In this document: positions 1-59,751 of the stretch, piece by piece | How the letters are laid out: each line of letters opens with the position of its first letter | How positions within the stretch are numbered: the first letter of the stretch is position 1 | NCBI GenBank assembly: GCA_913774845.1 | Contig: CAJYJO010000021.1 | Location: forward strand, 1-59,751 | Source: an uncultured Microbacterium sp. | GTDB lineage: Bacteria > Actinomycetota > Actinomycetes > Actinomycetales > Microbacteriaceae | Reading direction: 5' to 3' | Length of the DNA: 59,751 nucleotides | Notes under the pieces: generated by a model | Told to the model about the DNA's origin: nothing | Databases searched by the model: none | Seen by the model: the letters and a program-made list of their open reading frames with translations, nothing else | Position numbers and translations under genes: made by a program

Positions 1-116
1 GCTTCGCGAGCGACCTTCCCGCTCTCGCCCAGCAGCACCTGCTGCGACTCCCACACCTTGGCGGCGTGCTTCTGGAGCTTGCGCAGTTCCTTCTTGCTCT
101 TGCGGCTGAGGCCCAC
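1..116 (-). CDS. Partial hypothetical protein, N-terminus only
   Basis: This is the 5' part of a minus-strand gene that runs off the left edge. The reading frame begins at a GTG (114-116) and is very basic at first (MGLSRKSKKELRKLQ), then becomes helical. A good Shine-Dalgarno sequence (GGGAGGA on the minus strand) sits about 9 bases before the GTG, which is why this start was chosen. The gene is divergent from the cyclophilin gene. I do not recognise the family from 38 residues; short basic proteins of this kind are common beside ppiA in Microbacteriaceae (recollection, not checked). Confidence 0.6.
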   Translation of the reverse strand, partial: MGLSRKSKKELRKLQKHAAKVWESQQVLLGESGKVARE

Positions 117-216
117 GGCTCATCCTCCCTGTCGATGGGATGTACGTCCGTTCATCTTGCCAGAACGGCCCGCCGGCGCCGCCGACCCTTGCAGATAACT
201 CTGAGAGAATGTAGCC

Positions 217-774
217 ATGGCCAACCACACCGCCGTCGCGACCCTGCACACCAACCACGGCGACATCGTCGTCAACCTGTTCGGAGACCACGCTCCGCGT
301 ACCGTCCGTAACTTCGTCGGGCTCTCCGACGGAACCCAGGAGTGGACGAACCCGGCTACCGGCGCCAAGGGTGAGGGTCCTCTGTACAAGGACGTCATCT
401 TCCACCGCATCATCCCCAACTTCATGATCCAGGGCGGCGACCCGCTCGGTCAGGGCATCGGTGGCCCCGGCTACAACTTCAACGACGAGATCAGCCCCGA
501 GCTCGACTTCACCCAGCCCTACAAGCTCGCGATGGCCAACGCCGGTCTGCGCCGCAACGCCATCACCGGCCAGCCCGAGGGCACCAACGGCTCGCAGTTC
601 TTCATCACGACCGACCCCACGCCCTGGCTGCAGGGCAAGCACACGATCTTCGGCGAGGTCGCCGACGACGACTCCAAGGCCGTCGTCGACAAGATCGCCT
701 CCGTTCCCACCGCCGCGGGCGACCGTCCGATCGAGCCCGTCGTGCTCCAGTCGGTCGACGTCGTCTCGGTCTGA
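217..774 (+). CDS. ppiA: Cytoplasmic peptidyl-prolyl cis-trans isomerase, cyclophilin type
   Basis: The 185-residue product is a single cyclophilin domain with no signal peptide, so it acts in the cytoplasm on proline peptide bonds. Family signatures are clear: VIFHRIIPNFMIQGGDP around residues 59-75 (with the catalytic Arg), NGSQFFIT around 128-135 and HTIFGEV near residue 145. The length is normal for an actinobacterial PpiA. It lies 18 bp upstream of the rhomboid gene on the same strand and heads the conserved origin-proximal block ppiA-rhomboid-crgA. Gene symbol by position and homology. Confidence 0.93.
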   Translation: MANHTAVATLHTNHGDIVVNLFGDHAPRTVRNFVGLSDGTQEWTNPATGAKGEGPLYKDVIFHRIIPNFMIQGGDPLGQGIGGPGYNFNDEISPELDFTQPYKLAMANAGLRRNAITGQPEGTNGSQFFITTDPTPWLQGKHTIFGEVADDDSKAVVDKIASVPTAAGDRPIEPVVLQSVDVVSV

Positions 775-792
775 CCACCCAGGCGGCGGCGG

Positions 793-1719
793 GTGTCCAC
801 CACTGAGGAGTTCCGTCGCAACAGCGACAACTTCTGCTACCGGCATCCCGACCGGCAGAGCTTCGTGCTGTGCCAGCGATGCATGCGAACCGTGTGTTCG
901 GAGTGCCGCACCCCCGCCGCCGTCGGCGTGATCTGCCCCGAGTGCATGGCGCGACAGGCCGCCGCGCAGACCCCGGCGCAGAAGAAGGCGCAGCGCCGCT
1001 GGGCCTCACGGCCACTGGTGGCGGTCTCCTCCGACCGCCCGAAGATGACCCTGGGCATCATCGCCGTCACGGGTCTGGCGTACATCGTCGGCCTCATCCC
1101 GGGCGCGGGCGGCGTCGTCCGCGACACCCTCGCCTTCAACAGCGTCTACCTGATTCCGCAGGCGGGGCTCGTCGAACCCTGGCGCCTGTTCACCGTTGCG
1201 CTGGTGCACGGCGGCTTCTTCCACGTCGCCCTGAACATGCTGGCGCTGTGGTTCATGGGGCGCAGCCTCGAGCCCATGCTCGGTCGCGCTCGGTTCCTCG
1301 TGCTCTACCTGCTCGGAGCCCTCGGCGGTTCCGTCGCCGTCGCGCTCCTCGCCCCGGGCGTGTGGACGGTCGGCGCGTCGGGTGCGATCTTCGCGCTCTT
1401 CGGTGCGCTGCTGGTGATCGGGCGCCACATCGGCGCCGACATCAGGGTCATCGGCATCCTGATCGCGATCAACTTCTTCTGGCCGTTCGTGATCGCCGGG
1501 ATCGGCGCGATCGGATCGGGCGATTTCGCCGCGTCGCTGGCCAACGTCGGGATCTCGTGGCAGGCGCACCTCGGTGGCCTGCTCACCGGTGCCGTCGTCG
1601 GTCTCATCTACGCGCGGACGCGCGCCGCTTCGCAGAAGGGGCTGCAGATCGGTCTGCTGGTCGCTCTGGGCGTCGTGCTGATCGCCCTGCTCGCGATCCC
1701 CGCCGTGGCCTACTACTGA
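793..1719 (+). CDS. Rhomboid family intramembrane serine protease
   Basis: This 308-residue membrane protein starts at a GTG. Its N-terminal ~60 residues hold a Cys/His-rich zinc-binding module of B-box type (CYRH, CQRCM, CSEC, CPEC), typical of actinobacterial rhomboids in this position. The rest is the six-helix rhomboid core. The catalytic serine lies in GASG (VGASGAIFAL, about residue 196) and the catalytic histidine in QAHLGGLLTG near residue 259. A family member cleaves transmembrane segments of membrane proteins. It probably shares a transcript with ppiA and ends just before a DnaA-box-containing spacer, convergent with crgA. Confidence 0.92.
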   Translation: MSTTEEFRRNSDNFCYRHPDRQSFVLCQRCMRTVCSECRTPAAVGVICPECMARQAAAQTPAQKKAQRRWASRPLVAVSSDRPKMTLGIIAVTGLAYIVGLIPGAGGVVRDTLAFNSVYLIPQAGLVEPWRLFTVALVHGGFFHVALNMLALWFMGRSLEPMLGRARFLVLYLLGALGGSVAVALLAPGVWTVGASGAIFALFGALLVIGRHIGADIRVIGILIAINFFWPFVIAGIGAIGSGDFAASLANVGISWQAHLGGLLTGAVVGLIYARTRAASQKGLQIGLLVALGVVLIALLAIPAVAYY

Positions 1720-1722
1720 GAG

Positions 1723-1745
1723 TTATCCACAGCCCCATCCACAGG
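1723..1745. promoter_or_regulatory. DnaA box plus near-match, between rhomboid and crgA
   Basis: TTATCCACA at 1723-1731 is a perfect consensus DnaA box. A second, imperfect ATCCACAGG follows at about 1737-1745. Both sit in the 51-bp spacer between two convergent genes, so a promoter role is unlikely. Binding by DnaA is inferred from the sequence only. Confidence 0.6.
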
Positions 1746-1770
1746 TGGGGATGAACTACACGGGTGTAAC

Positions 1771-2010
1771 TCAGCGCCACCGGGTGGTCATGAGGAAGCC
1801 CACGAAGGCGATTCCGAAACCGATCACCAGGTTCCACGCCCCGATGCCGGGGATGGGGAACTGCGAGGTGCTGAGGTAGAAGACCAGCACCCAGATCAGA
1901 CCGATCAGCATCAGGCCGATCATGATGGGCAGAAACCACACCGGGTTCGGAGCCGAGCCACCGTCGTTGCGTTCAGCGATCGGGTCGTCGCCTTTGCCAG
2001 TTCGAGCCAT
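1771..2010 (-). CDS. crgA: Cell division protein CrgA
   Basis: The 79-residue protein has a polar N-terminus and two transmembrane segments (about residues 25-45 and 55-75), ending in FLMTTRWR. Size, two-helix topology and the location beside ppiA, rhomboid and the pknAB operon match CrgA, a septal membrane protein of actinobacteria that binds FtsZ, FtsQ and PBPs during septum assembly. The start is the ATG at 2008-2010; upstream in-frame codons extend into low-complexity sequence and are not used. It is divergent from the sortase gene, with 55 bp between the starts. Confidence 0.92.
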   Translation of the reverse strand: MARTGKGDDPIAERNDGGSAPNPVWFLPIMIGLMLIGLIWVLVFYLSTSQFPIPGIGAWNLVIGFGIAFVGFLMTTRWR

Positions 2011-2065
2011 GCCGCACAGTCTAATGCTCAGGTGCGGGCGAACCCACGGAACTAGACTCCGTAAC

Positions 2066-2860
2066 GTGCATGCCGTCCCATATCCGCAGACCCGGCGAGA
2101 CCGCCGACGCCCGCGCGCCCCGCGCCGTGGCGTGACCGTCGTGGGTGTGATCGGCGACCTGCTCGTGACGGCCGGCGTGCTCGTTCTGCTGTTCGTCGTG
2201 TGGCAGCTGTGGATCGGCGACGCGATCATCGGCGCGCAGTTCAAAGACCAGGGCAGAGAACTGAGCGAGCAGTGGGCCGCCGACCCCGCCCCACCCCTGC
2301 CCTCGGCCTCCGCGACCGATCCGGCGCAGCCGGCGGCACCTCCCACGGCCGATCCGCCCGCTCTCGACCAGCCGGGGGATGCCGAGAGCTTCGGCGTCGT
2401 CTACATTCCGCGCCTCGGGGCGGACTACCACTTCCCGGTCGCAGGCGGCGTGAGCGCTGCCCGCACCCTCGACCCGATCGGCCTCGGCCACTACCCCGAC
2501 ACGGCCATGCCGGGCCAGGTGGGCAACTTCGCCATCGCCGGCCACCGCGGCAGCCACGGAGCGCCCTTCGCCGATCTCCCGTCCCTGCGCATCGGCGACG
2601 CCGTCGTGGTCGAGACCGAGGGCGGGTGGTACACCTACCGCTTCCGCAATCTCGAGTACGTGCGGCCCGACGGCGTGAACGTGCTGCTGCCGTTCCCGCA
2701 GCAGCCGCAGATCGAGGCGACCGATCGCGTGATCACCATGACCACCTGCAGTCCGCGCTACGGCTTCTCGGAACGCGCGATCGCCTACGGGGTGTTCGAG
2801 TCGTTCACCCCGCGCACCGACGCCGGTCCGCCCCTCTCCCTCACGTCTGGAGCAGCCTGA
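2066..2860 (+). CDS. Class E sortase
   Basis: The product of about 264 residues has an Arg-rich cytoplasmic N-terminus, one transmembrane anchor (about residues 30-50), a Pro/Ala-rich linker and a sortase domain. Catalytic residues are visible: His160 in AGHRGSHG, Cys228 in TTCSPRYGFSERAI, and an Arg shortly after. The arrangement and the neighbourhood fit class E sortases, which attach LAxTG-type proteins to the wall of high-GC Gram-positives. The GTG at 2066 was chosen because earlier in-frame starts run through crgA on the other strand. A plausible substrate with LAATG is encoded at 49.2-52.3 kb. It shares an ATGA overlap with the next small gene. Confidence 0.9.
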   Translation: MHAVPYPQTRRDRRRPRAPRRGVTVVGVIGDLLVTAGVLVLLFVVWQLWIGDAIIGAQFKDQGRELSEQWAADPAPPLPSASATDPAQPAAPPTADPPALDQPGDAESFGVVYIPRLGADYHFPVAGGVSAARTLDPIGLGHYPDTAMPGQVGNFAIAGHRGSHGAPFADLPSLRIGDAVVVETEGGWYTYRFRNLEYVRPDGVNVLLPFPQQPQIEATDRVITMTTCSPRYGFSERAIAYGVFESFTPRTDAGPPLSLTSGAA

Positions 2861-3015
2861 TGTACGGAGCCCTCTGGCGGATCCTGCCCGGCCCGTGGTG
2901 GGTGCGTCTGTTCATCGTGCTCGTGCTGCTGGCGGCCGTGTTGTATGGCCTCTTCTTCTACGTCTTCCCGTGGGTGAGCGACATCGTCTATCCCCAGGAG
3001 GTCACGGTCGAGTGA
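2860..3015 (+). CDS. Small single-pass membrane protein
   Basis: A 51-residue protein whose ATG overlaps the sortase stop (ATGA), so it is translationally coupled. One transmembrane helix spans about residues 15-38, followed by a short outer segment ending YPQEVTVE. Short membrane proteins of this type sit between the class E sortase and the glutamine amidotransferase gene in related actinobacteria (from memory). The function is unknown; a role with the sortase is only suggested by coupling. Confidence 0.75.
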   Translation: MYGALWRILPGPWWVRLFIVLVLLAAVLYGLFFYVFPWVSDIVYPQEVTVE

Positions 3016-3668
3016 GGCCCTGGCGCGTCGTCGTCGTCGACAACCGCGACAGCTTCGTCCACACCCTCGCCGGCTACCTGCGCGACCTGGGCGCCGAGAC
3101 GACCATGGTCGACGCGGACGACCCGGCGCTTCCCGGACGCATCGTGCGCGAGGCGGACGGCATCCTGATCTCCCCCGGACCCGGCCATCCCGACGACGCG
3201 GGGCACTCGGTCGAGGTCGTGCACGCGGCCTTCGACACCGGGACGCCGCTGCTCGGGGTGTGTCTCGGCCATCAGGCCATCGCCACCGCCTTCGGGGCGA
3301 GCGTCGGGCATGCTCCCGAACTCCTGCACGGGATCACGAGCGTCATTCGCCACGAGGGGGCCGGGGTCCTGCGCGACCTCCCCGACGGCTTCGTCGCCAC
3401 GCGCTACCACTCGCTCGCGGTCGACGCGGCGACACTGCCCAACGCGATCGAGGTGACCGCGCGCACCGACGACGGTGTGGTGATGGGCCTGCGCCACCGC
3501 GAGGCCCCGATCGAGGGCGTCCAGTTCCACCCCGAGAGCATTCTGACCGAGGGCGGCCATCGCCTGCTCGGACGGTGGCTTCAGGATGCCGGTCTGCCCG
3601 GCGCCGTGGAACGGGGTGCCGCCCTGCAGCCTCGTCGGCTCAGGACCCCGAGCACACCGTCAGCGTGA
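3012..3668 (+). CDS. Class I glutamine amidotransferase (PabA/TrpG type)
   Basis: This protein of about 218 residues starts at a GTG overlapping the previous stop. It carries the GATase-1 signatures: VVDNRDSF at the N-terminus, ILISPGPGHP, the nucleophile in GVCLGHQ and the catalytic His/Glu in VQFHPES. By family it supplies ammonia from glutamine to an aminodeoxychorismate or anthranilate synthase large subunit, which is not in this window. Proteins in this location are usually annotated as pabA, but trpG cannot be excluded. The last 29 bp overlap the 3' end of pknB on the opposite strand. Confidence 0.87.
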   Translation: MRPWRVVVVDNRDSFVHTLAGYLRDLGAETTMVDADDPALPGRIVREADGILISPGPGHPDDAGHSVEVVHAAFDTGTPLLGVCLGHQAIATAFGASVGHAPELLHGITSVIRHEGAGVLRDLPDGFVATRYHSLAVDAATLPNAIEVTARTDDGVVMGLRHREAPIEGVQFHPESILTEGGHRLLGRWLQDAGLPGAVERGAALQPRRLRTPSTPSA

Positions 3669-5340
3669 TCTCGCTGTGCACCGGGACTTCGCCGGGAGCC
3701 AGCGACTGCGTGGTCACCGTCTGCGGGGTGGCGGCGCGGCATCCGGGGTCGTCCTGCGTCTTCACGACCAGCTGCTTCTCGTCGGACTCGAGCTCTCGAC
3801 GGGCGGCGTCGAGCGTGTAGCCCGTGTAGTCGACGATGACGACCTGACCGCTCGCGACCACGAGGTTCACGGTCGTACCCTTCGCGACGGCGGCACCGGC
3901 TTCCTGAGTGGCCGAGATGACCGTTCCCGCCGCGAGGGCGGGGTCGTTCTGGCGGCGGATCGATCCGAGCGAGAGACCGGCGTTCTCGAGGGCCGTGCGT
4001 GCCTGACTCTCGTTGATGCCCTCGAGCGTGGGCACGGTGGCCGTGTCGGGGCCCGTCGAGACGTACAGGGTCACCTTCTGCCCCTCGGCGACGCTGGTAC
4101 CGGCGGCGGGCACCGTGCTGACGACGTTGCCGGCGGCGATCTTCTCGTCGGACTCGTTGACGCGTCCGGTCGTGAGGTTCTCGGCCTCGAGCGTCTCGAC
4201 CGCGCGGTCGTAGGACATGTCGGCGACGTCGGGGACGGTCAGCGCCGTGGTGGGGACGCCCGTGCTGGGCTGGATCTGCATGACCCAGATGAGGACGGCG
4301 ACCAGCAGCACGGCGAGAACGCTCACGCCGGCCCAGATCCATGCGACCGGGGGTCCGGGCTGCGTGCGACGCATCGTGGTGTCGGTGCTGAGCTGTCGCA
4401 GCGATCGAGCCGTCTCGGCCGCTTGACGCGGGTTCGGTCCGTACAGCTCGTTCGACAGCGCCGACATCTGCCGCTTCGTGGGCGCCTTGCCGTCGATGGT
4501 CTCGTCGAGCGCCTCGCGGAAGCTCGCCGCATCCTGCGGACGCTGGAACGGATCCTTGGCCAGGGCGCGGAGGACGATGGCATCCAGGGCGCGGGGGATC
4601 CTCTCGTCGAGCTCGCTCGGCGGAAGGGGGGCCTCGCTGACGTGCTGGTACGCCACAGCAACGGGGGTGTCGCCGCGGAAGGGCGTGCGTCCGGTGAGCA
4701 GCTCGTAGAGCACGACGCCGGTGGAGTAGAGGTCGGCTCGCGCGTCGACCGACTCGCCCTTGGCCTGCTCGGGGGAGAAGTAGGCCGCCGTGCCGACGAT
4801 CGCCGTGGTCTCCGCGACGGTCGACGACGAGTCGGAGACCGCGCGGGCGATCCCGAAGTCCATGACCTTCACCCGACCGGCCTCGGTGATCATGACGTTG
4901 CCGGGCTTGATGTCGCGGTGCACCACACCGGCGCGGTGCGAATACTCGAGGGCCTCGAGGATGCCGTCGACGTAGCGCAGCGCCTCGTCGGTGGGCACGG
5001 GCCCGGCCGCGATGACGTCCTTCAGCAGACGCCCGTGCACGAGCTCCATGACGATGTACGGGACGGGACGTTCGACGCCGTCGGCACCCACCTCGGAGTC
5101 CTCGCCCGCGTCGAACACGCGCACGATCGTCGGGTGGGCCATCCGCGAGGCCGCCTGCGCCTCGAGCCGGAACCGAGTGCGGAACGCCGCGTCGCCGGCG
5201 AGATCGGCCTTGAGGATCTTGATGGCCACCGTGCGACCGAGCGTCTGATCGTAGCCACGGTAGACGCTGGCCATCCCGCCGCGACCGATGAGGTCGTCGA
5301 CGCGGTAACGGCCCGAGAGGACGCGCGTCTCAGTGGTCAC
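3640..5340 (-). CDS. pknB: Ser/Thr protein kinase PknB with three PASTA domains
   Basis: The 566-residue receptor kinase has a kinase domain at about residues 11-275 with GRGGMASVYRG, the catalytic [10 protein letters not shown] and DFG. One transmembrane helix lies near 333-353. Three extracellular PASTA repeats follow to the C-terminus, the last with two cysteines (DPGC and TVCSGS). PknB senses muropeptides or lipid II and controls growth and division. It is the last gene of the fhaA-fhaB-pstP-rodA-pbpA-pknA-pknB operon, 30 bp after pknA, starting at a GTG. The family usually has four PASTA units; three are visible here. Confidence 0.95.
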   Translation of the reverse strand: MTTETRVLSGRYRVDDLIGRGGMASVYRGYDQTLGRTVAIKILKADLAGDAAFRTRFRLEAQAASRMAHPTIVRVFDAGEDSEVGADGVERPVPYIVMELVHGRLLKDVIAAGPVPTDEALRYVDGILEALEYSHRAGVVHRDIKPGNVMITEAGRVKVMDFGIARAVSDSSSTVAETTAIVGTAAYFSPEQAKGESVDARADLYSTGVVLYELLTGRTPFRGDTPVAVAYQHVSEAPLPPSELDERIPRALDAIVLRALAKDPFQRPQDAASFREALDETIDGKAPTKRQMSALSNELYGPNPRQAAETARSLRQLSTDTTMRRTQPGPPVAWIWAGVSVLAVLLVAVLIWVMQIQPSTGVPTTALTVPDVADMSYDRAVETLEAENLTTGRVNESDEKIAAGNVVSTVPAAGTSVAEGQKVTLYVSTGPDTATVPTLEGINESQARTALENAGLSLGSIRRQNDPALAAGTVISATQEAGAAVAKGTTVNLVVASGQVVIVDYTGYTLDAARRELESDEKQLVVKTQDDPGCRAATPQTVTTQSLAPGEVPVHSEITLTVCSGS

Positions 5341-5370
5341 GAGTGGAGCTCCAGGAAGGTGGGAAAAGGG

Positions 5371-7122
5371 TCAGCGCGTGGCGGACGGGCTCGGCGTGTT
5401 GCCAGCCGTGATCGAGGCGGAGGCCTCACCGGACGGACCGGCCTGGCGATCGGCGGCGCCCGAGCAGCTGACGGTGTAGGTGACGCGCAGCGTCTGACCG
5501 GTCGAGTTGCTCACCTTCAGAGCGGCGTTGCGCGCGTCGGGGGCGAACGAGGCGGTCGACTGCCCGTTCTCGTCGAACGTGCCGTTCGTCGCGGTCAGGT
5601 TGTACGAGGTCACCGAGCCCGTGCCCGAGGGGCAGGTGTACTGCTGCCATGACACCTGGATGTCGCTTCCCGCGGTCACGGAGGAACCGGGCAGGGTCGG
5701 GGTGCTCGGGGCGGGGAGTTCGGTCTGCTCGCCGAACACCTTGAGGCCGATGATCGTGCCCGCGGGTACGCGACCGGTCGGGTTGACGCTCTCGACGAGG
5801 CCCACCTCGTCGGGGCTCGAGGCGGGGTTGCCGGCCTCACGATTGGCTCCGAGGTCGTTGTCGCTGAGGATCTCGCTGGCCTCTTCGAACGACTTGCCGA
5901 CGAGACCGAGCGAGTCGACGTTCACGAGCGTGGACGACTGCGTGGGAGAGGGAGCCGGTGAAGAGACGGTGGGCGCCGGCGCCGAGGGCGTCGGCTGCGC
6001 GCTGGTGGGCGCGGCATCCGGTTCGTTCTGGTTCGACACGAGCGTGAAGATCGTGCCCGCGAGCACGATGGCCAGCAGCGCGATGAGCGCCACGAGCGGC
6101 CAGGTCCACGGGCTGCGCTTCTTCTTCTGCGGGGCCGGGTCTTCCTCGGTGTGCTCCTCGGTCAGGAGCGAGGTCGCCGCAGCGGGCGTCGGCATGAGCC
6201 GCGTGGCCGCCGCCGTCTGACCCGCCGTGAGCAGCTGCGTGGCGTCGTCGACCGCGGCCGCGCCGACGGCGACGGCGGGGACCGCGGCGGCTGCCGCTGC
6301 CAGGTCGCCGCGACGCAGAGCGGTCGCGGCGCGCGAGACCGCGGCCGAGGACGCCGGGCGGTCCTCGGGCTTCTTGGCGATCATCGCCATGACGAGGTTC
6401 TGCACCGGGACCGCGACGGTCGGCGGGAGCGGCGCGGGCTGCTCGTTGATCTGCGCCATCGCGATCGCCACCTGCGACTCCCCCGTGAAGGGGCGCTTGC
6501 CGGCGAGGCTCTCGTACGCCACGATGCCGAGCGAGTACGTGTCGGTCGCGGGAGAGGCGGGGTGGCCCGACGCTTGTTCGGGCGAGAGGTACTGCACGGT
6601 TCCCATGACCTGACCGGTCGCGGTCAGCGGCACCTGGTCGGCGATGCGCGCGATGCCGAAGTCGGTGATCTTGACGCGACCGTCGGGAGTGATGAGCAGG
6701 TTGCCCGGCTTGATGTCGCGGTGCACGAGGCCGGCGGCGTGCGCGGCCTGCAGGGCTGCGGCCGTCTGGGCGACGACGTCGAGGGTCTTGTCGGTGGAGA
6801 GGGAGCCCTCGCGCTCGAGGATCGTCGACAGGGCTTCGCCGGGGACGAGCTCCATGACCAGGAACGCGCTGCCGTCCTCCTCGCCGTAGTCGAACACGCT
6901 GGCGATGCCCTCGTGGTTGACGAGCGCGGCGTGGCGGGCCTCGGCGCGGAAGCGCTCGAGGAAGCCCGGGTCGCCCATGTACTCGTCTTTGAGGATCTTG
7001 ATGGCGACGGTACGTCCGATGACGTGGTCGGTCGCTTCCCAGACCTCGCCCATACCGCCGATCGCGATCCGCGAATCGAGCTCGTAGCGTCCTCCGAAGG
7101 TCACACCCTGCGTCGGTCTCAT
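5371..7122 (-). CDS. pknA: Ser/Thr protein kinase PknA with C-terminal PASTA and Ig-like extension
   Basis: The 583-residue kinase contains [21 protein letters not shown] and DFG in residues ~10-270, an Ala-rich juxtamembrane stretch, and a transmembrane helix near 337-360. An extracellular Pro/Ser/Thr linker leads to one PASTA-like unit (about 398-470) and a C-terminal beta-rich domain of ~100 residues with a Cys pair. Mycobacterial PknA lacks these outer domains, so this is a longer, receptor-like variant as seen in Microbacteriaceae. Its start overlaps the pbpA stop (ATGA). Role: phosphorylation of division proteins together with PknB. Confidence 0.93.
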
Positions 7123-8573
7123 TTACCCAGCACCGCCTCCATGACCTTCTTCGCTATCGGGGCGGCGATCTCGTTGCCGCTCCCGCTTTGCCCCTGGCCT
7201 CCACCGTTTTCGACCACCACCGCGACGGCGACCTTCGGGTCGTCCGCCGGGGCGAAGCCGGTGAACCAGAGAGTGTAGGGACGGGAATCGTTCTCCGCGG
7301 TGCCGGTCTTACCCGCCACCTGGTACCCGTCTATTCTTGCATTCGACGCCGCGCCGTCCTGGACGTTCGCCGTCATCATCGACACCATCTGCGCGGCGAT
7401 GCCCGAGTCCAGCGCGCGACCGAATTCGCTGTTGCTGCCCTCGGAGGCGACCGACAGATTCGGTTCGATGACGCGGTCGACCATGCGCGGATTCATCACG
7501 ACGCCGCCGTTGGCGATGCCGGCCGAGACCATGGCCATCTGCAGCGGGGTCGCGCGCACGTCGCCCTGTCCGAAGCCGCTGAGCGCGGTCTGCGGGGCGT
7601 TCGGGGAGGCGGGGTAGGTGGATGCCGTGGACTCGAGCGGCATCGAGAACGAGGAGTTGAAACCGTACTTCTCGGCCTCGGCGCGGATGGCGTCGTCGCC
7701 CAGTTCGACGGCGAGCTCGGCGAAGGGGATGTTGCAGCTCAGGCGCAGAGCCGTCGCGATGGTCACCGTGTCACCGCCGCCGCAGGTGCCGCCGCCGGCG
7801 TTGCTGACGACGTTCGTCGACTGCGGCAGGGTGTAGGCGGCGAGGTTCGGGAACGACGAGTCCGGTGTGTAGCGACCGGATGCCAGAGCAGCCGAAGCCA
7901 CGACGAGCTTGAAGGTCGAGCCGGGAGGGTTGAGGTCGCCGGCGATAGCCCGGTTGTCGAGCGGTTTGGCGGCGTCGGCGACGAGCTGCTGATAAGCAGC
8001 GTCGACGGCGGTGGTGTCGTGCGAGGCGAGGGCGTTGGTGTCGAAGCTGGGCTTGGACACCATCGCGAGGATGCGTCCCGTCGACGGCTCGATCGCCACG
8101 ACCGCTCCCTGCAGGTCGCCGAGGGCGTCCCAGGCGGCGCGCTGCACGTCGGCGTTCACCGACAGCTCCACGTTCGATCCGCGCGGCGCCTGACCGGTGA
8201 TCGCGCGGTCGATGCGCGAGAAGAACTCGTTCGAGTCGGAGCCGCTCAGCACGCTGTTCTCGGCCGCCTCGATCGCGGTGCGCGAGTCGAGCACCGGGTT
8301 CATGTAGCCGGTCACGGGCGCCCACATCTCGGCATCCGTGTACTGACGCTGCCAGCTGTAGACGTCGTCGGACGGCACGGACGAGGCGATCGGGGTCCCG
8401 CTGGCGATGATCGAACCGCGCTGGATCTCGTACGAGTCGTAGAGGGCACGGGTGTTGCCCGAGGTGTCGGTGAGGGCGTTGGCCTGCACGACCTGGATGA
8501 TGCTCGTCGAGGCGAACAGGGCCAGGAACATCGCGAGCATCACGATGCTGAGGCGTCGGAGCTCTTTGGTCAC
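7119..8573 (-). CDS. pbpA: Penicillin-binding protein PbpA, class B transpeptidase
   Basis: The 484-residue protein has an N-terminal membrane anchor (about residues 8-30) and a penicillin-binding transpeptidase domain. Active-site motifs are the SxxK serine in PPGSTFK (near residue 220), SCN at about 277-279 and the KTG triad in VAGKTGTAE near residue 420. It cross-links septal peptidoglycan, working with the glycosyltransferase RodA encoded just upstream. It starts at a GTG, 46 bp after the rodA stop, and overlaps pknA by 4 bp. Confidence 0.95.
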
Positions 8574-8619
8574 GGTGCCTCTTCCGGGGTTCGGGTGCGG
8601 ACGGACGGGACGGTGCTCA

Positions 8620-10026
8620 TCAGCCGATCACCACCCGGGGACGGCTGCGCACCGCGTCGGAGATGCGCAGCAGGAACGCGACGATGATCCAGTTCGCGAT
8701 GAGCGAGGAGCCACCGGCGGCGAGGAACGGCGTGGTCAGACCGGTCAGCGGGATGACGCGGGTCACGCCGCCGACCATGATGAACACCTGCAGCGCGATG
8801 GTGAACGAGAAGCCGGTCGCGAGGAGCTTCCCGAAATCGTCTTGACCGGCCAGGCCCACACGGATGCCGCGGCTGGTGAACACCATGTACAGCGCGAGGA
8901 TCGCGAACAGGCCCACGAGGCCCAGCTCCTCGCCCAGGCTCGGCACGATGTAGTCGCTCTGCGCGAGGGGCGTGATGTACGGGCGGCCCTGACCGAGACC
9001 GGTACCGAAGAGACCGCCGTGCGACAGCCCGAAGATGCCCTGCACCAGCTGGTAGCTGCCGCCGTCGCGATCGATCACCTCGGGGTCGAACGCGTTCAGC
9101 CAGTTGGCGAAGCGCCCGTTGACGTAGGGCAGAACACGGGATGCCAGGAAGGCGCCGCTCGCGACGAGCACCAGGCCGATGAGCACCCAGCTCGTCTTGC
9201 CGGTGGCGACGTAGAGCATCGCGACGAACATGCCGAAGATGAGCAGACCCGTGCCGAGGTCGCGCTGCAGCACGATGATGCCGAGCGAGACGAGCCAGAT
9301 GATCAGCACCGGGCCGAGCTCGCGAGCGCGCGGCCACGTCATGAAGAGGAAGCGTGTGCCGGTCGAGGTGAGGCTCTCGCGCGTGCGGACGAGGTAGCCC
9401 GCGAAGAAGATCGCGAGGCAGATCTTGGCGAGCTCGCCCGGCTGGAACGACACGAAGCCGAGGGACACCCACACATCGGCGTTCTGGTCGGTACCCAGGC
9501 CCGGCACGAACGGCAGGAGCAGGAGCAGGATGCCGACGAGGCCGAAGAGGTAGGTGTAGCGGAACAGCACGCGGTAATTGCGCACGAAGATCAGCACGGC
9601 CAGGGCCGCGACCATCGCCAGGCCCGCCCAGGCGATCTGGCGGTTGCCCGTGGCATCCCATCCGCTCGACTGCAGGGCGAGGTCGATGCGGTAGATCATG
9701 GCGATGCCGAGACCGGTCAGCACCGTTCCGATGGGCAGCACGAACGGATCCGCGTCGCGCGCGCGCAGGCGCAGCACGACGTGCATCACCAGGGCGAGGA
9801 ACGCGGGCACGGCGGCGAGGATCAGGTAGCCGGGTTCGACGGCCCCGGTCGCGCCGAGCTGGACGAGGGCGATGGCCGATCCGTAGACGGCGATCGCGAA
9901 CACCAGGAGGCCGAGCTCGCGGTTGCGCTGGGTGGCCGGCATCCGGATCTTCTTGAGCGCGCGCATGACGGCGGTGTCGGTCGACACCTCGCCGCCGGAG
10001 GATCTGGTCAGCTTCTGGTCGGTCAT
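8620..10026 (-). CDS. rodA: SEDS-family peptidoglycan glycosyltransferase RodA/FtsW
   Basis: A 468-residue polytopic membrane protein with at least ten hydrophobic helices. SEDS signatures include WVSLGFVSFQPGELAK, RDLGTGLLIFG and SLGEELGLVG. SEDS proteins polymerise lipid II into glycan strands and pair with a class B PBP, here PbpA next in the operon. The first ~35 residues are cytoplasmic and charged. The start ATG (10024-10026) overlaps the stop of pstP by 4 bp, showing coupling. Confidence 0.94.
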   Translation of the reverse strand: MTDQKLTRSSGGEVSTDTAVMRALKKIRMPATQRNRELGLLVFAIAVYGSAIALVQLGATGAVEPGYLILAAVPAFLALVMHVVLRLRARDADPFVLPIGTVLTGLGIAMIYRIDLALQSSGWDATGNRQIAWAGLAMVAALAVLIFVRNYRVLFRYTYLFGLVGILLLLLPFVPGLGTDQNADVWVSLGFVSFQPGELAKICLAIFFAGYLVRTRESLTSTGTRFLFMTWPRARELGPVLIIWLVSLGIIVLQRDLGTGLLIFGMFVAMLYVATGKTSWVLIGLVLVASGAFLASRVLPYVNGRFANWLNAFDPEVIDRDGGSYQLVQGIFGLSHGGLFGTGLGQGRPYITPLAQSDYIVPSLGEELGLVGLFAILALYMVFTSRGIRVGLAGQDDFGKLLATGFSFTIALQVFIMVGGVTRVIPLTGLTTPFLAAGGSSLIANWIIVAFLLRISDAVRSRPRVVIG

Positions 10027-11261
10027 CCGCTTCCCTCCGCTGCGGGTCGAAGGCGGTCGACGATCTGCTCGGCGTCGGCGAGCGACCGGGCCGAGATGGT
10101 GGCCTCGACCGTCTGGCGGTCGAAGTCCGAGAGGTCGGCGAGCACGATGTCGGTGTCTTCGTATGGCGTCGAGAGCGAGATCGGCCCGATCGACTGCTGG
10201 ATGCCGCGGTAGATCACGACCGAGTCGTCGTCGGCGCCCACGAAGTAACGCGTCTGCGTCCAGTTGTAGCCCGCGAACAGGGCGACGCCGATGCCGGCCA
10301 ACACGACGAGCAGGGCCGCCAGCCATCCGAGGCGGCGCCGACGCGCGCGACGGCGGTCCTCCTCGATCAGCTCCTCGAGGAACTCGGCGGCGGGCTCGAA
10401 GTGCGTGGGCTCGTTCGCGACCTGGCGCGCGTGGTGCAGCCAGCTCGAGCGGCTCGGGCGGGCCGCGGGGACCACGACGCCGCTGGGGTTCGACGCGGAG
10501 CCGACGATCGCGGGCGTTCCGATGAACACCGGGTGCTGTCCGCCGACGTCGACCAGGACGACGGTGACGTTGTCGGGGGCGCCGCCGTCGAGCGCCTGCT
10601 TGAGCAGGGCGTCGGCCGTGCGCGCCGGAGGCATGCCGAGGGCGAGCGTCTTGGCGGTGTGGTCGTCGTCGACGACGCCGGACAGTCCGTCGGAGCACAG
10701 CAGCCACCGGTCGCCGTCCTGCGTCGGCATGATGAAGCTGTCGACCTCGGGGTCGGGGTCCATGTCGCCGAGCACGCGCATGAGCACGGAGCGCCGGGGG
10801 TGGTAGCGCGCCTCCTCAGGTGTGATGCGTCCCGAGTCGACCAGGCGTTGCACAAAGGTGTGGTCCGCGGTGATCTGGGTGAGCGTGTCGTCGCGGTAGA
10901 GGTAGATGCGCGAGTCGCCGATGTGGCCGATGACGGCGTAGTCGTCGACCATCACGAGCGCGCTCACGGTGGTGCCCATGCCGGCGAGCTCGGGGCGGCG
11001 GGCGACGGTGTCGATGAGCTCGGACGCCGTGTCGGACAGTGCGTCGCGGATCGCCTGCTCGGCCTCTCCAGGCGTGCGGAACGGCTGGTCGAGTTCGGTC
11101 AGCCGCGTGATCGCCAGGCCGGACGCGACATCACCTCCCGCGTGACCGCCCATACCGTCGGCGACCACGAAGAGGTTGGACCCGGCGTAACCGGAGTCCT
11201 GGTTGTTGGAGCGCACCTTGCCCGTGTGGGAGATGGCGGCGCTCGAGCCCTGGAAGACCAT
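10023..11261 (-). CDS. pstP: PP2C-type Ser/Thr phosphatase PstP
   Basis: The 412-residue protein carries a PP2C domain in residues ~5-240 with the metal-binding motifs VADGMGGHAGGDVAS, GHIGDSR and LCSDGLSGVVDDD. A linker, an Arg-rich stop-transfer stretch and a transmembrane helix near 318-340 follow, then an extracellular tail of ~70 residues. PstP reverses PknA/PknB phosphorylation. Mycobacterial PstP has the same topology. The gene lies between fhaB (9-bp gap) and rodA (overlap) in one operon. Confidence 0.94.
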   Translation of the reverse strand: MVFQGSSAAISHTGKVRSNNQDSGYAGSNLFVVADGMGGHAGGDVASGLAITRLTELDQPFRTPGEAEQAIRDALSDTASELIDTVARRPELAGMGTTVSALVMVDDYAVIGHIGDSRIYLYRDDTLTQITADHTFVQRLVDSGRITPEEARYHPRRSVLMRVLGDMDPDPEVDSFIMPTQDGDRWLLCSDGLSGVVDDDHTAKTLALGMPPARTADALLKQALDGGAPDNVTVVLVDVGGQHPVFIGTPAIVGSASNPSGVVVPAARPSRSSWLHHARQVANEPTHFEPAAEFLEELIEEDRRRARRRRLGWLAALLVVLAGIGVALFAGYNWTQTRYFVGADDDSVVIYRGIQQSIGPISLSTPYEDTDIVLADLSDFDRQTVEATISARSLADAEQIVDRLRPAAEGSG

Positions 11262-11270
11262 GGGTGAGGG

Positions 11271-11810
11271 TTACTTCCTCAACTCGAACGTCGTCGCACC
11301 GACCTTGATGGGCGCGCCCACCTTCACCTGGACGGGGGCGGCCACGCGCTGGCCGTCGTGCGAGGTGCCGTTCGTGGAGTCGAGGTCCTGCAGCATCCAC
11401 TGCTCCCCCCAGAGGACGAGACGAGCGTGGTGGCTGGAGGTGTAGTCGTCGCGGATGACCAGGCCCGACTCGCTCGAGCGACCGATCGTCAGCGGCTCGG
11501 TACCCAGGGGCAGCTCGAGACCTGCCTTCGGGCCGCTGGTGATGACGATGCGCGACACGGTCGAGGTGGTCGCGAGGCCCCCCGCCGGGCTCGGCGCGGG
11601 AGCTGCGGGCCGCTTGACCTGCGTGGTGACCGCGTCGGGCGAGGCCACGGGTGCCGGCGATGCCGGAGCGGGGGATGCCGCCGGCTCCGGGAGCTTGCGC
11701 ACCTTCACGCCGAACAGGTCGGCGCGCAGCGAGTAGACCACGCCGAAGACGAAGAACCACAGCAGGACGAGGAACCCGCCCTGCAGCAGGAGGAGAGTCA
11801 GCTGACTCAT
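11271..11810 (-). CDS. fhaB: FHA-domain protein FhaB/FipA
   Basis: The 179-residue protein begins with one hydrophobic helix (about residues 7-27), then a Pro/Ala-rich linker, and ends with a forkhead-associated domain showing TIGRSSESGLVI, SSHHARL and DLDSTNGT. FHA domains bind phosphothreonine, so it is a membrane-anchored reader of PknA/PknB signalling at the divisome. The N-terminal helix and position match FhaB (FipA) of actinobacteria. The start overlaps the fhaA stop. Confidence 0.92.
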   Translation of the reverse strand: MSQLTLLLLQGGFLVLLWFFVFGVVYSLRADLFGVKVRKLPEPAASPAPASPAPVASPDAVTTQVKRPAAPAPSPAGGLATTSTVSRIVITSGPKAGLELPLGTEPLTIGRSSESGLVIRDDYTSSHHARLVLWGEQWMLQDLDSTNGTSHDGQRVAAPVQVKVGAPIKVGATTFELRK

Positions 11811-12547
11811 GAGTGGGGTCCCCGTTCCCGGACGTCGAAGATGCTCGTGGCGTCGCCCGCCGAAGCGGGACGACGCGGCGGCTGCGCCTGCGCGACCACC
11901 CGGAACACGATATTGGTGCGGCCGATCGAGATCGTCGAATCGGGCGGCAGCGCCGCCTCGGAGACCTTGCGACCGTTGAGAGTGGTGCCGTTGGTGGAGC
12001 CGAGGTCGCGGACCATCGCGCGCTCGCCGTCCCAGAGGATCTCGACGTGCTTGCGGCTGGTCCCCGCGTCGGGGATGGTGATGTCGGCGTCGCTGCCGCG
12101 GCCGATGACCGTGCGCGCGCCGGTGAGCGGGTGTCGCGTGCCGTCGATGTCGACGACGCCGCGCCAGGCGATGCGGCCCTCGGTAGTCTGCGAGTCGACG
12201 CGTAGCGTGCCGGTCGACAGCGAGTCGTCGCGCTCGATGGAGATGGCGACCGGGCCCGCGAACGAGTAGCCCTGCGTACGCGCGTGCTTCTTGACCAGGG
12301 CATCGAGCTCGGACACCAGGGTCGAGCCCAGAGCGCTCATCTTCTCGTCATCGGCGGGGGAGAGGCGCACGGCGAACGTATTGGGCGCCAGAATGCGGTC
12401 GCGCGTGACGACGACGGCCTTCTTGTCGAGCTCGCTGCGCAGGGCCGACGCGATCTCCACCGGCTGGATGCCACTGCGGAAGGTCTTCGCGAACGCACCG
12501 TTGACGGCGCGTTCGAGACCTTTCTCGAAACTGTCGAGTAGCCCCAC
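11807..12547 (-). CDS. fhaA: FHA-domain protein FhaA with DUF3662 N-terminus
   Basis: The 246-residue protein has an N-terminal DUF3662 module (MGLLDSFEKGLERAV to about residue 120) and a C-terminal FHA domain with TVIGRGSDADITIPD, SRKHVEI and DLGSTNGT. It starts at a GTG and is the first gene of the pkn operon. In mycobacteria FhaA binds phosphorylated MviN and regulates peptidoglycan synthesis. The mycobacterial protein has a long disordered linker that is short here. The operon promoter should lie in the 12548-12630 spacer, but I see no convincing -10/-35 pair on the minus strand. Confidence 0.92.
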   Translation of the reverse strand: MGLLDSFEKGLERAVNGAFAKTFRSGIQPVEIASALRSELDKKAVVVTRDRILAPNTFAVRLSPADDEKMSALGSTLVSELDALVKKHARTQGYSFAGPVAISIERDDSLSTGTLRVDSQTTEGRIAWRGVVDIDGTRHPLTGARTVIGRGSDADITIPDAGTSRKHVEILWDGERAMVRDLGSTNGTTLNGRKVSEAALPPDSTISIGRTNIVFRVVAQAQPPRRPASAGDATSIFDVRERGPHS

Positions 12548-12631
12548 GAGACTCCTTCAGGCAGGCAGACCAGTAGGCACATCGTAGCCAGGACGGCTGG
12601 ACAGGTCATGGATGCGCTAGGTGCTCGCGTT

Positions 12632-12660
12632 TCTTGAGGGGGTTCCGACCGTGATATCCT
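12632..12660 (+). promoter_or_regulatory. Candidate promoter of tRNA-Leu
   Basis: TATCCT (12655-12660) lies 36 bases before the mature tRNA 5' end, and TCTTGA (12632-12637) lies 17 bases upstream of it. Spacing and placement suit a housekeeping sigma promoter. Seen in sequence only. Confidence 0.4.
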
Positions 12661-12696
12661 CGGAAAGTTGAGTTCGTGGCATCCGTGTCGCGTCTC

Positions 12697-12780
12697 GCGC
12701 GAGTGGCGGAATAGGTAGACGCGCTGGCTTCAGGTGCCAGTGCCCGCAAGGGCGTGGGGGTTCAAGTCCCCCCTCGCGCA
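12697..12780 (+). tRNA. tRNA-Leu (anticodon CAG)
   Basis: The acceptor arm GCGCGAG (12697-12703) pairs with CTCGCGC (12773-12779), with discriminator A at 12780. The anticodon arm is CTGGC/GCCAG with loop TTCAGGT, giving CAG, which reads CUG. A long variable arm (TGCCCGCAAGGGCGT) marks a class II tRNA, and the T arm is GGGGGTTCAAGTCCCCC. CCA is not encoded. The 3' end is duplicated 160 bp downstream, so this gene is the probable integration site of the accessory island. Confidence 0.97.
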
Positions 12781-12785
12781 CAGAA
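12764..12785 (+). repeat. Putative att site, tRNA-Leu 3' end, copy 1
   Basis: The 22 bases spanning the T arm 3' strand, the acceptor 3' strand and the first bases after the tRNA recur identically at 12924-12945. Duplication of a tRNA 3' end is the normal footprint of tyrosine-integrase elements (established). No integrase gene remains nearby. Confidence 0.65.
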
Positions 12786-12790
12786 CGACG

Positions 12791-12819
12791 AAGGCCCCCG
12801 GGTTCATCCCGGGGGCCTT
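12791..12819 (+). terminator. Rho-independent terminator after tRNA-Leu
   Basis: AAGGCCCCCGGG and TCCCGGGGGCCTT form a near-perfect 12-bp GC-rich stem with a short loop. It starts 10 bases after the tRNA 3' end and is followed by a T-rich run (CTTCGTCGTT). Confidence 0.85.
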
Positions 12820-12822
12820 CGT

Positions 12823-12898
12823 CGTTGTCTGCGGGAGCGGGAGGGCTCGAACCCGTTCGGGGTTGGGCCCCACCGCCAGAGGCTCCGCGCGCCGCGCA
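12823..12898. repeat. Direct repeat A, left border of the accessory island
   Basis: This GC-rich element has a 25-bp identical run at 12823-12847, an 18-bp identical run at 12859-12876 (ggggttgggccccaccgc) and a further 13 identical bases at 12878-12890. The second copy is at 27972-28048, 15,149 bp away in the same orientation. On the minus strand it includes GGGTTCGAGCCC, which resembles a tRNA T arm, so it may be a tRNA-derived remnant. The two copies bracket the accessory genes. Confidence 0.75.
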
Positions 12899-12923
12899 GC
12901 GGCGGGTGGAGGAGGCGGAGGGA

Positions 12924-12945
12924 AAGTCCCCCCTCGCGCACAGAA
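12924..12945 (+). repeat. Putative att site, tRNA-Leu 3' end, copy 2
   Basis: Identical over 22 bases to the tRNA-Leu 3' end at 12764-12785 and not part of any tRNA here. The 160-bp segment between the two copies holds the tRNA terminator and direct repeat A. It marks a past integration or a tandem remnant of one. Confidence 0.65.
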
Positions 12946-12995
12946 GGCGGTCTTACTTTTTCAGTAGGGCAGCTCTTTACAAATCGCAAAACGTA

Positions 12996-13024
12996 GCCGG
13001 TCAGGAGTTTTTTTCCTGGCCGGC
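12996..13024 (+). terminator. Hairpin with U-rich loop
   Basis: GCCGGTCAGG (12996-13005) pairs with CCTGGCCGGC (13015-13024) around a loop of mostly T. It resembles an intrinsic terminator stem, but the T-run lies in the loop. No intact gene is upstream on either side, so it may be a relic from the integrated element. Confidence 0.4.
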
Positions 13025-13302
13025 TTCGTCGTTTCCGCCGCCGATGGCCCACGCGCAGCTCGCCCGGGCACCCCGCAACTTCGCCGGATCAACACGAGTA
13101 GCCCCTTCCGGGGCTCGTTCTGCAACTGATGTTCGGTTCGGGCGCGAGCGACTACTAGACGCGGACGCGCTCTCCGATGAGCATCGTGGATCCGGAAGAG
13201 GATCCAGAACCGGTCATCACGGCTGCACTGCTCTCACCGTTACTGAGGCGCATACCCCCGGGGTGGTGGCCTCATGTCGAAGTACCCCGTGGGTGATGGG
13301 AA

Positions 13303-13452
13303 GTGCTGCACCGGCTCGACACGGACCTGGCCGCCATCGACCCGAAGTATCAACTTCGACGGGCTGCTGGCATCGACAACGGACTCATCTACCTCACTCG
13401 CGCACCGGCGGAATTGAGGGGTGACGATCAACCCACTCTCGCCTTGCTGTGA
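13303..13452 (+). pseudogene. Possible remnant of a small coding region
   Basis: From a GTG at 13303 to the TGA at 13450-13452 the frame gives 49 residues with protein-like composition (for example DLAAIDPKYQLRRAAGIDNG). There is no start context, and an in-frame stop precedes it. It may be the 3' end of a gene truncated when the island formed. No function is assigned. Confidence 0.25.
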
Positions 13453-13474
13453 AACTGAGAACTAATCCGCCTAT

Positions 13475-13511
13475 AGATGGTCGACTCTCGCCCCTTTGCA
13501 CATGACCATCT
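13475..13511. promoter_or_regulatory. Inverted repeat upstream of the Xre gene, candidate operator
   Basis: AGATGGTC (13475-13482) and GACCATCT (13504-13511) are perfect 8-bp inverted arms with equivalent positions 29 bp apart, about three helical turns. The second arm ends 4 bp before the GTG of the Xre regulator. The placement suggests autoregulation; binding is inferred. Confidence 0.45.
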
Positions 13512-13515
13512 TTAA

Positions 13516-13758
13516 GTGGTTTGGAAAGCAACAGATGCGCAACAGTTCGGTGACACGATACGCAGAATGCGTAGGGAGCGCGGGATAAGCCAAGAATTAC
13601 TTGCGCACAAGGTTGGTATCTCGAAGAACCACATGCAGCTGCTCGAGGCAGGGCGGGGATCGTCTCGTTCCGACGGTCCTATATCGAATCCGCGCATGAC
13701 GACTGTCTACGGTCTAGCGGAAGCTCTGGACGTGACCGCGTCGGAACTGCTGCCCTGA
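13516..13758 (+). CDS. Xre-family helix-turn-helix regulator
   Basis: The 80-residue protein is essentially one HTH_XRE domain: FGDTIRRMRRERGISQELLAHKVGIS is helix 1 and the start of the HTH, NHMQLLEAG the recognition region, and TVYGLAEALDVTASELLP the closing helix. An insertion with SRSDGPISNPR follows the recognition helix. The start is a GTG with no strong Shine-Dalgarno sequence, so it may be leaderless. Its stop overlaps the ATG of the histidine kinase (TGATG), placing it first in the regulatory and lanthipeptide operon. Confidence 0.85.
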   Translation: MVWKATDAQQFGDTIRRMRRERGISQELLAHKVGISKNHMQLLEAGRGSSRSDGPISNPRMTTVYGLAEALDVTASELLP

Positions 13759-15098
13759 TGACCATCGCGCGCACCTCGGGCGGTTCCCTAGACGCTCAGC
13801 CCATCGCTGAAACCTCGCCCGAGAGTCGTTCACTTCTCTCCCGGGTGACGGATGGGCCCGTGACATCGCTGCTTCGCTCGCCGTTGTCGGCGGCGTTGAT
13901 TTTCCTCGCCACTGTCATTCCCGTTTGCAGCGATCCTTTGCTCGCGGTCCTTAGTGGAAGCGGCCAGTGGGGGCATATCTGGCCCCCCTTAGTTGTTATC
14001 TCCCTCGTCTCTCTCGGTTGCCTACTACAGGCAGTCGCGGCCTCGCAGCTCGCCTCTCATCCAGCGTTGAGCGTCGTCGGCACGTCGGCTTGCTACTTGA
14101 TCGTCGCCATCGGCCTGAACGTTCCGACTTGGGTAGCGCCGATGCATTTGGTGATCGGCATCTCGATGTTCGCTCTCGGGAGCTACGGTCCGGCGGGGCG
14201 CGCGGCACTTACCGTCTCCGTGGTCTTGGTCGCTGCCGTGGCTGTACTGGCGTTCTGGGCTCAAGAAGCGGGTCTACCGCCATCTGCGGTGCTGAGCTTT
14301 GTTCTCACTGAGGGTGGCGGCCTGGTCTCGGTCAGCGTGGCGGCTGTTGGGCTGGGGTTGCTGTGGTCTGCCCACGAGCGGAGGACCCAGGCCGCTCGCA
14401 AGCGAGCTCAGGACGCCGAGCGGGAGCGAGAGCGCGCTGTCGAGGAGTCTCGCAACGCCGAGCGCGGGCGCATTGCCCAAGAGCTGCATGATGTCGCCGG
14501 TCAGCACTTGGCTGGCCTGGTTTCCCTGTGTGATGCGTCGTTGGAGCTGGCACCGGCTCGACCCGCACAGGCTCTCGAACTCATCGAGGAGGTGCGGGCG
14601 GAAGGGCGGTACGCGGCCGCCAGCCTGTATGGGGCACTCGGAGACCTGCGGGCAGTCGACACGGCCACCCAATCCCCCACTCCGGACCTGCGGCGGATCG
14701 ACGCGCTTATTGACTTCTGGTCTGAGCGCGGAATGAAGGTGTCCCTCAGAGCCCAGGGCGAGCTTGGACTCCTCCCTGTCGTTGTGTCAACGACGGCCTA
14801 CCGAGCGGTGAAAGAGGGGCTCTCAAACGCCGCGAAACACGCGCCCGGAGCGCCGGTGGATGTGACTGTCCGTGTGACCTCCAGTCGCCTGGACGCGACA
14901 GTCGTGAATGGTCCCGCTAACTGGCGCCGGGCGGCAGAGGAAGAGCTTGGGTTGGGTTGGGGATTGGACAGTCTGCGCGACAAGCTCGCCCTCGTTGATG
15001 GCAAGCTGCACTCGTCGGCCGAAGGTGCGGGCGGCTGGAGGTTCACCGTGCAGATCCCGTTCCCCCGCCAGGGGGAAGCGATAGATGACCACGCCTGA
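13758..15098 (+). CDS. NarL-type sensor histidine kinase of the island
   Basis: The 446-residue protein has six to eight predicted membrane helices in residues ~35-210, a coiled-coil linker rich in Arg/Glu, then a HisKA_3 dimerisation domain with His244 in RIAQELHDVAGQHLAGL and a HATPase domain (KEGLSNAAKHA N-box, then GLGWGLDSLRDKL). No extracellular sensor domain is present, as in kinases that detect membrane-associated ligands. It overlaps the response regulator by 14 bp. It is clearly related to the chromosomal kinase at 31.8-33.1 kb. It probably controls the lanthipeptide genes or senses the product (inference). Confidence 0.9.
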   Translation: MTIARTSGGSLDAQPIAETSPESRSLLSRVTDGPVTSLLRSPLSAALIFLATVIPVCSDPLLAVLSGSGQWGHIWPPLVVISLVSLGCLLQAVAASQLASHPALSVVGTSACYLIVAIGLNVPTWVAPMHLVIGISMFALGSYGPAGRAALTVSVVLVAAVAVLAFWAQEAGLPPSAVLSFVLTEGGGLVSVSVAAVGLGLLWSAHERRTQAARKRAQDAERERERAVEESRNAERGRIAQELHDVAGQHLAGLVSLCDASLELAPARPAQALELIEEVRAEGRYAAASLYGALGDLRAVDTATQSPTPDLRRIDALIDFWSERGMKVSLRAQGELGLLPVVVSTTAYRAVKEGLSNAAKHAPGAPVDVTVRVTSSRLDATVVNGPANWRRAAEEELGLGWGLDSLRDKLALVDGKLHSSAEGAGGWRFTVQIPFPRQGEAIDDHA

Positions 15099-15774
15099 GG
15101 TGATTCGCGTTCTCATCGCGGACGACAACAGGCCATTCCGGCGTGGTGTTCGACTGAGGCTGGAGAACGCGGAAGGAATCGTCGTCGTCGGCGAAGCTGC
15201 GACCGGCAGGGACGCTGTACGCGGGGCCCTCGCTGAGAAAGCCGACATTGTCCTGATGGACCTTGAGATGCCGGGCATGTCCGGCATCGAAGCGACGCGC
15301 GCTCTCGTGCGTGAGACGGAGGGGGCCACCAAAGTCGTTGTTCTCACCAGCCATGGAGAGCACAATTTGGTGCTTCGGGCGCTGGCCGAGGGTGCAAGCG
15401 GGTACCTTCTCAAGACGCATGACAGCTCTCAAATGATTGACGCTCTCCGTGCCGCCCACCAGGGTGAGGCCCTCGTTTCCACTCGCGTCGCGGCCCCCGT
15501 TCTCCAGGAGCTTGCTCAGTACAGCGCGTCCGACGATGACCAGCGACGCCTCCGCTCCCTCAGCCCCGCCGAGACGCGCGTGGTAGATCTGCTCAGCCGG
15601 GGCGTGACGACGAATGAAGCCATCGCTACCCAGCTGAAGGTCTCGGTCAACACGGTTCGTTCACACATTCAGTCCGCGCTGAAGAAGATCGACGCGGCAG
15701 ATCGAACGCAGCTCGCTCTCTGGGGCGCACGTTACCGGCACCTGCTTGGAACTCGTCCAAAAGGACGAACTTAG
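15085..15774 (+). CDS. LuxR/NarL-family response regulator of the island
   Basis: The 229-residue protein has a receiver domain with the acidic pair DD at residues 13-14, the phospho-acceptor Asp59 in IVLMDLEMPGMSG and Lys in YLLKTHD. The C-terminal LuxR-type HTH (about 155-215) shows LSPAETRVVDLLSRG and VSVNTVRSHIQSALKK. It pairs with the kinase that overlaps its 5' end. A 189-bp spacer with no gene separates it from lanKC and is where its binding site would be expected; I see no clear palindrome there. Confidence 0.9.
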   Translation: MTTPEVIRVLIADDNRPFRRGVRLRLENAEGIVVVGEAATGRDAVRGALAEKADIVLMDLEMPGMSGIEATRALVRETEGATKVVVLTSHGEHNLVLRALAEGASGYLLKTHDSSQMIDALRAAHQGEALVSTRVAAPVLQELAQYSASDDDQRRLRSLSPAETRVVDLLSRGVTTNEAIATQLKVSVNTVRSHIQSALKKIDAADRTQLALWGARYRHLLGTRPKGRT

Positions 15775-15963
15775 TCGTTCAATTCGCGGCCCGCGCCGCG
15801 CCTGGCGTCGACACCTGTGATGCAACGAGGTCCCGATGAACGGACCATTTTGCGAAGGTTGGAGGACGTTTAGCGACCGAAGCCAGCGCTCGTCGGCCCA
15901 GTCTGCGCGGCGCACCATTTCTCCCGTCGCTCGAACGGGCGCAGAACGGTGCGGGTGGTCGCG

Positions 15964-18534
15964 ATGGACTCGTTGTATCCCACGTTCGCGCGCGCCGATC
16001 CCGTGTTCTATGACCACCCCGCTCGCGTTCTGCGGGCCATGAGTACTCAATACGCCGTCGCAACTCCAGAGTCGTGGACGAAGCACGAGGACGGAGCCTG
16101 GGTCTTCTACGCCCCGCCCCTGCTAGTGCTTCCCGAGCAGGGGTGGAAGGTGCACCTCAGCACTACGGCAACCCAGGCGGAAGAGCTCCTGCAAATTGCA
16201 GGACGATTCTGCGTGCGTCACAAGCTGCCGTTCAAACATCTGCCGGACTCGTCTGCGCTCGCGGCTTCCAACGCCAAGGACGCGAACCGTGCCAGCTCAG
16301 GAAAGTTCGTCACCATCTATACCTCCACAGAGGGGCAGCTCAACGAGGCCCTCCACGCCTTGGGAGACGAAACGGACCACCTGAAGGGACCTCATGTCCT
16401 CTCCGATCTGCGCTGGTCGAAGGGACCAGTCTTCGTCCGGTACGGAGGATTCCACCGTCTTTTCGTAGACGGCGTCGACGGCCGCGTGCCCGCAATCCGT
16501 CACCCGAAGGGGCATCTCGTTCCCGATCTGCGCCTACCCGTGTTCCGCCTGCCGCCGTGGGTCAGAATCCCCGAACTCCTGAAGCCACTCCTCGACGCAT
16601 TGGACGCACCGGCTCCCGAAGGTTTCCCCGTTATCACCGGAGCGCTACATCACTCCAATGCGGGTGGGGTCTACACCGGCATCGACAACGGGTGTGATGT
16701 CGTCGTGAAAGAAGCCCGTCCGCACGCCGGGGTGACCCCGGACGGGCGAGACGCGATTGAGCGTTCATTGCACGAAGCCGCAGTTCTCCGCCAGCTTGCT
16801 GACAACTCGCAGACGGGTTCGCTGCTTCGACAGTTCGAGGTCCACGGCCACCACTATCTCCTGTTGCGTCGGGAGACCGGCAAGCCTCTGCAGCAGGCAA
16901 TCGTCGCGCGGCATCCGCTCATTAAGGCCGACGCTTCCTCCGACGAGATAGCTGATTACCGTGCGTGGGCTACGGACGTGAGCCAGCGTCTCGAGCTGGC
17001 GGTGCTCGCACTACATGAGGCCGGCTTCCGTCACGGTGACCTTCACCCCGGAAACATCCTGGTGAGCGACGACGGGGGTGTCGTCCTGATCGATTTTGAG
17101 ATGGCGACTCCGACGCACGCTCCCTCTGGTGCCGTCATCGGCTCGCCGGGATACACCGCTCCTCCTGACGTGCGCGGGGTGGATGCCGATCTGTTCTCCC
17201 TCCGCCGCGTCCAACTGTCGATCTTCGCGCCGTTGGCGCCCCTGCTAGACCTGGACCCTGACAAGGCGGCGCACTTGTCCCTGTGGGCGAGAGATCGCTT
17301 CCACCTTGACGAGGACGATCTCGGGAAGCGGCCCAGCGATGAGCTGAATACAGGGCAGGCTGACATTGACATCGACGCTGTGCGGAAACAGCTCCTCGCC
17401 GATGCGACGCCAGAACGCTCAGACCGCCTCTGGCCGGGAGACCCCGCGCAGTTCTCCGAGCCGAGCTACGCGCTCGCCCACGGCGCCCTCGGGCCTATCC
17501 TTGCGCTACACGCACAGCAGGGCGACGTTCCCGACCATCTCATCGAATGGGCCGAACGTGCCTGCATGGCGGATCAGCCCAGGGCGGGCCTCATGGATGG
17601 CCTCTCCGGTGCCGGAGCCGCTTTTTCGCTGCTGGGTCGCTCCGAGACGGCCGAAGAACTGCTGGGGCGGAGTCTTGAAGCCCGACTGCGATGGGATGCA
17701 CCTGGTTTGTACAGCGGGCCCGCCGGGACGGCGCTGGCCTATCTTCGTGCACACACACACCACCCAGAGCTGGTGGGCACCGCTCGGGCAATCTTCGACG
17801 AATTGGCCGAGCGGTCAAACGGCTGGCAAAACCGCAGCTCTGAACCACTCGCGACAGGATTGAGTGGTGTGCTGCGCGGCCCCACGGGGGTCGCTCTGCT
17901 CGCGATGCGCTTGTACGACTTGTGCGGGAGTGATGAGCTGCTGGAGTTGGCGGGGGCGGCTGTGCGCAGCGACCTCGAGCGGTGTGTGGTGGGGGAAGAC
18001 GGTGGTCTGCTCGTCAACGAGGGGTGGCGCCTCCTTCCCTATTTCGGTGCGGGTTCAGCAGGAATTGCGACGGTGATACTCGAACTAGCCCGTCGAGATC
18101 CGACGTTCGACAGCGCGTCAGTACTGCCGGGCCTTTGCCGGGCCGTGTCCCCGGAGTTCGTTCTCGAACCGGGGCTGTTCGAAGGTCGAGCGGGGCTCAT
18201 CCTTGCGTCGGATGCTTTGCGTGATCAGGCTCCCCCTTCGGCCGGCCGCGAATTGCAAATGGGTCGACATCGGTCCTATCTGCGCATGCATGCTGTGTCT
18301 CGACCCGTTGGCATGGGGTTCCCCGGCAAGCACCTGCTGCGCCTTTCTTGCGATCTCGCAACCGGGTCCGCCGGCGTCCTCTGGGCACTCTCCCGAGTTC
18401 GTCGACAGGCTCCAGCAACCCTGCCGCTTCTCGACCTCCCCCCGGTCGAAGCGCCCCAGCACGGGGTCCTGAGCGAGGGGGGAGGTGAGATCAGTGGGGT
18501 TCATACTTTCGTTGCAGAACCTAGATCGCGGTGA
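15964..18534 (+). CDS. Class III lanthipeptide synthetase LanKC (kinase-lyase-cyclase)
   Basis: The 856-residue trifunctional enzyme has an N-terminal lyase-like region (1 to about 220). A Ser/Thr-kinase-like domain follows, with NAGGVYTG, the ATP-binding Lys in VVVKEARPH, HGDLHPGN near 357 and DFE. The C-terminal LanC-like cyclase (about 499-835) has five double-glycine repeats (YSGPAGTALA, RGPTGVALL, FGAGSAGIA, FEGRAGLIL, ATGSAGVLW). The zinc-binding Cys/Cys/His of class I, II and IV cyclases are missing, which defines class III (RamC/LabKC). The ATG at 15964 was chosen because MDSLYPTFARADPVFYD matches the family N-terminus. It phosphorylates, eliminates and cyclises the peptide encoded at 18494-18616. 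Confidence 0.93.
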   Translation: MDSLYPTFARADPVFYDHPARVLRAMSTQYAVATPESWTKHEDGAWVFYAPPLLVLPEQGWKVHLSTTATQAEELLQIAGRFCVRHKLPFKHLPDSSALAASNAKDANRASSGKFVTIYTSTEGQLNEALHALGDETDHLKGPHVLSDLRWSKGPVFVRYGGFHRLFVDGVDGRVPAIRHPKGHLVPDLRLPVFRLPPWVRIPELLKPLLDALDAPAPEGFPVITGALHHSNAGGVYTGIDNGCDVVVKEARPHAGVTPDGRDAIERSLHEAAVLRQLADNSQTGSLLRQFEVHGHHYLLLRRETGKPLQQAIVARHPLIKADASSDEIADYRAWATDVSQRLELAVLALHEAGFRHGDLHPGNILVSDDGGVVLIDFEMATPTHAPSGAVIGSPGYTAPPDVRGVDADLFSLRRVQLSIFAPLAPLLDLDPDKAAHLSLWARDRFHLDEDDLGKRPSDELNTGQADIDIDAVRKQLLADATPERSDRLWPGDPAQFSEPSYALAHGALGPILALHAQQGDVPDHLIEWAERACMADQPRAGLMDGLSGAGAAFSLLGRSETAEELLGRSLEARLRWDAPGLYSGPAGTALAYLRAHTHHPELVGTARAIFDELAERSNGWQNRSSEPLATGLSGVLRGPTGVALLAMRLYDLCGSDELLELAGAAVRSDLERCVVGEDGGLLVNEGWRLLPYFGAGSAGIATVILELARRDPTFDSASVLPGLCRAVSPEFVLEPGLFEGRAGLILASDALRDQAPPSAGRELQMGRHRSYLRMHAVSRPVGMGFPGKHLLRLSCDLATGSAGVLWALSRVRRQAPATLPLLDLPPVEAPQHGVLSEGGGEISGVHTFVAEPRSR
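18481..18488 (+). promoter_or_regulatory. Strong Shine-Dalgarno of the precursor gene
   Basis: GGAGGTGA lies 5 bases before the GTG at 18494, inside the last codons of lanKC. It is almost the perfect anti-16S complement. It decides the start of the small overlapping gene over the in-frame GTG at 18485. Confidence 0.8.
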
Positions 18535-18616
18535 GAACGAGCGAGACGCGGTGTTCGCGAGCTCGTTCAGCATGGGCGCGTGCTACAGCAGTACGTCGAC
18601 GGGTTTCTGCCGCTGA
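18494..18616 (+). CDS. Class III lanthipeptide precursor peptide (labyrinthopeptin-like), overlaps lanKC
   Basis: A 40-residue peptide in a different frame from lanKC, starting at a GTG 41 bp before the lanKC stop. The leader contains ILSLQNLD (residues 4-11), matching the class III recognition motif (ILELQNLD in labyrinthopeptin leaders, LFDLQ in SapB, from memory). An acidic stretch (RGENERD) leads to a core beginning near residue 19. The core holds two Ser-x2-Ser-x3-Cys motifs, SSFSMGAC (23-30) and SSTSTGFC (32-39), which class III enzymes convert to labionin or lanthionine rings, and a final Arg. Precursor after KC is also the order in the ram and lab clusters. Ring chemistry and leader cleavage site are inferred. 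Confidence 0.87.
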   Translation: MGFILSLQNLDRGENERDAVFASSFSMGACYSSTSTGFCR

Positions 18617-18624
18617 TGTGCCAA

Positions 18625-18654
18625 GGGGCGTGGGTGCGGGCGCATTCACGCCCC
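18625..18654 (+). terminator. Hairpin 8 bases after the precursor stop
   Basis: GGGGCGTG (18625-18632) pairs perfectly with CACGCCCC (18647-18654) around a 14-base loop. There is no strong T-run. It could terminate or stabilise the lanKC-precursor transcript, or act as a partial read-through site. Confidence 0.5.
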
Positions 18655-18699
18655 GACAAACGCGATCACGCGACTCGCCGGCTGAGCACGGACCTTGTC

Positions 18700-19140
18700 C
18701 TACGTGGCGGCGAGCTGGGCGTTTCGGCGAGCGATCAGGCCCCGCAGATACGGGACGAGAATCACCCTTCCTGCAACCACCCCGAATGCGGGTGACGAGA
18801 CGGTCACGGTGTCGGTCATGAGCGTGCCACCGCTGCCGTCAGCCACGAAACGGTGCTCGTGGCGGAACGCTTTGAACGGACCGGATACCTGCTCGTCTAC
18901 GAACACATCCGGACGTCGAAAGTCGGTGATGCGAACCGTCAAAGAAAACCAGGCCCCCAAGTGACGCGCACGCCACGTGACCTCCTCGCCATGGCCAATT
19001 CGGCCCGTCGTCACTCCTGCAGTCGCTTTCTCTGCAGAATCCTTCATGGTTGCGACGTGTGCATCTATATCCCTAGCGAGATCAAACGCGGCAGATGGCG
19101 GCATCGACAGGGAGGTGGTGAGAGAGAATTGACTACTCAT
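18700..19140 (-). CDS. SRPBCC-family protein
   Basis: The 146-residue protein fits the SRPBCC (START/polyketide cyclase-like) fold: an N-terminal strand and helix (SLSMPPSAAFDLARDIDAHV), the middle signature THXXXW-like VTWRARHLGAWFSLTVRITDFRRPDVFVDEQ, and FRHEHRFVADGSGGTLMTDTVT, ending in a long helix. Such small proteins bind hydrophobic ligands; none can be named. It is the last of three minus-strand genes and converges on the lanthipeptide precursor. No catalytic residues are evident. Confidence 0.8.
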   Translation of the reverse strand: MSSQFSLTTSLSMPPSAAFDLARDIDAHVATMKDSAEKATAGVTTGRIGHGEEVTWRARHLGAWFSLTVRITDFRRPDVFVDEQVSGPFKAFRHEHRFVADGSGGTLMTDTVTVSSPAFGVVAGRVILVPYLRGLIARRNAQLAAT

Positions 19141-19162
19141 GGCTTTGCTGGCACCGCTGCTG

Positions 19163-19561
19163 TCACGTCGTCGTCCGATACTTTCGAGATATCCGCATCA
19201 GGAATTGCCAGCACAGGGCCCACAATACGCAGGGACCGAGAATGACAAGGCTGGCCGCCAGCGCCCCAGCCCAACCGCCGTCCGTCAAGAAGACGAAGCC
19301 GAGCATAAGAAAGCCGCCGAAGGCCGGGACAAGCCACCAGAGCCGCTTACCCACCACTCGAAAATTCGAGAGGGGGGCGGACACGACAACCATTGCGCTC
19401 AAAAAGAGTGTCAGGATGCCCAGGTTTGGAAGGGGTGTTACGTATCCCAGGGTGGCGAAGAAAAGGAATAGCGATATCGTGGTAATGAAGAGACTCGCCA
19501 ATCCGACTGCCATAGGAGCCAAAATTCCTACCGGCCGTGTGTCGGATTGACGAGTCTCCAT
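19163..19561 (-). CDS. Small integral membrane protein, four helices
   Basis: A 132-residue protein with four strongly hydrophobic segments (about residues 12-37, 45-65, 73-92 and 98-122) and short loops. I recognise no family. It lies 22 bp upstream of the SRPBCC gene and 15 bp downstream of the DUF3238-like gene, probably one transcript. Next to a bacteriocin-type cluster, small membrane proteins are often immunity factors; that is only a possibility here. Confidence 0.65.
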   Translation of the reverse strand: METRQSDTRPVGILAPMAVGLASLFITTISLFLFFATLGYVTPLPNLGILTLFLSAMVVVSAPLSNFRVVGKRLWWLVPAFGGFLMLGFVFLTDGGWAGALAASLVILGPCVLWALCWQFLMRISRKYRTTT

Positions 19562-19576
19562 TGTCCCAATCTAACG

Positions 19577-20602
19577 TCAGAAGTTCCTCGAGGCGGTGTA
19601 CGACTTGTCGCAGGTGGCCACCCAACCGAGGAGGCACCAGTAGTTGGCGTCGCTGAAGTTCCAGACCTTCACCCAACGCTGCTCGCCCGTGGTGTTGTAG
19701 TTGTACGAGGCATAAGACTCATGGTTTGGGACATTGTTGTGTCGGCCGTTTACAGCGACCGAGCCCGCGCGCCAGATCTGAACGGTCTCGCGGTATTTCA
19801 CGCTGCCCACAGTGCAGAACGGGTCCGCGACATCATGACGCACATCAAAGTGAGCCACTCCGCCGCTGACCCACGTGTCGAGGACCTGGATTCCATCGGG
19901 ATTAGCCTGCTTCGTCTCGACAACCGATCCGCCCACAACCTTCCGGGTGACCCCGGTGCTCTTCTCCCAGTAGAGATTCCAAGGGGCGGGGTTCTGCCAG
20001 TTCGCCGCCACTCGCAGCGCGGTTCGGTGCGACGGCAGATCGAAGTTGGAAGGTGAGCGGTCGCCGCGGTTGTCGCCCTTGAAGGCTTCCGCGCCGCTAC
20101 AGGTCATGCCTTGATACCACGCGATGGGGACCGTCTCCTGGGGGATGTAAGTCATGTGCACCCACTGATTGAGTTGCTGAGTCGGTACGGCGTACGGGGT
20201 CACATTGGCATTCAACGCCGCTCGAGCGGTGGTAGCCGCCGGGAGGGTGTGCGCCGTGATCGACAGGGACATTGTGTCTGGATCTGTCACCGGCGCGGAT
20301 GCGTCCAGCAGGCTGCCGGGAGTGTCTGCACCGGAGGTATCTGTTGCGGACTCAACTTCGTATGTGTAGGAAGAGCCGGCTCGCAACCCGACATCGCGGA
20401 AGCTGCCATCGACTGTGGTGCCAAGCACTGCCCCGTCTCGCGTGACAGTTGCTTCCGAGGTGTATTGCTCTCCAAGCGAAATTGTCACCTCATCTGTGGT
20501 GCTCAACACCGCCGCCAAAGGTGGACAGCGGCGGTGAGCGTGCGCGAGCGCAGAGAGCATAGTTTCATTCGATTCCCAGTCTGAATGGTCCACTCGGCAC
20601 AA
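19577..20602 (-). CDS. DUF3238-like protein with fibronectin-type N-terminal module
   Basis: The open frame encodes up to 341 residues. After an unusual N-terminus, residues ~38-95 resemble a fibronectin type III repeat (FRDVGLRAGSSYTYEVES). The rest resembles DUF3238: a Tyr/Trp-rich segment, KGDNRGDRSPS, then HFDVRHDVADPF and NNVPNHESYASYNY, with two Cys near the C-terminus. DUF3238 proteins of Bacillus and actinobacteria are secreted and of unknown role, but no signal peptide is visible here and neither ATG (20602 or 20560) has a ribosome binding site. The 5' end may be truncated or frameshifted. The family assignment is from memory. Confidence 0.55.
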   Translation of the reverse strand: MCRVDHSDWESNETMLSALAHAHRRCPPLAAVLSTTDEVTISLGEQYTSEATVTRDGAVLGTTVDGSFRDVGLRAGSSYTYEVESATDTSGADTPGSLLDASAPVTDPDTMSLSITAHTLPAATTARAALNANVTPYAVPTQQLNQWVHMTYIPQETVPIAWYQGMTCSGAEAFKGDNRGDRSPSNFDLPSHRTALRVAANWQNPAPWNLYWEKSTGVTRKVVGGSVVETKQANPDGIQVLDTWVSGGVAHFDVRHDVADPFCTVGSVKYRETVQIWRAGSVAVNGRHNNVPNHESYASYNYNTTGEQRWVKVWNFSDANYWCLLGWVATCDKSYTASRNF

Positions 20603-21003
20603 CCTCGTCGATCACGTGAATTTCGGACGTTAGTCGAGAAGAACGGGTGCGGCTTCAACTTCGGAAAGCTATCGCGAACCGGCGAGTCTCGTGTCAGCCA
20701 AATGGGGGACATGGGTGCGTAGTGTTCGAAAACACTGCGGCTGTGCCAGCTGATCAATTCCGCGCGTTCTCGCGGCTATCGAGTTGCACGGCCTATGATT
20801 GTTCTGACCGCACGACGGCCGTAGCTAAATACTTTTCGTCTGAATGGATGAATTCTCCTGTCTATTTTCGACGCGCCGACATGTCGTCAATTTACTGGCC
20901 CTGGCCGGGCCTTTATTCGTGGCGGGTGAGACACCTTACGGAAATGACCGCCACATGCGGTTCACTTTTTCCGACAGCATCCGGCTGGTACAAAGGAGAA
21001 ATC
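20603..21003. other. Gap between divergent genes in the island
   Basis: This 401-bp stretch separates the DUF3238-like gene and the secreted 109-residue protein gene. The DNA is noticeably richer in A/T than the core genome. The only firm element is AAAGGAGA (20995-21002) before the ATG at 21004. No convincing gene or clear promoter pair is seen. Confidence 0.5.
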
Positions 21004-21333
21004 ATGAAGCGCAAGAAAACCCTCGCCGGGCTTGGCCTGGCTGCGGCTGCACTGATGGCTTTGGGGGTTGCTGCTCCCGCCCAGGCAGCGACGGCGAGCT
21101 ACTCGTCGCAGGTGTGCGCGTCCGCGCTGCGCCCGGCAATTTACGGCGCCTCCGTCGGCACTCTCGCGCTGACCATCTACGCGCCCGGCGGAAACCGCAC
21201 CGACTCCTGGTACAACAGCAGCCGGACCACACGCGTCAAGCTGACCAACGCGGGTGAGAATTTCAGCAATGGTGGCCGGGCGACCTACTCCGGATCGCTC
21301 ACGGATAAGGGTCAGGATTGCCGTCTGCTCTGA
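21004..21333 (+). CDS. Small secreted protein, bacteriocin-like size, unknown family
   Basis: The 109-residue product has a classical signal peptide (MKRKKTLAGLGLAAAALMAL) with cleavage expected after APAQA (about residue 28). The mature part of ~80 residues is Ser/Thr/Asn/Gly-rich with two Cys (CASALRP near its start, QDCRLL at its end) that could form a disulfide. AAAGGAGA ends 1 base before the ATG, with its core about 5 bases away. A strong terminator follows directly, so it is a single-gene transcript. Size, secretion and the adjacent exporter operon suggest a toxin, bacteriocin or signal; it lacks the lactococcin 972 signature. Function unknown. Confidence 0.8.
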   Translation: MKRKKTLAGLGLAAAALMALGVAAPAQAATASYSSQVCASALRPAIYGASVGTLALTIYAPGGNRTDSWYNSSRTTRVKLTNAGENFSNGGRATYSGSLTDKGQDCRLL

Positions 21334-21348
21334 CGTCTCGACGAGAGG

Positions 21349-21378
21349 AAGGGTGGACGCGTGAGCGCGTCCACCCTT
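21349..21378. terminator. Bidirectional intrinsic terminator
   Basis: An 11-bp perfect stem, GGGTGGACGCG (21351-21361) with CGCGTCCACCC (21366-21376), is flanked by AA before and TT after with a TGAG loop. It stands between the convergent 109-residue secreted protein gene and the lipoprotein gene. Confidence 0.88.
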
Positions 21379-21390
21379 CTGTTGTGCGCC

Positions 21391-21933
21391 TCAAAGGCTG
21401 CGGGGGCAGGCGCTGAGGAGGGCTGTGAGGTCATCGTCGCTCAGCGTCCCGGTGTACTGGGAGTACGCCGACCACAACCCACCCGTCTGATGGTAAGCGT
21501 CGACATAGGCCTGCTCGGACGGCGGCTTGTCAGGGTTGTAGCCTTTGTCGCTGAGACACTTCCACTCCCAAAGCGAGTGGGGAAACACAGTCTTGATCTG
21601 CTCGTCGGATAACGTCGGCGGCAGCTGGTCGTACCCGAATTGGGTTGCGCACGCATCTGCATCTGCAGTGTAGAGATCGAACTGCTCGGGCGGGATGGTC
21701 CCGGTTCGATAACCACCATCGGTACCGGTCGAGACGGGCCACCCGTTCGCCGTGAGGCAGGAAATCATGTCGGTCGCAAAGTTGGGACGGGAACCGGCAT
21801 CAAAATCCAAGGCGGGCGGGCTGACTTCCGGGACCGGCGTCTCCTGTGCGCACGCGGACAGACCCAGCGCCAGCGCACCCGCTGTGACGAGCAGGAATGC
21901 GCCACGCGTCCAGGTGGTCTTCTGCGCTTTCAT
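21391..21933 (-). CDS. Lipoprotein of unknown function, last gene of the exporter operon
   Basis: The 180-residue protein has a lipoprotein signal peptide with lipobox LSAC (about residues 25-28), so it should be anchored outside the membrane. The mature part is Pro-rich at first, then contains four further Cys (MISCLTANGW, ADACATQFGY, EWKCLSDKGY, LLSACPRSL) that could form two disulfides. I recognise no domain. It lies 29 bp downstream of the permease gene in the same orientation and may be an accessory or immunity component of that transporter (inference). Confidence 0.75.
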   Translation of the reverse strand: MKAQKTTWTRGAFLLVTAGALALGLSACAQETPVPEVSPPALDFDAGSRPNFATDMISCLTANGWPVSTGTDGGYRTGTIPPEQFDLYTADADACATQFGYDQLPPTLSDEQIKTVFPHSLWEWKCLSDKGYNPDKPPSEQAYVDAYHQTGGLWSAYSQYTGTLSDDDLTALLSACPRSL

Positions 21934-21962
21934 AGTTCCTCCAAGAGGTGAATGGATAGGGG

Positions 21963-23051
21963 CTACGCGACGCGGAGTTCGCGAATCGGGTCGCGCTGAC
22001 TTGCGGCGATTCCGGGGAGGACGGCGGCTCCGACAGATACGGCAACGGTGAGGATCGCGGTGCCGACGACGAAGGGCGCGTCAGGTAACGGGTCGCCTCC
22101 GGCAACGAGAATGACAAGCGAGGCGCCGACGCCGACAGCTGCTCCGAGCGCGGACAATAGCGCGGTTTGCAAAATGATGAGTGAGACGATGAGTCCCCGC
22201 GTCGCCCCGAGCGCGCGACGTCGGCCGAAGTCCTTGCGGCGCATCATCACAAGCCCGTACAGCACCACGGAGATAACTAGACCGGCCAGCCCCAAGAGCG
22301 CCACCACGAGGCCCTTAGAGAAGGAACCTAGTTGCGACTCAATGACCGCGCGCAGATCAGCAAGCGCAGAGCTGGTTTGTACCGTGACGGAGGCCGGGTT
22401 CTCAGGCGCCACGAGCGAGAGGGCAGCAGAGCTGACTGCCCCGACCGTTTCAGGGGCGTTAGCAATGACGATAATTGTGCCGACAGTCTCATTGGCGCTG
22501 GCGTCTCGCGGGGCAAGCAGAAGCGGTTCGAACTGCTTCAGATAGTCCGGGGTGGTCAATTCGGCTACTACCCCAAAAGTGCGGCCATGAACCTCGGTAA
22601 CGGCGCCGGCGGGCTGGTCCATGCCCAGAAGATCCAATGCCTGTGGCGATGCCCACGCGGACGGTACCTGCTTGATGTGCAAGGCCGGAACACCCAGCGC
22701 GCCGGTGGAATCCGTGTAGATGTAGCGCAAGGGGACGCGGGGCCCGTCGAGGATCGCGGCGTTGGTGGCGTCTGTTACCGGCGAGAACGCTGCGACCCAT
22801 TCGACGTCTGCGAGTGAGCGGAGGCGGGCGACGACGTCGCTGGTCACCCCGGCATCACTATCTGCGCGGATGAGGATTGAACGTGAGCCCGCTGAATCGA
22901 TGGTGCCGAGGACGCTGTTGGAGGCGCCGACGGAGCGTCCGGTAGTCAACATGACCGCAACCATCATGGCGACGATGGTGAGAACAGTGATCACCGACGC
23001 CGTCTTGTATGAGCGGGCGGTGAGGACGGCCTCTCGCAGCAGCGCCAACAT
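21963..23051 (-). CDS. FtsX-like ABC transporter permease
   Basis: The 362-residue protein has one N-terminal helix (about 20-40), a large extracellular domain (about 45-240) and three C-terminal helices, the MacB/FtsX topology. The segment MMRRKDFGRRRALGATRGLI near 275-295 is the typical cytoplasmic coupling region, and the C-terminus ends RDPIRELRVA as in this family. The start ATG overlaps the ATPase stop by one base. The longer upstream frame is a shadow of the ATPase gene. It probably moves a peptide or lipid outward with the adjacent ATPase and adaptor. Confidence 0.9.
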   Translation of the reverse strand: MLALLREAVLTARSYKTASVITVLTIVAMMVAVMLTTGRSVGASNSVLGTIDSAGSRSILIRADSDAGVTSDVVARLRSLADVEWVAAFSPVTDATNAAILDGPRVPLRYIYTDSTGALGVPALHIKQVPSAWASPQALDLLGMDQPAGAVTEVHGRTFGVVAELTTPDYLKQFEPLLLAPRDASANETVGTIIVIANAPETVGAVSSAALSLVAPENPASVTVQTSSALADLRAVIESQLGSFSKGLVVALLGLAGLVISVVLYGLVMMRRKDFGRRRALGATRGLIVSLIILQTALLSALGAAVGVGASLVILVAGGDPLPDAPFVVGTAILTVAVSVGAAVLPGIAASQRDPIRELRVA

Positions 23052-23731
23052 CAGAGTTTTATCTCCACATCGCACTGTGCGGCGACGGCCGGCGAGTGTG
23101 TGACGATGATGACGGCGGCACCCTCGTCGGCACGTTGCCGCAGCGCATTGACGACCAGATCCGCGGTTATCGGGTCGAGATTCCCGGTTGGCTCGTCCGC
23201 GAGAATGACGTCGGGGCGGTTTAGTAGGGCCCGACACAGCGCGATTCGTTGCGCCTGGCCGCCGGAAACCTGGCCCGGGCGTCGCAGCAACGGTGCCTCA
23301 ACTCCGAATTGCCGCAACAGTTCCTCCGCCCGAGCTTCGTCGTCACGGCGGGAAGCCTTTCGGTAAAGCGAGGTCTCGACGACGTTGTCGAGCACGGTTC
23401 GTGTGGGATCGAGTGCTGCATCTTGAAAGACGAAGCCGTAACGGTGGGCACGCGTAATCGAACGTCGACGGTCGCCCCCATCGGAAACCTCCTCGCCGTT
23501 GAGGAGAATGTGCCCCGCGGTGGGTCTCAGCATGAGGCCGAGGATGTACAGCAGGGTCGACTTCCCGCGGCCCGATGGGCCGGTCAAGGAGGTCATTGTC
23601 GAACCGGTGAACCGCGCCGACCAACCGCTCAGGAGCGGTGCCGCGGTCGAGTAACCGAACTCCACGTCCCGCGCTTCAAGCAACGCTGGCGGCGTGGTGC
23701 CTGCAGATGTGACCGGCTCAGCGAGAGGCAC
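23051..23731 (-). CDS. ABC transporter ATP-binding protein (MacB/LolD type)
   Basis: The 226-residue ATPase shows Walker A GPSGRGKST, Q-loop FVFQDAALDP, signature VSGGQAQR, Walker B VILADEPTGNLD and the H-loop in IIVTHSP. It belongs to the group that pairs with FtsX-like permeases. It overlaps the adaptor gene by 14 bp and the permease gene by 1 bp. The Walker A has Arg instead of the usual Ser/Cys at the third variable position, which is tolerated. Confidence 0.94.
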   Translation of the reverse strand: MPLAEPVTSAGTTPPALLEARDVEFGYSTAAPLLSGWSARFTGSTMTSLTGPSGRGKSTLLYILGLMLRPTAGHILLNGEEVSDGGDRRRSITRAHRYGFVFQDAALDPTRTVLDNVVETSLYRKASRRDDEARAEELLRQFGVEAPLLRRPGQVSGGQAQRIALCRALLNRPDVILADEPTGNLDPITADLVVNALRQRADEGAAVIIVTHSPAVAAQCDVEIKL

Positions 23732-24800
23732 TGGCGGACACCTTCACCCTCTGGCCCTCGGAGAGCTCCTGGACGACGGACTGGCCGCGGGCGGATGCCG
23801 TGACCGTCACCGGGACGCGCTGGCCGTCCTCGAGCACTACCTCTACCTTTCCGCTTGCGTCCGTCTGAAGGGCGGCGCTGGGTATGACCATCCCGGTGAC
23901 AGGTTCTTGCAGGATGACTTTTGATAGCAGCTGCGATTGTCCGGTGATGGGGATGGCCGGACAGGCGTCCGCACATATTTCTCGTGCATCGGGTCCGCTG
24001 AGCGTGATGCTCACCAGCGCATTGCTGGCGTCCCTGGTCCGCCCCGCAACATGGGCCTGCCAAGTCCCGCCGTCTGGGGCGGTGATGTCCACGCGCATTC
24101 CGTCGGCGATGAGCGCGGCCTGAGACTCGGCTACCGAGACTGTGAAGTCAGGGGCCTCCGGGAGCACGGAAATAGCAGGTTCGCCACCTGCAAGGGAGGC
24201 ACCGACCGCGATGTCGGTGCTCAAAGCCACACGCGCGGGCAAGGTCGGCAAGAAGATCACGTCGGAGGCCTGCACCACACCTGTTTGCTCGACACCAAGC
24301 TTCTTCTGCCACGTCTTGATGGCCTGCTCCGTGCCCACACCGACCTGGCCGTCGATGGCGTTCCGGTATAGGCCGATGTCGGACAGCATTTGCTGCACCT
24401 GTGCGACATCGGGGCCTTCGAGATCGCGCCCCACGTCACGAAACATGGGGATGGTCCCCGCGCCGACTGCCACGGGCCTCAACCCGACCGAGTAGACCGT
24501 GTCCCCAGCCGCGACGCTCTGCCCGGCGGTGACACTGAGGCTGGTGACGATGCCCGCCGCCCTATTGGCACCCGCCGGCGTCGTCTGCCATTGAGCGGAG
24601 GTATTGACCGTCAGCGCCTCGCCGACCTGTCCCTTCGTAACGACCGCGGTGGTCTCATTCACCGCGCTGGCGAGAGGGTCCTCGGCCGGACGCAACACCG
24701 TAAATCCCGCCCAGGCAATTGCGGCGCCCGCCACGAGCAACAGCGCCCCGCACGAGGCCCACCTGATCCAACTCATAGACCGTTGATCCTCACGCCTCAT
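23718..24800 (-). CDS. HlyD-like adaptor with peptidoglycan-binding domain
   Basis: The 360-residue protein starts with a membrane anchor (about residues 10-32), then a HlyD/MacA-like lipoyl-type segment, a PG_binding_1 module near 130-170 (GPDVAQVQQMLSDIGLYRN and VGVGTEQAIKTWQKKLGV), and beta-rich C-terminal domains (IPSAALQTDASGKVEVVL). It should link the FtsX-type transporter to the cell wall. The ATG at 24798-24800 was chosen because it overlaps the upstream stop by 11 bp. Four Cys near 265-280 region (REICADACP) may form a disulfide. Confidence 0.85.
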   Translation of the reverse strand: MRREDQRSMSWIRWASCGALLLVAGAAIAWAGFTVLRPAEDPLASAVNETTAVVTKGQVGEALTVNTSAQWQTTPAGANRAAGIVTSLSVTAGQSVAAGDTVYSVGLRPVAVGAGTIPMFRDVGRDLEGPDVAQVQQMLSDIGLYRNAIDGQVGVGTEQAIKTWQKKLGVEQTGVVQASDVIFLPTLPARVALSTDIAVGASLAGGEPAISVLPEAPDFTVSVAESQAALIADGMRVDITAPDGGTWQAHVAGRTRDASNALVSITLSGPDAREICADACPAIPITGQSQLLSKVILQEPVTGMVIPSAALQTDASGKVEVVLEDGQRVPVTVTASARGQSVVQELSEGQRVKVSASASR

Positions 24801-25440
24801 TCGAAGCCACGCTTTGAGAGACCCGAGCGCGTCGCACCCGCAGATACAGGGCGGCACCGACAGCAGCTGCCGCAGCGGGGATTAGCATTGCGTTGCAGGA
24901 TGCGACGCCGACCGCTGCGGCAACGCCAACCGCGGCCGCGGCCGCGTAGGTCCATTGCAAGCGCGACTTCCGAGCAGCGACGCCTACGACGGAGCCCACG
25001 ATGGCCAGCGTCATGGTCAGGAAGAAGTGAACACTCCAGAACACGACGCTTATGGGCCCAATCCGTGTCACAAAGACCGTCGCGCCATCTGCTGTTGAGG
25101 TGAGGTTGCCCGTCGGCCAGAAGGCAACGAGAAGAAACCCGAACAGGGTAAGACCAAGCGCCGTCACCGACAGCGTCCGAGGCCCATCCCACACCCAGCG
25201 AACTCGGCGAAGTGAACTGGGGCCGTCGAGGGATTCCTCGGCCTCCCGGGCGACCTCCTCGGGGCTTCCCAGCCGGAGCAGGGTCAGCTCGAGGTCCTCA
25301 CCGTTGTCGAGGGCGTCGTCGATGTGCGCCCGGAGGCCGCCAAGCAGCTCCCGACGTTGAGGGCGGCTGAGTGACGAGGAAGCGATGCGTACCCGCCGCA
25401 GCCAACGCTCGGCGACCGGGGGTGTTGTGTCACGTCTCAT
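24790..25440 (-). CDS. HAAS/DUF1700-type membrane protein
   Basis: The 216-residue protein has an N-terminal helical domain (SLSRPQRRELLGGLRAHIDDAL and LRLGSPEEVAREAEES) typical of HAAS/DUF1700 modules that follow PadR regulators, then four hydrophobic helices (about 88-108, 125-150, 160-180 and 182-200). In such operons the HAAS protein partners with the PadR regulator encoded upstream. The ATG at 25438-25440 overlaps the padR 3' end by 11 bp. Function beyond that is unknown. Confidence 0.78.
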   Translation of the reverse strand: MRRDTTPPVAERWLRRVRIASSSLSRPQRRELLGGLRAHIDDALDNGEDLELTLLRLGSPEEVAREAEESLDGPSSLRRVRWVWDGPRTLSVTALGLTLFGFLLVAFWPTGNLTSTADGATVFVTRIGPISVVFWSVHFFLTMTLAIVGSVVGVAARKSRLQWTYAAAAAVGVAAAVGVASCNAMLIPAAAAAVGAALYLRVRRARVSQSVASNEA

Positions 25441-25777
25441 TCGCGGTCTCCTCGCCCAAAGTCCGGTCGACGGCATTGCGCAGCGGCGGCCAGATGCGTT
25501 CAAAAGATTCGAGAGCCTCAACGCCCGTCGGCGACAGCGTGTAGTACTTGCGCGGGCGCCCGGATGGTGACGACGTCCACGCGCTCTCAACGAGACCCGA
25601 GGCTTGCAGCCGGGTCATGAGTGGATACAGCGTGCTTTCCCCCGCGATGAGACCGTCCTTCTCAAGGCGTCGGGCCATGTCCAGGCCGTAAGTCGACCCG
25701 CTTCGCAAGATCGCCAGCACGCAGAATTCCGCCAAGCCCTTCCGCAGGCTCGAGGAGATCTTTTCGTCTGACACCAT
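25430..25777 (-). CDS. PadR-family transcriptional regulator
   Basis: The 115-residue protein is a PadR winged helix: RKGLAEFCVLAILRSGSTYGLDMARRL, STLYPLMTRLQASGLVES in the recognition wing and RPRKYYTLSPTG. The ATG at 25775-25777 was preferred over an in-frame ATG at 25796-25798, because the latter lies inside a palindrome that looks like the operator. It heads the operon padR-HAAS-adaptor-ATPase-permease-lipoprotein. PadR proteins repress such exporters until a ligand, often an antimicrobial, binds. Confidence 0.9.
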   Translation of the reverse strand: MVSDEKISSSLRKGLAEFCVLAILRSGSTYGLDMARRLEKDGLIAGESTLYPLMTRLQASGLVESAWTSSPSGRPRKYYTLSPTGVEALESFERIWPPLRNAVDRTLGEETANET

Positions 25778-25790
25778 GCATCGCACAGTA

Positions 25791-25805
25791 CCTTGCAACG
25801 CAAGG
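25791..25805. promoter_or_regulatory. Palindrome upstream of padR, candidate operator
   Basis: CCTTGC-AAC-GCAAGG is a perfect 6-3-6 inverted repeat 14 bp before the padR ATG. Its position suggests autoregulation of the exporter operon. Binding by PadR is inferred. Confidence 0.55.
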
Positions 25806-26199
25806 ATTGTCAGGATGCATCACACGCACCACCTTGCTTCATACGCAGCGGTGAGCCAGATCGTTCGCCGCAATGCCAGCGAGCGTGCCTGGCAGTTGGG
25901 GAGGCGGGCCAAGGGTCCGCGCAGAGCTGATGACGCGCCGAATTCGGGAACCCGGATTCATCTGTTCGGACGAGTTCCGGGGTCGGAGGGGGCGGTGAGG
26001 TAGAGCGCGATGGCCGCACTCCCTTCGTCGGGCGCGCTGCCAAGGCGGGCTCGCATGACGGTCACACGACGGTCGGGCGGCGACTCTGCTATACGCGATC
26101 GGATGGCCTGTAGATACGCTCGCGTACTGCCCACCCGGAGCGCGCAGCGGGAAGGGAGGGGACGACGAGGTGTTTCTGCGCGCGCTTAGGGTGGGACGC
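25806..26199. other. Gap upstream of the padR operon
   Basis: This 394-bp stretch lies between padR and the lipoprotein gene on the other strand. Several open frames cross it on both strands, but none has a ribosome binding site or recognisable protein features. Promoters for both flanking transcripts must be here but are not distinct by eye. Confidence 0.5.
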
Positions 26200-26646
26200 A
26201 TGAAAAGGCTCATCACCGTTCTTGTCGCCGTGCCGGTGCTGTGTCTTGCCGTGACTTCGTGTGTGGCGACCGAGGCGACATCGGTTGAGGACCTCAGCGG
26301 TGCTACTGCTCTCGCCGGGCGTCTGGATGTGACGCTGCGCGGTGAAGGACACACCCCGTATGGCGGGTTGTCGGGTCTGGGAGGGGCGACGCGGGAAGGC
26401 ACCGTGCAGCTTGCCGGGGATCGGGGGAGAACGTCCATTTACGCTATGTGCGATGGGCCGGCAGGCGAGGCCCGCATCAGCATCGATGGCAGTCCTTCTG
26501 TGGTCCTTCTCTGTGATGATGAGCCACAGGTGGTCGTCTTGCAGGACGAATTTTCCGGAGTGGGCGTTCGAATGTCTTTGCGTGTTGAAGACGCGCCGGC
26601 CGGTTCGGTGTGGGCCGTGACGGCCGGCGCGTCCAGTTCGTCGTGA
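26200..26646 (+). CDS. Small lipoprotein, unknown function
   Basis: The 148-residue protein starts MKRLITVLVAVPVLCLAVTS and has a lipobox-like VTSC at about residues 18-21, so it is probably membrane-anchored outside the cell. The mature part is beta-rich with two Cys (AMCDGPAG and LLCDDEPQ) and a Ser-rich end. I recognise no family. The ATG at 26200 was chosen over an earlier one because it gives the signal peptide. It is convergent with, and nearly abuts, the next secreted protein gene. Confidence 0.7.
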   Translation: MKRLITVLVAVPVLCLAVTSCVATEATSVEDLSGATALAGRLDVTLRGEGHTPYGGLSGLGGATREGTVQLAGDRGRTSIYAMCDGPAGEARISIDGSPSVVLLCDDEPQVVVLQDEFSGVGVRMSLRVEDAPAGSVWAVTAGASSSS

Positions 26647-27189
26647 TTAGCCTCGCTGCACGCGGCAGTCGATGCCCGTCGGCAGGAACGCGGTGCCGCT
26701 GGCACCGTTGTACGTGAAGATCACGAAGGTGCCCTGGACGTAGGCGTTGTACACCTGGCCCTGACCAAGAGTCGGGGAGTTGCACGAGACACCGAGAGTC
26801 AGCGACTGCGAGTACGAACCGCCCAGGTTAGCGTTGACGACACCGAAGCTGACCCCGCCGCCGCCACTGATCGTCGCCGAGGTCTGAACCGAACGAGACA
26901 ACGAGCACGTTCCGCCCGGGTTGCGGCATGAGGCAACCACCTGCGGCATGCGAGTGTTCGGCTGCACGCTGGACGCCTGGAAACCCCGGGCGGCAGCTGC
27001 ACGCGACACCGTCGCCGGCTTGACCGATTCGACGGTGAAGCTGGTGGCGTTAGCTGCGTGATCGCGCACCTCCTGGGAGAACGTCACTTCTTCCAGGGAC
27101 TCGGTCGTTGCAGCGGAAGCGGGCGCCGCCCATCCCACTGCCAGAGCAGCCAGAACAACCGCCGCCGCAAGCGTCTTCCTCATCTTCAT
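26647..27189 (-). CDS. Secreted protein, unknown family
   Basis: The 180-residue product has a signal peptide (MKMRKTLAAAVVLAALAVGW) with cleavage expected after PASA (about residue 27). A propeptide-like charged region (to about residue 85) precedes a Gly/Ser/Thr-rich beta domain with four Cys (VASCRNPGGTCSL, VSCNSP, GIDCRVQ). That architecture resembles small secreted toxins or inhibitors, but I cannot name a family. AGGA lies about 8 bases before the ATG. No partner gene is obvious; it is convergent with the small lipoprotein gene. Confidence 0.72.
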   Translation of the reverse strand: MKMRKTLAAAVVLAALAVGWAAPASAATTESLEEVTFSQEVRDHAANATSFTVESVKPATVSRAAAARGFQASSVQPNTRMPQVVASCRNPGGTCSLSRSVQTSATISGGGGVSFGVVNANLGGSYSQSLTLGVSCNSPTLGQGQVYNAYVQGTFVIFTYNGASGTAFLPTGIDCRVQRG

Positions 27190-28224
27190 CAGATATGTCC
27201 TAACTTAGCGAAACGCTGTCTTACTTGCGTGCCCCCCTTGGAGCACAAGCCTGACGGTAGGCGTTGATATGGCTGGCCAACGTTGGGCAGAAGCCTTCTC
27301 GAACGGATTCACGCGAAACCCGCCGGTGTTCTATTAGCGATTTTCATCCTTTCGGACGACCGTCAAATCTCGGCATTACCATTCGTTCGTCTTCTTCTAG
27401 TACTCGCATCCCCCGCGCAGGCTGCGCTGGCTGGAGGGCGAGTCCCTCGTCTTTCCGCGGGTAGAATCGACGCGGGCGACCCTCGAGCCGCCGTCTGAGG
27501 CTCGACTGAAGCGCGTTAGTAATAAATTCGCGACATTCACAAAGACCTTCACATCCGCACAATGCGGGCCCACACCCGCACCCGACCAAGATGGCTCAAT
27601 TTGCACGGCTCGGCACCATTAGGAAAACTCGCGGTCGCGGGAAAACGGCAATTCACCGAGTAACTCGCGCAATCGGCCTTGGACTTCCCGCGGTTCGTTG
27701 GTCGTATATGCAGAGACGGCGGCGGGGATGTCGGCACTCCGGAGAGTGCGGACCGCGAAGACAACCGCAGGTGCTCGCTGGCGTCGGGGTCGCCGGGATC
27801 GGGCTAATCCACACCGCTCCGGGAATCACCGCGCCGGTGATGGAGTGCGAGCAGCTCTGAACCCCTCGCCCGCGACCGGACGATGACCAGCTCGACGGGC
27901 TGTCCGTCGCGCGATGGGCCTTCCGCGAGCCCGCGCCACGAACTGGGATCGCGCATAGATAAAGAGCGCGACGTTGTCTGCGGGAGCGGGAGGGCTGCGG
28001 ACCCGTGTGGGGTTGGGCCCCACCGCTAGAGGCTCCGCGCAGCCGCGCGTGCACAGGCGGTGGGGAAGGTTCGCGCGGTGCGTCGTGGCCCTGCTCCGTC
28101 ACCGCCTCGGTCGTTATCATCGGGGGGTGATCGCAAGCATCCTTCTCTGACACGGCACTGCGTCGTCCCCTACCGGCTCGCCGGTCTCCTTCGCATGCCG
28201 TTCTCACTCAAGGAAAGCTCTCTC
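27190..28224. other. Long gap at the right end of the island
   Basis: A 1-kb stretch with no convincing full gene. It contains direct repeat B (27972-28048). A minus-strand frame at 27804-27956 encodes 50 residues (MRDPSSWRGLAEGP, then DGQPVELVIVRSRARG) with coding-like composition but no family, possibly a gene remnant. The first part (27190-27550) is comparatively A/T-rich, like the island. No integrase, transposase or terminal inverted repeat is seen. Confidence 0.5.
27972..28048. repeat. Direct repeat B, right border of the accessory island
   Basis: Second copy of the element at 12823-12898, in the same orientation. 25 bp are identical at 27972-27996, and the ggggttgggccccaccgc and agaggctccgcgc blocks recur with a few substitutions between them. 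It lacks the tRNA 3'-end copy found just after repeat A. Confidence 0.75.
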
Positions 28225-28869
28225 ATGTCGACCACTTCTCACTCCGCCGCGCCCGCGGCCCCCTCCTTCAGCGTCGCAGCCTGGGATGCGCAGCACCCGC
28301 TCGACGACATCGCGTTGCGCGAGATCCTCTCGAATGCGCGCGTCATAGCCGTGGGCGAGTCGGCCCACTTCATCGACGAGCTCAGCGACGCGCGCGCCGA
28401 CATCGTGGCAGCGCTGGTCCGAGAATTCGGGGTCGACGACCTGGCCCTCGAAATCGGCCATGACGAGGCGCCTCTGGTCGAGGACTGGCTCTCGGGACAG
28501 CGGACCGAGGAGCTTCGATCGCTCGTCGGGCCGCTCACGTTCGCGCTCTACGGGACGTTTCTCGTCGGTCTGCGTGCACCGCTGCCGCGTCATCGTCGGG
28601 TGAGGGTGCTGGGCGTCGATCTGCCGAACTCCCTGACGATCGAGCCGAGTCTCGCCCCCTTTGCGACGCTGCTGGACGCGATCGACCCCGCCGCTGCCGA
28701 GCTCCTGCACCAGGCGAGGGAGGTGGCGGGACGAGTCGTCGGGGGATCTGCCGCAGCCAGTGCGGCGTCGTGGCTCGACGTCGAAGTGGATGCCGCGGCC
28801 TTTGACGCCGTCGTCGTTGTCGCGTCGGCGACGACCGATCCCGCGGCGGCGACCCTGGGCCTCGATTGA
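28225..28869 (+). pseudogene. Erythromycin-esterase-like protein, internally deleted
   Basis: The 214-residue frame starts at ATG 28225 (AAGGAAAG 8 bases before). It matches the Ere family at its N-terminus: LREILSNARVIAVGESAHFIDEL holds the conserved Glu/His, followed by LALEIGHDE. Family members have about 400 residues. Here the sequence passes from ELLHQAREVAGRVVGG straight to a family-like C-terminus (AFDAVVVVASATTDPAA), so roughly the middle 170-200 residues, including the second catalytic His region, are missing. It is intact as a frame but probably not an active hydrolase. It lies just outside direct repeat B. Confidence 0.65.
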
Positions 28870-29308
28870 TCGCAGCCCCGAGCGCTCTCCTCGGACGCGA
28901 CGGATCGACGAGCAGTTTTCCCACAACTGTGGATAACTCTGTGGAGAGCTTGTGCGAAAGGGTCCCCATCATGTGAGTGGATCGTGTGGATAACTCGGAA
29001 ACCGATCACATCTTCGAAACTACACAGGCGTAATTCCGCCGATCTCACGCCTCGATCACCCCGGCGGGGTCGGAAGCGAGGACGGCGAGAGGGGCTGTGA
29101 ATATCTCTGGGGAGAACGAGCTCGCCTGTCCTTGACGATGTCGGCGAGGGCGCGGGGATGGCATCCGGGACCGCCTCGCGCGAAAAAGAACACAAGAAAG
29201 TACCCGTGCGCAACCCACCTCGGGTTTCGCGTACCTGGGAGGAAGCTGGATGCAACGAGAGTCCCGCCTCGAGCGGGCATCGGTTCACACTCGCGAAAGG
29301 AACACATC
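28870..29308. other. Gap with two perfect DnaA boxes
   Basis: No gene is seen. TGTGGATAA occurs at 28928-28936 and 28985-28993 (same orientation), with near-matches between them (TTCCCACAA, TGTGGAGAG). The second half should hold the promoter of the GlsB-like gene. Confidence 0.6.
28928..28993. promoter_or_regulatory. Cluster of DnaA boxes
   Basis: Two perfect copies of the consensus DnaA box in its TGTGGATAA orientation, 57 bp apart, lie in a non-coding spacer. DnaA could titrate here or control flanking genes. No AT-rich unwinding element is next to them, so this is not itself an obvious oriC. Confidence 0.6.
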
Positions 29309-29575
29309 ATGGGATTCTTCGGATTTCTCCTCCTCGGACTGCTCGCCGGCGCCATCGCCAAGCTGATCCTCCCCGGTAAGCAGGGTGGCGGCTGGCTCAT
29401 CACGCTCGTCCTCGGTGTGGTGGGTGCCCTGCTCGGCGGCTTCCTCGGCAGCGTCCTGTTCAACGCTCCGCTGCAGGACTTTTTCTCCATCCAGACGTGG
29501 CTGCTCGCCATCGGCGGCTCGATCATCGTGCTGCTCATCTACGGCCTCATCGTGGGTCGTCGCGCCGCGCGCTGA
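29309..29575 (+). CDS. GlsB/YeaQ/YmgE-family membrane protein
   Basis: The 88-residue protein has three hydrophobic helices and the family pattern: FGFLLLGLLAGAIAKLILPG, GWLITLVLGVVGALLGGFLG, and a last helix before GRRAAR. These are small stress-associated membrane proteins of unknown biochemical role. GAAAGG lies about 7 bases before the chosen ATG. A strong terminator follows 12 bp downstream, so it is monocistronic. Confidence 0.88.
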   Translation: MGFFGFLLLGLLAGAIAKLILPGKQGGGWLITLVLGVVGALLGGFLGSVLFNAPLQDFFSIQTWLLAIGGSIIVLLIYGLIVGRRAAR

Positions 29576-29586
29576 CCTCGTCATCG

Positions 29587-29623
29587 AAAGGCCCGGGGCG
29601 GTTGGACCGCGTCCCGGGCCTTT
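29587..29623 (+). terminator. Intrinsic terminator after the GlsB-like gene
   Basis: AAAGGCCCGGG (29587-29597) pairs with CCCGGGCCTTT (29613-29623), an 11-bp stem with a 15-base loop and a T-rich 3' side. Confidence 0.88.
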
Positions 29624-29676
29624 CGTGTTCGTCAACCCCGACGTTGGGCGGCGCCCCGCCGCTCTAGCGTGAGCGG

Positions 29677-30552
29677 ATGCCACGCGACACCGTCTCCGCT
29701 CAGACCCTGGTCCGACGCCTCGTGCAGTCCGCCTCGGCCGACGTCGCCTCGACCGAGGCGGAGGCCCTGCGCGACGAACCCGATGGGGTGCATCGCCATC
29801 GCACGCGGGTGCGGCGCCTGCGCACCGTGCTGTCGGTGGTGCGCCGAGTCACCGACCCCGGCGAGACGCGAGAGCTGCGTCGGTCGCTGAAGCGGTGGGG
29901 GAGCACCCTTGGCGAGGCCCGCGACGCGGAGGTGCGCGCGGAGCGCGCCGACGAGGCCCTGACCGCGCTCGGCATCGACGATGCCGACGCCCGGCGGAGG
30001 CTGGTCGGCGACGAGCGGGCCGCGTACCGGCACCTGCACGAGCGGATCGCGGCCGAGCCGCAGACCGACGAGGGCCACCGCCGCAGGCAGCTCGTCCGCG
30101 AGGCGGGGCTGACGCTCGAGGTCGAGCATCCTGACGCCAAGAGCGCGAAGGTCGTGCGCCGTCTCGTGCGCCGGGAGGCGAAGCGGGTCTCGCGCGCGGT
30201 GTCCGCCGCTGACGGCTCGCTCGATCGCTTCCACGATGTGCGCAAGGCCGCGCGCCGACTGCGCTATCTGGCGGAAGCCGTCGACGCCGCCAACCCCGGC
30301 ATGCTTGGCGGCGACGTCCAGCGACTGGGCCGAGCGGCCAAGCGCGTGCACAAGCTGCTCGGCGAGCACCGCGACGATCTGCTGCTCGCCGACCGCGCTC
30401 GCCGGCTACGTGCGCGCGCTTTCACGGCGCAGGAGTCCACGGCGCCCTACGACGCGGTCAGCGCGTGGGCTCACGACCGCGCCGAGCAGCAGCTCGACGG
30501 TGTGCCGAAAGCGGTGAAGAAGCTCCGCAAGGCCGCCAAGCGCTTGCGGTGA
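29677..30552 (+). CDS. CHAD-domain protein
   Basis: The 291-residue all-helical protein is a CHAD domain (conserved histidine alpha-helical domain). It has VHRHRTRVRRLRTVLSV with the conserved His/Arg helix at about residues 38-54, and a second copy FHDVRKAARRLRYLAEA near 187-203, with many Arg/Lys facing one side. CHAD proteins bind inorganic polyphosphate, and this one has no fused CYTH (triphosphatase) domain. A TAGCGT about 10 bases upstream suggests a leaderless transcript. It ends 7 bp before a convergent membrane protein gene. Confidence 0.9.
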   Translation: MPRDTVSAQTLVRRLVQSASADVASTEAEALRDEPDGVHRHRTRVRRLRTVLSVVRRVTDPGETRELRRSLKRWGSTLGEARDAEVRAERADEALTALGIDDADARRRLVGDERAAYRHLHERIAAEPQTDEGHRRRQLVREAGLTLEVEHPDAKSAKVVRRLVRREAKRVSRAVSAADGSLDRFHDVRKAARRLRYLAEAVDAANPGMLGGDVQRLGRAAKRVHKLLGEHRDDLLLADRARRLRARAFTAQESTAPYDAVSAWAHDRAEQQLDGVPKAVKKLRKAAKRLR

Positions 30553-30559
30553 CGGTCCG

Positions 30560-30877
30560 TCAGGCGCCGGCCACGCGCGCGTTGTGCTGCAGGATGACGC
30601 CGAGGTAGATCGCCAAGAAGAGTACGGGGACGACCGTCGCGAGGGCCACAGATCCCCAGAATCCAGGTGCGAGCAGAGGGATGCACATCAGGATGCCGAG
30701 CACCCCGAGTCCCAGGCCGGCCCCGCGCAGCACCACAGCGCTCGCCGGAGCCCTGCGCGGCGTCGCCCATAACGGCATCCGTTCGCCCGGGTAGGCGCGG
30801 ACGGTCGCCACGGTCGACCAGACCCAGAGTGCCGCCCCCACGGGCACCAGTGCCGCCCACCACCACTGCGCTGTCAT
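30560..30877 (-). CDS. Small membrane protein, three helices
   Basis: The 105-residue protein has three hydrophobic helices (about 5-25, 45-68 and 75-97) with a loop PGERMPLWATPRR after the first. I recognise no family. It stands alone, convergent with the CHAD gene. The 190 bp upstream before the response regulator gene hold nothing recognisable. Confidence 0.65.
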   Translation of the reverse strand: MTAQWWWAALVPVGAALWVWSTVATVRAYPGERMPLWATPRRAPASAVVLRGAGLGLGVLGILMCIPLLAPGFWGSVALATVVPVLFLAIYLGVILQHNARVAGA

Positions 30878-31070
30878 CGCCCCAGCCCAACACGGGCCGC
30901 TCGGTGACGCAAGGCACCGCGCGACGGCGAGCCCCGTGCGGGGCCGCCCCCCAATGTCCGGTCCCGCACGAAGCTCGCGGCGTCAGTCTCGTCGCTCTCG
31001 CATTCCGACGGGACCCCGGATGCCGCGCCCGACCGCGCCACGACGGCGGCGACGGGACCGGGGGCCCGGG

Positions 31071-31766
31071 CTATTTCATCCGAAAGGATGAGGGATCGCG
31101 CCGCGTGAGCCCGTTGCGCACGCCCCACAGGGCGAGCTGCGTGCGGTCGGCGAGTTCGAGCTTCCGCAGCGCGGACGCGGTCTGACTGCGCACGGTGTTG
31201 ATCGAGACCGAGAGATGGCGCGCGATGTCCTCCGTCGCGGTCACCCCGCTGCTAAGCAGACCGACGACACGCTGTTCGGCAGCGGTCAACTGGGCCAGCC
31301 GCGCGGGCTCCGCCGGCTCGGGACGGGCATCGCGGAGTTCACGGATCAGCCGGGGCGCCACGAGCGGAGAGATCGTCGACGTGCCCGCGGCGGCACCGCG
31401 GATGACGGGGAGCAGCTGATCGCTGTCGTGCCCCTTGAGCAGGTAGCCGCTGACGCCCGCCTCGAGCGCCTCGACGACGAACGCGTCGGACACCTCGCTG
31501 GTGAGGAGGATGACGTGGCATCCCCCTCGTCCTTCCTGCGTGATCACGCGGGCGGCCTCGATACCGCTCATCCCGGGCATGTGCAGGTCCATGAGCACGA
31601 CATCGGCCTTCTCGGCTCGCGCCCTCACGATGGCGTCGGGGCCGTTCGACGCTTCGCCGGCGACGCGAATGCCGGGAGCGTGCTCGAGGCGGATCCGGAT
31701 GCCGCGACGCACCGTGCGGTTGTCATCGACGATCAGCACCCGGATGTCGTCCGTGGTCGCCGTCAT
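31071..31766 (-). CDS. LuxR/NarL-family response regulator (chromosomal)
   Basis: The 231-residue protein has a receiver with phospho-acceptor Asp60 in VVLMDLHMPGMSG and a LuxR HTH (LTAAEQRVVGLLSSGVTA and VSINTVRSQTASALRKL). It is closely related in sequence and layout to the island regulator at 15.1 kb; both share LADRTQLALWG-like C-termini. It overlaps the stop of its kinase gene (ATGA). The target is unknown. Confidence 0.9.
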   Translation of the reverse strand: MTATTDDIRVLIVDDNRTVRRGIRIRLEHAPGIRVAGEASNGPDAIVRARAEKADVVLMDLHMPGMSGIEAARVITQEGRGGCHVILLTSEVSDAFVVEALEAGVSGYLLKGHDSDQLLPVIRGAAAGTSTISPLVAPRLIRELRDARPEPAEPARLAQLTAAEQRVVGLLSSGVTATEDIARHLSVSINTVRSQTASALRKLELADRTQLALWGVRNGLTRRDPSSFRMK

Positions 31767-33070
31767 GAGCGGACCGGCGCATCGGCGTCGTCGTACAGGG
31801 CCAGCGGCGCCTCCATGACCACCGCCCAGCCGGGTCCGGTCTCGGCCGGGCCCGCGCGGAAGGAGCCGTGCAGCAGATCGACGCGTTCGGCGAGACCGCT
31901 CAGGCCCCAGCCGAGTCCGGCCGCTCGTCCGCCCGCGAGCCGAGGTTCGCCACCCGCATCGGCGACGCTGACCCGGACGTCGCGCTCCGCCGCCGTCACC
32001 TCGACGCTGACGGCGGCGCCGGCCGCGTGCTTGCACGCGTTGGTGAGCGCCTCCTGCACCACGCGGTAAGCGGTGGCGGAGACGACGGCGGGCAGGTCAT
32101 CGACCTCGCCATGCGTGTGGGACGAGACGTCCATCCCCCGCGCCCTCCACCACTCGATCAGCTCGTCGAGAAAGCGCAGGTCGCGAGTCGGGCCGACCGC
32201 GGAGCCGTTCTCGGCGCGCAGATCGCGCAGCGCCGCGTACAGGCTCGCCGAGGCGAAGCGGCCCTCCGCGCGCATCTCGCCGATCAAGGCCGTCGCCTGC
32301 GCGGCATCCTGTCCGTCGATGTCGACCGCCGCGTCGGCGAGCGACAGCAGACCCGCGAGGTGCTGCCCGGCGACGTCGTGCAGCTCCTGCGCGATGCGGG
32401 CCCGCTCCAGCGTCCGCGCGTGCTCGATCTCGCTCTCGTGACGAGCCTCGGCGGCGGCGAACTCCTCCCGGGCGCGGCGGAGGGAGCTCATGCGCCGCGC
32501 CCACCACACGCCGAGCGCGGCCGCGCCCGACACGGGGGCGGCGAAAGCGAGGCCCGAGCTCAGGACGAAGCTGCTCGTCACGGCGAGCGGGGCGCCGGTC
32601 GCCCACGACCAGAGCGACAGGATGCCGACGGCTGCGCCGATGACCACGCCCGTCCACACGACGGCGACGGCAGCCCGCCGCTGCGCCGCGAGGAAGAAGA
32701 CGGCCACGGCGACGACCAGCGGCAGGGCGCCCAGCCAGCGCGGCACTTCGACGCCCACGATCAGTCCGAGGTAGCACGCGGTCGTGCCCAGGACCGCCCC
32801 GACGGGGAACCGCGGCGACAGGAGGAGGAACGCGCTCTGAACGGCGCACCCGAGCACCACCGCGGCGATCACCGCGGCCAGGGGAAAGCGGTAGCCCCAG
32901 ACGACATCGCCCTGGAGGAGAGCGGCCATCGGGTCGGCGAGCGACGGCACGAGGGTGACGGCGAACACGATGGCGACGAACGTCACCATGGAACGCGGGC
33001 GGTTCAGGATGCGGGTGAAGCCCGCGGTGTCGACCGCGTCTCGGTCGGGATGATCGTCGGTCGTCGGCAC
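31763..33070 (-). CDS. NarL-type sensor histidine kinase (chromosomal)
   Basis: The 435-residue kinase starts at a GTG and has six or more membrane helices in residues ~25-200, a charged linker, a HisKA_3 domain (RARIAQELHDVAGQHLAGL) and a HATPase domain (QEALTNACKHA and GLGWGLSGLAERV). The pair kinase/regulator is ordered as in the island but without an Xre gene. Similarity to the island kinase is evident along the whole catalytic part, including ALIGEMRAEGRFASASLY versus the matching island segment. Confidence 0.9.
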   Translation of the reverse strand: MPTTDDHPDRDAVDTAGFTRILNRPRSMVTFVAIVFAVTLVPSLADPMAALLQGDVVWGYRFPLAAVIAAVVLGCAVQSAFLLLSPRFPVGAVLGTTACYLGLIVGVEVPRWLGALPLVVAVAVFFLAAQRRAAVAVVWTGVVIGAAVGILSLWSWATGAPLAVTSSFVLSSGLAFAAPVSGAAALGVWWARRMSSLRRAREEFAAAEARHESEIEHARTLERARIAQELHDVAGQHLAGLLSLADAAVDIDGQDAAQATALIGEMRAEGRFASASLYAALRDLRAENGSAVGPTRDLRFLDELIEWWRARGMDVSSHTHGEVDDLPAVVSATAYRVVQEALTNACKHAAGAAVSVEVTAAERDVRVSVADAGGEPRLAGGRAAGLGWGLSGLAERVDLLHGSFRAGPAETGPGWAVVMEAPLALYDDADAPVRS

Positions 33071-33074
33071 CGCG

Positions 33075-33503
33075 TCACTCTAGCGTCGGCGGGAGGACGT
33101 ACACGACGTCGTCGCCGTCGCGCTCGTGCTCGACGAACCCGATGCGCGCGAGCAGGTCGTGCGAGGGATCGTCGTCGGCCGCGACGCACGCGTAGAGGGG
33201 ACGCTCGGCCTCCTGAGCAGTGAGCAGACGCAGCGCCTCGGATGGTGCCTCGTCGCCGATCCCGGGCACGAGGGCGAGGAGGATCTCGCGGTCGTCGCCC
33301 CGGTCCATGGCTGCGGCGACCCCCACCACGTCGTCGTCCTGCACGATGACCTGCGCGTCCACGTCGTCGCGGTCGACCCACCCGTCGAAGGCCGGTCGGT
33401 CCCCGCCGACGGCGTTCGGCCACGCGGACCTGCTGTCGTGGACCGCCTGGAAGGCGGCATCCCGATCGGCGTCGGTCAGAGGGCGGAGCTCGATGTGGGC
33501 CAT
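33075..33503 (-). CDS. GNAT-family acetyltransferase
   Basis: The 142-residue protein begins MAHIELRPLTDADRDAAFQA, the usual first strand and helix of GNAT folds, and ends with LLARIGFVEHERDGDDVVYVL, the usual last helix and strand. The acetyl-CoA loop (Q/RxxGxG/A) is not obvious, so catalytic function is uncertain. It is on the same strand as the kinase gene, 4 bp upstream of its start, and may be cotranscribed with it. Confidence 0.7.
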   Translation of the reverse strand: MAHIELRPLTDADRDAAFQAVHDSRSAWPNAVGGDRPAFDGWVDRDDVDAQVIVQDDDVVGVAAAMDRGDDREILLALVPGIGDEAPSEALRLLTAQEAERPLYACVAADDDPSHDLLARIGFVEHERDGDDVVYVLPPTLE

Positions 33504-33552
33504 GACGTCACGGTAGCGAGGGCACCGGCACGCGTCCCACGTCCTTGTGCGC

Positions 33553-34161
33553 TCAGGCGAAACCGTGCAGGGCGAGGAAGGTCCAGGTGGCGCCGTTCGC
33601 GTCGCGGCGCGAGATCTGGTCGAGCAGATGGCGGAAGAGCGTCGCGCGGGTGTCGTCACCGATGCTCTGCCACCCCTCGAGATTGCGTCGCAGCACCAGG
33701 CCCGTCTGGTCGAGAGCCTTGGCGAAGACGATGTTGCGCGAAATGGCCACCATGTGGGTGTAGAAAGCGAGCACGGCATCCACATAGGCGCGGGAGGTGT
33801 CGGCATCCCGCATCGCGGAGGCGAGGGTGACGGCGGCCTCCAGCTCGTCGGTCTCGCCGTGCTGGAGACCCACGCGCATGGCCCCCGCGATGGTGTGCGT
33901 CGCGTACTCGCGCATGTCGGTCCGAGAGCGCTCGGTGAGCGCGGCGACGCGGGTGTAACGGTTGGCCGCGACCTCGACGAGACCGATGCGCTCGAGCTTC
34001 TGCAGCGCCTCGCGCACGGGCGTGCGGGAGATGCCCATGAGGGTGGCGAGCTCGACGTCGCGCAGGCGGTCGCCGGGCTGCAGCCGACCGTCGACGATGG
34101 CCTCGCCGAGGAGCCGGTAGGCCTCATCGACGAGGGCGGATGCGCGCCGTCGTTCGTCCAT
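33553..34161 (-). CDS. GntR-family (FadR/FCD) transcriptional regulator
   Basis: The 202-residue protein has an N-terminal winged helix (GEAIVDGRLQPGDRLRDVELATLMGISRTPVREAL, then LERIGLVEV) and an all-helical FCD ligand-binding domain with the metal-binding His residues expected in TMREYATH-like and FYTHMVAISRN segments. The ATG at 34159-34161 was chosen over an upstream one that adds MINHGRKIRL. It is divergent from the cspA region. The metabolite and targets are unknown. Confidence 0.87.
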   Translation of the reverse strand: MDERRRASALVDEAYRLLGEAIVDGRLQPGDRLRDVELATLMGISRTPVREALQKLERIGLVEVAANRYTRVAALTERSRTDMREYATHTIAGAMRVGLQHGETDELEAAVTLASAMRDADTSRAYVDAVLAFYTHMVAISRNIVFAKALDQTGLVLRRNLEGWQSIGDDTRATLFRHLLDQISRRDANGATWTFLALHGFA

Positions 34162-34481
34162 CAGGCGGATCTTACGGCCATGGTTTATCACAGAACATGG
34201 ACATAACTGCCTGATTCTTCGTTTTCGTGTCGCGCGCGGGCTCCGGCATGGGTAAAGTGATCGCCGTCACGCCTCGCGTGACATATCCGGGGGGATCCGT
34301 CGACGCCCGGGCTTCGAGCCATGCTCAGCCCGGGCGTCGTATGGGCTTAAGGGCCGACAACCACCATTTCGTGCGGCGCAACGTTTGTGTCACGGACTCG
34401 TGCGACCGTGCAGGCGTCCGGCTACCGTGGGGGCACAGATCGGCGCGCTCGGCGCCGACTCGAGCGGAAAACGGCTACACG
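34162..34481. other. Spacer between gntR and the cold-shock gene, with two strong hairpins
   Basis: This 320-bp region contains GTCACGC-ctc-GCGTGAC (34266-34282) and a perfect 12-bp stem GACGCCCGGGCT (34302-34313) with AGCCCGGGCGTC (34327-34338). GGTAAAGTG at about 34251-34259 could be a -10 element. A plausible cspA -10 is GCTACCGT near 34420. The hairpins may be a small RNA with its terminator or part of a long cspA leader. Confidence 0.45.
34302..34338 (+). terminator. Perfect 12-bp stem upstream of cspA
   Basis: GACGCCCGGGCT and AGCCCGGGCGTC pair perfectly around a 13-base loop. No coding region ends just before it on the + strand, so it would terminate a non-coding transcript or act as a leader hairpin. 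T-run is weak (GTCGTATGG). Confidence 0.5.
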
Positions 34482-34688
34482 ATGAGCACGCAGGGTACGG
34501 TCAAGTGGTTCAACTCGGAGAAGGGCTTCGGCTTCATCGCCCCCGACGACGGTAGCCAGGACGTCTTCGCGCACTACAGCGCGATCCAGTCGGGCGGTTA
34601 CCGCTCGCTCGAGGAGAACCAGCGCGTCGAGTTCGACGTCGAGCAGGGCCCCAAGGGCCTGCAGGCGTCGAACATCCGCGCTCTCTGA
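34482..34688 (+). CDS. cspA: Cold-shock domain protein
   Basis: The 68-residue protein is a single cold-shock domain with RNP1 [10 protein letters not shown] and RNP2 [10 protein letters not shown], starting [14 protein letters not shown]. It binds single-stranded nucleic acid as an RNA chaperone. Length is normal. The ATG was chosen because the family starts directly at the first strand. It is monocistronic and convergent with the MprF-like gene. Confidence 0.95.
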
Positions 34689-34766
34689 CGTCACCCCGGC
34701 CCCGGCCGGACGGACCGCCACCGTGCGTCCGCCGGTCGGGGCCGTCGACGTGCGCGGCGGTCCGCG

Positions 34767-36839
34767 TCAGCGCTCCTGGCGGACCAGGTCGACGCCCGCC
34801 GCGGCGAACTGCCGCAGCGTCGCGTGCGGCAGGAAGGCCCGCGTGAGCGCCGCGCCGATCCGGGTGAGGTCGGCCTCGTCGCGGTACAGCAGGTACATGG
34901 TCTCGTAGCGCGGGTGGAACTTCTGCTTGAACCGGTGCAGGGAGGCGAAGCCGTAGACCGGCTCGAGCAGCTCGGCCATGCGGGTCTGCAGAGCGGCGAT
35001 CGCGCCGGCATCCGCGGGGTACTCGTGTGCCAACGGCGCCCCCGACAGCGACATGACCTCGGCACCCTCCGCCGAGAACTGCTGCGCGGACGCTCCGATG
35101 AGGTATTCCATGACGGGGCCGAAGCCGCCGTCGCGGCGGCGCATCAGATCGAGCGTCCACCCGCGGATCCCGCTCTCGCCGTACACCGGGAGCCACGAGA
35201 GGAAGCCGTCGACGTCGCCGTCGGGGGAGACGGCGAGGGCGAGCCGGACCTCCGGGTCGGTCGCCTCGTGCAGGGTGCCGAGGGTGAAGCCCATCTCGGG
35301 CAGCCCCTTGTCGCCCACCCAACTCTCCGAGATGGCCCGCAGCTGCTGGCGCACGCCCCACGTCTCGTCGCTCAGCCGCGACAGGCGGAACGTCATGCCC
35401 TCGCGCTGCGCGCGGTTCAGCGAGGTGCGCACCGCACCCCACGCCTTGCCCGTGAACTGCAGACCGGGCAGGTCGACGACGGTGTCGTCGGCGACCACGA
35501 TGCTCCGCCAGCCGCTCGGAACCGCCGCCCGTGTCTGCTCTCCCGCGCTGAAGAAGCACGGGGCGAGGCCCGCCATCTCCGCACCGTCGATGAAGGCTCG
35601 AACGGTGTCGCGCCGCGTCTCGGGCGGTCCGAGTGGGTCGGCCAGCGCGAGCGCGACCCCCGAGCGCCGCTGATAGGCGACGATGCCGCGACCGAAGCGC
35701 GCGTACGTCATGCCCTCCCACGTGGTCATCCACGACAGCGTCCCGCCGCCCGACGCGTGCAGGAGCGCCTTCGCGTCGCCGGCGGACGGCGGCGGGTTCT
35801 CCCCGAGCGCCGCCTTCGGCCGAGCGCGGAACGCGCCGCGGACCAGCACGAAATAGACGGACGCCACGATCCACAGCGTGGAGGACGCCAGGACGCTGGT
35901 GACGTCGGCATCCAGATCCTGCTCGAGACCGGTCGCCCCGGACAGCGACAGGATGCCGATGAGCAGGAGGACCAGAAGGAGGTTCAGGGCGCTGTAGACC
36001 AGCACCACGACCCACGCCCATCGGCGACCGCGGCGCAGGGCCGTGGCCACGATCAGCACGACGATCGTGTTCACCGCGACGTCGATCCACGAGCCCGACG
36101 TGGCCGCGGAGTACCCGAAGGGTCCGGTCATCGGTGCGAAGTAGCCGAGGATCTCGATCGCGCCCAGGGCGCAGAGCATGACGACGGCGATCAGGCGCTG
36201 CTCGCGCACGCTCACGCGCTGCGGGCGCAGCGATCGGTCGACGGCGAGGATCAGGCCGACCGCAAGGGCGTGCTCGAGATCGGCGATCGAGCCGTAGTAC
36301 ACGAGCGCCACCGACAGCGCGGCGATGAACACGGTCCAGGCGCGCAGCCGCCAGGGGGAGGGCAGCAGCGCGAGAGCGCCCGCGAGACACGCGAACACAC
36401 CCCCGGACGGACCCACGTCGAGCGCAGCCGCCTGCTCCTGCGCCCACGGCCAGGGCGATAGCGCGGCGAGCCACAGGAAGACCACGGCCCCCAGCACCGA
36501 GAACAGCTGGCCGACCGCGAAGTACGCGGCGGCGACACGCGAGCCGCGCCGTAGCTCCAGGAAGGCGATGCCCACGAAGGCGGGGACGCCGGCGAGGTAC
36601 ACCCAGGGCGTCGTGACGAAGAAGGTGCCGGTGACGGGCGTCCACCAGCGGCCCTCCTCGAGGGCGGGCAGCCCGTAGGCGACGGCGGGGAAGAGCTCGG
36701 ACTCCGTGAAGGGACGCCACAGCCCGCTCGAGAGCAGGCCGACGAGGATCAGGATGCCGGCCAGGGCCAGCGTGAACGGCACGCGTCGGGCCGCCGCGAT
36801 CAGGCGAACGGCCGTGGTCTTCTCCCCCATGCCGCTCAC
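34767..36839 (-). CDS. Rhomboid-like membrane domain fused to DUF2156 aminoacyl-phospholipid synthase domain (MprF-like)
   Basis: The 690-residue protein has an N-terminal half with six helices in the rhomboid order, including GPSG (Ser145) and EHALAVGL (His190), which match the rhomboid GxSG serine and histidine positions. Four or five more helices follow (to about residue 345). The C-terminal ~310 residues form a DUF2156/LPG-synthase-type tandem GNAT domain (ALLHASGGGTLSWMTTWEGM, then YQRRSGVALALADPLG). By family the C-terminus transfers an amino acid from aminoacyl-tRNA to a phospholipid. Whether the rhomboid half cleaves anything is unknown. Confidence 0.78.
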   Translation of the reverse strand: MSGMGEKTTAVRLIAAARRVPFTLALAGILILVGLLSSGLWRPFTESELFPAVAYGLPALEEGRWWTPVTGTFFVTTPWVYLAGVPAFVGIAFLELRRGSRVAAAYFAVGQLFSVLGAVVFLWLAALSPWPWAQEQAAALDVGPSGGVFACLAGALALLPSPWRLRAWTVFIAALSVALVYYGSIADLEHALAVGLILAVDRSLRPQRVSVREQRLIAVVMLCALGAIEILGYFAPMTGPFGYSAATSGSWIDVAVNTIVVLIVATALRRGRRWAWVVVLVYSALNLLLVLLLIGILSLSGATGLEQDLDADVTSVLASSTLWIVASVYFVLVRGAFRARPKAALGENPPPSAGDAKALLHASGGGTLSWMTTWEGMTYARFGRGIVAYQRRSGVALALADPLGPPETRRDTVRAFIDGAEMAGLAPCFFSAGEQTRAAVPSGWRSIVVADDTVVDLPGLQFTGKAWGAVRTSLNRAQREGMTFRLSRLSDETWGVRQQLRAISESWVGDKGLPEMGFTLGTLHEATDPEVRLALAVSPDGDVDGFLSWLPVYGESGIRGWTLDLMRRRDGGFGPVMEYLIGASAQQFSAEGAEVMSLSGAPLAHEYPADAGAIAALQTRMAELLEPVYGFASLHRFKQKFHPRYETMYLLYRDEADLTRIGAALTRAFLPHATLRQFAAAGVDLVRQER

Positions 36840-36878
36840 GATAGGGCACGGTCTCCGCGCGGCCGAGGGACGGAGCCG

Positions 36879-38069
36879 TCAGCGACCGGGGTCGACAGCG
36901 TGCCAGGCCGCGCGCGCGGCGGAGAGCGCCTCGGTGGCGTCGGCCGCGGCGCGTGCGCGGGCGAGGTGACGGCGGGCCTCGTCCAGGCGCAGGCGTTCGT
37001 CGATCGTCGGACGGCCGTCCGCTCGGGCCTCGTCGCGGGCCTCGGCCGAGGCGAGCGCCGCGCGGGCGCAGGCGAGGGTACCCGGAAGAGCCGTCCGCGC
37101 CGCCTCGAGACGTCGGCGCTCGCCGACGGCCGCCCCCACCGCGGCGTCGCGCACCTCGCGGACGTGGGCGACGGTGGCGACGGCGTGGCGGGGACGTCGG
37201 TCCGAGGTGGCGGCGGCGGCCTCGAGCGTCCGACTCGCCGCACGAAGTCGTTCGTCGGCGTCGGGCGCGCATGTCTCGGGACGTGCGCGGGTCGTCTCGA
37301 GGGCGTCCGCCAGTTCGGCCCGGGCCGCGGCGATCTCGGCGGCGGCGTTCTCGGCGGCCTGCAGGGCAGCGCGGTGATCGTCCTCGACCGCCCGCAGGCT
37401 TCGCGCGGCGCGCGTCAGCGCAGAGGTCGCTGTTTCGAGGTCGGCACGGTCGGCGAGAGCGGCGTCGGCCTCGTCGAGGGCGTCGGCTGCCGCTCGAGCG
37501 GCCGCCGCGGCGTCGTCCCAGTCCGCGGCGTCGAAGCGCGCGCGAAGGCTCTCGAGCAACGGCTCGGGGTCGCCCGCGGCCCGGACGATCTCGTCGCGGC
37601 GGCGCCGTGCGGCGGCGGTGAGCTGCTCCGGCGTGCGGTTCGTCCGCACCCACTCGGCCAGATCCGTCCGCGTCACGGTGATGCGGGCCAGCTGCGTCTC
37701 GAGACCCGACCGCACCGCCCGCGCCTGATCGCGACGCCGTGCCGCGACACCGATGTGAGCGCGCAGGGTCGACACGTCGACGAAACCGCGGTCGCGCGCG
37801 CGTTGCGCCGCCGTCCGCCCGCGGCGCAGTTGCGGGGGGACGTCCACGGCGTCGGGGACGTCGGCGCCGTCGAAAGCCGCGTCGAGCTCGTCGACGGCGT
37901 CATGGACACGCACGAGCACCGCGGTCGCCTCGGCCACGGCGGCATCCGCCTGGGACCGGGCCCGAGGAGAATGCCGGGTGAGGCGCACCGCGATCACGAT
38001 CACGACGGCGAGAACGGCGGCGATCGCCAGCGCGACCGCCGCGGGCACCACCCAGCCGAGGTCAGGCAC
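36879..38069 (-). CDS. Membrane-anchored coiled-coil protein, unknown function
   Basis: The 396-residue protein has one N-terminal transmembrane helix (about residues 6-28). It then consists almost wholly of Ala/Arg/Glu-rich heptad-like helices, so it should form long coiled coils in the cytoplasm or outside. Only one Cys pair is present. I recognise no family. It overlaps the HAD hydrolase stop region by 8 bp and probably shares its transcript. The MprF-like gene follows on the same strand after 39 bp. Confidence 0.65.
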   Translation of the reverse strand: MPDLGWVVPAAVALAIAAVLAVVIVIAVRLTRHSPRARSQADAAVAEATAVLVRVHDAVDELDAAFDGADVPDAVDVPPQLRRGRTAAQRARDRGFVDVSTLRAHIGVAARRRDQARAVRSGLETQLARITVTRTDLAEWVRTNRTPEQLTAAARRRRDEIVRAAGDPEPLLESLRARFDAADWDDAAAAARAAADALDEADAALADRADLETATSALTRAARSLRAVEDDHRAALQAAENAAAEIAAARAELADALETTRARPETCAPDADERLRAASRTLEAAAATSDRRPRHAVATVAHVREVRDAAVGAAVGERRRLEAARTALPGTLACARAALASAEARDEARADGRPTIDERLRLDEARRHLARARAAADATEALSAARAAWHAVDPGR

Positions 38070-38766
38070 CGGCGGGGGTACGCGCGTCGGCCGTGTCGTC
38101 GACCAGCAGCAGAGCCCGCAGCTCGTCGATGTCGTCGACCGCCGCCTGTGCGCCCTCGGACTCGTGGGGCCAGCTGAAGCCCCACCGCACGAAGATCACC
38201 GGCACTCCGGCATCCGCCCCGCCCTCGACGTCGTGGTGGCGGTCGCCGATGAGGACCGGACGGGAGACGTCGGCGCCGACGGCCTCGAGGCGACGCAGCG
38301 CTTCGCGCACGATGTCGGCCTTCGTCGCGAGCGTTCGCTCGTCGAGCGAGGCCCCGGCGATCGCTTCGAGGGAGGGGGCGAGGCCGAAGTGGTCCATCAG
38401 GGCGACGACCTGCACCTCGGGCTTCGAGCTCGCCGTCGACTGCGGCACACCGGCAGCGTGCAGGTCGTGCACGAGCTCACCCACTCCGGGGTAGAGGCGG
38501 GCGCTCACCGTGTACCCCTCCTTCTTATTGAGGCCGCGGTAGAAGGCGACGGCCTCGGTGGCCTGCTCCGGGGTCATGCCCACGTTGACCTGGAAGGAGT
38601 CGAGCATCGGCGGACCGATCCACCGCGAGAGCTCGCCGCGCGTCGGCGGCGTGCGGCCGAGGTGCTCGAGGGTGATGGTCAGACGGCGGAGGATCCCCTC
38701 CGAGGCATCGACGATCGTTCCGTCGACGTCCCACAGGACGCAGGAGAAGGGAGAGCGTACGGGCAT
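38062..38766 (-). CDS. HAD-superfamily hydrolase (phosphoglycolate phosphatase-like)
   Basis: The 234-residue protein shows HAD motif I VLWDVDGTIVDAS (nucleophile Asp13 and Asp15), motif II STASSK near 136, a Lys in ATKADIVREAL and motif IV LIGDRHHDVEGGADAG. A helical cap (subclass C1) lies between I and II. These enzymes remove phosphate from small substrates; the exact one cannot be read. The start ATG lies at 38764-38766. Confidence 0.88.
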   Translation of the reverse strand: MPVRSPFSCVLWDVDGTIVDASEGILRRLTITLEHLGRTPPTRGELSRWIGPPMLDSFQVNVGMTPEQATEAVAFYRGLNKKEGYTVSARLYPGVGELVHDLHAAGVPQSTASSKPEVQVVALMDHFGLAPSLEAIAGASLDERTLATKADIVREALRRLEAVGADVSRPVLIGDRHHDVEGGADAGVPVIFVRWGFSWPHESEGAQAAVDDIDELRALLLVDDTADARTPAGA

Positions 38767-38883
38767 GCGTCCACGCTACCGGCGCGGTCGCCCGCCCGGT
38801 CGGAGCGGCGGTGTGGAGGCGGTGTCAGATGGCCGACCTGGTGGCGTGGAGCGCGGATGCTCGGCTCCCTGCACGGATGCGGC

Positions 38884-39582
38884 TCAGAACAGACGCGGGG
38901 CGCCGGACTGCACGCCCTTCATCTCGTCGTAGTCGAGGGTGAGGCAGCGGATGCCGCGATCGGTCGCGAGCACTCGTGCCTGCGGCTTGATCTCCTGCGC
39001 GGCGAACACACCCGTGACCGGCGCCAGCAGCGGATCGCGGTTCAGCAGCTCGAGGTAGCGCGTGAGCTGCTCCACGCCGTCGATGTCGCCGCGACGCTTC
39101 ACCTCGATCGCGACCGTCCCCGGCCCGTCGTCGTTGCGCAGCAGCAGGTCGACCGGGCCGATCGCGGTCGGGTATTCGCGACGAACGAGCGTGAGGTTGT
39201 CTCCGACGACCGAGACCTGCTCGGCGAGCAGCCGCTGCAGATCGGCCTCGACGCCGTCTTTGATGAGGCCCGGGTCGACGCCCAGGTCGTGGGCGGTGTC
39301 GTGGATGATCTCGTGGATGCGCACCAGCAGCGCGTCGCCGGTCTTCGCGTGCGTGACGCGCCACCGCTCGATCACGCCGTCTTCGACGTCGACGTCATCG
39401 GGCTGCTCGAGCGTGAGCGAGCACGGGGGGCTCATCCAGTTCAGCGGCTTGTACGATCCGCCGTCGGAGTGCACGAGCAGGCTGCCGTCGCCCTTGTGCA
39501 CGAGCAGGCGGGTGGCGAGGGGCAGATGCGCGTTGAGGCGGCCGGTGTAGTCGACGGAGCAACGGGCGATGACGAGACGCAC
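38884..39582 (-). CDS. nucS: Mismatch-specific endonuclease NucS/EndoMS
   Basis: The 232-residue protein matches NucS along its length: [20 protein letters not shown] at the N-terminus, [11 protein letters not shown], and the C-terminal nuclease core with [34 protein letters not shown]. It ends in PRLF, the type of C-terminal tail that binds the beta clamp. NucS provides MutS/MutL-independent mismatch repair in actinobacteria, cutting both strands at G-T, T-T and G-G mispairs. It stands 9 bp upstream of the MFS gene's stop, which reads in the same direction. Confidence 0.95.
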
Positions 39583-39591
39583 CCGACGAGC

Positions 39592-40830
39592 CTAATCGCG
39601 TCGCGCGGGCTCTTCCGCGGGGGCGGTCACGACGAGGGGTTTGGCGGCCCCGGAGAAGAGACCGGATGCCACGATCAGTCCGACCACGATGAGCAGCGTG
39701 TTGAGCAGCCCGATGTGGTCGCCGATCCAGCCGAGGATCGGGGGGCCGCACAGGAAAGCCACGTAGCCGATGGTCGCGGCGGCCGCGACGCGGGACGCGG
39801 CCTTGGCGGGGTCGTCGGCGGCGGCGGACATGCCGATCGGGAAGCCGAGCGAGGCGCCGAGGCCCCAGAGCGCCGCGCCCACGAAGACGAGGGGGCCGTA
39901 GGGGGCGAGGATGAACAGCAGCAGACCCGCGGCCGCGGTGCCGGCGAGCACGCGCAGCACGATGACGCGGCCCAGTCGGTCGACCACCGGGCCGCCGACG
40001 ATGCGACCGACGGTCATCGCGACCGAGAACACCGCAAGCACCGCCGGGCCGGCCTCTTCGGGAGCGCCGTGCTCGTACACCACGGCGGAGGGGAGCCAGT
40101 CGTTGGCGCTACCCTCGGCGAAGGCCATGCCGAGCATGATGACGCCGAGCGTGTACGTGCGCGGCTCGCGCCAGGCCTGCAGCGACACGGCGAGGCGCTC
40201 GCGCCAGTGGGTGCGCTCCTCAGCGACGGGGGCGTCCATCGCCACCTCGGCGCGCGGCACGTTCGCGACCGACACGACGGCCACGACGACGATGACGATC
40301 CCCATCGCCACGCAGTGGGCGATCACCGGGATGCCGAGGCTGACCGCCACGAAGCCGAGTCCCGCGCCGATGACCGTGCCGAAGCTGAAGAAGGCGTGCA
40401 GCAGGGGCATGATCGTGCGGCCCGTGGCCTTCTCGAGGGCGGCCCCCTCGACGTTCATCATCACGTCGACCGCGCCGTTGCCGAAGCCGAACAGCGCGAG
40501 GCCCGTGAGCGCCACCCCGAAGAGCTGGAAGGTGTCGGCACCGAAGCCGATGATCGCGAGACCTGCGCCCACCAGCACGAGGGCGAGGAGCATCCCGGAA
40601 CGCGCCCCGATCCGTGCCATGACCGCCGGGGCCACCGAGAGGCCGATGATGGATGCCACGCCCATCCCGAGCAGGAGCAGGCCGACGCCGGAGTTCTCGA
40701 TGCCGAGCGACTCGCGGATCGCGGGCACCCGGGAGGCCCAGGTCGAGATGCTGAGGCCGCTCGCGAGGAAGATGGCGCAGATGGCGACGTGCCAGCGCAC
40801 GAGCTGCGAGCGGGTCAGGGTCGCGATCAT
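39592..40830 (-). CDS. Major facilitator superfamily transporter
   Basis: The 412-residue protein has 12 predicted helices and MFS landmarks: the loop after helix 2 (RIGARSGM) and a second-half repeat (DRLGRVIVLRVL). The substrate is unknown. The divergent LacI-type regulator and two shared palindromes suggest induction by a sugar or related metabolite, though the N-terminal sequence resembles general MFS exporters. The start is the ATG at 40828-40830; the much longer open frame upstream is a shadow of the LacI gene. Confidence 0.88.
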   Translation of the reverse strand: MIATLTRSQLVRWHVAICAIFLASGLSISTWASRVPAIRESLGIENSGVGLLLLGMGVASIIGLSVAPAVMARIGARSGMLLALVLVGAGLAIIGFGADTFQLFGVALTGLALFGFGNGAVDVMMNVEGAALEKATGRTIMPLLHAFFSFGTVIGAGLGFVAVSLGIPVIAHCVAMGIVIVVVAVVSVANVPRAEVAMDAPVAEERTHWRERLAVSLQAWREPRTYTLGVIMLGMAFAEGSANDWLPSAVVYEHGAPEEAGPAVLAVFSVAMTVGRIVGGPVVDRLGRVIVLRVLAGTAAAGLLLFILAPYGPLVFVGAALWGLGASLGFPIGMSAAADDPAKAASRVAAAATIGYVAFLCGPPILGWIGDHIGLLNTLLIVVGLIVASGLFSGAAKPLVVTAPAEEPARRD

Positions 40831-40843
40831 GCGAACACTGTAC

Positions 40844-40875
40844 CGAATCGATTCGACGTTGATCGAATCGATTCG
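40844..40875. promoter_or_regulatory. Two identical palindromic operators between the MFS and lacI-type genes
   Basis: CGAATCGATTCG occurs at 40844-40855 and again at 40864-40875, 20 bp apart (about two helical turns). They lie in the 78-bp divergent promoter region, 14 and 34 bp from the MFS start. The odd-looking match to a LacI-family palindrome with a central CG supports binding by the adjacent regulator. Confidence 0.75.
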
Positions 40876-40908
40876 GCACGCCACGCGACGCCCGGGTACG
40901 ATCAGCGC

Positions 40909-41958
40909 GTGAGCACCCGTCGCGCGACCATCAGCGACGTCGCCCGAGAGGCCGGCGTCTCGCCGTCGACGGCGTCGGTCGTGTTCAGCGGCAAGACGCC
41001 CACCTCCGAGGCGACCCGGGCGCGCGTCCTCGCGGCCGCCGCCGACCTGGGCTACACCGGCCCCGACCCGCGGGCCGCCTCGCTGCGTCGGGGACGCTCG
41101 GGCATCGTGGGCGTCGTGTTCGACCAACACCTCGGCACCGCCTTCCTCGACCCGGTCACCACGCACATGATGGACGGTCTCGCCGACGGGGTATCGCGAC
41201 TCGGAGCCGCGCTCCTGCTCCTGCGCGACGACGGTGAGACGGTCAGCGAACCGTCTCTGCACACCGCTCCCATCGACGCCGCCGTGCTGATCGGCTGCAG
41301 CCCGCGCATGCGCGACTCCCTCGAGATCGTCCGCGGCCGCGGCATCCCGGTCGTCGTCGTCGAGGGCGATGCGGGTGCCGGCATCCCGCGCGTCCTCCTC
41401 GACAACGCCGAGGCCCAGAGTGCGGCCGCTCGGCATCTCGAAGCCCTGGGGCACCATGACGTCGTCATCGTGACCCTCCCGGTCGACACGTCTCGCCGAC
41501 GGGGGTGGATCGATCCGGGCACCGCGGTGCGGGTCGACGTGACCGCGGACCGACTGGCGGGGGCGCGTTCGGTCTTCCCCGACGCTCCGGCGATCTCGGC
41601 CGCCACCAGCTCGATCGACGAGGGCGCGATCGCCGGGCGCGCGATCTTCGCCGACCCCGACCGCCGCCCCACCGCGGTGATCGCGCAGAGCGACCTGCTG
41701 GCGGCGGGCGTCATCCGCGCGGCCGAGGAGCGCGGGCTCCGGGTGCCGCACGACGTCAGCGTCACCGGGTTCGACGGTGTCGTCGTCGATGGTCTCGCCC
41801 CGCAGGTCCTCACGACGCTCGTGCAGCCCGCGACCGCCAAGGGGCGCGCCGCGGGGGAGGCGGTCGCGGCGATGCTCGAGGACGCGACGCCGTCGGGTCT
41901 CGACCTGCACTGCACCTTCCGCGAGGGGACGACCACGGGCCCTCCGACTACCACATGA
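40909..41958 (+). CDS. LacI-family transcriptional regulator
   Basis: The 349-residue protein starts at a GTG and has the LacI HTH (RRATISDVAREAGVSPSTASVVFSG) with hinge helix, then a periplasmic-binding-protein-like effector domain (IVGVVFDQHLGTAFLDPV, VTGFDGVVVDGLAPQVLTTL). It probably represses itself and the divergent MFS gene through the two palindromes upstream. Note that the segment usually reading VSRVLNG is here VSPSTASVVFSGK, a normal variant. The effector is unknown. Confidence 0.92.
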   Translation: MSTRRATISDVAREAGVSPSTASVVFSGKTPTSEATRARVLAAAADLGYTGPDPRAASLRRGRSGIVGVVFDQHLGTAFLDPVTTHMMDGLADGVSRLGAALLLLRDDGETVSEPSLHTAPIDAAVLIGCSPRMRDSLEIVRGRGIPVVVVEGDAGAGIPRVLLDNAEAQSAAARHLEALGHHDVVIVTLPVDTSRRRGWIDPGTAVRVDVTADRLAGARSVFPDAPAISAATSSIDEGAIAGRAIFADPDRRPTAVIAQSDLLAAGVIRAAEERGLRVPHDVSVTGFDGVVVDGLAPQVLTTLVQPATAKGRAAGEAVAAMLEDATPSGLDLHCTFREGTTTGPPTTT

Positions 41959-41991
41959 GGGATCGCGACGCGCGGACTCTCATGCTCCGCA

Positions 41992-41997
41992 TAGAAT
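41992..41997 (+). promoter_or_regulatory. Candidate -10 of the mrp operon
   Basis: TAGAAT at 41992-41997 lies 59 bp before the mrpA ATG. A -35 around 41970 is weak (GGACTC). CGAGGAGG (42041-42048) is a good Shine-Dalgarno for mrpA. Confidence 0.4.
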
Positions 41998-42055
41998 AGG
42001 TCCGACCCCCACACGAGCCCGGGCACCCACCCGTCGACCCCGAGGAGGCACGACC

Positions 42056-44983
42056 ATGCTGTTGTTCCTCGGCGCGTTCGCGGTTCTCCCCCTCGTCCTG
42101 CCGTGGCTCGTGTCCCGCATCGGAGCCCGAGCGTTCTACGTGGCCGCGGTCCTCCCGATCCTTGCCTTCGCGCACGCCGTCGCCCAGGCGCCGGCTGTGC
42201 TGGGGGGCGACATTCCGTTCGAGGAATATCGCTGGATCCCCGCGATCGACGTCTCGCTGTCGATGCGCATGGATGTGCTCGGCTGGCTGCTCACCCTGGT
42301 CGTCACCGGGGTGGGCGCGCTGGTCATGATCTACTGCCGCTGGTACTTCCGCGGCAAGACCCAGGGCGTGGGGCAGTTCTCGGCGGTCCTGCTCGGGTTC
42401 GCCGGGGCGATGTACGGGCTGGTGCTCACCGACGACCTCGTCGTGCTGGTCATGCTGTGGGAAGTCACGAGCGTGCTGTCGTACCTGCTCATCGGGTACT
42501 ACCACAGCCGCTCCGCCAGTCGCCGAGCCGCCCTGCAGGCCCTTCTGGTCACCACGCTCGGCGGGCTCGTCATGCTCATCGGCGTGGTGCTGCTCGTGGT
42601 CCAGTCGGGCACGTCGAGCCTGTCGACGATCCTGGCCGACCCCCCGACGGGCACCGTGGTCGACGTCGCCGTGCTGCTCCTTCTCGTCGGCGCACTGAGC
42701 AAGTCGGCGATCTTCCCGTTCCACTTCTGGCTTCCCGGGGCCATGGCCGCGCCCACCCCGGTCAGCGCGTACCTGCACGCCGCGGCCATGGTGAAGGCCG
42801 GCATCTATCTCGTCGCGCGTCTCGCGCCCGGCTTCGCCGACACGCCCTTCTGGCGGCCGACGCTCATCGCGCTCGGCGTCTTCACCATGCTGCTCGGCGG
42901 CTTCCAAGCGCTCCGGGAGCGCGACCTCAAGCGCATCCTCGCGTTCGGCACGGTGAGCCAGCTCGGCTTCCTCACCGTCATGCTCGGGTACGGAACGAGG
43001 GATGCCGCCCTCGCCGGCGTGGCCCTGCTGCTCAGCCACGCGCTGTTCAAGTCGTGCCTCTTCCTCGTCGTCGGCGTCATCGACCGGCAGTTGAACACCC
43101 GAGACATCGGGCAGCTCTCCGGCCTCGGTCGCCAGGCTCCCGTCATGGCCACGGCATCCTTCATCGCGATCTTCTCGATGGCGGGCGTGATCCCCACGCT
43201 CGGATTCGCGGCGAAGGAGACCGCCCTCACGGCTCTGCTCCACGAGGCGGAGGGCGGGGCGGCCTGGGGGATCGTGGCCCTGGCCGGCATCGTCCTGGGC
43301 TCCGCCCTGACGGCGGCGTACGGCATCCGCTTCCTGTGGGGCGCGTACGGGACCAAGCGCGACGTCGAGACCACCGAGTGGCCCGACCCGCCCATCGGCT
43401 TCCTGTCGGCCCCGGTGCTGCTGTCGGCGATCACGCTCGCCCTCGGCTTCCTCTCGCCGATCGTCGACCGCTGGCTCGCACCCTACGCCGACGGCCTGCC
43501 CGCCTCCACCGCGGGTGTTCCGGCGCCGGAGTACCCCTATCACCTGGCACTCTGGCACGGTCTCGAGCCCGCCCTGTTCATCTCACTGGGCACCCTCGCG
43601 CTCGGTGCCGGCATCTTCTGGGTCGTGCGCAAGACGCAGCTGCACAAGCGGCGTCGTGTGCTGCCCTTCACCGCGAACGACGTGTACAACGTCGCGCTGC
43701 GCGGGATCGACCACTCGTCCGAATGGGTCACCGCCCGCTTCCAGCGAGGCTCGCTGCCGTTCTACGTCGGCACGATCTTCGTGGTGCTCGTCGTGGCCGA
43801 GGGCTCCGCCCTGCTCGCGTCCGACGAGTGGCGCGCGCAGCTCGACGCCTGGCAGTCGCCGGCGCAGCTGATCTCGGCGCCGATCATGATCGCCGCGGGC
43901 ATCCTGGCCGTCCGTGCCCGCAAGCGCTACACGGGCGTCGCTCTCGTGTCGGTGACCGGTCTCGGCATGGTGGTGCTCTTCGCCACCAGCGGCGCCCCCG
44001 ACCTCGCCCTCACCCAGGTGCTGATCGAGACCGTCACCCTCGTGGTGTTCGCGCTCGTGCTGCGGCGCCTTCCCGCTCGGATGGGCGAGCAGAACGAGTC
44101 GGTCGCCCCGCTCGCGCGCGCCGTCCTCGGCGCCGGTGTCGGTCTGACCATGGCGCTGGTCGCGATCGTCGCGACCGGCGCCCGGCAGGACGCCCCCATC
44201 TCCCTCGCGTGGCCGCCGCTCGCCTACGAGATCGGCCACGGCCGCAACGTCGTGAACGTCGCGCTGGTCGACCTGCGCGGATGGGACACGATGGGCGAGC
44301 TCTCGGTCCTCGTGCTCGCCGCCACCGGCGTGGCATCCCTCGTCTTCATCACCAACCGCAGCGACAACCTCGCCCGCCGCTCGGGCACGGCCCGCGCACG
44401 CGTGGGGCTGGGGCGTCGGCGCCCGCTGGTCGAGACCGACAGCGGCGTGCGGGCCCAGCGTGCCGGCGAGACGGGCGCACCGCGCGCCTGGCTCGTCTCC
44501 GGCGCGAAGGTGCAGCCCGAGAACCGGTCGATCCTGCTCGAGATCATCATCCGGGTGCTGTTCCACTCGATCATGATCGTCTCGCTCTACCTGCTGTTCG
44601 CCGGGCACAACCTGCCCGGCGGCGGCTTCGCCGGCGGTCTCGTCGCGGGCATGGGCCTGGTCATGCGCTACATCGCCGGCGGCCGGTGGGAGCTCGGCGC
44701 CGCCGCGCCCACCGACGCGGGCCGACTGCTGGGAGCGGGCATGGCGATCGCCGTGCTGTGCGCGTTGGTCCCCATGCTCTTCGGCTTCGCACCGCTGCAG
44801 AGCTTCACCTTCGAGGGCGACCTGCCGCTGATCGGGCACGGGGAGTTCGTCACCAGCACCATCTTCGACATCGGCGTCTACCTCGTGGTCATCGGCCTCG
44901 TGCTCGACGTGCTCCGCAGCCTCGGCGCCGAGGTCGACCGCCAGTCGCAGCTGCCCGAAGACGCCGAGGTGGTGCACTCGTGA
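42056..44983 (+). CDS. mrpA: Na+/H+ antiporter subunit A with fused MrpB domain
   Basis: The 975-residue membrane protein comprises an NADH-dehydrogenase-5-like antiporter module (residues ~1-500, with LWEVTSVLSYLLIG, KSAIFPFHFWLPGAMAAPTPVSAYLHAA and LLSHALFKSCLFL). The MrpA C-terminal extension, including the DUF4040/MbhD segment TSGAPDLALTQVLIET, follows. An MrpB/MnhB domain (about 830-960, HNLPGGGFAGGL) completes it. A+B fusions are normal in actinobacteria. The complex exports Na+ in exchange for H+ and supports alkali and salt tolerance. The stop overlaps mrpC. Confidence 0.95.
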   Translation: MLLFLGAFAVLPLVLPWLVSRIGARAFYVAAVLPILAFAHAVAQAPAVLGGDIPFEEYRWIPAIDVSLSMRMDVLGWLLTLVVTGVGALVMIYCRWYFRGKTQGVGQFSAVLLGFAGAMYGLVLTDDLVVLVMLWEVTSVLSYLLIGYYHSRSASRRAALQALLVTTLGGLVMLIGVVLLVVQSGTSSLSTILADPPTGTVVDVAVLLLLVGALSKSAIFPFHFWLPGAMAAPTPVSAYLHAAAMVKAGIYLVARLAPGFADTPFWRPTLIALGVFTMLLGGFQALRERDLKRILAFGTVSQLGFLTVMLGYGTRDAALAGVALLLSHALFKSCLFLVVGVIDRQLNTRDIGQLSGLGRQAPVMATASFIAIFSMAGVIPTLGFAAKETALTALLHEAEGGAAWGIVALAGIVLGSALTAAYGIRFLWGAYGTKRDVETTEWPDPPIGFLSAPVLLSAITLALGFLSPIVDRWLAPYADGLPASTAGVPAPEYPYHLALWHGLEPALFISLGTLALGAGIFWVVRKTQLHKRRRVLPFTANDVYNVALRGIDHSSEWVTARFQRGSLPFYVGTIFVVLVVAEGSALLASDEWRAQLDAWQSPAQLISAPIMIAAGILAVRARKRYTGVALVSVTGLGMVVLFATSGAPDLALTQVLIETVTLVVFALVLRRLPARMGEQNESVAPLARAVLGAGVGLTMALVAIVATGARQDAPISLAWPPLAYEIGHGRNVVNVALVDLRGWDTMGELSVLVLAATGVASLVFITNRSDNLARRSGTARARVGLGRRRPLVETDSGVRAQRAGETGAPRAWLVSGAKVQPENRSILLEIIIRVLFHSIMIVSLYLLFAGHNLPGGGFAGGLVAGMGLVMRYIAGGRWELGAAAPTDAGRLLGAGMAIAVLCALVPMLFGFAPLQSFTFEGDLPLIGHGEFVTSTIFDIGVYLVVIGLVLDVLRSLGAEVDRQSQLPEDAEVVHS

Positions 44984-45555
44984 CCATCTCGCTCGTCCTC
45001 GTCATCGTCATGGCCGTGCTCTTCGCGTGCGGTGTCTACGCGATGCTCGAACGCAGCCTCACGCGCGTGCTGATCGGCTTCCTCCTGCTGGGCAACGCCG
45101 CCAATCTCCTGCTCCTCATCGTGATGGGCGCGCCCGGACGAGCGCCCTTCTACGACGGGGGCGAGACGGATGCCGCCGACATGTCCGACGCGCTGCCGCA
45201 GGCCCTGACCCTCACCGCGATCGTCATCACCTTCGGCATCTCGGCGTTCCTGCTCGCCCTCATCTACCGCTCCTGGCAGCTGGGTCAGGCCGACACGGTC
45301 ATCGACGACGCCGACGATGTCGCGCTGCGCGCCCGCACGGCGAACGAGCCGGAGGACGCGATGGACGAGGAGTCCCGCTCCGACGACGACGACGTCACGA
45401 CCGACTTCGTCGGTGACGTCGCCTCGCCCATCCGCGTGCTGCATCAGGGCGACCTGTCGTCTCTGGTCGACGACGCCCCGGTGGACCGCGTCGCCGTGCG
45501 CCGCGACGATCGTGACGACGACCGCAGCGACCCCCAGGACGGTGATCGCTCGTGA
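44980..45555 (+). CDS. mrpC: Na+/H+ antiporter subunit C with long acidic tail
   Basis: The 191-residue protein starts at a GTG overlapping the mrpA stop. Residues 1-105 are the NuoK-like core with three helices (YAMLERSLTRVLIGFLLLGN, ALTLTAIVITFGISAFLLAL). The last ~80 residues form a highly charged cytoplasmic tail rich in Asp/Glu/Arg (for example DEESRSDDDD and RRDDRDDDRSDPQDGDR). Typical MrpC proteins have about 110-130 residues, so the tail is a notable extension. It overlaps mrpD by 4 bp. Confidence 0.94.
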   Translation: MTISLVLVIVMAVLFACGVYAMLERSLTRVLIGFLLLGNAANLLLLIVMGAPGRAPFYDGGETDAADMSDALPQALTLTAIVITFGISAFLLALIYRSWQLGQADTVIDDADDVALRARTANEPEDAMDEESRSDDDDVTTDFVGDVASPIRVLHQGDLSSLVDDAPVDRVAVRRDDRDDDRSDPQDGDRS

Positions 45556-47108
45556 GCGCCCTCGTGCCCCTCCTCGTCGGCATCCCGCTCATCGGTGCGG
45601 CGATCAACCTCATCTTCGGGCGTCGCAAGAAGACGCAGATCGTCGTCTCGGTCGCCTCTCTCACGGCCGTCCTCGTGCTCGGCGCGATCCTGCTCGTCGC
45701 CGTCGACACGAACGGCCCCCTCGCGGTGGCGATCGCGGCGTGGGACATCCCGTTCGGCATCGTGCTCTACGTCGACGTGCTCGCGGCCCTGCTCGTGGTG
45801 GTCACGAGCATCGTGCTGCTCGCGGTCCTGCTCTTCTCGATCGGTCAGGGCGCGGCCGACAACGACGAGGACACCCCGGTCTCGATCTTCTACCCGGCGT
45901 ACCTCATCCTCGGCGCGGGCATCTTCAACGCCTTCATCGCCGGCGACCTGTTCAACCTCTACGTCGGTTTCGAGATCCTGCTCGTGGCGTCGTACGTGCT
46001 GATCACCCTGGGGGGTACCGAGTCGCGCATCCGCACGGGCGTGGTCTACATCGTCGTGTCGCTGGTGTCGTCGATCCTCTTCCTCGCCGCGATCGCGATG
46101 GTGTACGGCGCACTCGGCACGGTCAACATGGTGCAGATCTCGGAGCGCATGTCGCTGCTGCCCCAGGACACGCAGACGATCCTGCACCTCATGCTGCTGC
46201 TGGCCTTCGCCATCAAGGCGGCCGTCTTCCCGCTGTCGTTCTGGCTGCCCGACTCCTACCCGACGGCCCCCGCCCCCGTCACGGCGGTGTTCGCGGGCCT
46301 GCTCACCAAGGTGGGCGTCTACGCGATCATCCGTACCGAGACGCAGCTCTTCGTCGACAACGACCTCAACTTCCTGCTGATGATGGTCGCGCTGTCGACG
46401 ATGATCGTCGGCATCCTGGGCGCCGTCGCTCAGGCCGAGCTCAAGCGCATCCTGTCGTTCACGCTGGTCAGCCACATCGGCTACATGATCTTCGGACTGG
46501 CGATCAACACGCCGCTCGCGGTGGGGGCGACGATCTACTACATCGTCCACCACATCATCGTGCAGACGACCCTGTTCCTGGCCGTGGGCCTCATCGAGCG
46601 CCGGGCGGGCAGCACGTCCATCCTCAAGGTCAAGGGGCTGATGCGGGCCGCGCCGGTGCTGGCGGTGCTCTACTTCATCCCGGCGATCAACCTCGGCGGC
46701 CTTCCGCCGTTCTCGGGCTTCATCGGCAAGTACGCCCTCTTCGACGCCGCGGCCCAGGTCGGCACTCCCGTGATGATGGTGCTGATCGTCGGCGGCATCG
46801 CGACGTCGATCCTCACGCTGTACGCCCTCATGCGCGCGTGGAACCTGTCGTTCTGGCGCGAGGACGACGACTCCGCCGAGACGACCGAGCGCATCGCCTA
46901 CCTCGGCAACGCCCCCGCCGCGGCCATCTCGACCGAGCGTCGCACGACGCCCCGGATCATGACACTGGCGACCGTGGGGATGGTCGCGGTCACCGTGGCA
47001 CTGACCGTCTTCGCGGGCCCCCTGCTCGACATGTGCCTGCGGGCGGGCATCACGATCACCGACGGTGTGAGCCTCGTGCAGATCCAGGAACAGGCGGGTC
47101 AACGATGA
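45552..47108 (+). CDS. mrpD: Na+/H+ antiporter subunit D
   Basis: The 518-residue polytopic protein is NuoN/NuoM-like, with GDLFNLYVGFEILLVASYVLI, the conserved Lys in AFAIKAAVFPLSFWLPDSYPTA-type sequence and AELKRILSFTLVSHIGYM. It is one of the two proton-translocating antiporter-like subunits. Start and stop overlap the neighbours by 4 bp, so translation is coupled throughout the operon. Confidence 0.95.
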   Translation: MSALVPLLVGIPLIGAAINLIFGRRKKTQIVVSVASLTAVLVLGAILLVAVDTNGPLAVAIAAWDIPFGIVLYVDVLAALLVVVTSIVLLAVLLFSIGQGAADNDEDTPVSIFYPAYLILGAGIFNAFIAGDLFNLYVGFEILLVASYVLITLGGTESRIRTGVVYIVVSLVSSILFLAAIAMVYGALGTVNMVQISERMSLLPQDTQTILHLMLLLAFAIKAAVFPLSFWLPDSYPTAPAPVTAVFAGLLTKVGVYAIIRTETQLFVDNDLNFLLMMVALSTMIVGILGAVAQAELKRILSFTLVSHIGYMIFGLAINTPLAVGATIYYIVHHIIVQTTLFLAVGLIERRAGSTSILKVKGLMRAAPVLAVLYFIPAINLGGLPPFSGFIGKYALFDAAAQVGTPVMMVLIVGGIATSILTLYALMRAWNLSFWREDDDSAETTERIAYLGNAPAAAISTERRTTPRIMTLATVGMVAVTVALTVFAGPLLDMCLRAGITITDGVSLVQIQEQAGQR

Positions 47109-47704
47109 GTCCCAGCCGTCGCTCGCAGATCTCGCTGTTCCTGCACCAGCTGCCGTTCCTTGTGTGGCTGGTCGCCCTGTGGATGCTGCTGTGGGGCCAG
47201 TTCACCTGGCTCGCCTTCCTCACCGGCCTCGTCATGGCGGTTTTCGTCACGCGGGTCTTCCGTCTGCCCCCGGTCGAGCTGTCGGGTCGCATCAACCTCT
47301 GGTACGGCCTCGTGTTCGTGGTCACCTTCCTCGGCGCGGTCGTGAAGGGCTCGCTCATCGTGGCGTGGCAGGTGCTCGACGTGCGCCGTCAGCCGGGGGC
47401 GGCGATCATCGCGGTCCCCCTGCGGGTCGACGACGACGTGATCATGGCGCACACCGCGGTGACGGCATCCCTCATCCCGGGTTCCTTGATCGTCGACGTC
47501 GATCGCGAGAATCGCACGCTCTACCTGCACACGATCGGGATCCGCAGCGACGCCGACCTCGAACACCAGCGGCGGGTCGTGCTCGGTTGGGAGGCGCGCA
47601 TCACTCGTGCGGTCGGTTCGAAGGAAGAGCTGCAGGAGCTGCGCGCGAACATCGCCGCGCACGACGCCCCCGGATCGCCGCGCGACGGAAGGACCCTGCT
47701 GTGA
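47105..47704 (+). CDS. mrpE: Na+/H+ antiporter subunit E
   Basis: The 199-residue protein has two or three N-terminal helices and a soluble C-terminal part with the MrpE signatures LSGRINLWYGLVFVVTFL, VTASLIPGSLIVDVDRENRTLYLHT-type region and a helical end. It is a small structural subunit. It starts with ATG inside the mrpD stop. Confidence 0.94.
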   Translation: MSPSRRSQISLFLHQLPFLVWLVALWMLLWGQFTWLAFLTGLVMAVFVTRVFRLPPVELSGRINLWYGLVFVVTFLGAVVKGSLIVAWQVLDVRRQPGAAIIAVPLRVDDDVIMAHTAVTASLIPGSLIVDVDRENRTLYLHTIGIRSDADLEHQRRVVLGWEARITRAVGSKEELQELRANIAAHDAPGSPRDGRTLL

Positions 47705-47970
47705 CCACCGCTCTCGTCGTCGTGATCCTCGTCGTCTTCGCCGTCGCCGCCGTGCTCGCGCTGATCCGTCTGGTGATCGGCCCCTCGATCCTCGACCGCG
47801 CCGTCGCGGCCGACGTCCTGCTCACCGAGGTGGTGTGCATTCTCGGTGCCGACATGGTGATCAATCACCACACCCGTTCGCTCCCGGCGATGCTCATCAT
47901 CGCCGCTGTGGGCGTGTTCGGCTCGATCGCCGTCGCCCGCTTCGTCGCGCGGAAGGAGAACCCGAGATGA
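47701..47970 (+). CDS. mrpF: Na+/H+ antiporter subunit F
   Basis: The 89-residue protein has three helices, the first followed by LIRLVIGPSILDRAVAADVL, the MrpF signature. It starts with GTG overlapping mrpE and ends in ARKENPR overlapping mrpG. The length is typical. Confidence 0.94.
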   Translation: MTTALVVVILVVFAVAAVLALIRLVIGPSILDRAVAADVLLTEVVCILGADMVINHHTRSLPAMLIIAAVGVFGSIAVARFVARKENPR

Positions 47971-48347
47971 CGATCGAGACCGTGCTCGACACGATCGCCC
48001 TGGTCCTCGTCCTCGTGGGCGCGGTGCTGTGTCTGACCGCCACGATCGGGTTGCTGCGCTGGCGCGACGTTCCCACACGCCTGCACGCGGCGACCAAGCC
48101 GCAGGTGCTGGGCGTGCTGCTGATCGTGATCGCCGTGGAACTGAGCCTGCGATCGTGGGAGGCGCTGGCCTTCGGCATCCCGATCGTCCTGATCCAGTTC
48201 GCGACCGCGCCCCTCGCGGCCCACATGGTGGGGCGAGCGGCCTATCGCAATCGCACCACCGACGAAGAGAACCTCTACGTCGACGAGCTGCGTCACAGCA
48301 CCGAGCAGCCCGGTTCGACCGGTGCGGCCTCGCGTCCCGAGAGCTGA
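47967..48347 (+). CDS. mrpG: Na+/H+ antiporter subunit G
   Basis: The 126-residue protein has three helices with the MrpG signature ATIGLLRWRDVPTRLHAATKPQVLG. A polar tail of ~35 residues ends the protein. It is the last gene of the mrpABCDEFG operon; the next gene converges 2 bp after its stop. Confidence 0.94.
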   Translation: MTIETVLDTIALVLVLVGAVLCLTATIGLLRWRDVPTRLHAATKPQVLGVLLIVIAVELSLRSWEALAFGIPIVLIQFATAPLAAHMVGRAAYRNRTTDEENLYVDELRHSTEQPGSTGAASRPES

Positions 48348-48349
48348 GC

Positions 48350-48892
48350 TCAGACGCTCGCGTCGCGCACGTCGGCGCGAGCCTGCGGCGAGGCCGCCCC
48401 TTCGTCGGGGTCGGGGGTCTCGGTGCGGTGGTCGAGCTCGCGCAGTTCCCGCTCCTCGCGTCGCCCTTCGGCGAGGAACGCCAGGCGGTTGAGGCACTCG
48501 TGGTTGCGCAGCACGAGCATCGGCTTCCACAGCAGCGACGGCAGCAGGGCGGCCGCACCCGAGATGGGCTCCTCCGCAATCGTCACGGCGATCCCGTCGC
48601 CGTGCGGACGCACGTCGATGCGGATGACGCCGCGACCCAGGATGCCGGCCTCCGGCCGTAGCCGAATCCGACGCGGCGGATCCCACTCGACCATCTCGGT
48701 CTCGTCGTGGATCATGACGGGCCAGACGCCCAGCGAGTGGTGGAGGCGCGTGCCCTCCCGGGGCCACTGCGGGTCGACGTCGCGCATGCGCGCGGCGCCC
48801 ACCACCCAGACGGGGTAGAGCCAGCCGTCCGAGAGCACGGCGAAGAGGTCGTCGGGCGTGCAGCGCATCAGGCGCGTGTTGCGGGCGGCCAT
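48350..48892 (-). CDS. SRPBCC-family polyketide-cyclase-like protein
   Basis: The 180-residue protein has an SRPBCC core: MRCTPDDLFAVLSDGWLYPVWVVGAARMR at the N-terminus, LHHSLGVWPV, MVEWDPPRRIRLRPEAG and a long C-terminal helix with LLWKPMLVLRNHECLNRL. A charged, probably disordered tail follows. The ligand is unknown. The start was put at the ATG at 48890-48892, where the fold begins. Confidence 0.82.
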   Translation of the reverse strand: MAARNTRLMRCTPDDLFAVLSDGWLYPVWVVGAARMRDVDPQWPREGTRLHHSLGVWPVMIHDETEMVEWDPPRRIRLRPEAGILGRGVIRIDVRPHGDGIAVTIAEEPISGAAALLPSLLWKPMLVLRNHECLNRLAFLAEGRREERELRELDHRTETPDPDEGAASPQARADVRDASV

Positions 48893-49227
48893 GGCATCCG
48901 TTCGGTCGGCGTGCTCCGACTGTAGGGGCGGAGGCCGCAGGGCGGGCGGGTCTTGACGGGTGGGGGTGCGCGTGGGGGTGGGGCGCGTGCCGTGTGGCCC
49001 CGGGGCCACGAGCGGTCACCGTGCGGCGCTCGCCGCCTCTCGGCGCCGGCCCCGGGCGGCAGCGGCCACCATGCCGGGCGCGAAGAGCAAGAGTCCTCCC
49101 GCGGCGACGCCGATCACGTCAGCGTCGTCATCCAGCGAGGGAAGCTTGCAGATTGTGAACGCTAACAATAGAGTCGACGCGGACGGGCGAGCGACGGCGC
49201 CGCCCGCGACGTGACAAGGACGTGACG
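48893..49227. other. Gap upstream of the GH43-type gene
   Basis: The first half is G/C-rich with no gene. A minus-strand frame 49016-49117 (GTG start, 33 residues) encodes a hydrophobic helix followed by RGRRREAASAAR, which resembles the end of an LPXTG-type anchor or a micro-membrane protein. The second half carries the operator-like palindrome at 49154-49167 and the promoter of the glycosidase gene. Confidence 0.45.
49154..49167. promoter_or_regulatory. LacI-type operator before the glycosidase gene
   Basis: TGTGAACGCTAACA is an imperfect palindrome of the LacI-family type (compare TGTTAGCGCTAACA, used by sugar regulators of actinobacteria, from memory). It lies 61 bp before the ATG, where a repressor would block transcription. 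The responsible regulator is not next to it. Confidence 0.6.
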
Positions 49228-52200
49228 ATGGACCCCACCCGAGTCGGCCCGCCCCGCCCCGAACCCCGCCGCCGGGGGCGACGACGCCTCGCGCTCACCG
49301 CGACCCTGGCCCTGAGCATGATCGGAGCGGGAACGGTCGTCCCCGCGATCGCTGCCGTGCCCGCCGCGCCGGACGGCGGGCTCATCGCCGAGTACCGCTT
49401 CGATCAGACCACCGGTGCGTCGGTCGCGAACACGGCCGCGGGATCGGCCTTCGGTGCTGCGGTCGTCCAGAACGCCGCCGACACCCAGTGGGCGGATGGC
49501 GCGCTCACGCTCACCGGTGGGGCGAAGGGCTCAGCGGGCAACTGGGTCCGCCTCCCGCAGAACCTCCTGGTCGGAGAGGAAGCCGCGACGATCACGACCG
49601 AGGTCAAGATCGACGCGAGCATGAAGAATTCGTTCAACTTCCTCTGGAACATCGGCAACGACAGCAACCAGTCCTACTTCTTCACGAGCGTCCGTGATTC
49701 CGCCCGCTCCGCGATCACCACCGCGTCCGGTGGCGGCGAGGTGAACGCGCGATCCACCATGAACCTCGACGCCGACCGGTGGTACTCCCTGACCACCGTG
49801 CTCGACGGGGCGAAGGACACGCTGTCGTTCTACATCGACGGCGCACTCGCCGCGACGACGCAGACCGCCCTGACTCCGGCATCCATCGCCGACCAGAGCC
49901 TCAACGCGATCGGGCGTTCGCCGTGGCCGGACCCGCTGTTCAAGGGCGCCGTGTCGAACTTCCGCGTGTACGACCGGGCGCTGAGCGCGAGCGAGGTCGC
50001 GGATGTCAGCGACGCCGACGCCCAGCAGCACGCCTCCGCCGTCGCGGGGTACGCCGCACGGACCCTCGAGCAGCTCGAAGACCCCATCGCGATCAGCGAC
50101 TCCGTCACGACTCTGCCCGACGCGGGCGGTGCCGTCACCTGGTCGACCACCGACACGTCGGCGGCGATCGGTGCCGACGGACGGACGCTGACCCTCGCAC
50201 AGCCCGCGGCGGGCGAGCCGAGCCGCGACGTCGCTCTGACCGCGACCGCCGAGGTGCGGGGGGTGAAGGCCACGCGGCAGATCACCGCGCGTGTGCAGCC
50301 CGCGGCCGCCGCCGACGATCCCTACGGCTACCTCATGGTGCACTTCATCGAGGACGCGCAGGGCTACGCCGAGAAGATCTACCTCGACGTCTCGCGCGGC
50401 AACAACGCCGAGCAGTGGGACCCGCTCAACGGCGGAAAGCCGATCCTGGCATCCGCTCTGGGGACCACCGGCGTGCGCGACCCGTACATCACTCGCAACC
50501 CCCAGACCGGCACCTACTACATCATCGCGACCGACCTGCGCGTGTTCGGCGGAGACCGCGGCTCGAACGGGTGCACCGAGTGGTGCTACTGGTCGAGCCA
50601 GGGCAGCACGAAGCTCGTGGTCTGGGAATCCGATGACCTTGTCACGTGGTCCGCGCCGCGCCAGCTCGACGTGGCACCGCCCGCGCCGCGACTCGGAATG
50701 GCGTGGGCACCCGAGGCCACGTGGGTGCCGGACTTCGACGGGCAGGGCAACGGTTCGTTCGTCGTGTACTGGGCGTCGAAGCTCTACGACCAGGGGGCGA
50801 CCCAGCCGGGCTACAGCCGCATCCTGTGGGGATCGACGTCCGACTTCACGCAGGCCTCCTACGCCTACGGCGGTGTCTTCGTCGACGACGGCGGAGAGAC
50901 CATCGACACCACCCTCATCCAGCACGACGGGAAGACCTACCGCGTCACCAAGGACAACGCCCAGGGCAAGGGCATCTACATGGATGCCACGTCCTCGCCC
51001 ACGTGGTGGAAGACGGGCACCGCGTGGACGCGCGTGCAGGAACGCATCGGTGCATCCTGGGCCGGGGGCAACGCCGGCGGGGTCGAAGGACCGGCCGGGT
51101 TCAAGCGCAACGACGCGGACCAGTGGTACCTCTACGTCGACGTCATCCCGACCGTCGGGTACAAGCCGATGACCACGAACGATCTGGATGCCGGTTTCTC
51201 GGTGCTGCAGAGCGCCGACTACTACATGCCTCCGCACACCAAGCACGGCGGCATCCTCGATCTCACGCGCGCCGACTACGACCGCGTGCGTGCGGCCGAT
51301 GCGGTCGCGGCGGTCAAGACCGACCTCGGTTCGACCGAGGTGCGCACCGGTGCGGACGTGGAGAAGGCACTGCCGGAGACGGCCGAGGTGACCACGGCGT
51401 ACGGTCGTGGCGTCTCGTCACTGCCGGTCGACTGGGACACCACGGGTGTCGACACCTCCCAGGCGGGTTCCTACGTCGTCACGGGTACGGTGCGCAGCCT
51501 CGGCGCCAACGACAACGACTGGGTGGGTCGTGACGGCTCCACCGCGTGGAACGCCGCCGACCGCACGCCGCGTTCGGTGACCGCGATCCGTGTGACGGCG
51601 ACGGTCGTCGTGACGAGCCCGACGCCGACGAGCAGCCCCACGGCTTCGCCGACCGCGACGCCCACGGTGAGCCCGACGGCGACGCCTACCGCCACCCCGA
51701 CGGCGGAGCCGACGGTCACCCCGACGGCGGAGCCGACGGCCACCCCGACGGCGGAGCCGACGGTCACCCCGACGGCGGAACCCACGGTCACCCCGACCGC
51801 GGAACCCACGGTCACCCCGACGGCGCAGCCCACGGCCACCGCCGGCCCGACGTCGAGCTCCGCTCCCACGACGGGGCCCGTCGCCCGGCCTCAGGCGACG
51901 CTGTCGGCCTCGTCGGTCGAGCGCGGTGGCGCGGTGCGCGTGACCGTCAGCGGACTCGAGCCGGGAGAGCAGGTGTCTGCCGAACTGCGCAGTGAGCCCG
52001 TGCGCATCACCGGCATCCCCGCCGCGGACGCCGCGGGCCGGGTCACCTTCGACGTGAGGGTCCCGTCCGACTTCGCCGTCGGTGCGCACACGGTGGTCGT
52101 GACCGGCGCCGACGCGACCGTGATCGCCCGCCTGCCCCTGACGGTCGTCGCGAAGGGGACGCTTGCCGCCACCGGTGCGCAGCCGGCCCTCGGCGGCGCG

Positions 52201-52266
52201 CTGCTGGCAGCCTTCCTGCTGGTCGGCGGAGCGATCGCCTGGAGCCTGCGCCGCCGCGTGAGCTGA
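49228..52266 (+). CDS. Secreted, wall-anchored GH43-type glycoside hydrolase with LamG domain
   Basis: The 1012-residue protein has a signal peptide (Arg-rich start, cleavage after PAIAA), a LamG/concanavalin-like domain (about 50-255), an Ig-like linker (about 270-360) and a five-bladed beta-propeller like GH43 (about 365-690; GVRDPYITRNPQTGTYYIIA, AWAPEATW and EGPAGFKRND carry the usual acidic catalytic positions). An Ig-like domain and a Pro/Thr linker (about 797-881) follow. It ends in a sorting signal: LAATG at 979-983, hydrophobic helix, RRRVS. Likely arabinan or arabinose-containing polymer hydrolysis; exact specificity cannot be read. The class E sortase at 2.1 kb is the probable anchor enzyme. 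Confidence 0.85.
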   Translation: MDPTRVGPPRPEPRRRGRRRLALTATLALSMIGAGTVVPAIAAVPAAPDGGLIAEYRFDQTTGASVANTAAGSAFGAAVVQNAADTQWADGALTLTGGAKGSAGNWVRLPQNLLVGEEAATITTEVKIDASMKNSFNFLWNIGNDSNQSYFFTSVRDSARSAITTASGGGEVNARSTMNLDADRWYSLTTVLDGAKDTLSFYIDGALAATTQTALTPASIADQSLNAIGRSPWPDPLFKGAVSNFRVYDRALSASEVADVSDADAQQHASAVAGYAARTLEQLEDPIAISDSVTTLPDAGGAVTWSTTDTSAAIGADGRTLTLAQPAAGEPSRDVALTATAEVRGVKATRQITARVQPAAAADDPYGYLMVHFIEDAQGYAEKIYLDVSRGNNAEQWDPLNGGKPILASALGTTGVRDPYITRNPQTGTYYIIATDLRVFGGDRGSNGCTEWCYWSSQGSTKLVVWESDDLVTWSAPRQLDVAPPAPRLGMAWAPEATWVPDFDGQGNGSFVVYWASKLYDQGATQPGYSRILWGSTSDFTQASYAYGGVFVDDGGETIDTTLIQHDGKTYRVTKDNAQGKGIYMDATSSPTWWKTGTAWTRVQERIGASWAGGNAGGVEGPAGFKRNDADQWYLYVDVIPTVGYKPMTTNDLDAGFSVLQSADYYMPPHTKHGGILDLTRADYDRVRAADAVAAVKTDLGSTEVRTGADVEKALPETAEVTTAYGRGVSSLPVDWDTTGVDTSQAGSYVVTGTVRSLGANDNDWVGRDGSTAWNAADRTPRSVTAIRVTATVVVTSPTPTSSPTASPTATPTVSPTATPTATPTAEPTVTPTAEPTATPTAEPTVTPTAEPTVTPTAEPTVTPTAQPTATAGPTSSSAPTTGPVARPQATLSASSVERGGAVRVTVSGLEPGEQVSAELRSEPVRITGIPAADAAGRVTFDVRVPSDFAVGAHTVVVTGADATVIARLPLTVVAKGTLAATGAQPALGGALLAAFLLVGGAIAWSLRRRVS
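51697..51840 (+). repeat. 24-bp tandem repeat, six units, inside the Pro/Thr linker
   Basis: Six consecutive 24-bp units with consensus CCGACGGCGGAGCCGACGG plus TCACC, each encoding PTAEPTVT-like octapeptides. The units differ by a few substitutions. Copy number probably varies between strains, changing the wall-spanning length. Confidence 0.85.
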
Positions 52267-52276
52267 CGCACCACCG

Positions 52277-52342
52277 CGCGTGAGTCGCCAGATTCTGTCG
52301 CCCCGGATCCCTCCGCGGCGACAGGTCTTGGCGACTCACGCG
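52277..52342. terminator. Long interrupted palindrome, bidirectional terminator or REP-like element
   Basis: CGCGTGAGTCGCCA (52277-52290) pairs with TGGCGACTCACGCG (52329-52342), and inside it CTGTCGCC (52295-52302) pairs with GGCGACAG (52317-52324). The element fills the space between the convergent glycosidase and YhgE/Pip genes. Confidence 0.75.
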
Positions 52343-52354
52343 TGGAGACGGGGC

Positions 52355-54292
52355 TCAGCCGATCAGGCTCGGCTGCAGGTCGCGCAGCGTGCGGTGGTGC
52401 GTCATGCGCGTGACGCCGATCGCCGCGATCAGTACTCCGCCGGCCATCCACGCGCCGAGAACCAACAGGTCCGGACCGACCCGTGAGACGTCTCCGCCGT
52501 ACATGACCTGCCGCATGGCATCCACCACGTACCCCATCGGCAGCACGTGGTGCAGGGCGGCGAGCGGGCCGGGGAGCGTCTGCCACGGGAAGGTGCCGCC
52601 CGCGGTGACCAGCTGCAGCACCATCAGCACGAGCCCGAGGAACTGGCCCACCGACCCGAGCCAGACGTTGAGGGCGAGCACGATCGCCGCGTACGTCGCC
52701 GACGCGAACACCAGGATGCCGAGCGCCGCCGCCGGATTCGCGAACGAGAACTGCAGCGCGATCGCGAGCACGGTGAACAGCCCGACCATCTGCAGCGCTC
52801 CGAGGCCCGCGGGCGTGAGCCAGCCGGCGAGGGTCACCCGAACGGGGGAGCGCAGCGCCGTGACCGCGCGCTTCGACACCGGCTTGACGATGAGGAACAG
52901 CGCGTAGATGCCGATCCACCCGGCCAGCGCGGCGAAGAACGGTGCGAGACCCGCGCCGTAGTTCTGCGCCTTGGTGACCGAGCTCGTCCCGACCGCGACC
53001 GGGTCGGAGATGGCCGAGGCCTGCGCCTGACGCGTGGCGTCGTCGGAGTCGGGGATCTGGTCGACGCCCGCGGACAGACCGTCGCGCAGCTGCGTCGCGC
53101 CGCTGGAGAGCTGCCCGATGCCGTCGTCGAGCCGGCTGGCGCCGTCGCGCAGCTGGGCGGAACCGTCGCGGAGCTGGGCCGCCCCGGATGCCGCGCTCCC
53201 GGCGCCGGCGGCGAGGGCGGCGGCGCCGTCGGCCGCGCTGGCCGCACCCGAGGCGACCGTCGCGCTGCCGGCGGCGACCTGACGGGCGCCCGCGTCGAGC
53301 CGGTCGATCTGATCGACGGTGTCCTGCACCCGCTGGTTCGCCGCGGTCAGGCGGTCCCCGACGGGGTCGAGGCGCGAGAGGATCTCGTCGACGCGGGCGG
53401 AGTCGAGGCCCGCATCGGTCAGGGCTCGGGCGATGTCGGCGCGGGCCTGGGGCAGTTGGGCTGCGGCATCGTCGGCGGCGGAGCCCACCCGCTGGGCGGC
53501 GGCGTCGATGCGGTCGACGCCCCCGGCGACCTGCTGCGCCCCGTCGGCCACCTGCGCCGATCCGTCGCGCAACTGCGCCGTGCCGTCGCGCAGCTGGTTC
53601 GCACCGGTCGACAGCTGAGAGGTGCCGTCGGCCAGAGCGGACGCGCCGTCGGCGAGCGTGGTCGAACCGGTGGCGAGCTGCGACGATCCTTCCTTCGCCG
53701 TCGCGAGACCATCGACGAGCTGCGTCGCCCCCGTCGTGGCATCCACGAGCTTGACGCGGATCGTGTGCAGGGCGTCGAGCAGGGTGCGACCCGCCTCGTC
53801 GACGACCTTCTGCGCCACCGACGCCTGGATGCGGGCGACGGCCTGCGAGCCGATCGTGGAGGCGAGGTAGTTGTTGGCGTCGTTCGTGCGCAGCTCGATG
53901 TCGGCCTGTCGGGGCGCAGCGCTCGAGAGCGAGGCGACGGCGTCGGTGAAGTCGGCGGGCAGGGTCACCACGAAGTCGAAGTCCCCGGCCTGCAGGCCCG
54001 CGTCGGCCTGGTCGGACGAGACGCGGTGCCATTCGAACGTGTCGCTGTCGAGGAGCTGCTCGGCCGCCTCGTCGCCGAGATTGCGCTGCTGGCCGTTGAC
54101 CTCGGCTCCCCGGTCATCGACGACGAGGGCGACGGGGACGCTGGAGAGGTTGCCGTAGGGGTCCTGGTTGGCCCACAGGTACAGGCCGCCGTACAGGATG
54201 GGCACCGCGAGCAGCGCGACGAGCGCGATCACCGACATGCGGGTCGACGTGAGGCGCCGCAGCTCGGCCGTGATCATCTGCGGGATCTTCAT
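52355..54292 (-). CDS. YhgE/Pip-family membrane protein
   Basis: The 645-residue protein has one N-terminal helix (about 20-40), a large outer region and six C-terminal helices (about 445-640), the ABC-2-permease-like YhgE/Pip arrangement. The outer region contains the family's repeated heptads (LADGASALADGTSQLSTGAN, and LRDGSAQ/LRDGA units) that form long helices. Members are phage-receptor or export-associated proteins; one relative is YueB of Bacillus. It shares an ATGA overlap with the ATPase-like gene upstream. Confidence 0.9.
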   Translation of the reverse strand: MKIPQMITAELRRLTSTRMSVIALVALLAVPILYGGLYLWANQDPYGNLSSVPVALVVDDRGAEVNGQQRNLGDEAAEQLLDSDTFEWHRVSSDQADAGLQAGDFDFVVTLPADFTDAVASLSSAAPRQADIELRTNDANNYLASTIGSQAVARIQASVAQKVVDEAGRTLLDALHTIRVKLVDATTGATQLVDGLATAKEGSSQLATGSTTLADGASALADGTSQLSTGANQLRDGTAQLRDGSAQVADGAQQVAGGVDRIDAAAQRVGSAADDAAAQLPQARADIARALTDAGLDSARVDEILSRLDPVGDRLTAANQRVQDTVDQIDRLDAGARQVAAGSATVASGAASAADGAAALAAGAGSAASGAAQLRDGSAQLRDGASRLDDGIGQLSSGATQLRDGLSAGVDQIPDSDDATRQAQASAISDPVAVGTSSVTKAQNYGAGLAPFFAALAGWIGIYALFLIVKPVSKRAVTALRSPVRVTLAGWLTPAGLGALQMVGLFTVLAIALQFSFANPAAALGILVFASATYAAIVLALNVWLGSVGQFLGLVLMVLQLVTAGGTFPWQTLPGPLAALHHVLPMGYVVDAMRQVMYGGDVSRVGPDLLVLGAWMAGGVLIAAIGVTRMTHHRTLRDLQPSLIG

Positions 54293-54897
54293 CGGTCGGC
54301 CTCCGCCGTGTCGTCGAGGGCGTCGATGGTGGTCTTCGAGGCGTGGCCGGCGACCACCAGCACCGCGTATCCGCGTTCGGCGAACTCCTGTGCGATCCGC
54401 CACCAGGCGAGCGGCTCGCCGCCGTGGCGGTCGGGCGCGACGAGGACCAGTCCCTCGACGTCCCTGCGCAGAGCGGCGAGCTCGAGCGGGAGGCGCACGC
54501 GGGCCGCCGGCTCGACGTTGCCGATGGCGACGCTCGCGAGCGACTCGAGCCCGATGCCCTCGAGCCAGCGCGTGGCCGCGAACGGGTTCGGCGCGCGTCC
54601 GGCGAACATCAGCTCCTCGGCGACCACGCCGGTCACCGTGACGTTGGACTCGGGCTCCGAGACCACGGGCGCGTCGACGAGCGCGACGCGTCGACGGATG
54701 GACGAGGAATCGACGCGACCGTCGATGGTCACCGTCCCGGCGTCGACCTTCATGCGACCGGATGCCACCAGGCCCAGCACCGTAGGACGCTGCTCGGTCT
54801 CGGCGACGACCAGGGTCGCGCTGCCGGTCTCGTAGGCGGTCGAGGTCTCGGGCAGCGCGCTGCGGCCCTTGGTGACCGCATCGACGACGATCCTCAT
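54289..54897 (-). CDS. Degenerate ABC-ATPase-like protein
   Basis: The 202-residue protein has the strand order of an ABC nucleotide-binding domain (ATLVVAETEQRPTVLGLVASGRMKVDAGTV, SIRRRVALVDAPVV, a helical part and LEGLVLVAPDRHG in place of Walker B). The Walker A GxxGxGK(S/T) is replaced by ETEQRPTV and no LSGGQ is present, so nucleotide hydrolysis is unlikely. It is encoded between a TetR regulator and the YhgE/Pip protein with 4-bp overlaps on both sides, so it probably partners the membrane protein. Confidence 0.7.
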   Translation of the reverse strand: MRIVVDAVTKGRSALPETSTAYETGSATLVVAETEQRPTVLGLVASGRMKVDAGTVTIDGRVDSSSIRRRVALVDAPVVSEPESNVTVTGVVAEELMFAGRAPNPFAATRWLEGIGLESLASVAIGNVEPAARVRLPLELAALRRDVEGLVLVAPDRHGGEPLAWWRIAQEFAERGYAVLVVAGHASKTTIDALDDTAEADR

Positions 54898-55499
54898 TGC
54901 GCCTCCAGGTCGGGGTGCTGCTCCAGCAGGGCGCGGGCTTCGGTCCACGACAGCCCGGCGATGCCCAGCACCGCGCAGACCGCGATGGAACGCGCCGTGG
55001 AGGAGCCGGCATCCACCCTCGCGACCACCATGCGGCCGGTCTCTTCGAGCAGGCGCGCGAGGGTCGGGGCGGGCAGGTCGGTGCGCAGCTCTCCGGCGTC
55101 CTGGCCGCGGCGGACGATCGCGTCGATGCGGCGTCGGAGCGGCGCCAGCGCGGCGGAGGTCTCGGGCAGGTGCGCGTCGTCGAGGGCGAGGGCGGCCGCG
55201 GCCTGCACGTGGGCCGCTTCGCGCCAGAGCTCGGATGCCAGGCGCGCGAGCGCGATGCGGGAGTCGGCGTCGGCGATCCCGTTGGCGATGGCGTTGAAGC
55301 GGGCGGCGCCCGCGGCGATGACCTCGCGGATGATGGCCTCGCGGTCGTCGAAGTGGCCGTAGAGGGCACGGCGCGACAGACCGGCGCGACGGGCGATCGT
55401 GTCGATCGAGGCGCGGGGGTCGTGGCCGATGGCCGCGGTCGCGGCGTCGAGGATGCCGGCGCGGTTCTTGACGGCGTCACGGCGGGTCGGGGTGCTCAC
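54894..55499 (-). CDS. TetR-family transcriptional regulator
   Basis: The 201-residue protein starts at a GTG and has a TetR HTH (ASIDTIARRAGLSRRALYGHFDDREAII). The C-terminal helical domain is the dimer and ligand part. It heads the operon with the ATPase-like and YhgE/Pip genes. A palindrome with TGCAC/GTGCA arms stands 20 bp upstream and fits autoregulation. Confidence 0.9.
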   Translation of the reverse strand: MSTPTRRDAVKNRAGILDAATAAIGHDPRASIDTIARRAGLSRRALYGHFDDREAIIREVIAAGAARFNAIANGIADADSRIALARLASELWREAAHVQAAAALALDDAHLPETSAALAPLRRRIDAIVRRGQDAGELRTDLPAPTLARLLEETGRMVVARVDAGSSTARSIAVCAVLGIAGLSWTEARALLEQHPDLEAQ

Positions 55500-55518
55500 G
55501 GACGACCAGTGTACGCCG

Positions 55519-55543
55519 AAAGTGCACGCTCGTGTGCAACTTT
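55519..55543. promoter_or_regulatory. Palindromic operator upstream of the tetR-type gene
   Basis: AAAGTGCAC (55519-55527) and GTGCAACTTT (55534-55543) form an inverted repeat around GCTCGT, with one extra base in the second arm. It lies 20 bp before the GTG. Binding by the adjacent TetR protein is inferred from position. Confidence 0.65.
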
Positions 55544-55555
55544 CATGCGCCGCGT

Positions 55556-55635
55556 TCAGGTTGAGGTGGTTGAGCGCGTCGAAGCCGACGCGGGCGAGGC
55601 TGGTTCCGGTCCCTTCGACAGGCTCAGGGACCTCG
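55556..55635. repeat. REP-like intergenic element
   Basis: The stretch includes GGTGGTTGAGCGCGTCGAAG and TCCCTTCGACAGGCTCAGGG. This motif pair recurs between genes of many Microbacteriaceae and other high-GC bacteria (from memory); only one copy is in this window. It lies between the tetR-type operon and argG. Confidence 0.5.
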
Positions 55636-55733
55636 CGTGCGGACGGGCTGGGGCGCCGAGAATTGTCGCCTGGGACACCGCGCAAGCGACCAATTTCGGC
55701 TACTCACGCGAGACGCGCGACGCGGGCTCTGTC

Positions 55734-55748
55734 GGGGGGGGGGGGGGG
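55734..55748 (+). repeat. Homopolymer of 15 G
   Basis: A run of 15 consecutive G lies 4 bp beyond the argG stop codon (argG is on the minus strand, so this is its 3' flank). It is outside coding sequence. It could be a slippage site or an assembly artefact. Confidence 0.8.
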
Positions 55749-55752
55749 ACCG

Positions 55753-58702
<2,950 letters not shown>

Positions 58703-58816
58703 CGCCCCAGGCTAGTGAGCGGCCGGGGGCCGAGGGAGGGGTTGCGGTGTGGATCCTCCTCCTGGGCGATCGAGGACGGCCGCTAGGGTGGTCGCACCTC
58801 GACCCGGGAGCACGAC

Positions 58817-59605
58817 GTGAGCTACGACATCCTCGTCTTCGACCCCACCGCCGCGCCCGTCGGGCGGGACGACCTCCGCGTCTGGCTCGACGAGGGCGCT
58901 CGCGCGCAGGGGCCGAGCCCGATCGTGGATCGGGCGGTCGAACTCCTGCAGCAGTTCTACCGGCCCCTCTCCGAAGCGCCCGACCAGCTCGTCGAGGGCG
59001 GTGGGCACTTCGCCGATTACGGGGTTGAGGGTGCTGTCCTGTCCCTCTCGGTGCCCTGGTTCGACGCCGAGGACGTCACCGCGGTCGTGCACCGCCTCGC
59101 GGCCGAACACGGGTGGGGTTTCGAGGACGTCAGCACCACCGACGGCATGCTCTGGCGGCCCGATCCGCAGCGCACCTTCTCGTCGTCGCTCCTGGTGGGC
59201 GCGAGCCTGACCGTCGACAACGGCGGAGACCACGCCGATCCGAGTCCGGCGCTGCTCGCGGCATCGATCGACTGGATCTCCGATCATCGCGGTCCCGCCT
59301 TCGCGATCCTGAGTTCCGGCGACCACGACTACCTCCAGTACGCGGGCGGCCGCGACGGACTCACCGTCGAGCGACGCACGCCGGCCGAGGCGCCTCCGGG
59401 TTTCCGTCACGCCGTCGCCGCGACCTCGGCGAGCACCGCAGGAGAGCTCGTCGAGCTGCCCGGGGCGACGCGCTCGTTCCGTGTCCTGCCGAACGAGATC
59501 CTGACGGATCGGGATGCCACGGACCTCGTGCTCGCCCTGGCTCAGGGAGCGGAGGTCCCCGCGTCGATCGCGTGGCACGACATCACGAGCACCTTCACGC
59601 GTTAG
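58817..59605 (+). CDS. Hypothetical two-domain cytoplasmic protein
   Basis: The 262-residue protein starts at a GTG. The N-terminal half (MSYDILVFDPTAAPVGRDD to about residue 135) resembles small proteins that begin MSYDLxVFD and appear in polymorphic-toxin immunity loci. The C-terminal half (GLTVERRTPAEAPPGFRHAV, then PASIAWHDIT) recalls Imm1-type domains. Both comparisons are from memory and weak. No toxin gene is next to it. No signal peptide or membrane helix is present. Confidence 0.6.
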   Translation: MSYDILVFDPTAAPVGRDDLRVWLDEGARAQGPSPIVDRAVELLQQFYRPLSEAPDQLVEGGGHFADYGVEGAVLSLSVPWFDAEDVTAVVHRLAAEHGWGFEDVSTTDGMLWRPDPQRTFSSSLLVGASLTVDNGGDHADPSPALLAASIDWISDHRGPAFAILSSGDHDYLQYAGGRDGLTVERRTPAEAPPGFRHAVAATSASTAGELVELPGATRSFRVLPNEILTDRDATDLVLALAQGAEVPASIAWHDITSTFTR

Positions 59606-59677
59606 CGTCCGCGCGGGCGTGTCGGACCCGCTCGATAGGATGGGGTGTACCGCCGGAATCAGACGCGAGGAGCGCAC

Positions 59678-59751
59678 ATGCCCGGAATCGTGATCGTCGG
59701 CGTCCAGTGGGGCGACGAAGGCAAGGGCAAGGCCACCGACCTGCTCGGTGA
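59678..59751 (+). CDS. purA: Adenylosuccinate synthetase, N-terminal fragment
   Basis: The first 24 residues, [20 protein letters not shown] then DLLG, contain the GTP-binding motif GDEGKGK diagnostic of PurA, which joins IMP and aspartate in AMP synthesis. CGAGGAG lies 6 bases before the ATG. TAGGAT at about 59636 is a plausible -10. The gene runs off the right edge. Confidence 0.95.

Follow-up and report, generated by a model that had tools for sequence, protein, structure and literature searches.

Does the 3'-end of a lanthipeptide synthetase gene from Microbacterium also encode the substrate of the enzyme? The stretch of DNA considered here, hereafter referred to as the window, comprises 59,751 nucleotides and contains a lanKC gene. 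A first-pass annotation placed a 40-codon gene, beginning with a GTG at 18494 and read in another frame, across the last 14 codons of lanKC. It further proposed that the gene specifies a class III lanthipeptide precursor and that the DNA derives from the Microbacteriaceae. The latter proposal is supported, with the record titles of near relatives pointing to Microbacterium itself. As described below, the segment from 18494 to 18616 very probably encodes a class III lanthipeptide precursor, and this assignment rests on the adjacent LanKC gene with its above-cut-off score, on conservation of the leader and core, on a ribosome-binding site, and on the selection acting on the frame.

The precursor gene and its synthetase

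The coordinates of the relevant features are provided in Table 1. The encoded peptide, VGFILSLQNLDRGENERDAVFASSFSMGACYSSTSTGFCR, is read from the GTG at 18494-18496 to a TGA at 18614-18616 and contains 40 sense codons. The lanKC stop codon falls at 18532-18534, such that 41 nucleotides, within the last 14 codons of lanKC, are shared by the two genes in different frames. A reading of the sequence confirmed these aspects of the first-pass annotation as well as its Shine-Dalgarno element with a five-base spacing. In a program-made list of open reading frames, the precursor frame begins three codons upstream at GTG 18485. This start was ruled out because the codon lies inside the Shine-Dalgarno sequence and because the homologues begin at the position equivalent to 18494. 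That the gene is unannotated, as had been claimed, is plausible given that about 55% of the class III precursors treated in PMC7268733 lacked annotation.

Table 1 Features of the precursor locus in the window.
Feature	Coordinates	Strand	Basis or remark
Sensor histidine kinase (HisKA_3)	13758..15098	+	Pfam HisKA_3; relatives at 13 of the 14 named loci
Response regulator, NarL/LuxR type	15085..15774	+	Pfam Response_reg, GerE; relatives at 13 of the 14 named loci
lanKC, class III lanthipeptide synthetase (lyase, kinase, cyclase)	15949..18534	+	NF038151; RamC_N, Pkinase, LANC_like; start alternatively ATG 15964
Shine-Dalgarno sequence GGAGGTGA	18481..18488	+	Within lanKC; spacer GATCA (5 nt) to GTG
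Precursor gene (lanA), predicted	18494..18616	+	GTG start, 40 codons plus TGA; homologues, selection
Leader region V1-A22, recognition motif FILSLQNLD	18494..18559	+	G2, L5, L7, Q8 identical in all 23 rows; leader end inferred
Core motif 1, SSFSMGAC (Ser23-x2-Ser26-x3-Cys30)	18560..18583	+	S23, S26 identical in all 23 rows; C30 kept in 90% or more
Core motif 2, SSTSTGFC (Ser32-x2-Ser35-x3-Cys39), then Arg40	18587..18610	+	C39 identical in all 23 rows; S32 and S35 kept in 90% or more

The lanKC product scores 811 bits against the class III LanKC model NF038151, for which the cut-off is 575, and matches the Pfam families RamC_N, Pkinase, and LANC_like. Over residues 48 to 828 it aligns with 8sap, a solved LanKC chain, and the protein is collinear with the solved LanKC structures. 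A cognate LanKC, one of the hallmarks of class III, is encoded beside the precursor. Relatives of the enzyme at E up to 1e-60 were found in 22 plasmid records with a best identity of 39%, the closest being from Streptomyces; in a count of these records by the first word of their names, none was named Microbacterium.

The peptide itself displays two further hallmarks. The leader contains LSLQ, an example of the LxLQ motif that is frequent in the leaders of class III peptides (PMC7268733), within the stretch ILSLQNLD that had been pointed out in the first-pass annotation. The two tandem Ser-x2-Ser-x3-Cys motifs described there are also present, namely S23/S26/C30 and S32/S35/C39, and these hold the only two cysteines of the peptide. 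From Ser 23 onward there are eight Ser/Thr residues, and thus the predicted loss of four waters is one among several possible outcomes. The calculated [M+H]+ of the untagged precursor initiated with Met is 4354.96, falling to 4282.92 upon four losses; a core beginning at Ser 23 that had lost four waters would have an [M+H]+ of 1806.70.

An alignment of 23 precursors, designated A1, reveals seven invariant columns (G2, L5, L7, Q8, S23, S26, and C39) and five that are nearly so (M1, L10, C30, S32, and S35); the conservation of M1 is slightly overstated, as one TTG-started row was entered with Met. A1 excludes the peptide from Xylanimicrobium (L070). All twelve columns correspond to the leader motif region or to the Ser/Ser/Cys positions, and the residues between them vary. 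In several homologues SxxSxxC replaces SxxSxxxC, the spacing to the cysteine being two or three in most relatives. The first-pass annotation had made its case depend upon conservation of the frame and of the SxxSxxxC motifs at homologous loci, and the proposal withstood this test, the motifs being kept over the 23 aligned precursors.

Short frames with GTG starts that overlap other genes can arise by chance in GC-rich DNA, and such an origin was considered here. Indeed, a single SxxSxxxC motif means little by itself because such matches are frequent both in the window, with 86 in six frames, and in its dinucleotide shuffles, with a mean of 32. A frame in which the leader motif precedes two adjacent SxxSxxxC motifs, with no stop in between, was observed in none of 300 shuffles and exactly once in the real window; the double motif lacking the leader turned up in a total of two shuffled frames. 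In a comparison of seven ungapped homologues over 39 codons, with the start codon omitted and 21 pairs summed, the differences numbered 87 at first, 107 at second, and 250 at third codon positions. For the window versus the six other homologues, pS ranged from 0.45 to 0.66 and pN from 0.19 to 0.27. As judged from these comparisons, purifying selection acts on the precursor frame. The conservation found among the homologues refutes a chance origin, and given the selection, the shuffles, and the conserved ribosome-binding site such an origin must be considered extremely improbable.

Scored against the SapB/AmfS model (NF033212, cut-off 25), the window peptide reaches 18.3 bits; the values for RamS (PF19402, gathering cut-off 24.3) and lanthi_III_b (cut-off 30) are 18.6 and 15.5 bits, respectively. 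All three matches are collinear with the peptide, albeit below cut-off, and the first two models span the leader and both core motifs. With E values of up to 10 admitted, each of these two models recognizes 21 of the 23 family members. When 21 members were scored singly (the window peptide and 20 of the 22 others), seven passed one or more of the NCBIfam class III cut-offs, and four of the 20 others exceeded the 25 bits of NF033212. Precursors of this sort escape the family models: no NCBIfam class III cut-off is reached by the window peptide or by 13 of the 20 others, and one peptide (L027) had no NCBIfam family match at E up to 1. By virtue of its enzyme, leader, and core, the window peptide is a predicted class III precursor that formally lies outside the curated subfamilies.

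Coupling to lanKC and distribution of the family

The position of the precursor gene relative to lanKC was tallied for 28 distinct sequences among loci L001-L070, with L078 and L079 falling outside the 28. Eleven overlap lanKC by 32-47 nucleotides, 16 lie 1-17 nucleotides past its stop, and one is fused to it in frame. The start codon is ATG in 25, GTG in one (the window), and TTG in one, with none in the fused sequence. The Shine-Dalgarno sequence is GGAGGTGA at 25 and GGGGGTGA at the other three. In 12 of the 16 non-overlapping sequences, the TGA inside the Shine-Dalgarno element is the lanKC stop itself. From these counts it is concluded that the overlap is incidental and set by where the next stop happens to fall; the constant trait is a tight coupling to the end of lanKC. 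The first-pass annotation had suggested a search for the same overlapping gene behind lanKC in other genomes. The gene does recur at other loci, but a conserved gene-in-gene arrangement was ruled out, since the overlap occurs in just 11 of the 28.

The fused sequence (L002:1498-1617 and L033; genome G027, contig 3) continues the end of LanKC in one 938-codon open frame and has no ATG, GTG, or TTG of its own near the Shine-Dalgarno element. The same peptide is encoded by separate genes at L031 and L035. The fusion may be an artifact of assembly, a sign of decay, or a genuine joining of enzyme and substrate.

Used alone as a query, the window peptide matched 12 of 98 genomes at E up to 1, of which the five weakest matches (E 0.38-0.84) were excluded as relatives. 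Searches with A1 identified relatives in at least 29 of 366 genomes of the same genus (E up to 0.001) and in at least five of 396 genomes of an order-wide sample, all from the same genus; both counts are lower bounds, as 18-20 first-look candidates were scored per genome. Of the 14 loci with relatives on named contigs, 13 are from Microbacterium and one is from Xylanimicrobium (L070). LanKC itself was observed above cut-off in 34 of the 366 same-genus genomes, at 35 loci, and a member of the precursor family follows it at 25 of these, including the locus of the window and the fused one of G027. Class III clusters have also been described in Brevibacterium (PMC5719810). No description of the Microbacterium precursor family was found in the open-licence literature searched; the supplementary precursor tables of PMC7268733, which lay beyond that search, may include members.

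No member of the family was found behind LanKC at the remaining ten of the 35 loci, one of which (L048) ends at the end of its contig. A different LxLQ-type peptide takes its place at L022, and L045 and L046 show weak matches of another peptide type (E 0.002-0.006). No recognizable precursor peptide was observed within 700 bases behind LanKC at L040, L041, L042, and L044. At L043 (G279) LanKC is followed, at about 4062-4330, by a pair of short peptides with the C-terminal sequences SSVSYNCG and SSASWNCGG, which look like another precursor pair, possibly of the lipolanthine type. At L047 (G026) MKKILEMQAISVETETGSLDDAQWSLASYSYCNGFPTSWESYHHC, which has an unusual core with Tyr and His, lies at about 4133 and is followed by an ABC-transporter-like frame.

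A degenerate second copy of the precursor core (SHRTVLASTLSISLCRSTVSTVC) is located at L061:9339-9455 downstream of an intact one. Only fragments of LanKC were found at L078 and L079, beside the precursor and a histidine kinase, and at L051, where a fragment of about 320 residues adjoins the kinase and regulator. These fragments suggest that the pathway has been lost in places.

The shared gene set and the predicted path to the product

The families found in more than four of 15 loci (the window and the 14 named ones) were LanKC with 15, a histidine kinase with 14, and a response regulator with 12, counted by greedy choice; there were no others. By tblastn, all of the 14 named loci but one, which is a 3.3 kb contig, contain the kinase and regulator. 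The shared unit is composed of a histidine kinase, a LuxR-type response regulator, LanKC, and the precursor. The arrangement varies, with the kinase and regulator lying behind the precursor at L066 and other genes separating the regulator from LanKC at L061, L062, and L064. Representatives of these intervening genes, one of each, encode a second LuxR-type regulator and a protein that has a thioester domain and DUF5979 repeats.

A relative of an ABC ATPase was found near three of the 15 loci, namely the window, L064, and L070, the last having two, with one directly behind the precursor. The search employed one window ATPase as the query against the fetched flanks, some of which are short (3.3 kb for L060 and 7.9 kb for L066), and thus distant ATPases may escape it. 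Among the nine LanKC loci without the precursor family that were searched (L022 and L040-L047), an ATPase was present in five (L040, L041, L045, L046, and L047). On these counts, taken within the fetched flanks, a dedicated exporter in the cluster was rejected, and the MacAB-like genes at 21963-24857 are not regarded as part of the cluster. Downstream of the window cluster, at 21004-21333, lies a gene for a small secreted-looking protein (MKRKKTLAGLGLAAAALMALGVAAPAQA then SYSSQVCASALRPAIYG...).

A scan of ten window proteins (13758-23731) revealed no protease. Four matches in the genome to the M1 family, which is the type of AplP, do not single out a leader protease. AplP-type proteases are reported to act on class III leaders, and the homologues MicP1 and MicP2 occur in M. 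arborescens (PMC13039773).

These components suggest the following path. Expression would probably be set by the upstream two-component system, and translation of the precursor probably begins at the strong Shine-Dalgarno sequence at the end of lanKC, coupled to that of lanKC. By analogy with the family, the leader helix FILSLQNLD would dock on the kinase domain of LanKC, where leader binding has been described (PMC10604976). The enzyme would then phosphorylate and eliminate core Ser/Thr residues, after which each cysteine would close a ring with one serine (lanthionine) or two (labionin) of its motif, leading to two adjacent rings. Removal of the leader would fall to a protease, perhaps one of the AplP type, whose gene lies elsewhere.

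Ring type and possible role of the product

The Sx2Sx3C motif gives rise to lanthionine in some class III peptides and to labionin in others (PMC7268733), and the determinant of the outcome is not yet understood (PMC9415263). The first-pass annotation favored labionins and a labyrinthopeptin-like product. Its class III assignment and diverged core stand, but the two labels are not established; the two-motif layout is also that of the SapB/AmfS and RamS models.

Labyrinthopeptins have an ILxLQ leader and two tandem motifs, as does the window peptide, and also carry extra cysteines that form a disulfide. They share with the window system a class III enzyme (LabKC of Actinomadura namibiensis), and the leader ILxLQNLD resembles that of labyrinthopeptin A2. 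With two SxxSxxxC motifs in its core, the window peptide may be a labyrinthopeptin-like peptide proper in which both become labionins, although we would stop short of calling this probable. The peptide lacks the extra Cys pair, its other core residues differ, and SxxSxxC occurs in place of SxxSxxxC in several homologues. Known class III peptides point in both directions: rochsin A from Streptomyces rochei, to which the window peptide is likened here by description, has two adjacent motif-derived rings that are both labionins, whereas SapB and AmfS, treated alongside it, have two lanthionines, and the ring type is hard to predict from the synthetase sequence (PMC13380574).

A surface-active or signaling peptide of the SapB/AmfS type with two lanthionines is also conceivable, though somewhat doubtful. 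Its models are the best found for the window peptide and extend across the leader and both motifs, the enzyme is again a class III LanKC, and a LuxR-type response regulator is nearby. The ramS precursor gene adjoins the synthetase gene, as is the case here. Microbacterium, however, does not form aerial hyphae, the model scores remain below their cut-offs, and no ABC ATPase was found near 12 of the 15 loci. At the window locus a kinase and regulator lie upstream. Finally, Ser and Thr abound in the core, which ends in Arg, whereas hydrophobic residues are reported to be important for a morphogen of that group (PMC13380574).

Lipolanthine clusters carry decarboxylase and acyl-chain genes, and no family for decarboxylation or acyl transfer was observed among the ten window proteins scanned. 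An avionin-containing peptide came under consideration because microvionin, likewise made with a class III synthetase, is from Microbacterium arborescens (PMC11521342, PMC10435860, PMC9415263). Avionin is formed from a decarboxylated C-terminal cysteine (PMC9415263), and lipolanthines bear an acyl chain. In the window peptide there are two motifs and an Arg follows the last cysteine; on the basis of this core the lipolanthine reading was rejected as most unlikely.

The product could serve as a surfactant or morphogen like SapB, as a signal, or as an antibacterial. One rather speculative proposal, which we consider unlikely, is that Microbacterium harbors an undescribed subfamily of class III lanthipeptides whose four genes, for a histidine kinase, a response regulator, LanKC, and the precursor, form a compact cassette lacking its own exporter. 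The peptide would then not be an antibiotic but a signal that the cell makes for itself and senses through the neighboring histidine kinase.

What has been found is a further class III precursor family in Microbacterium, the peptide being of a known kind related to SapB, AmfS, and the labyrinthopeptins. A small family of probable ring-containing peptides is thereby added to a genus for which the literature consulted names microvionin as the class III product. The 23 distinct precursor sequences are ready for co-expression with their cognate enzymes, and the natural variation between SxxSxxC and SxxSxxxC spacing offers material for studying how a LanKC comes to install labionin or lanthionine.
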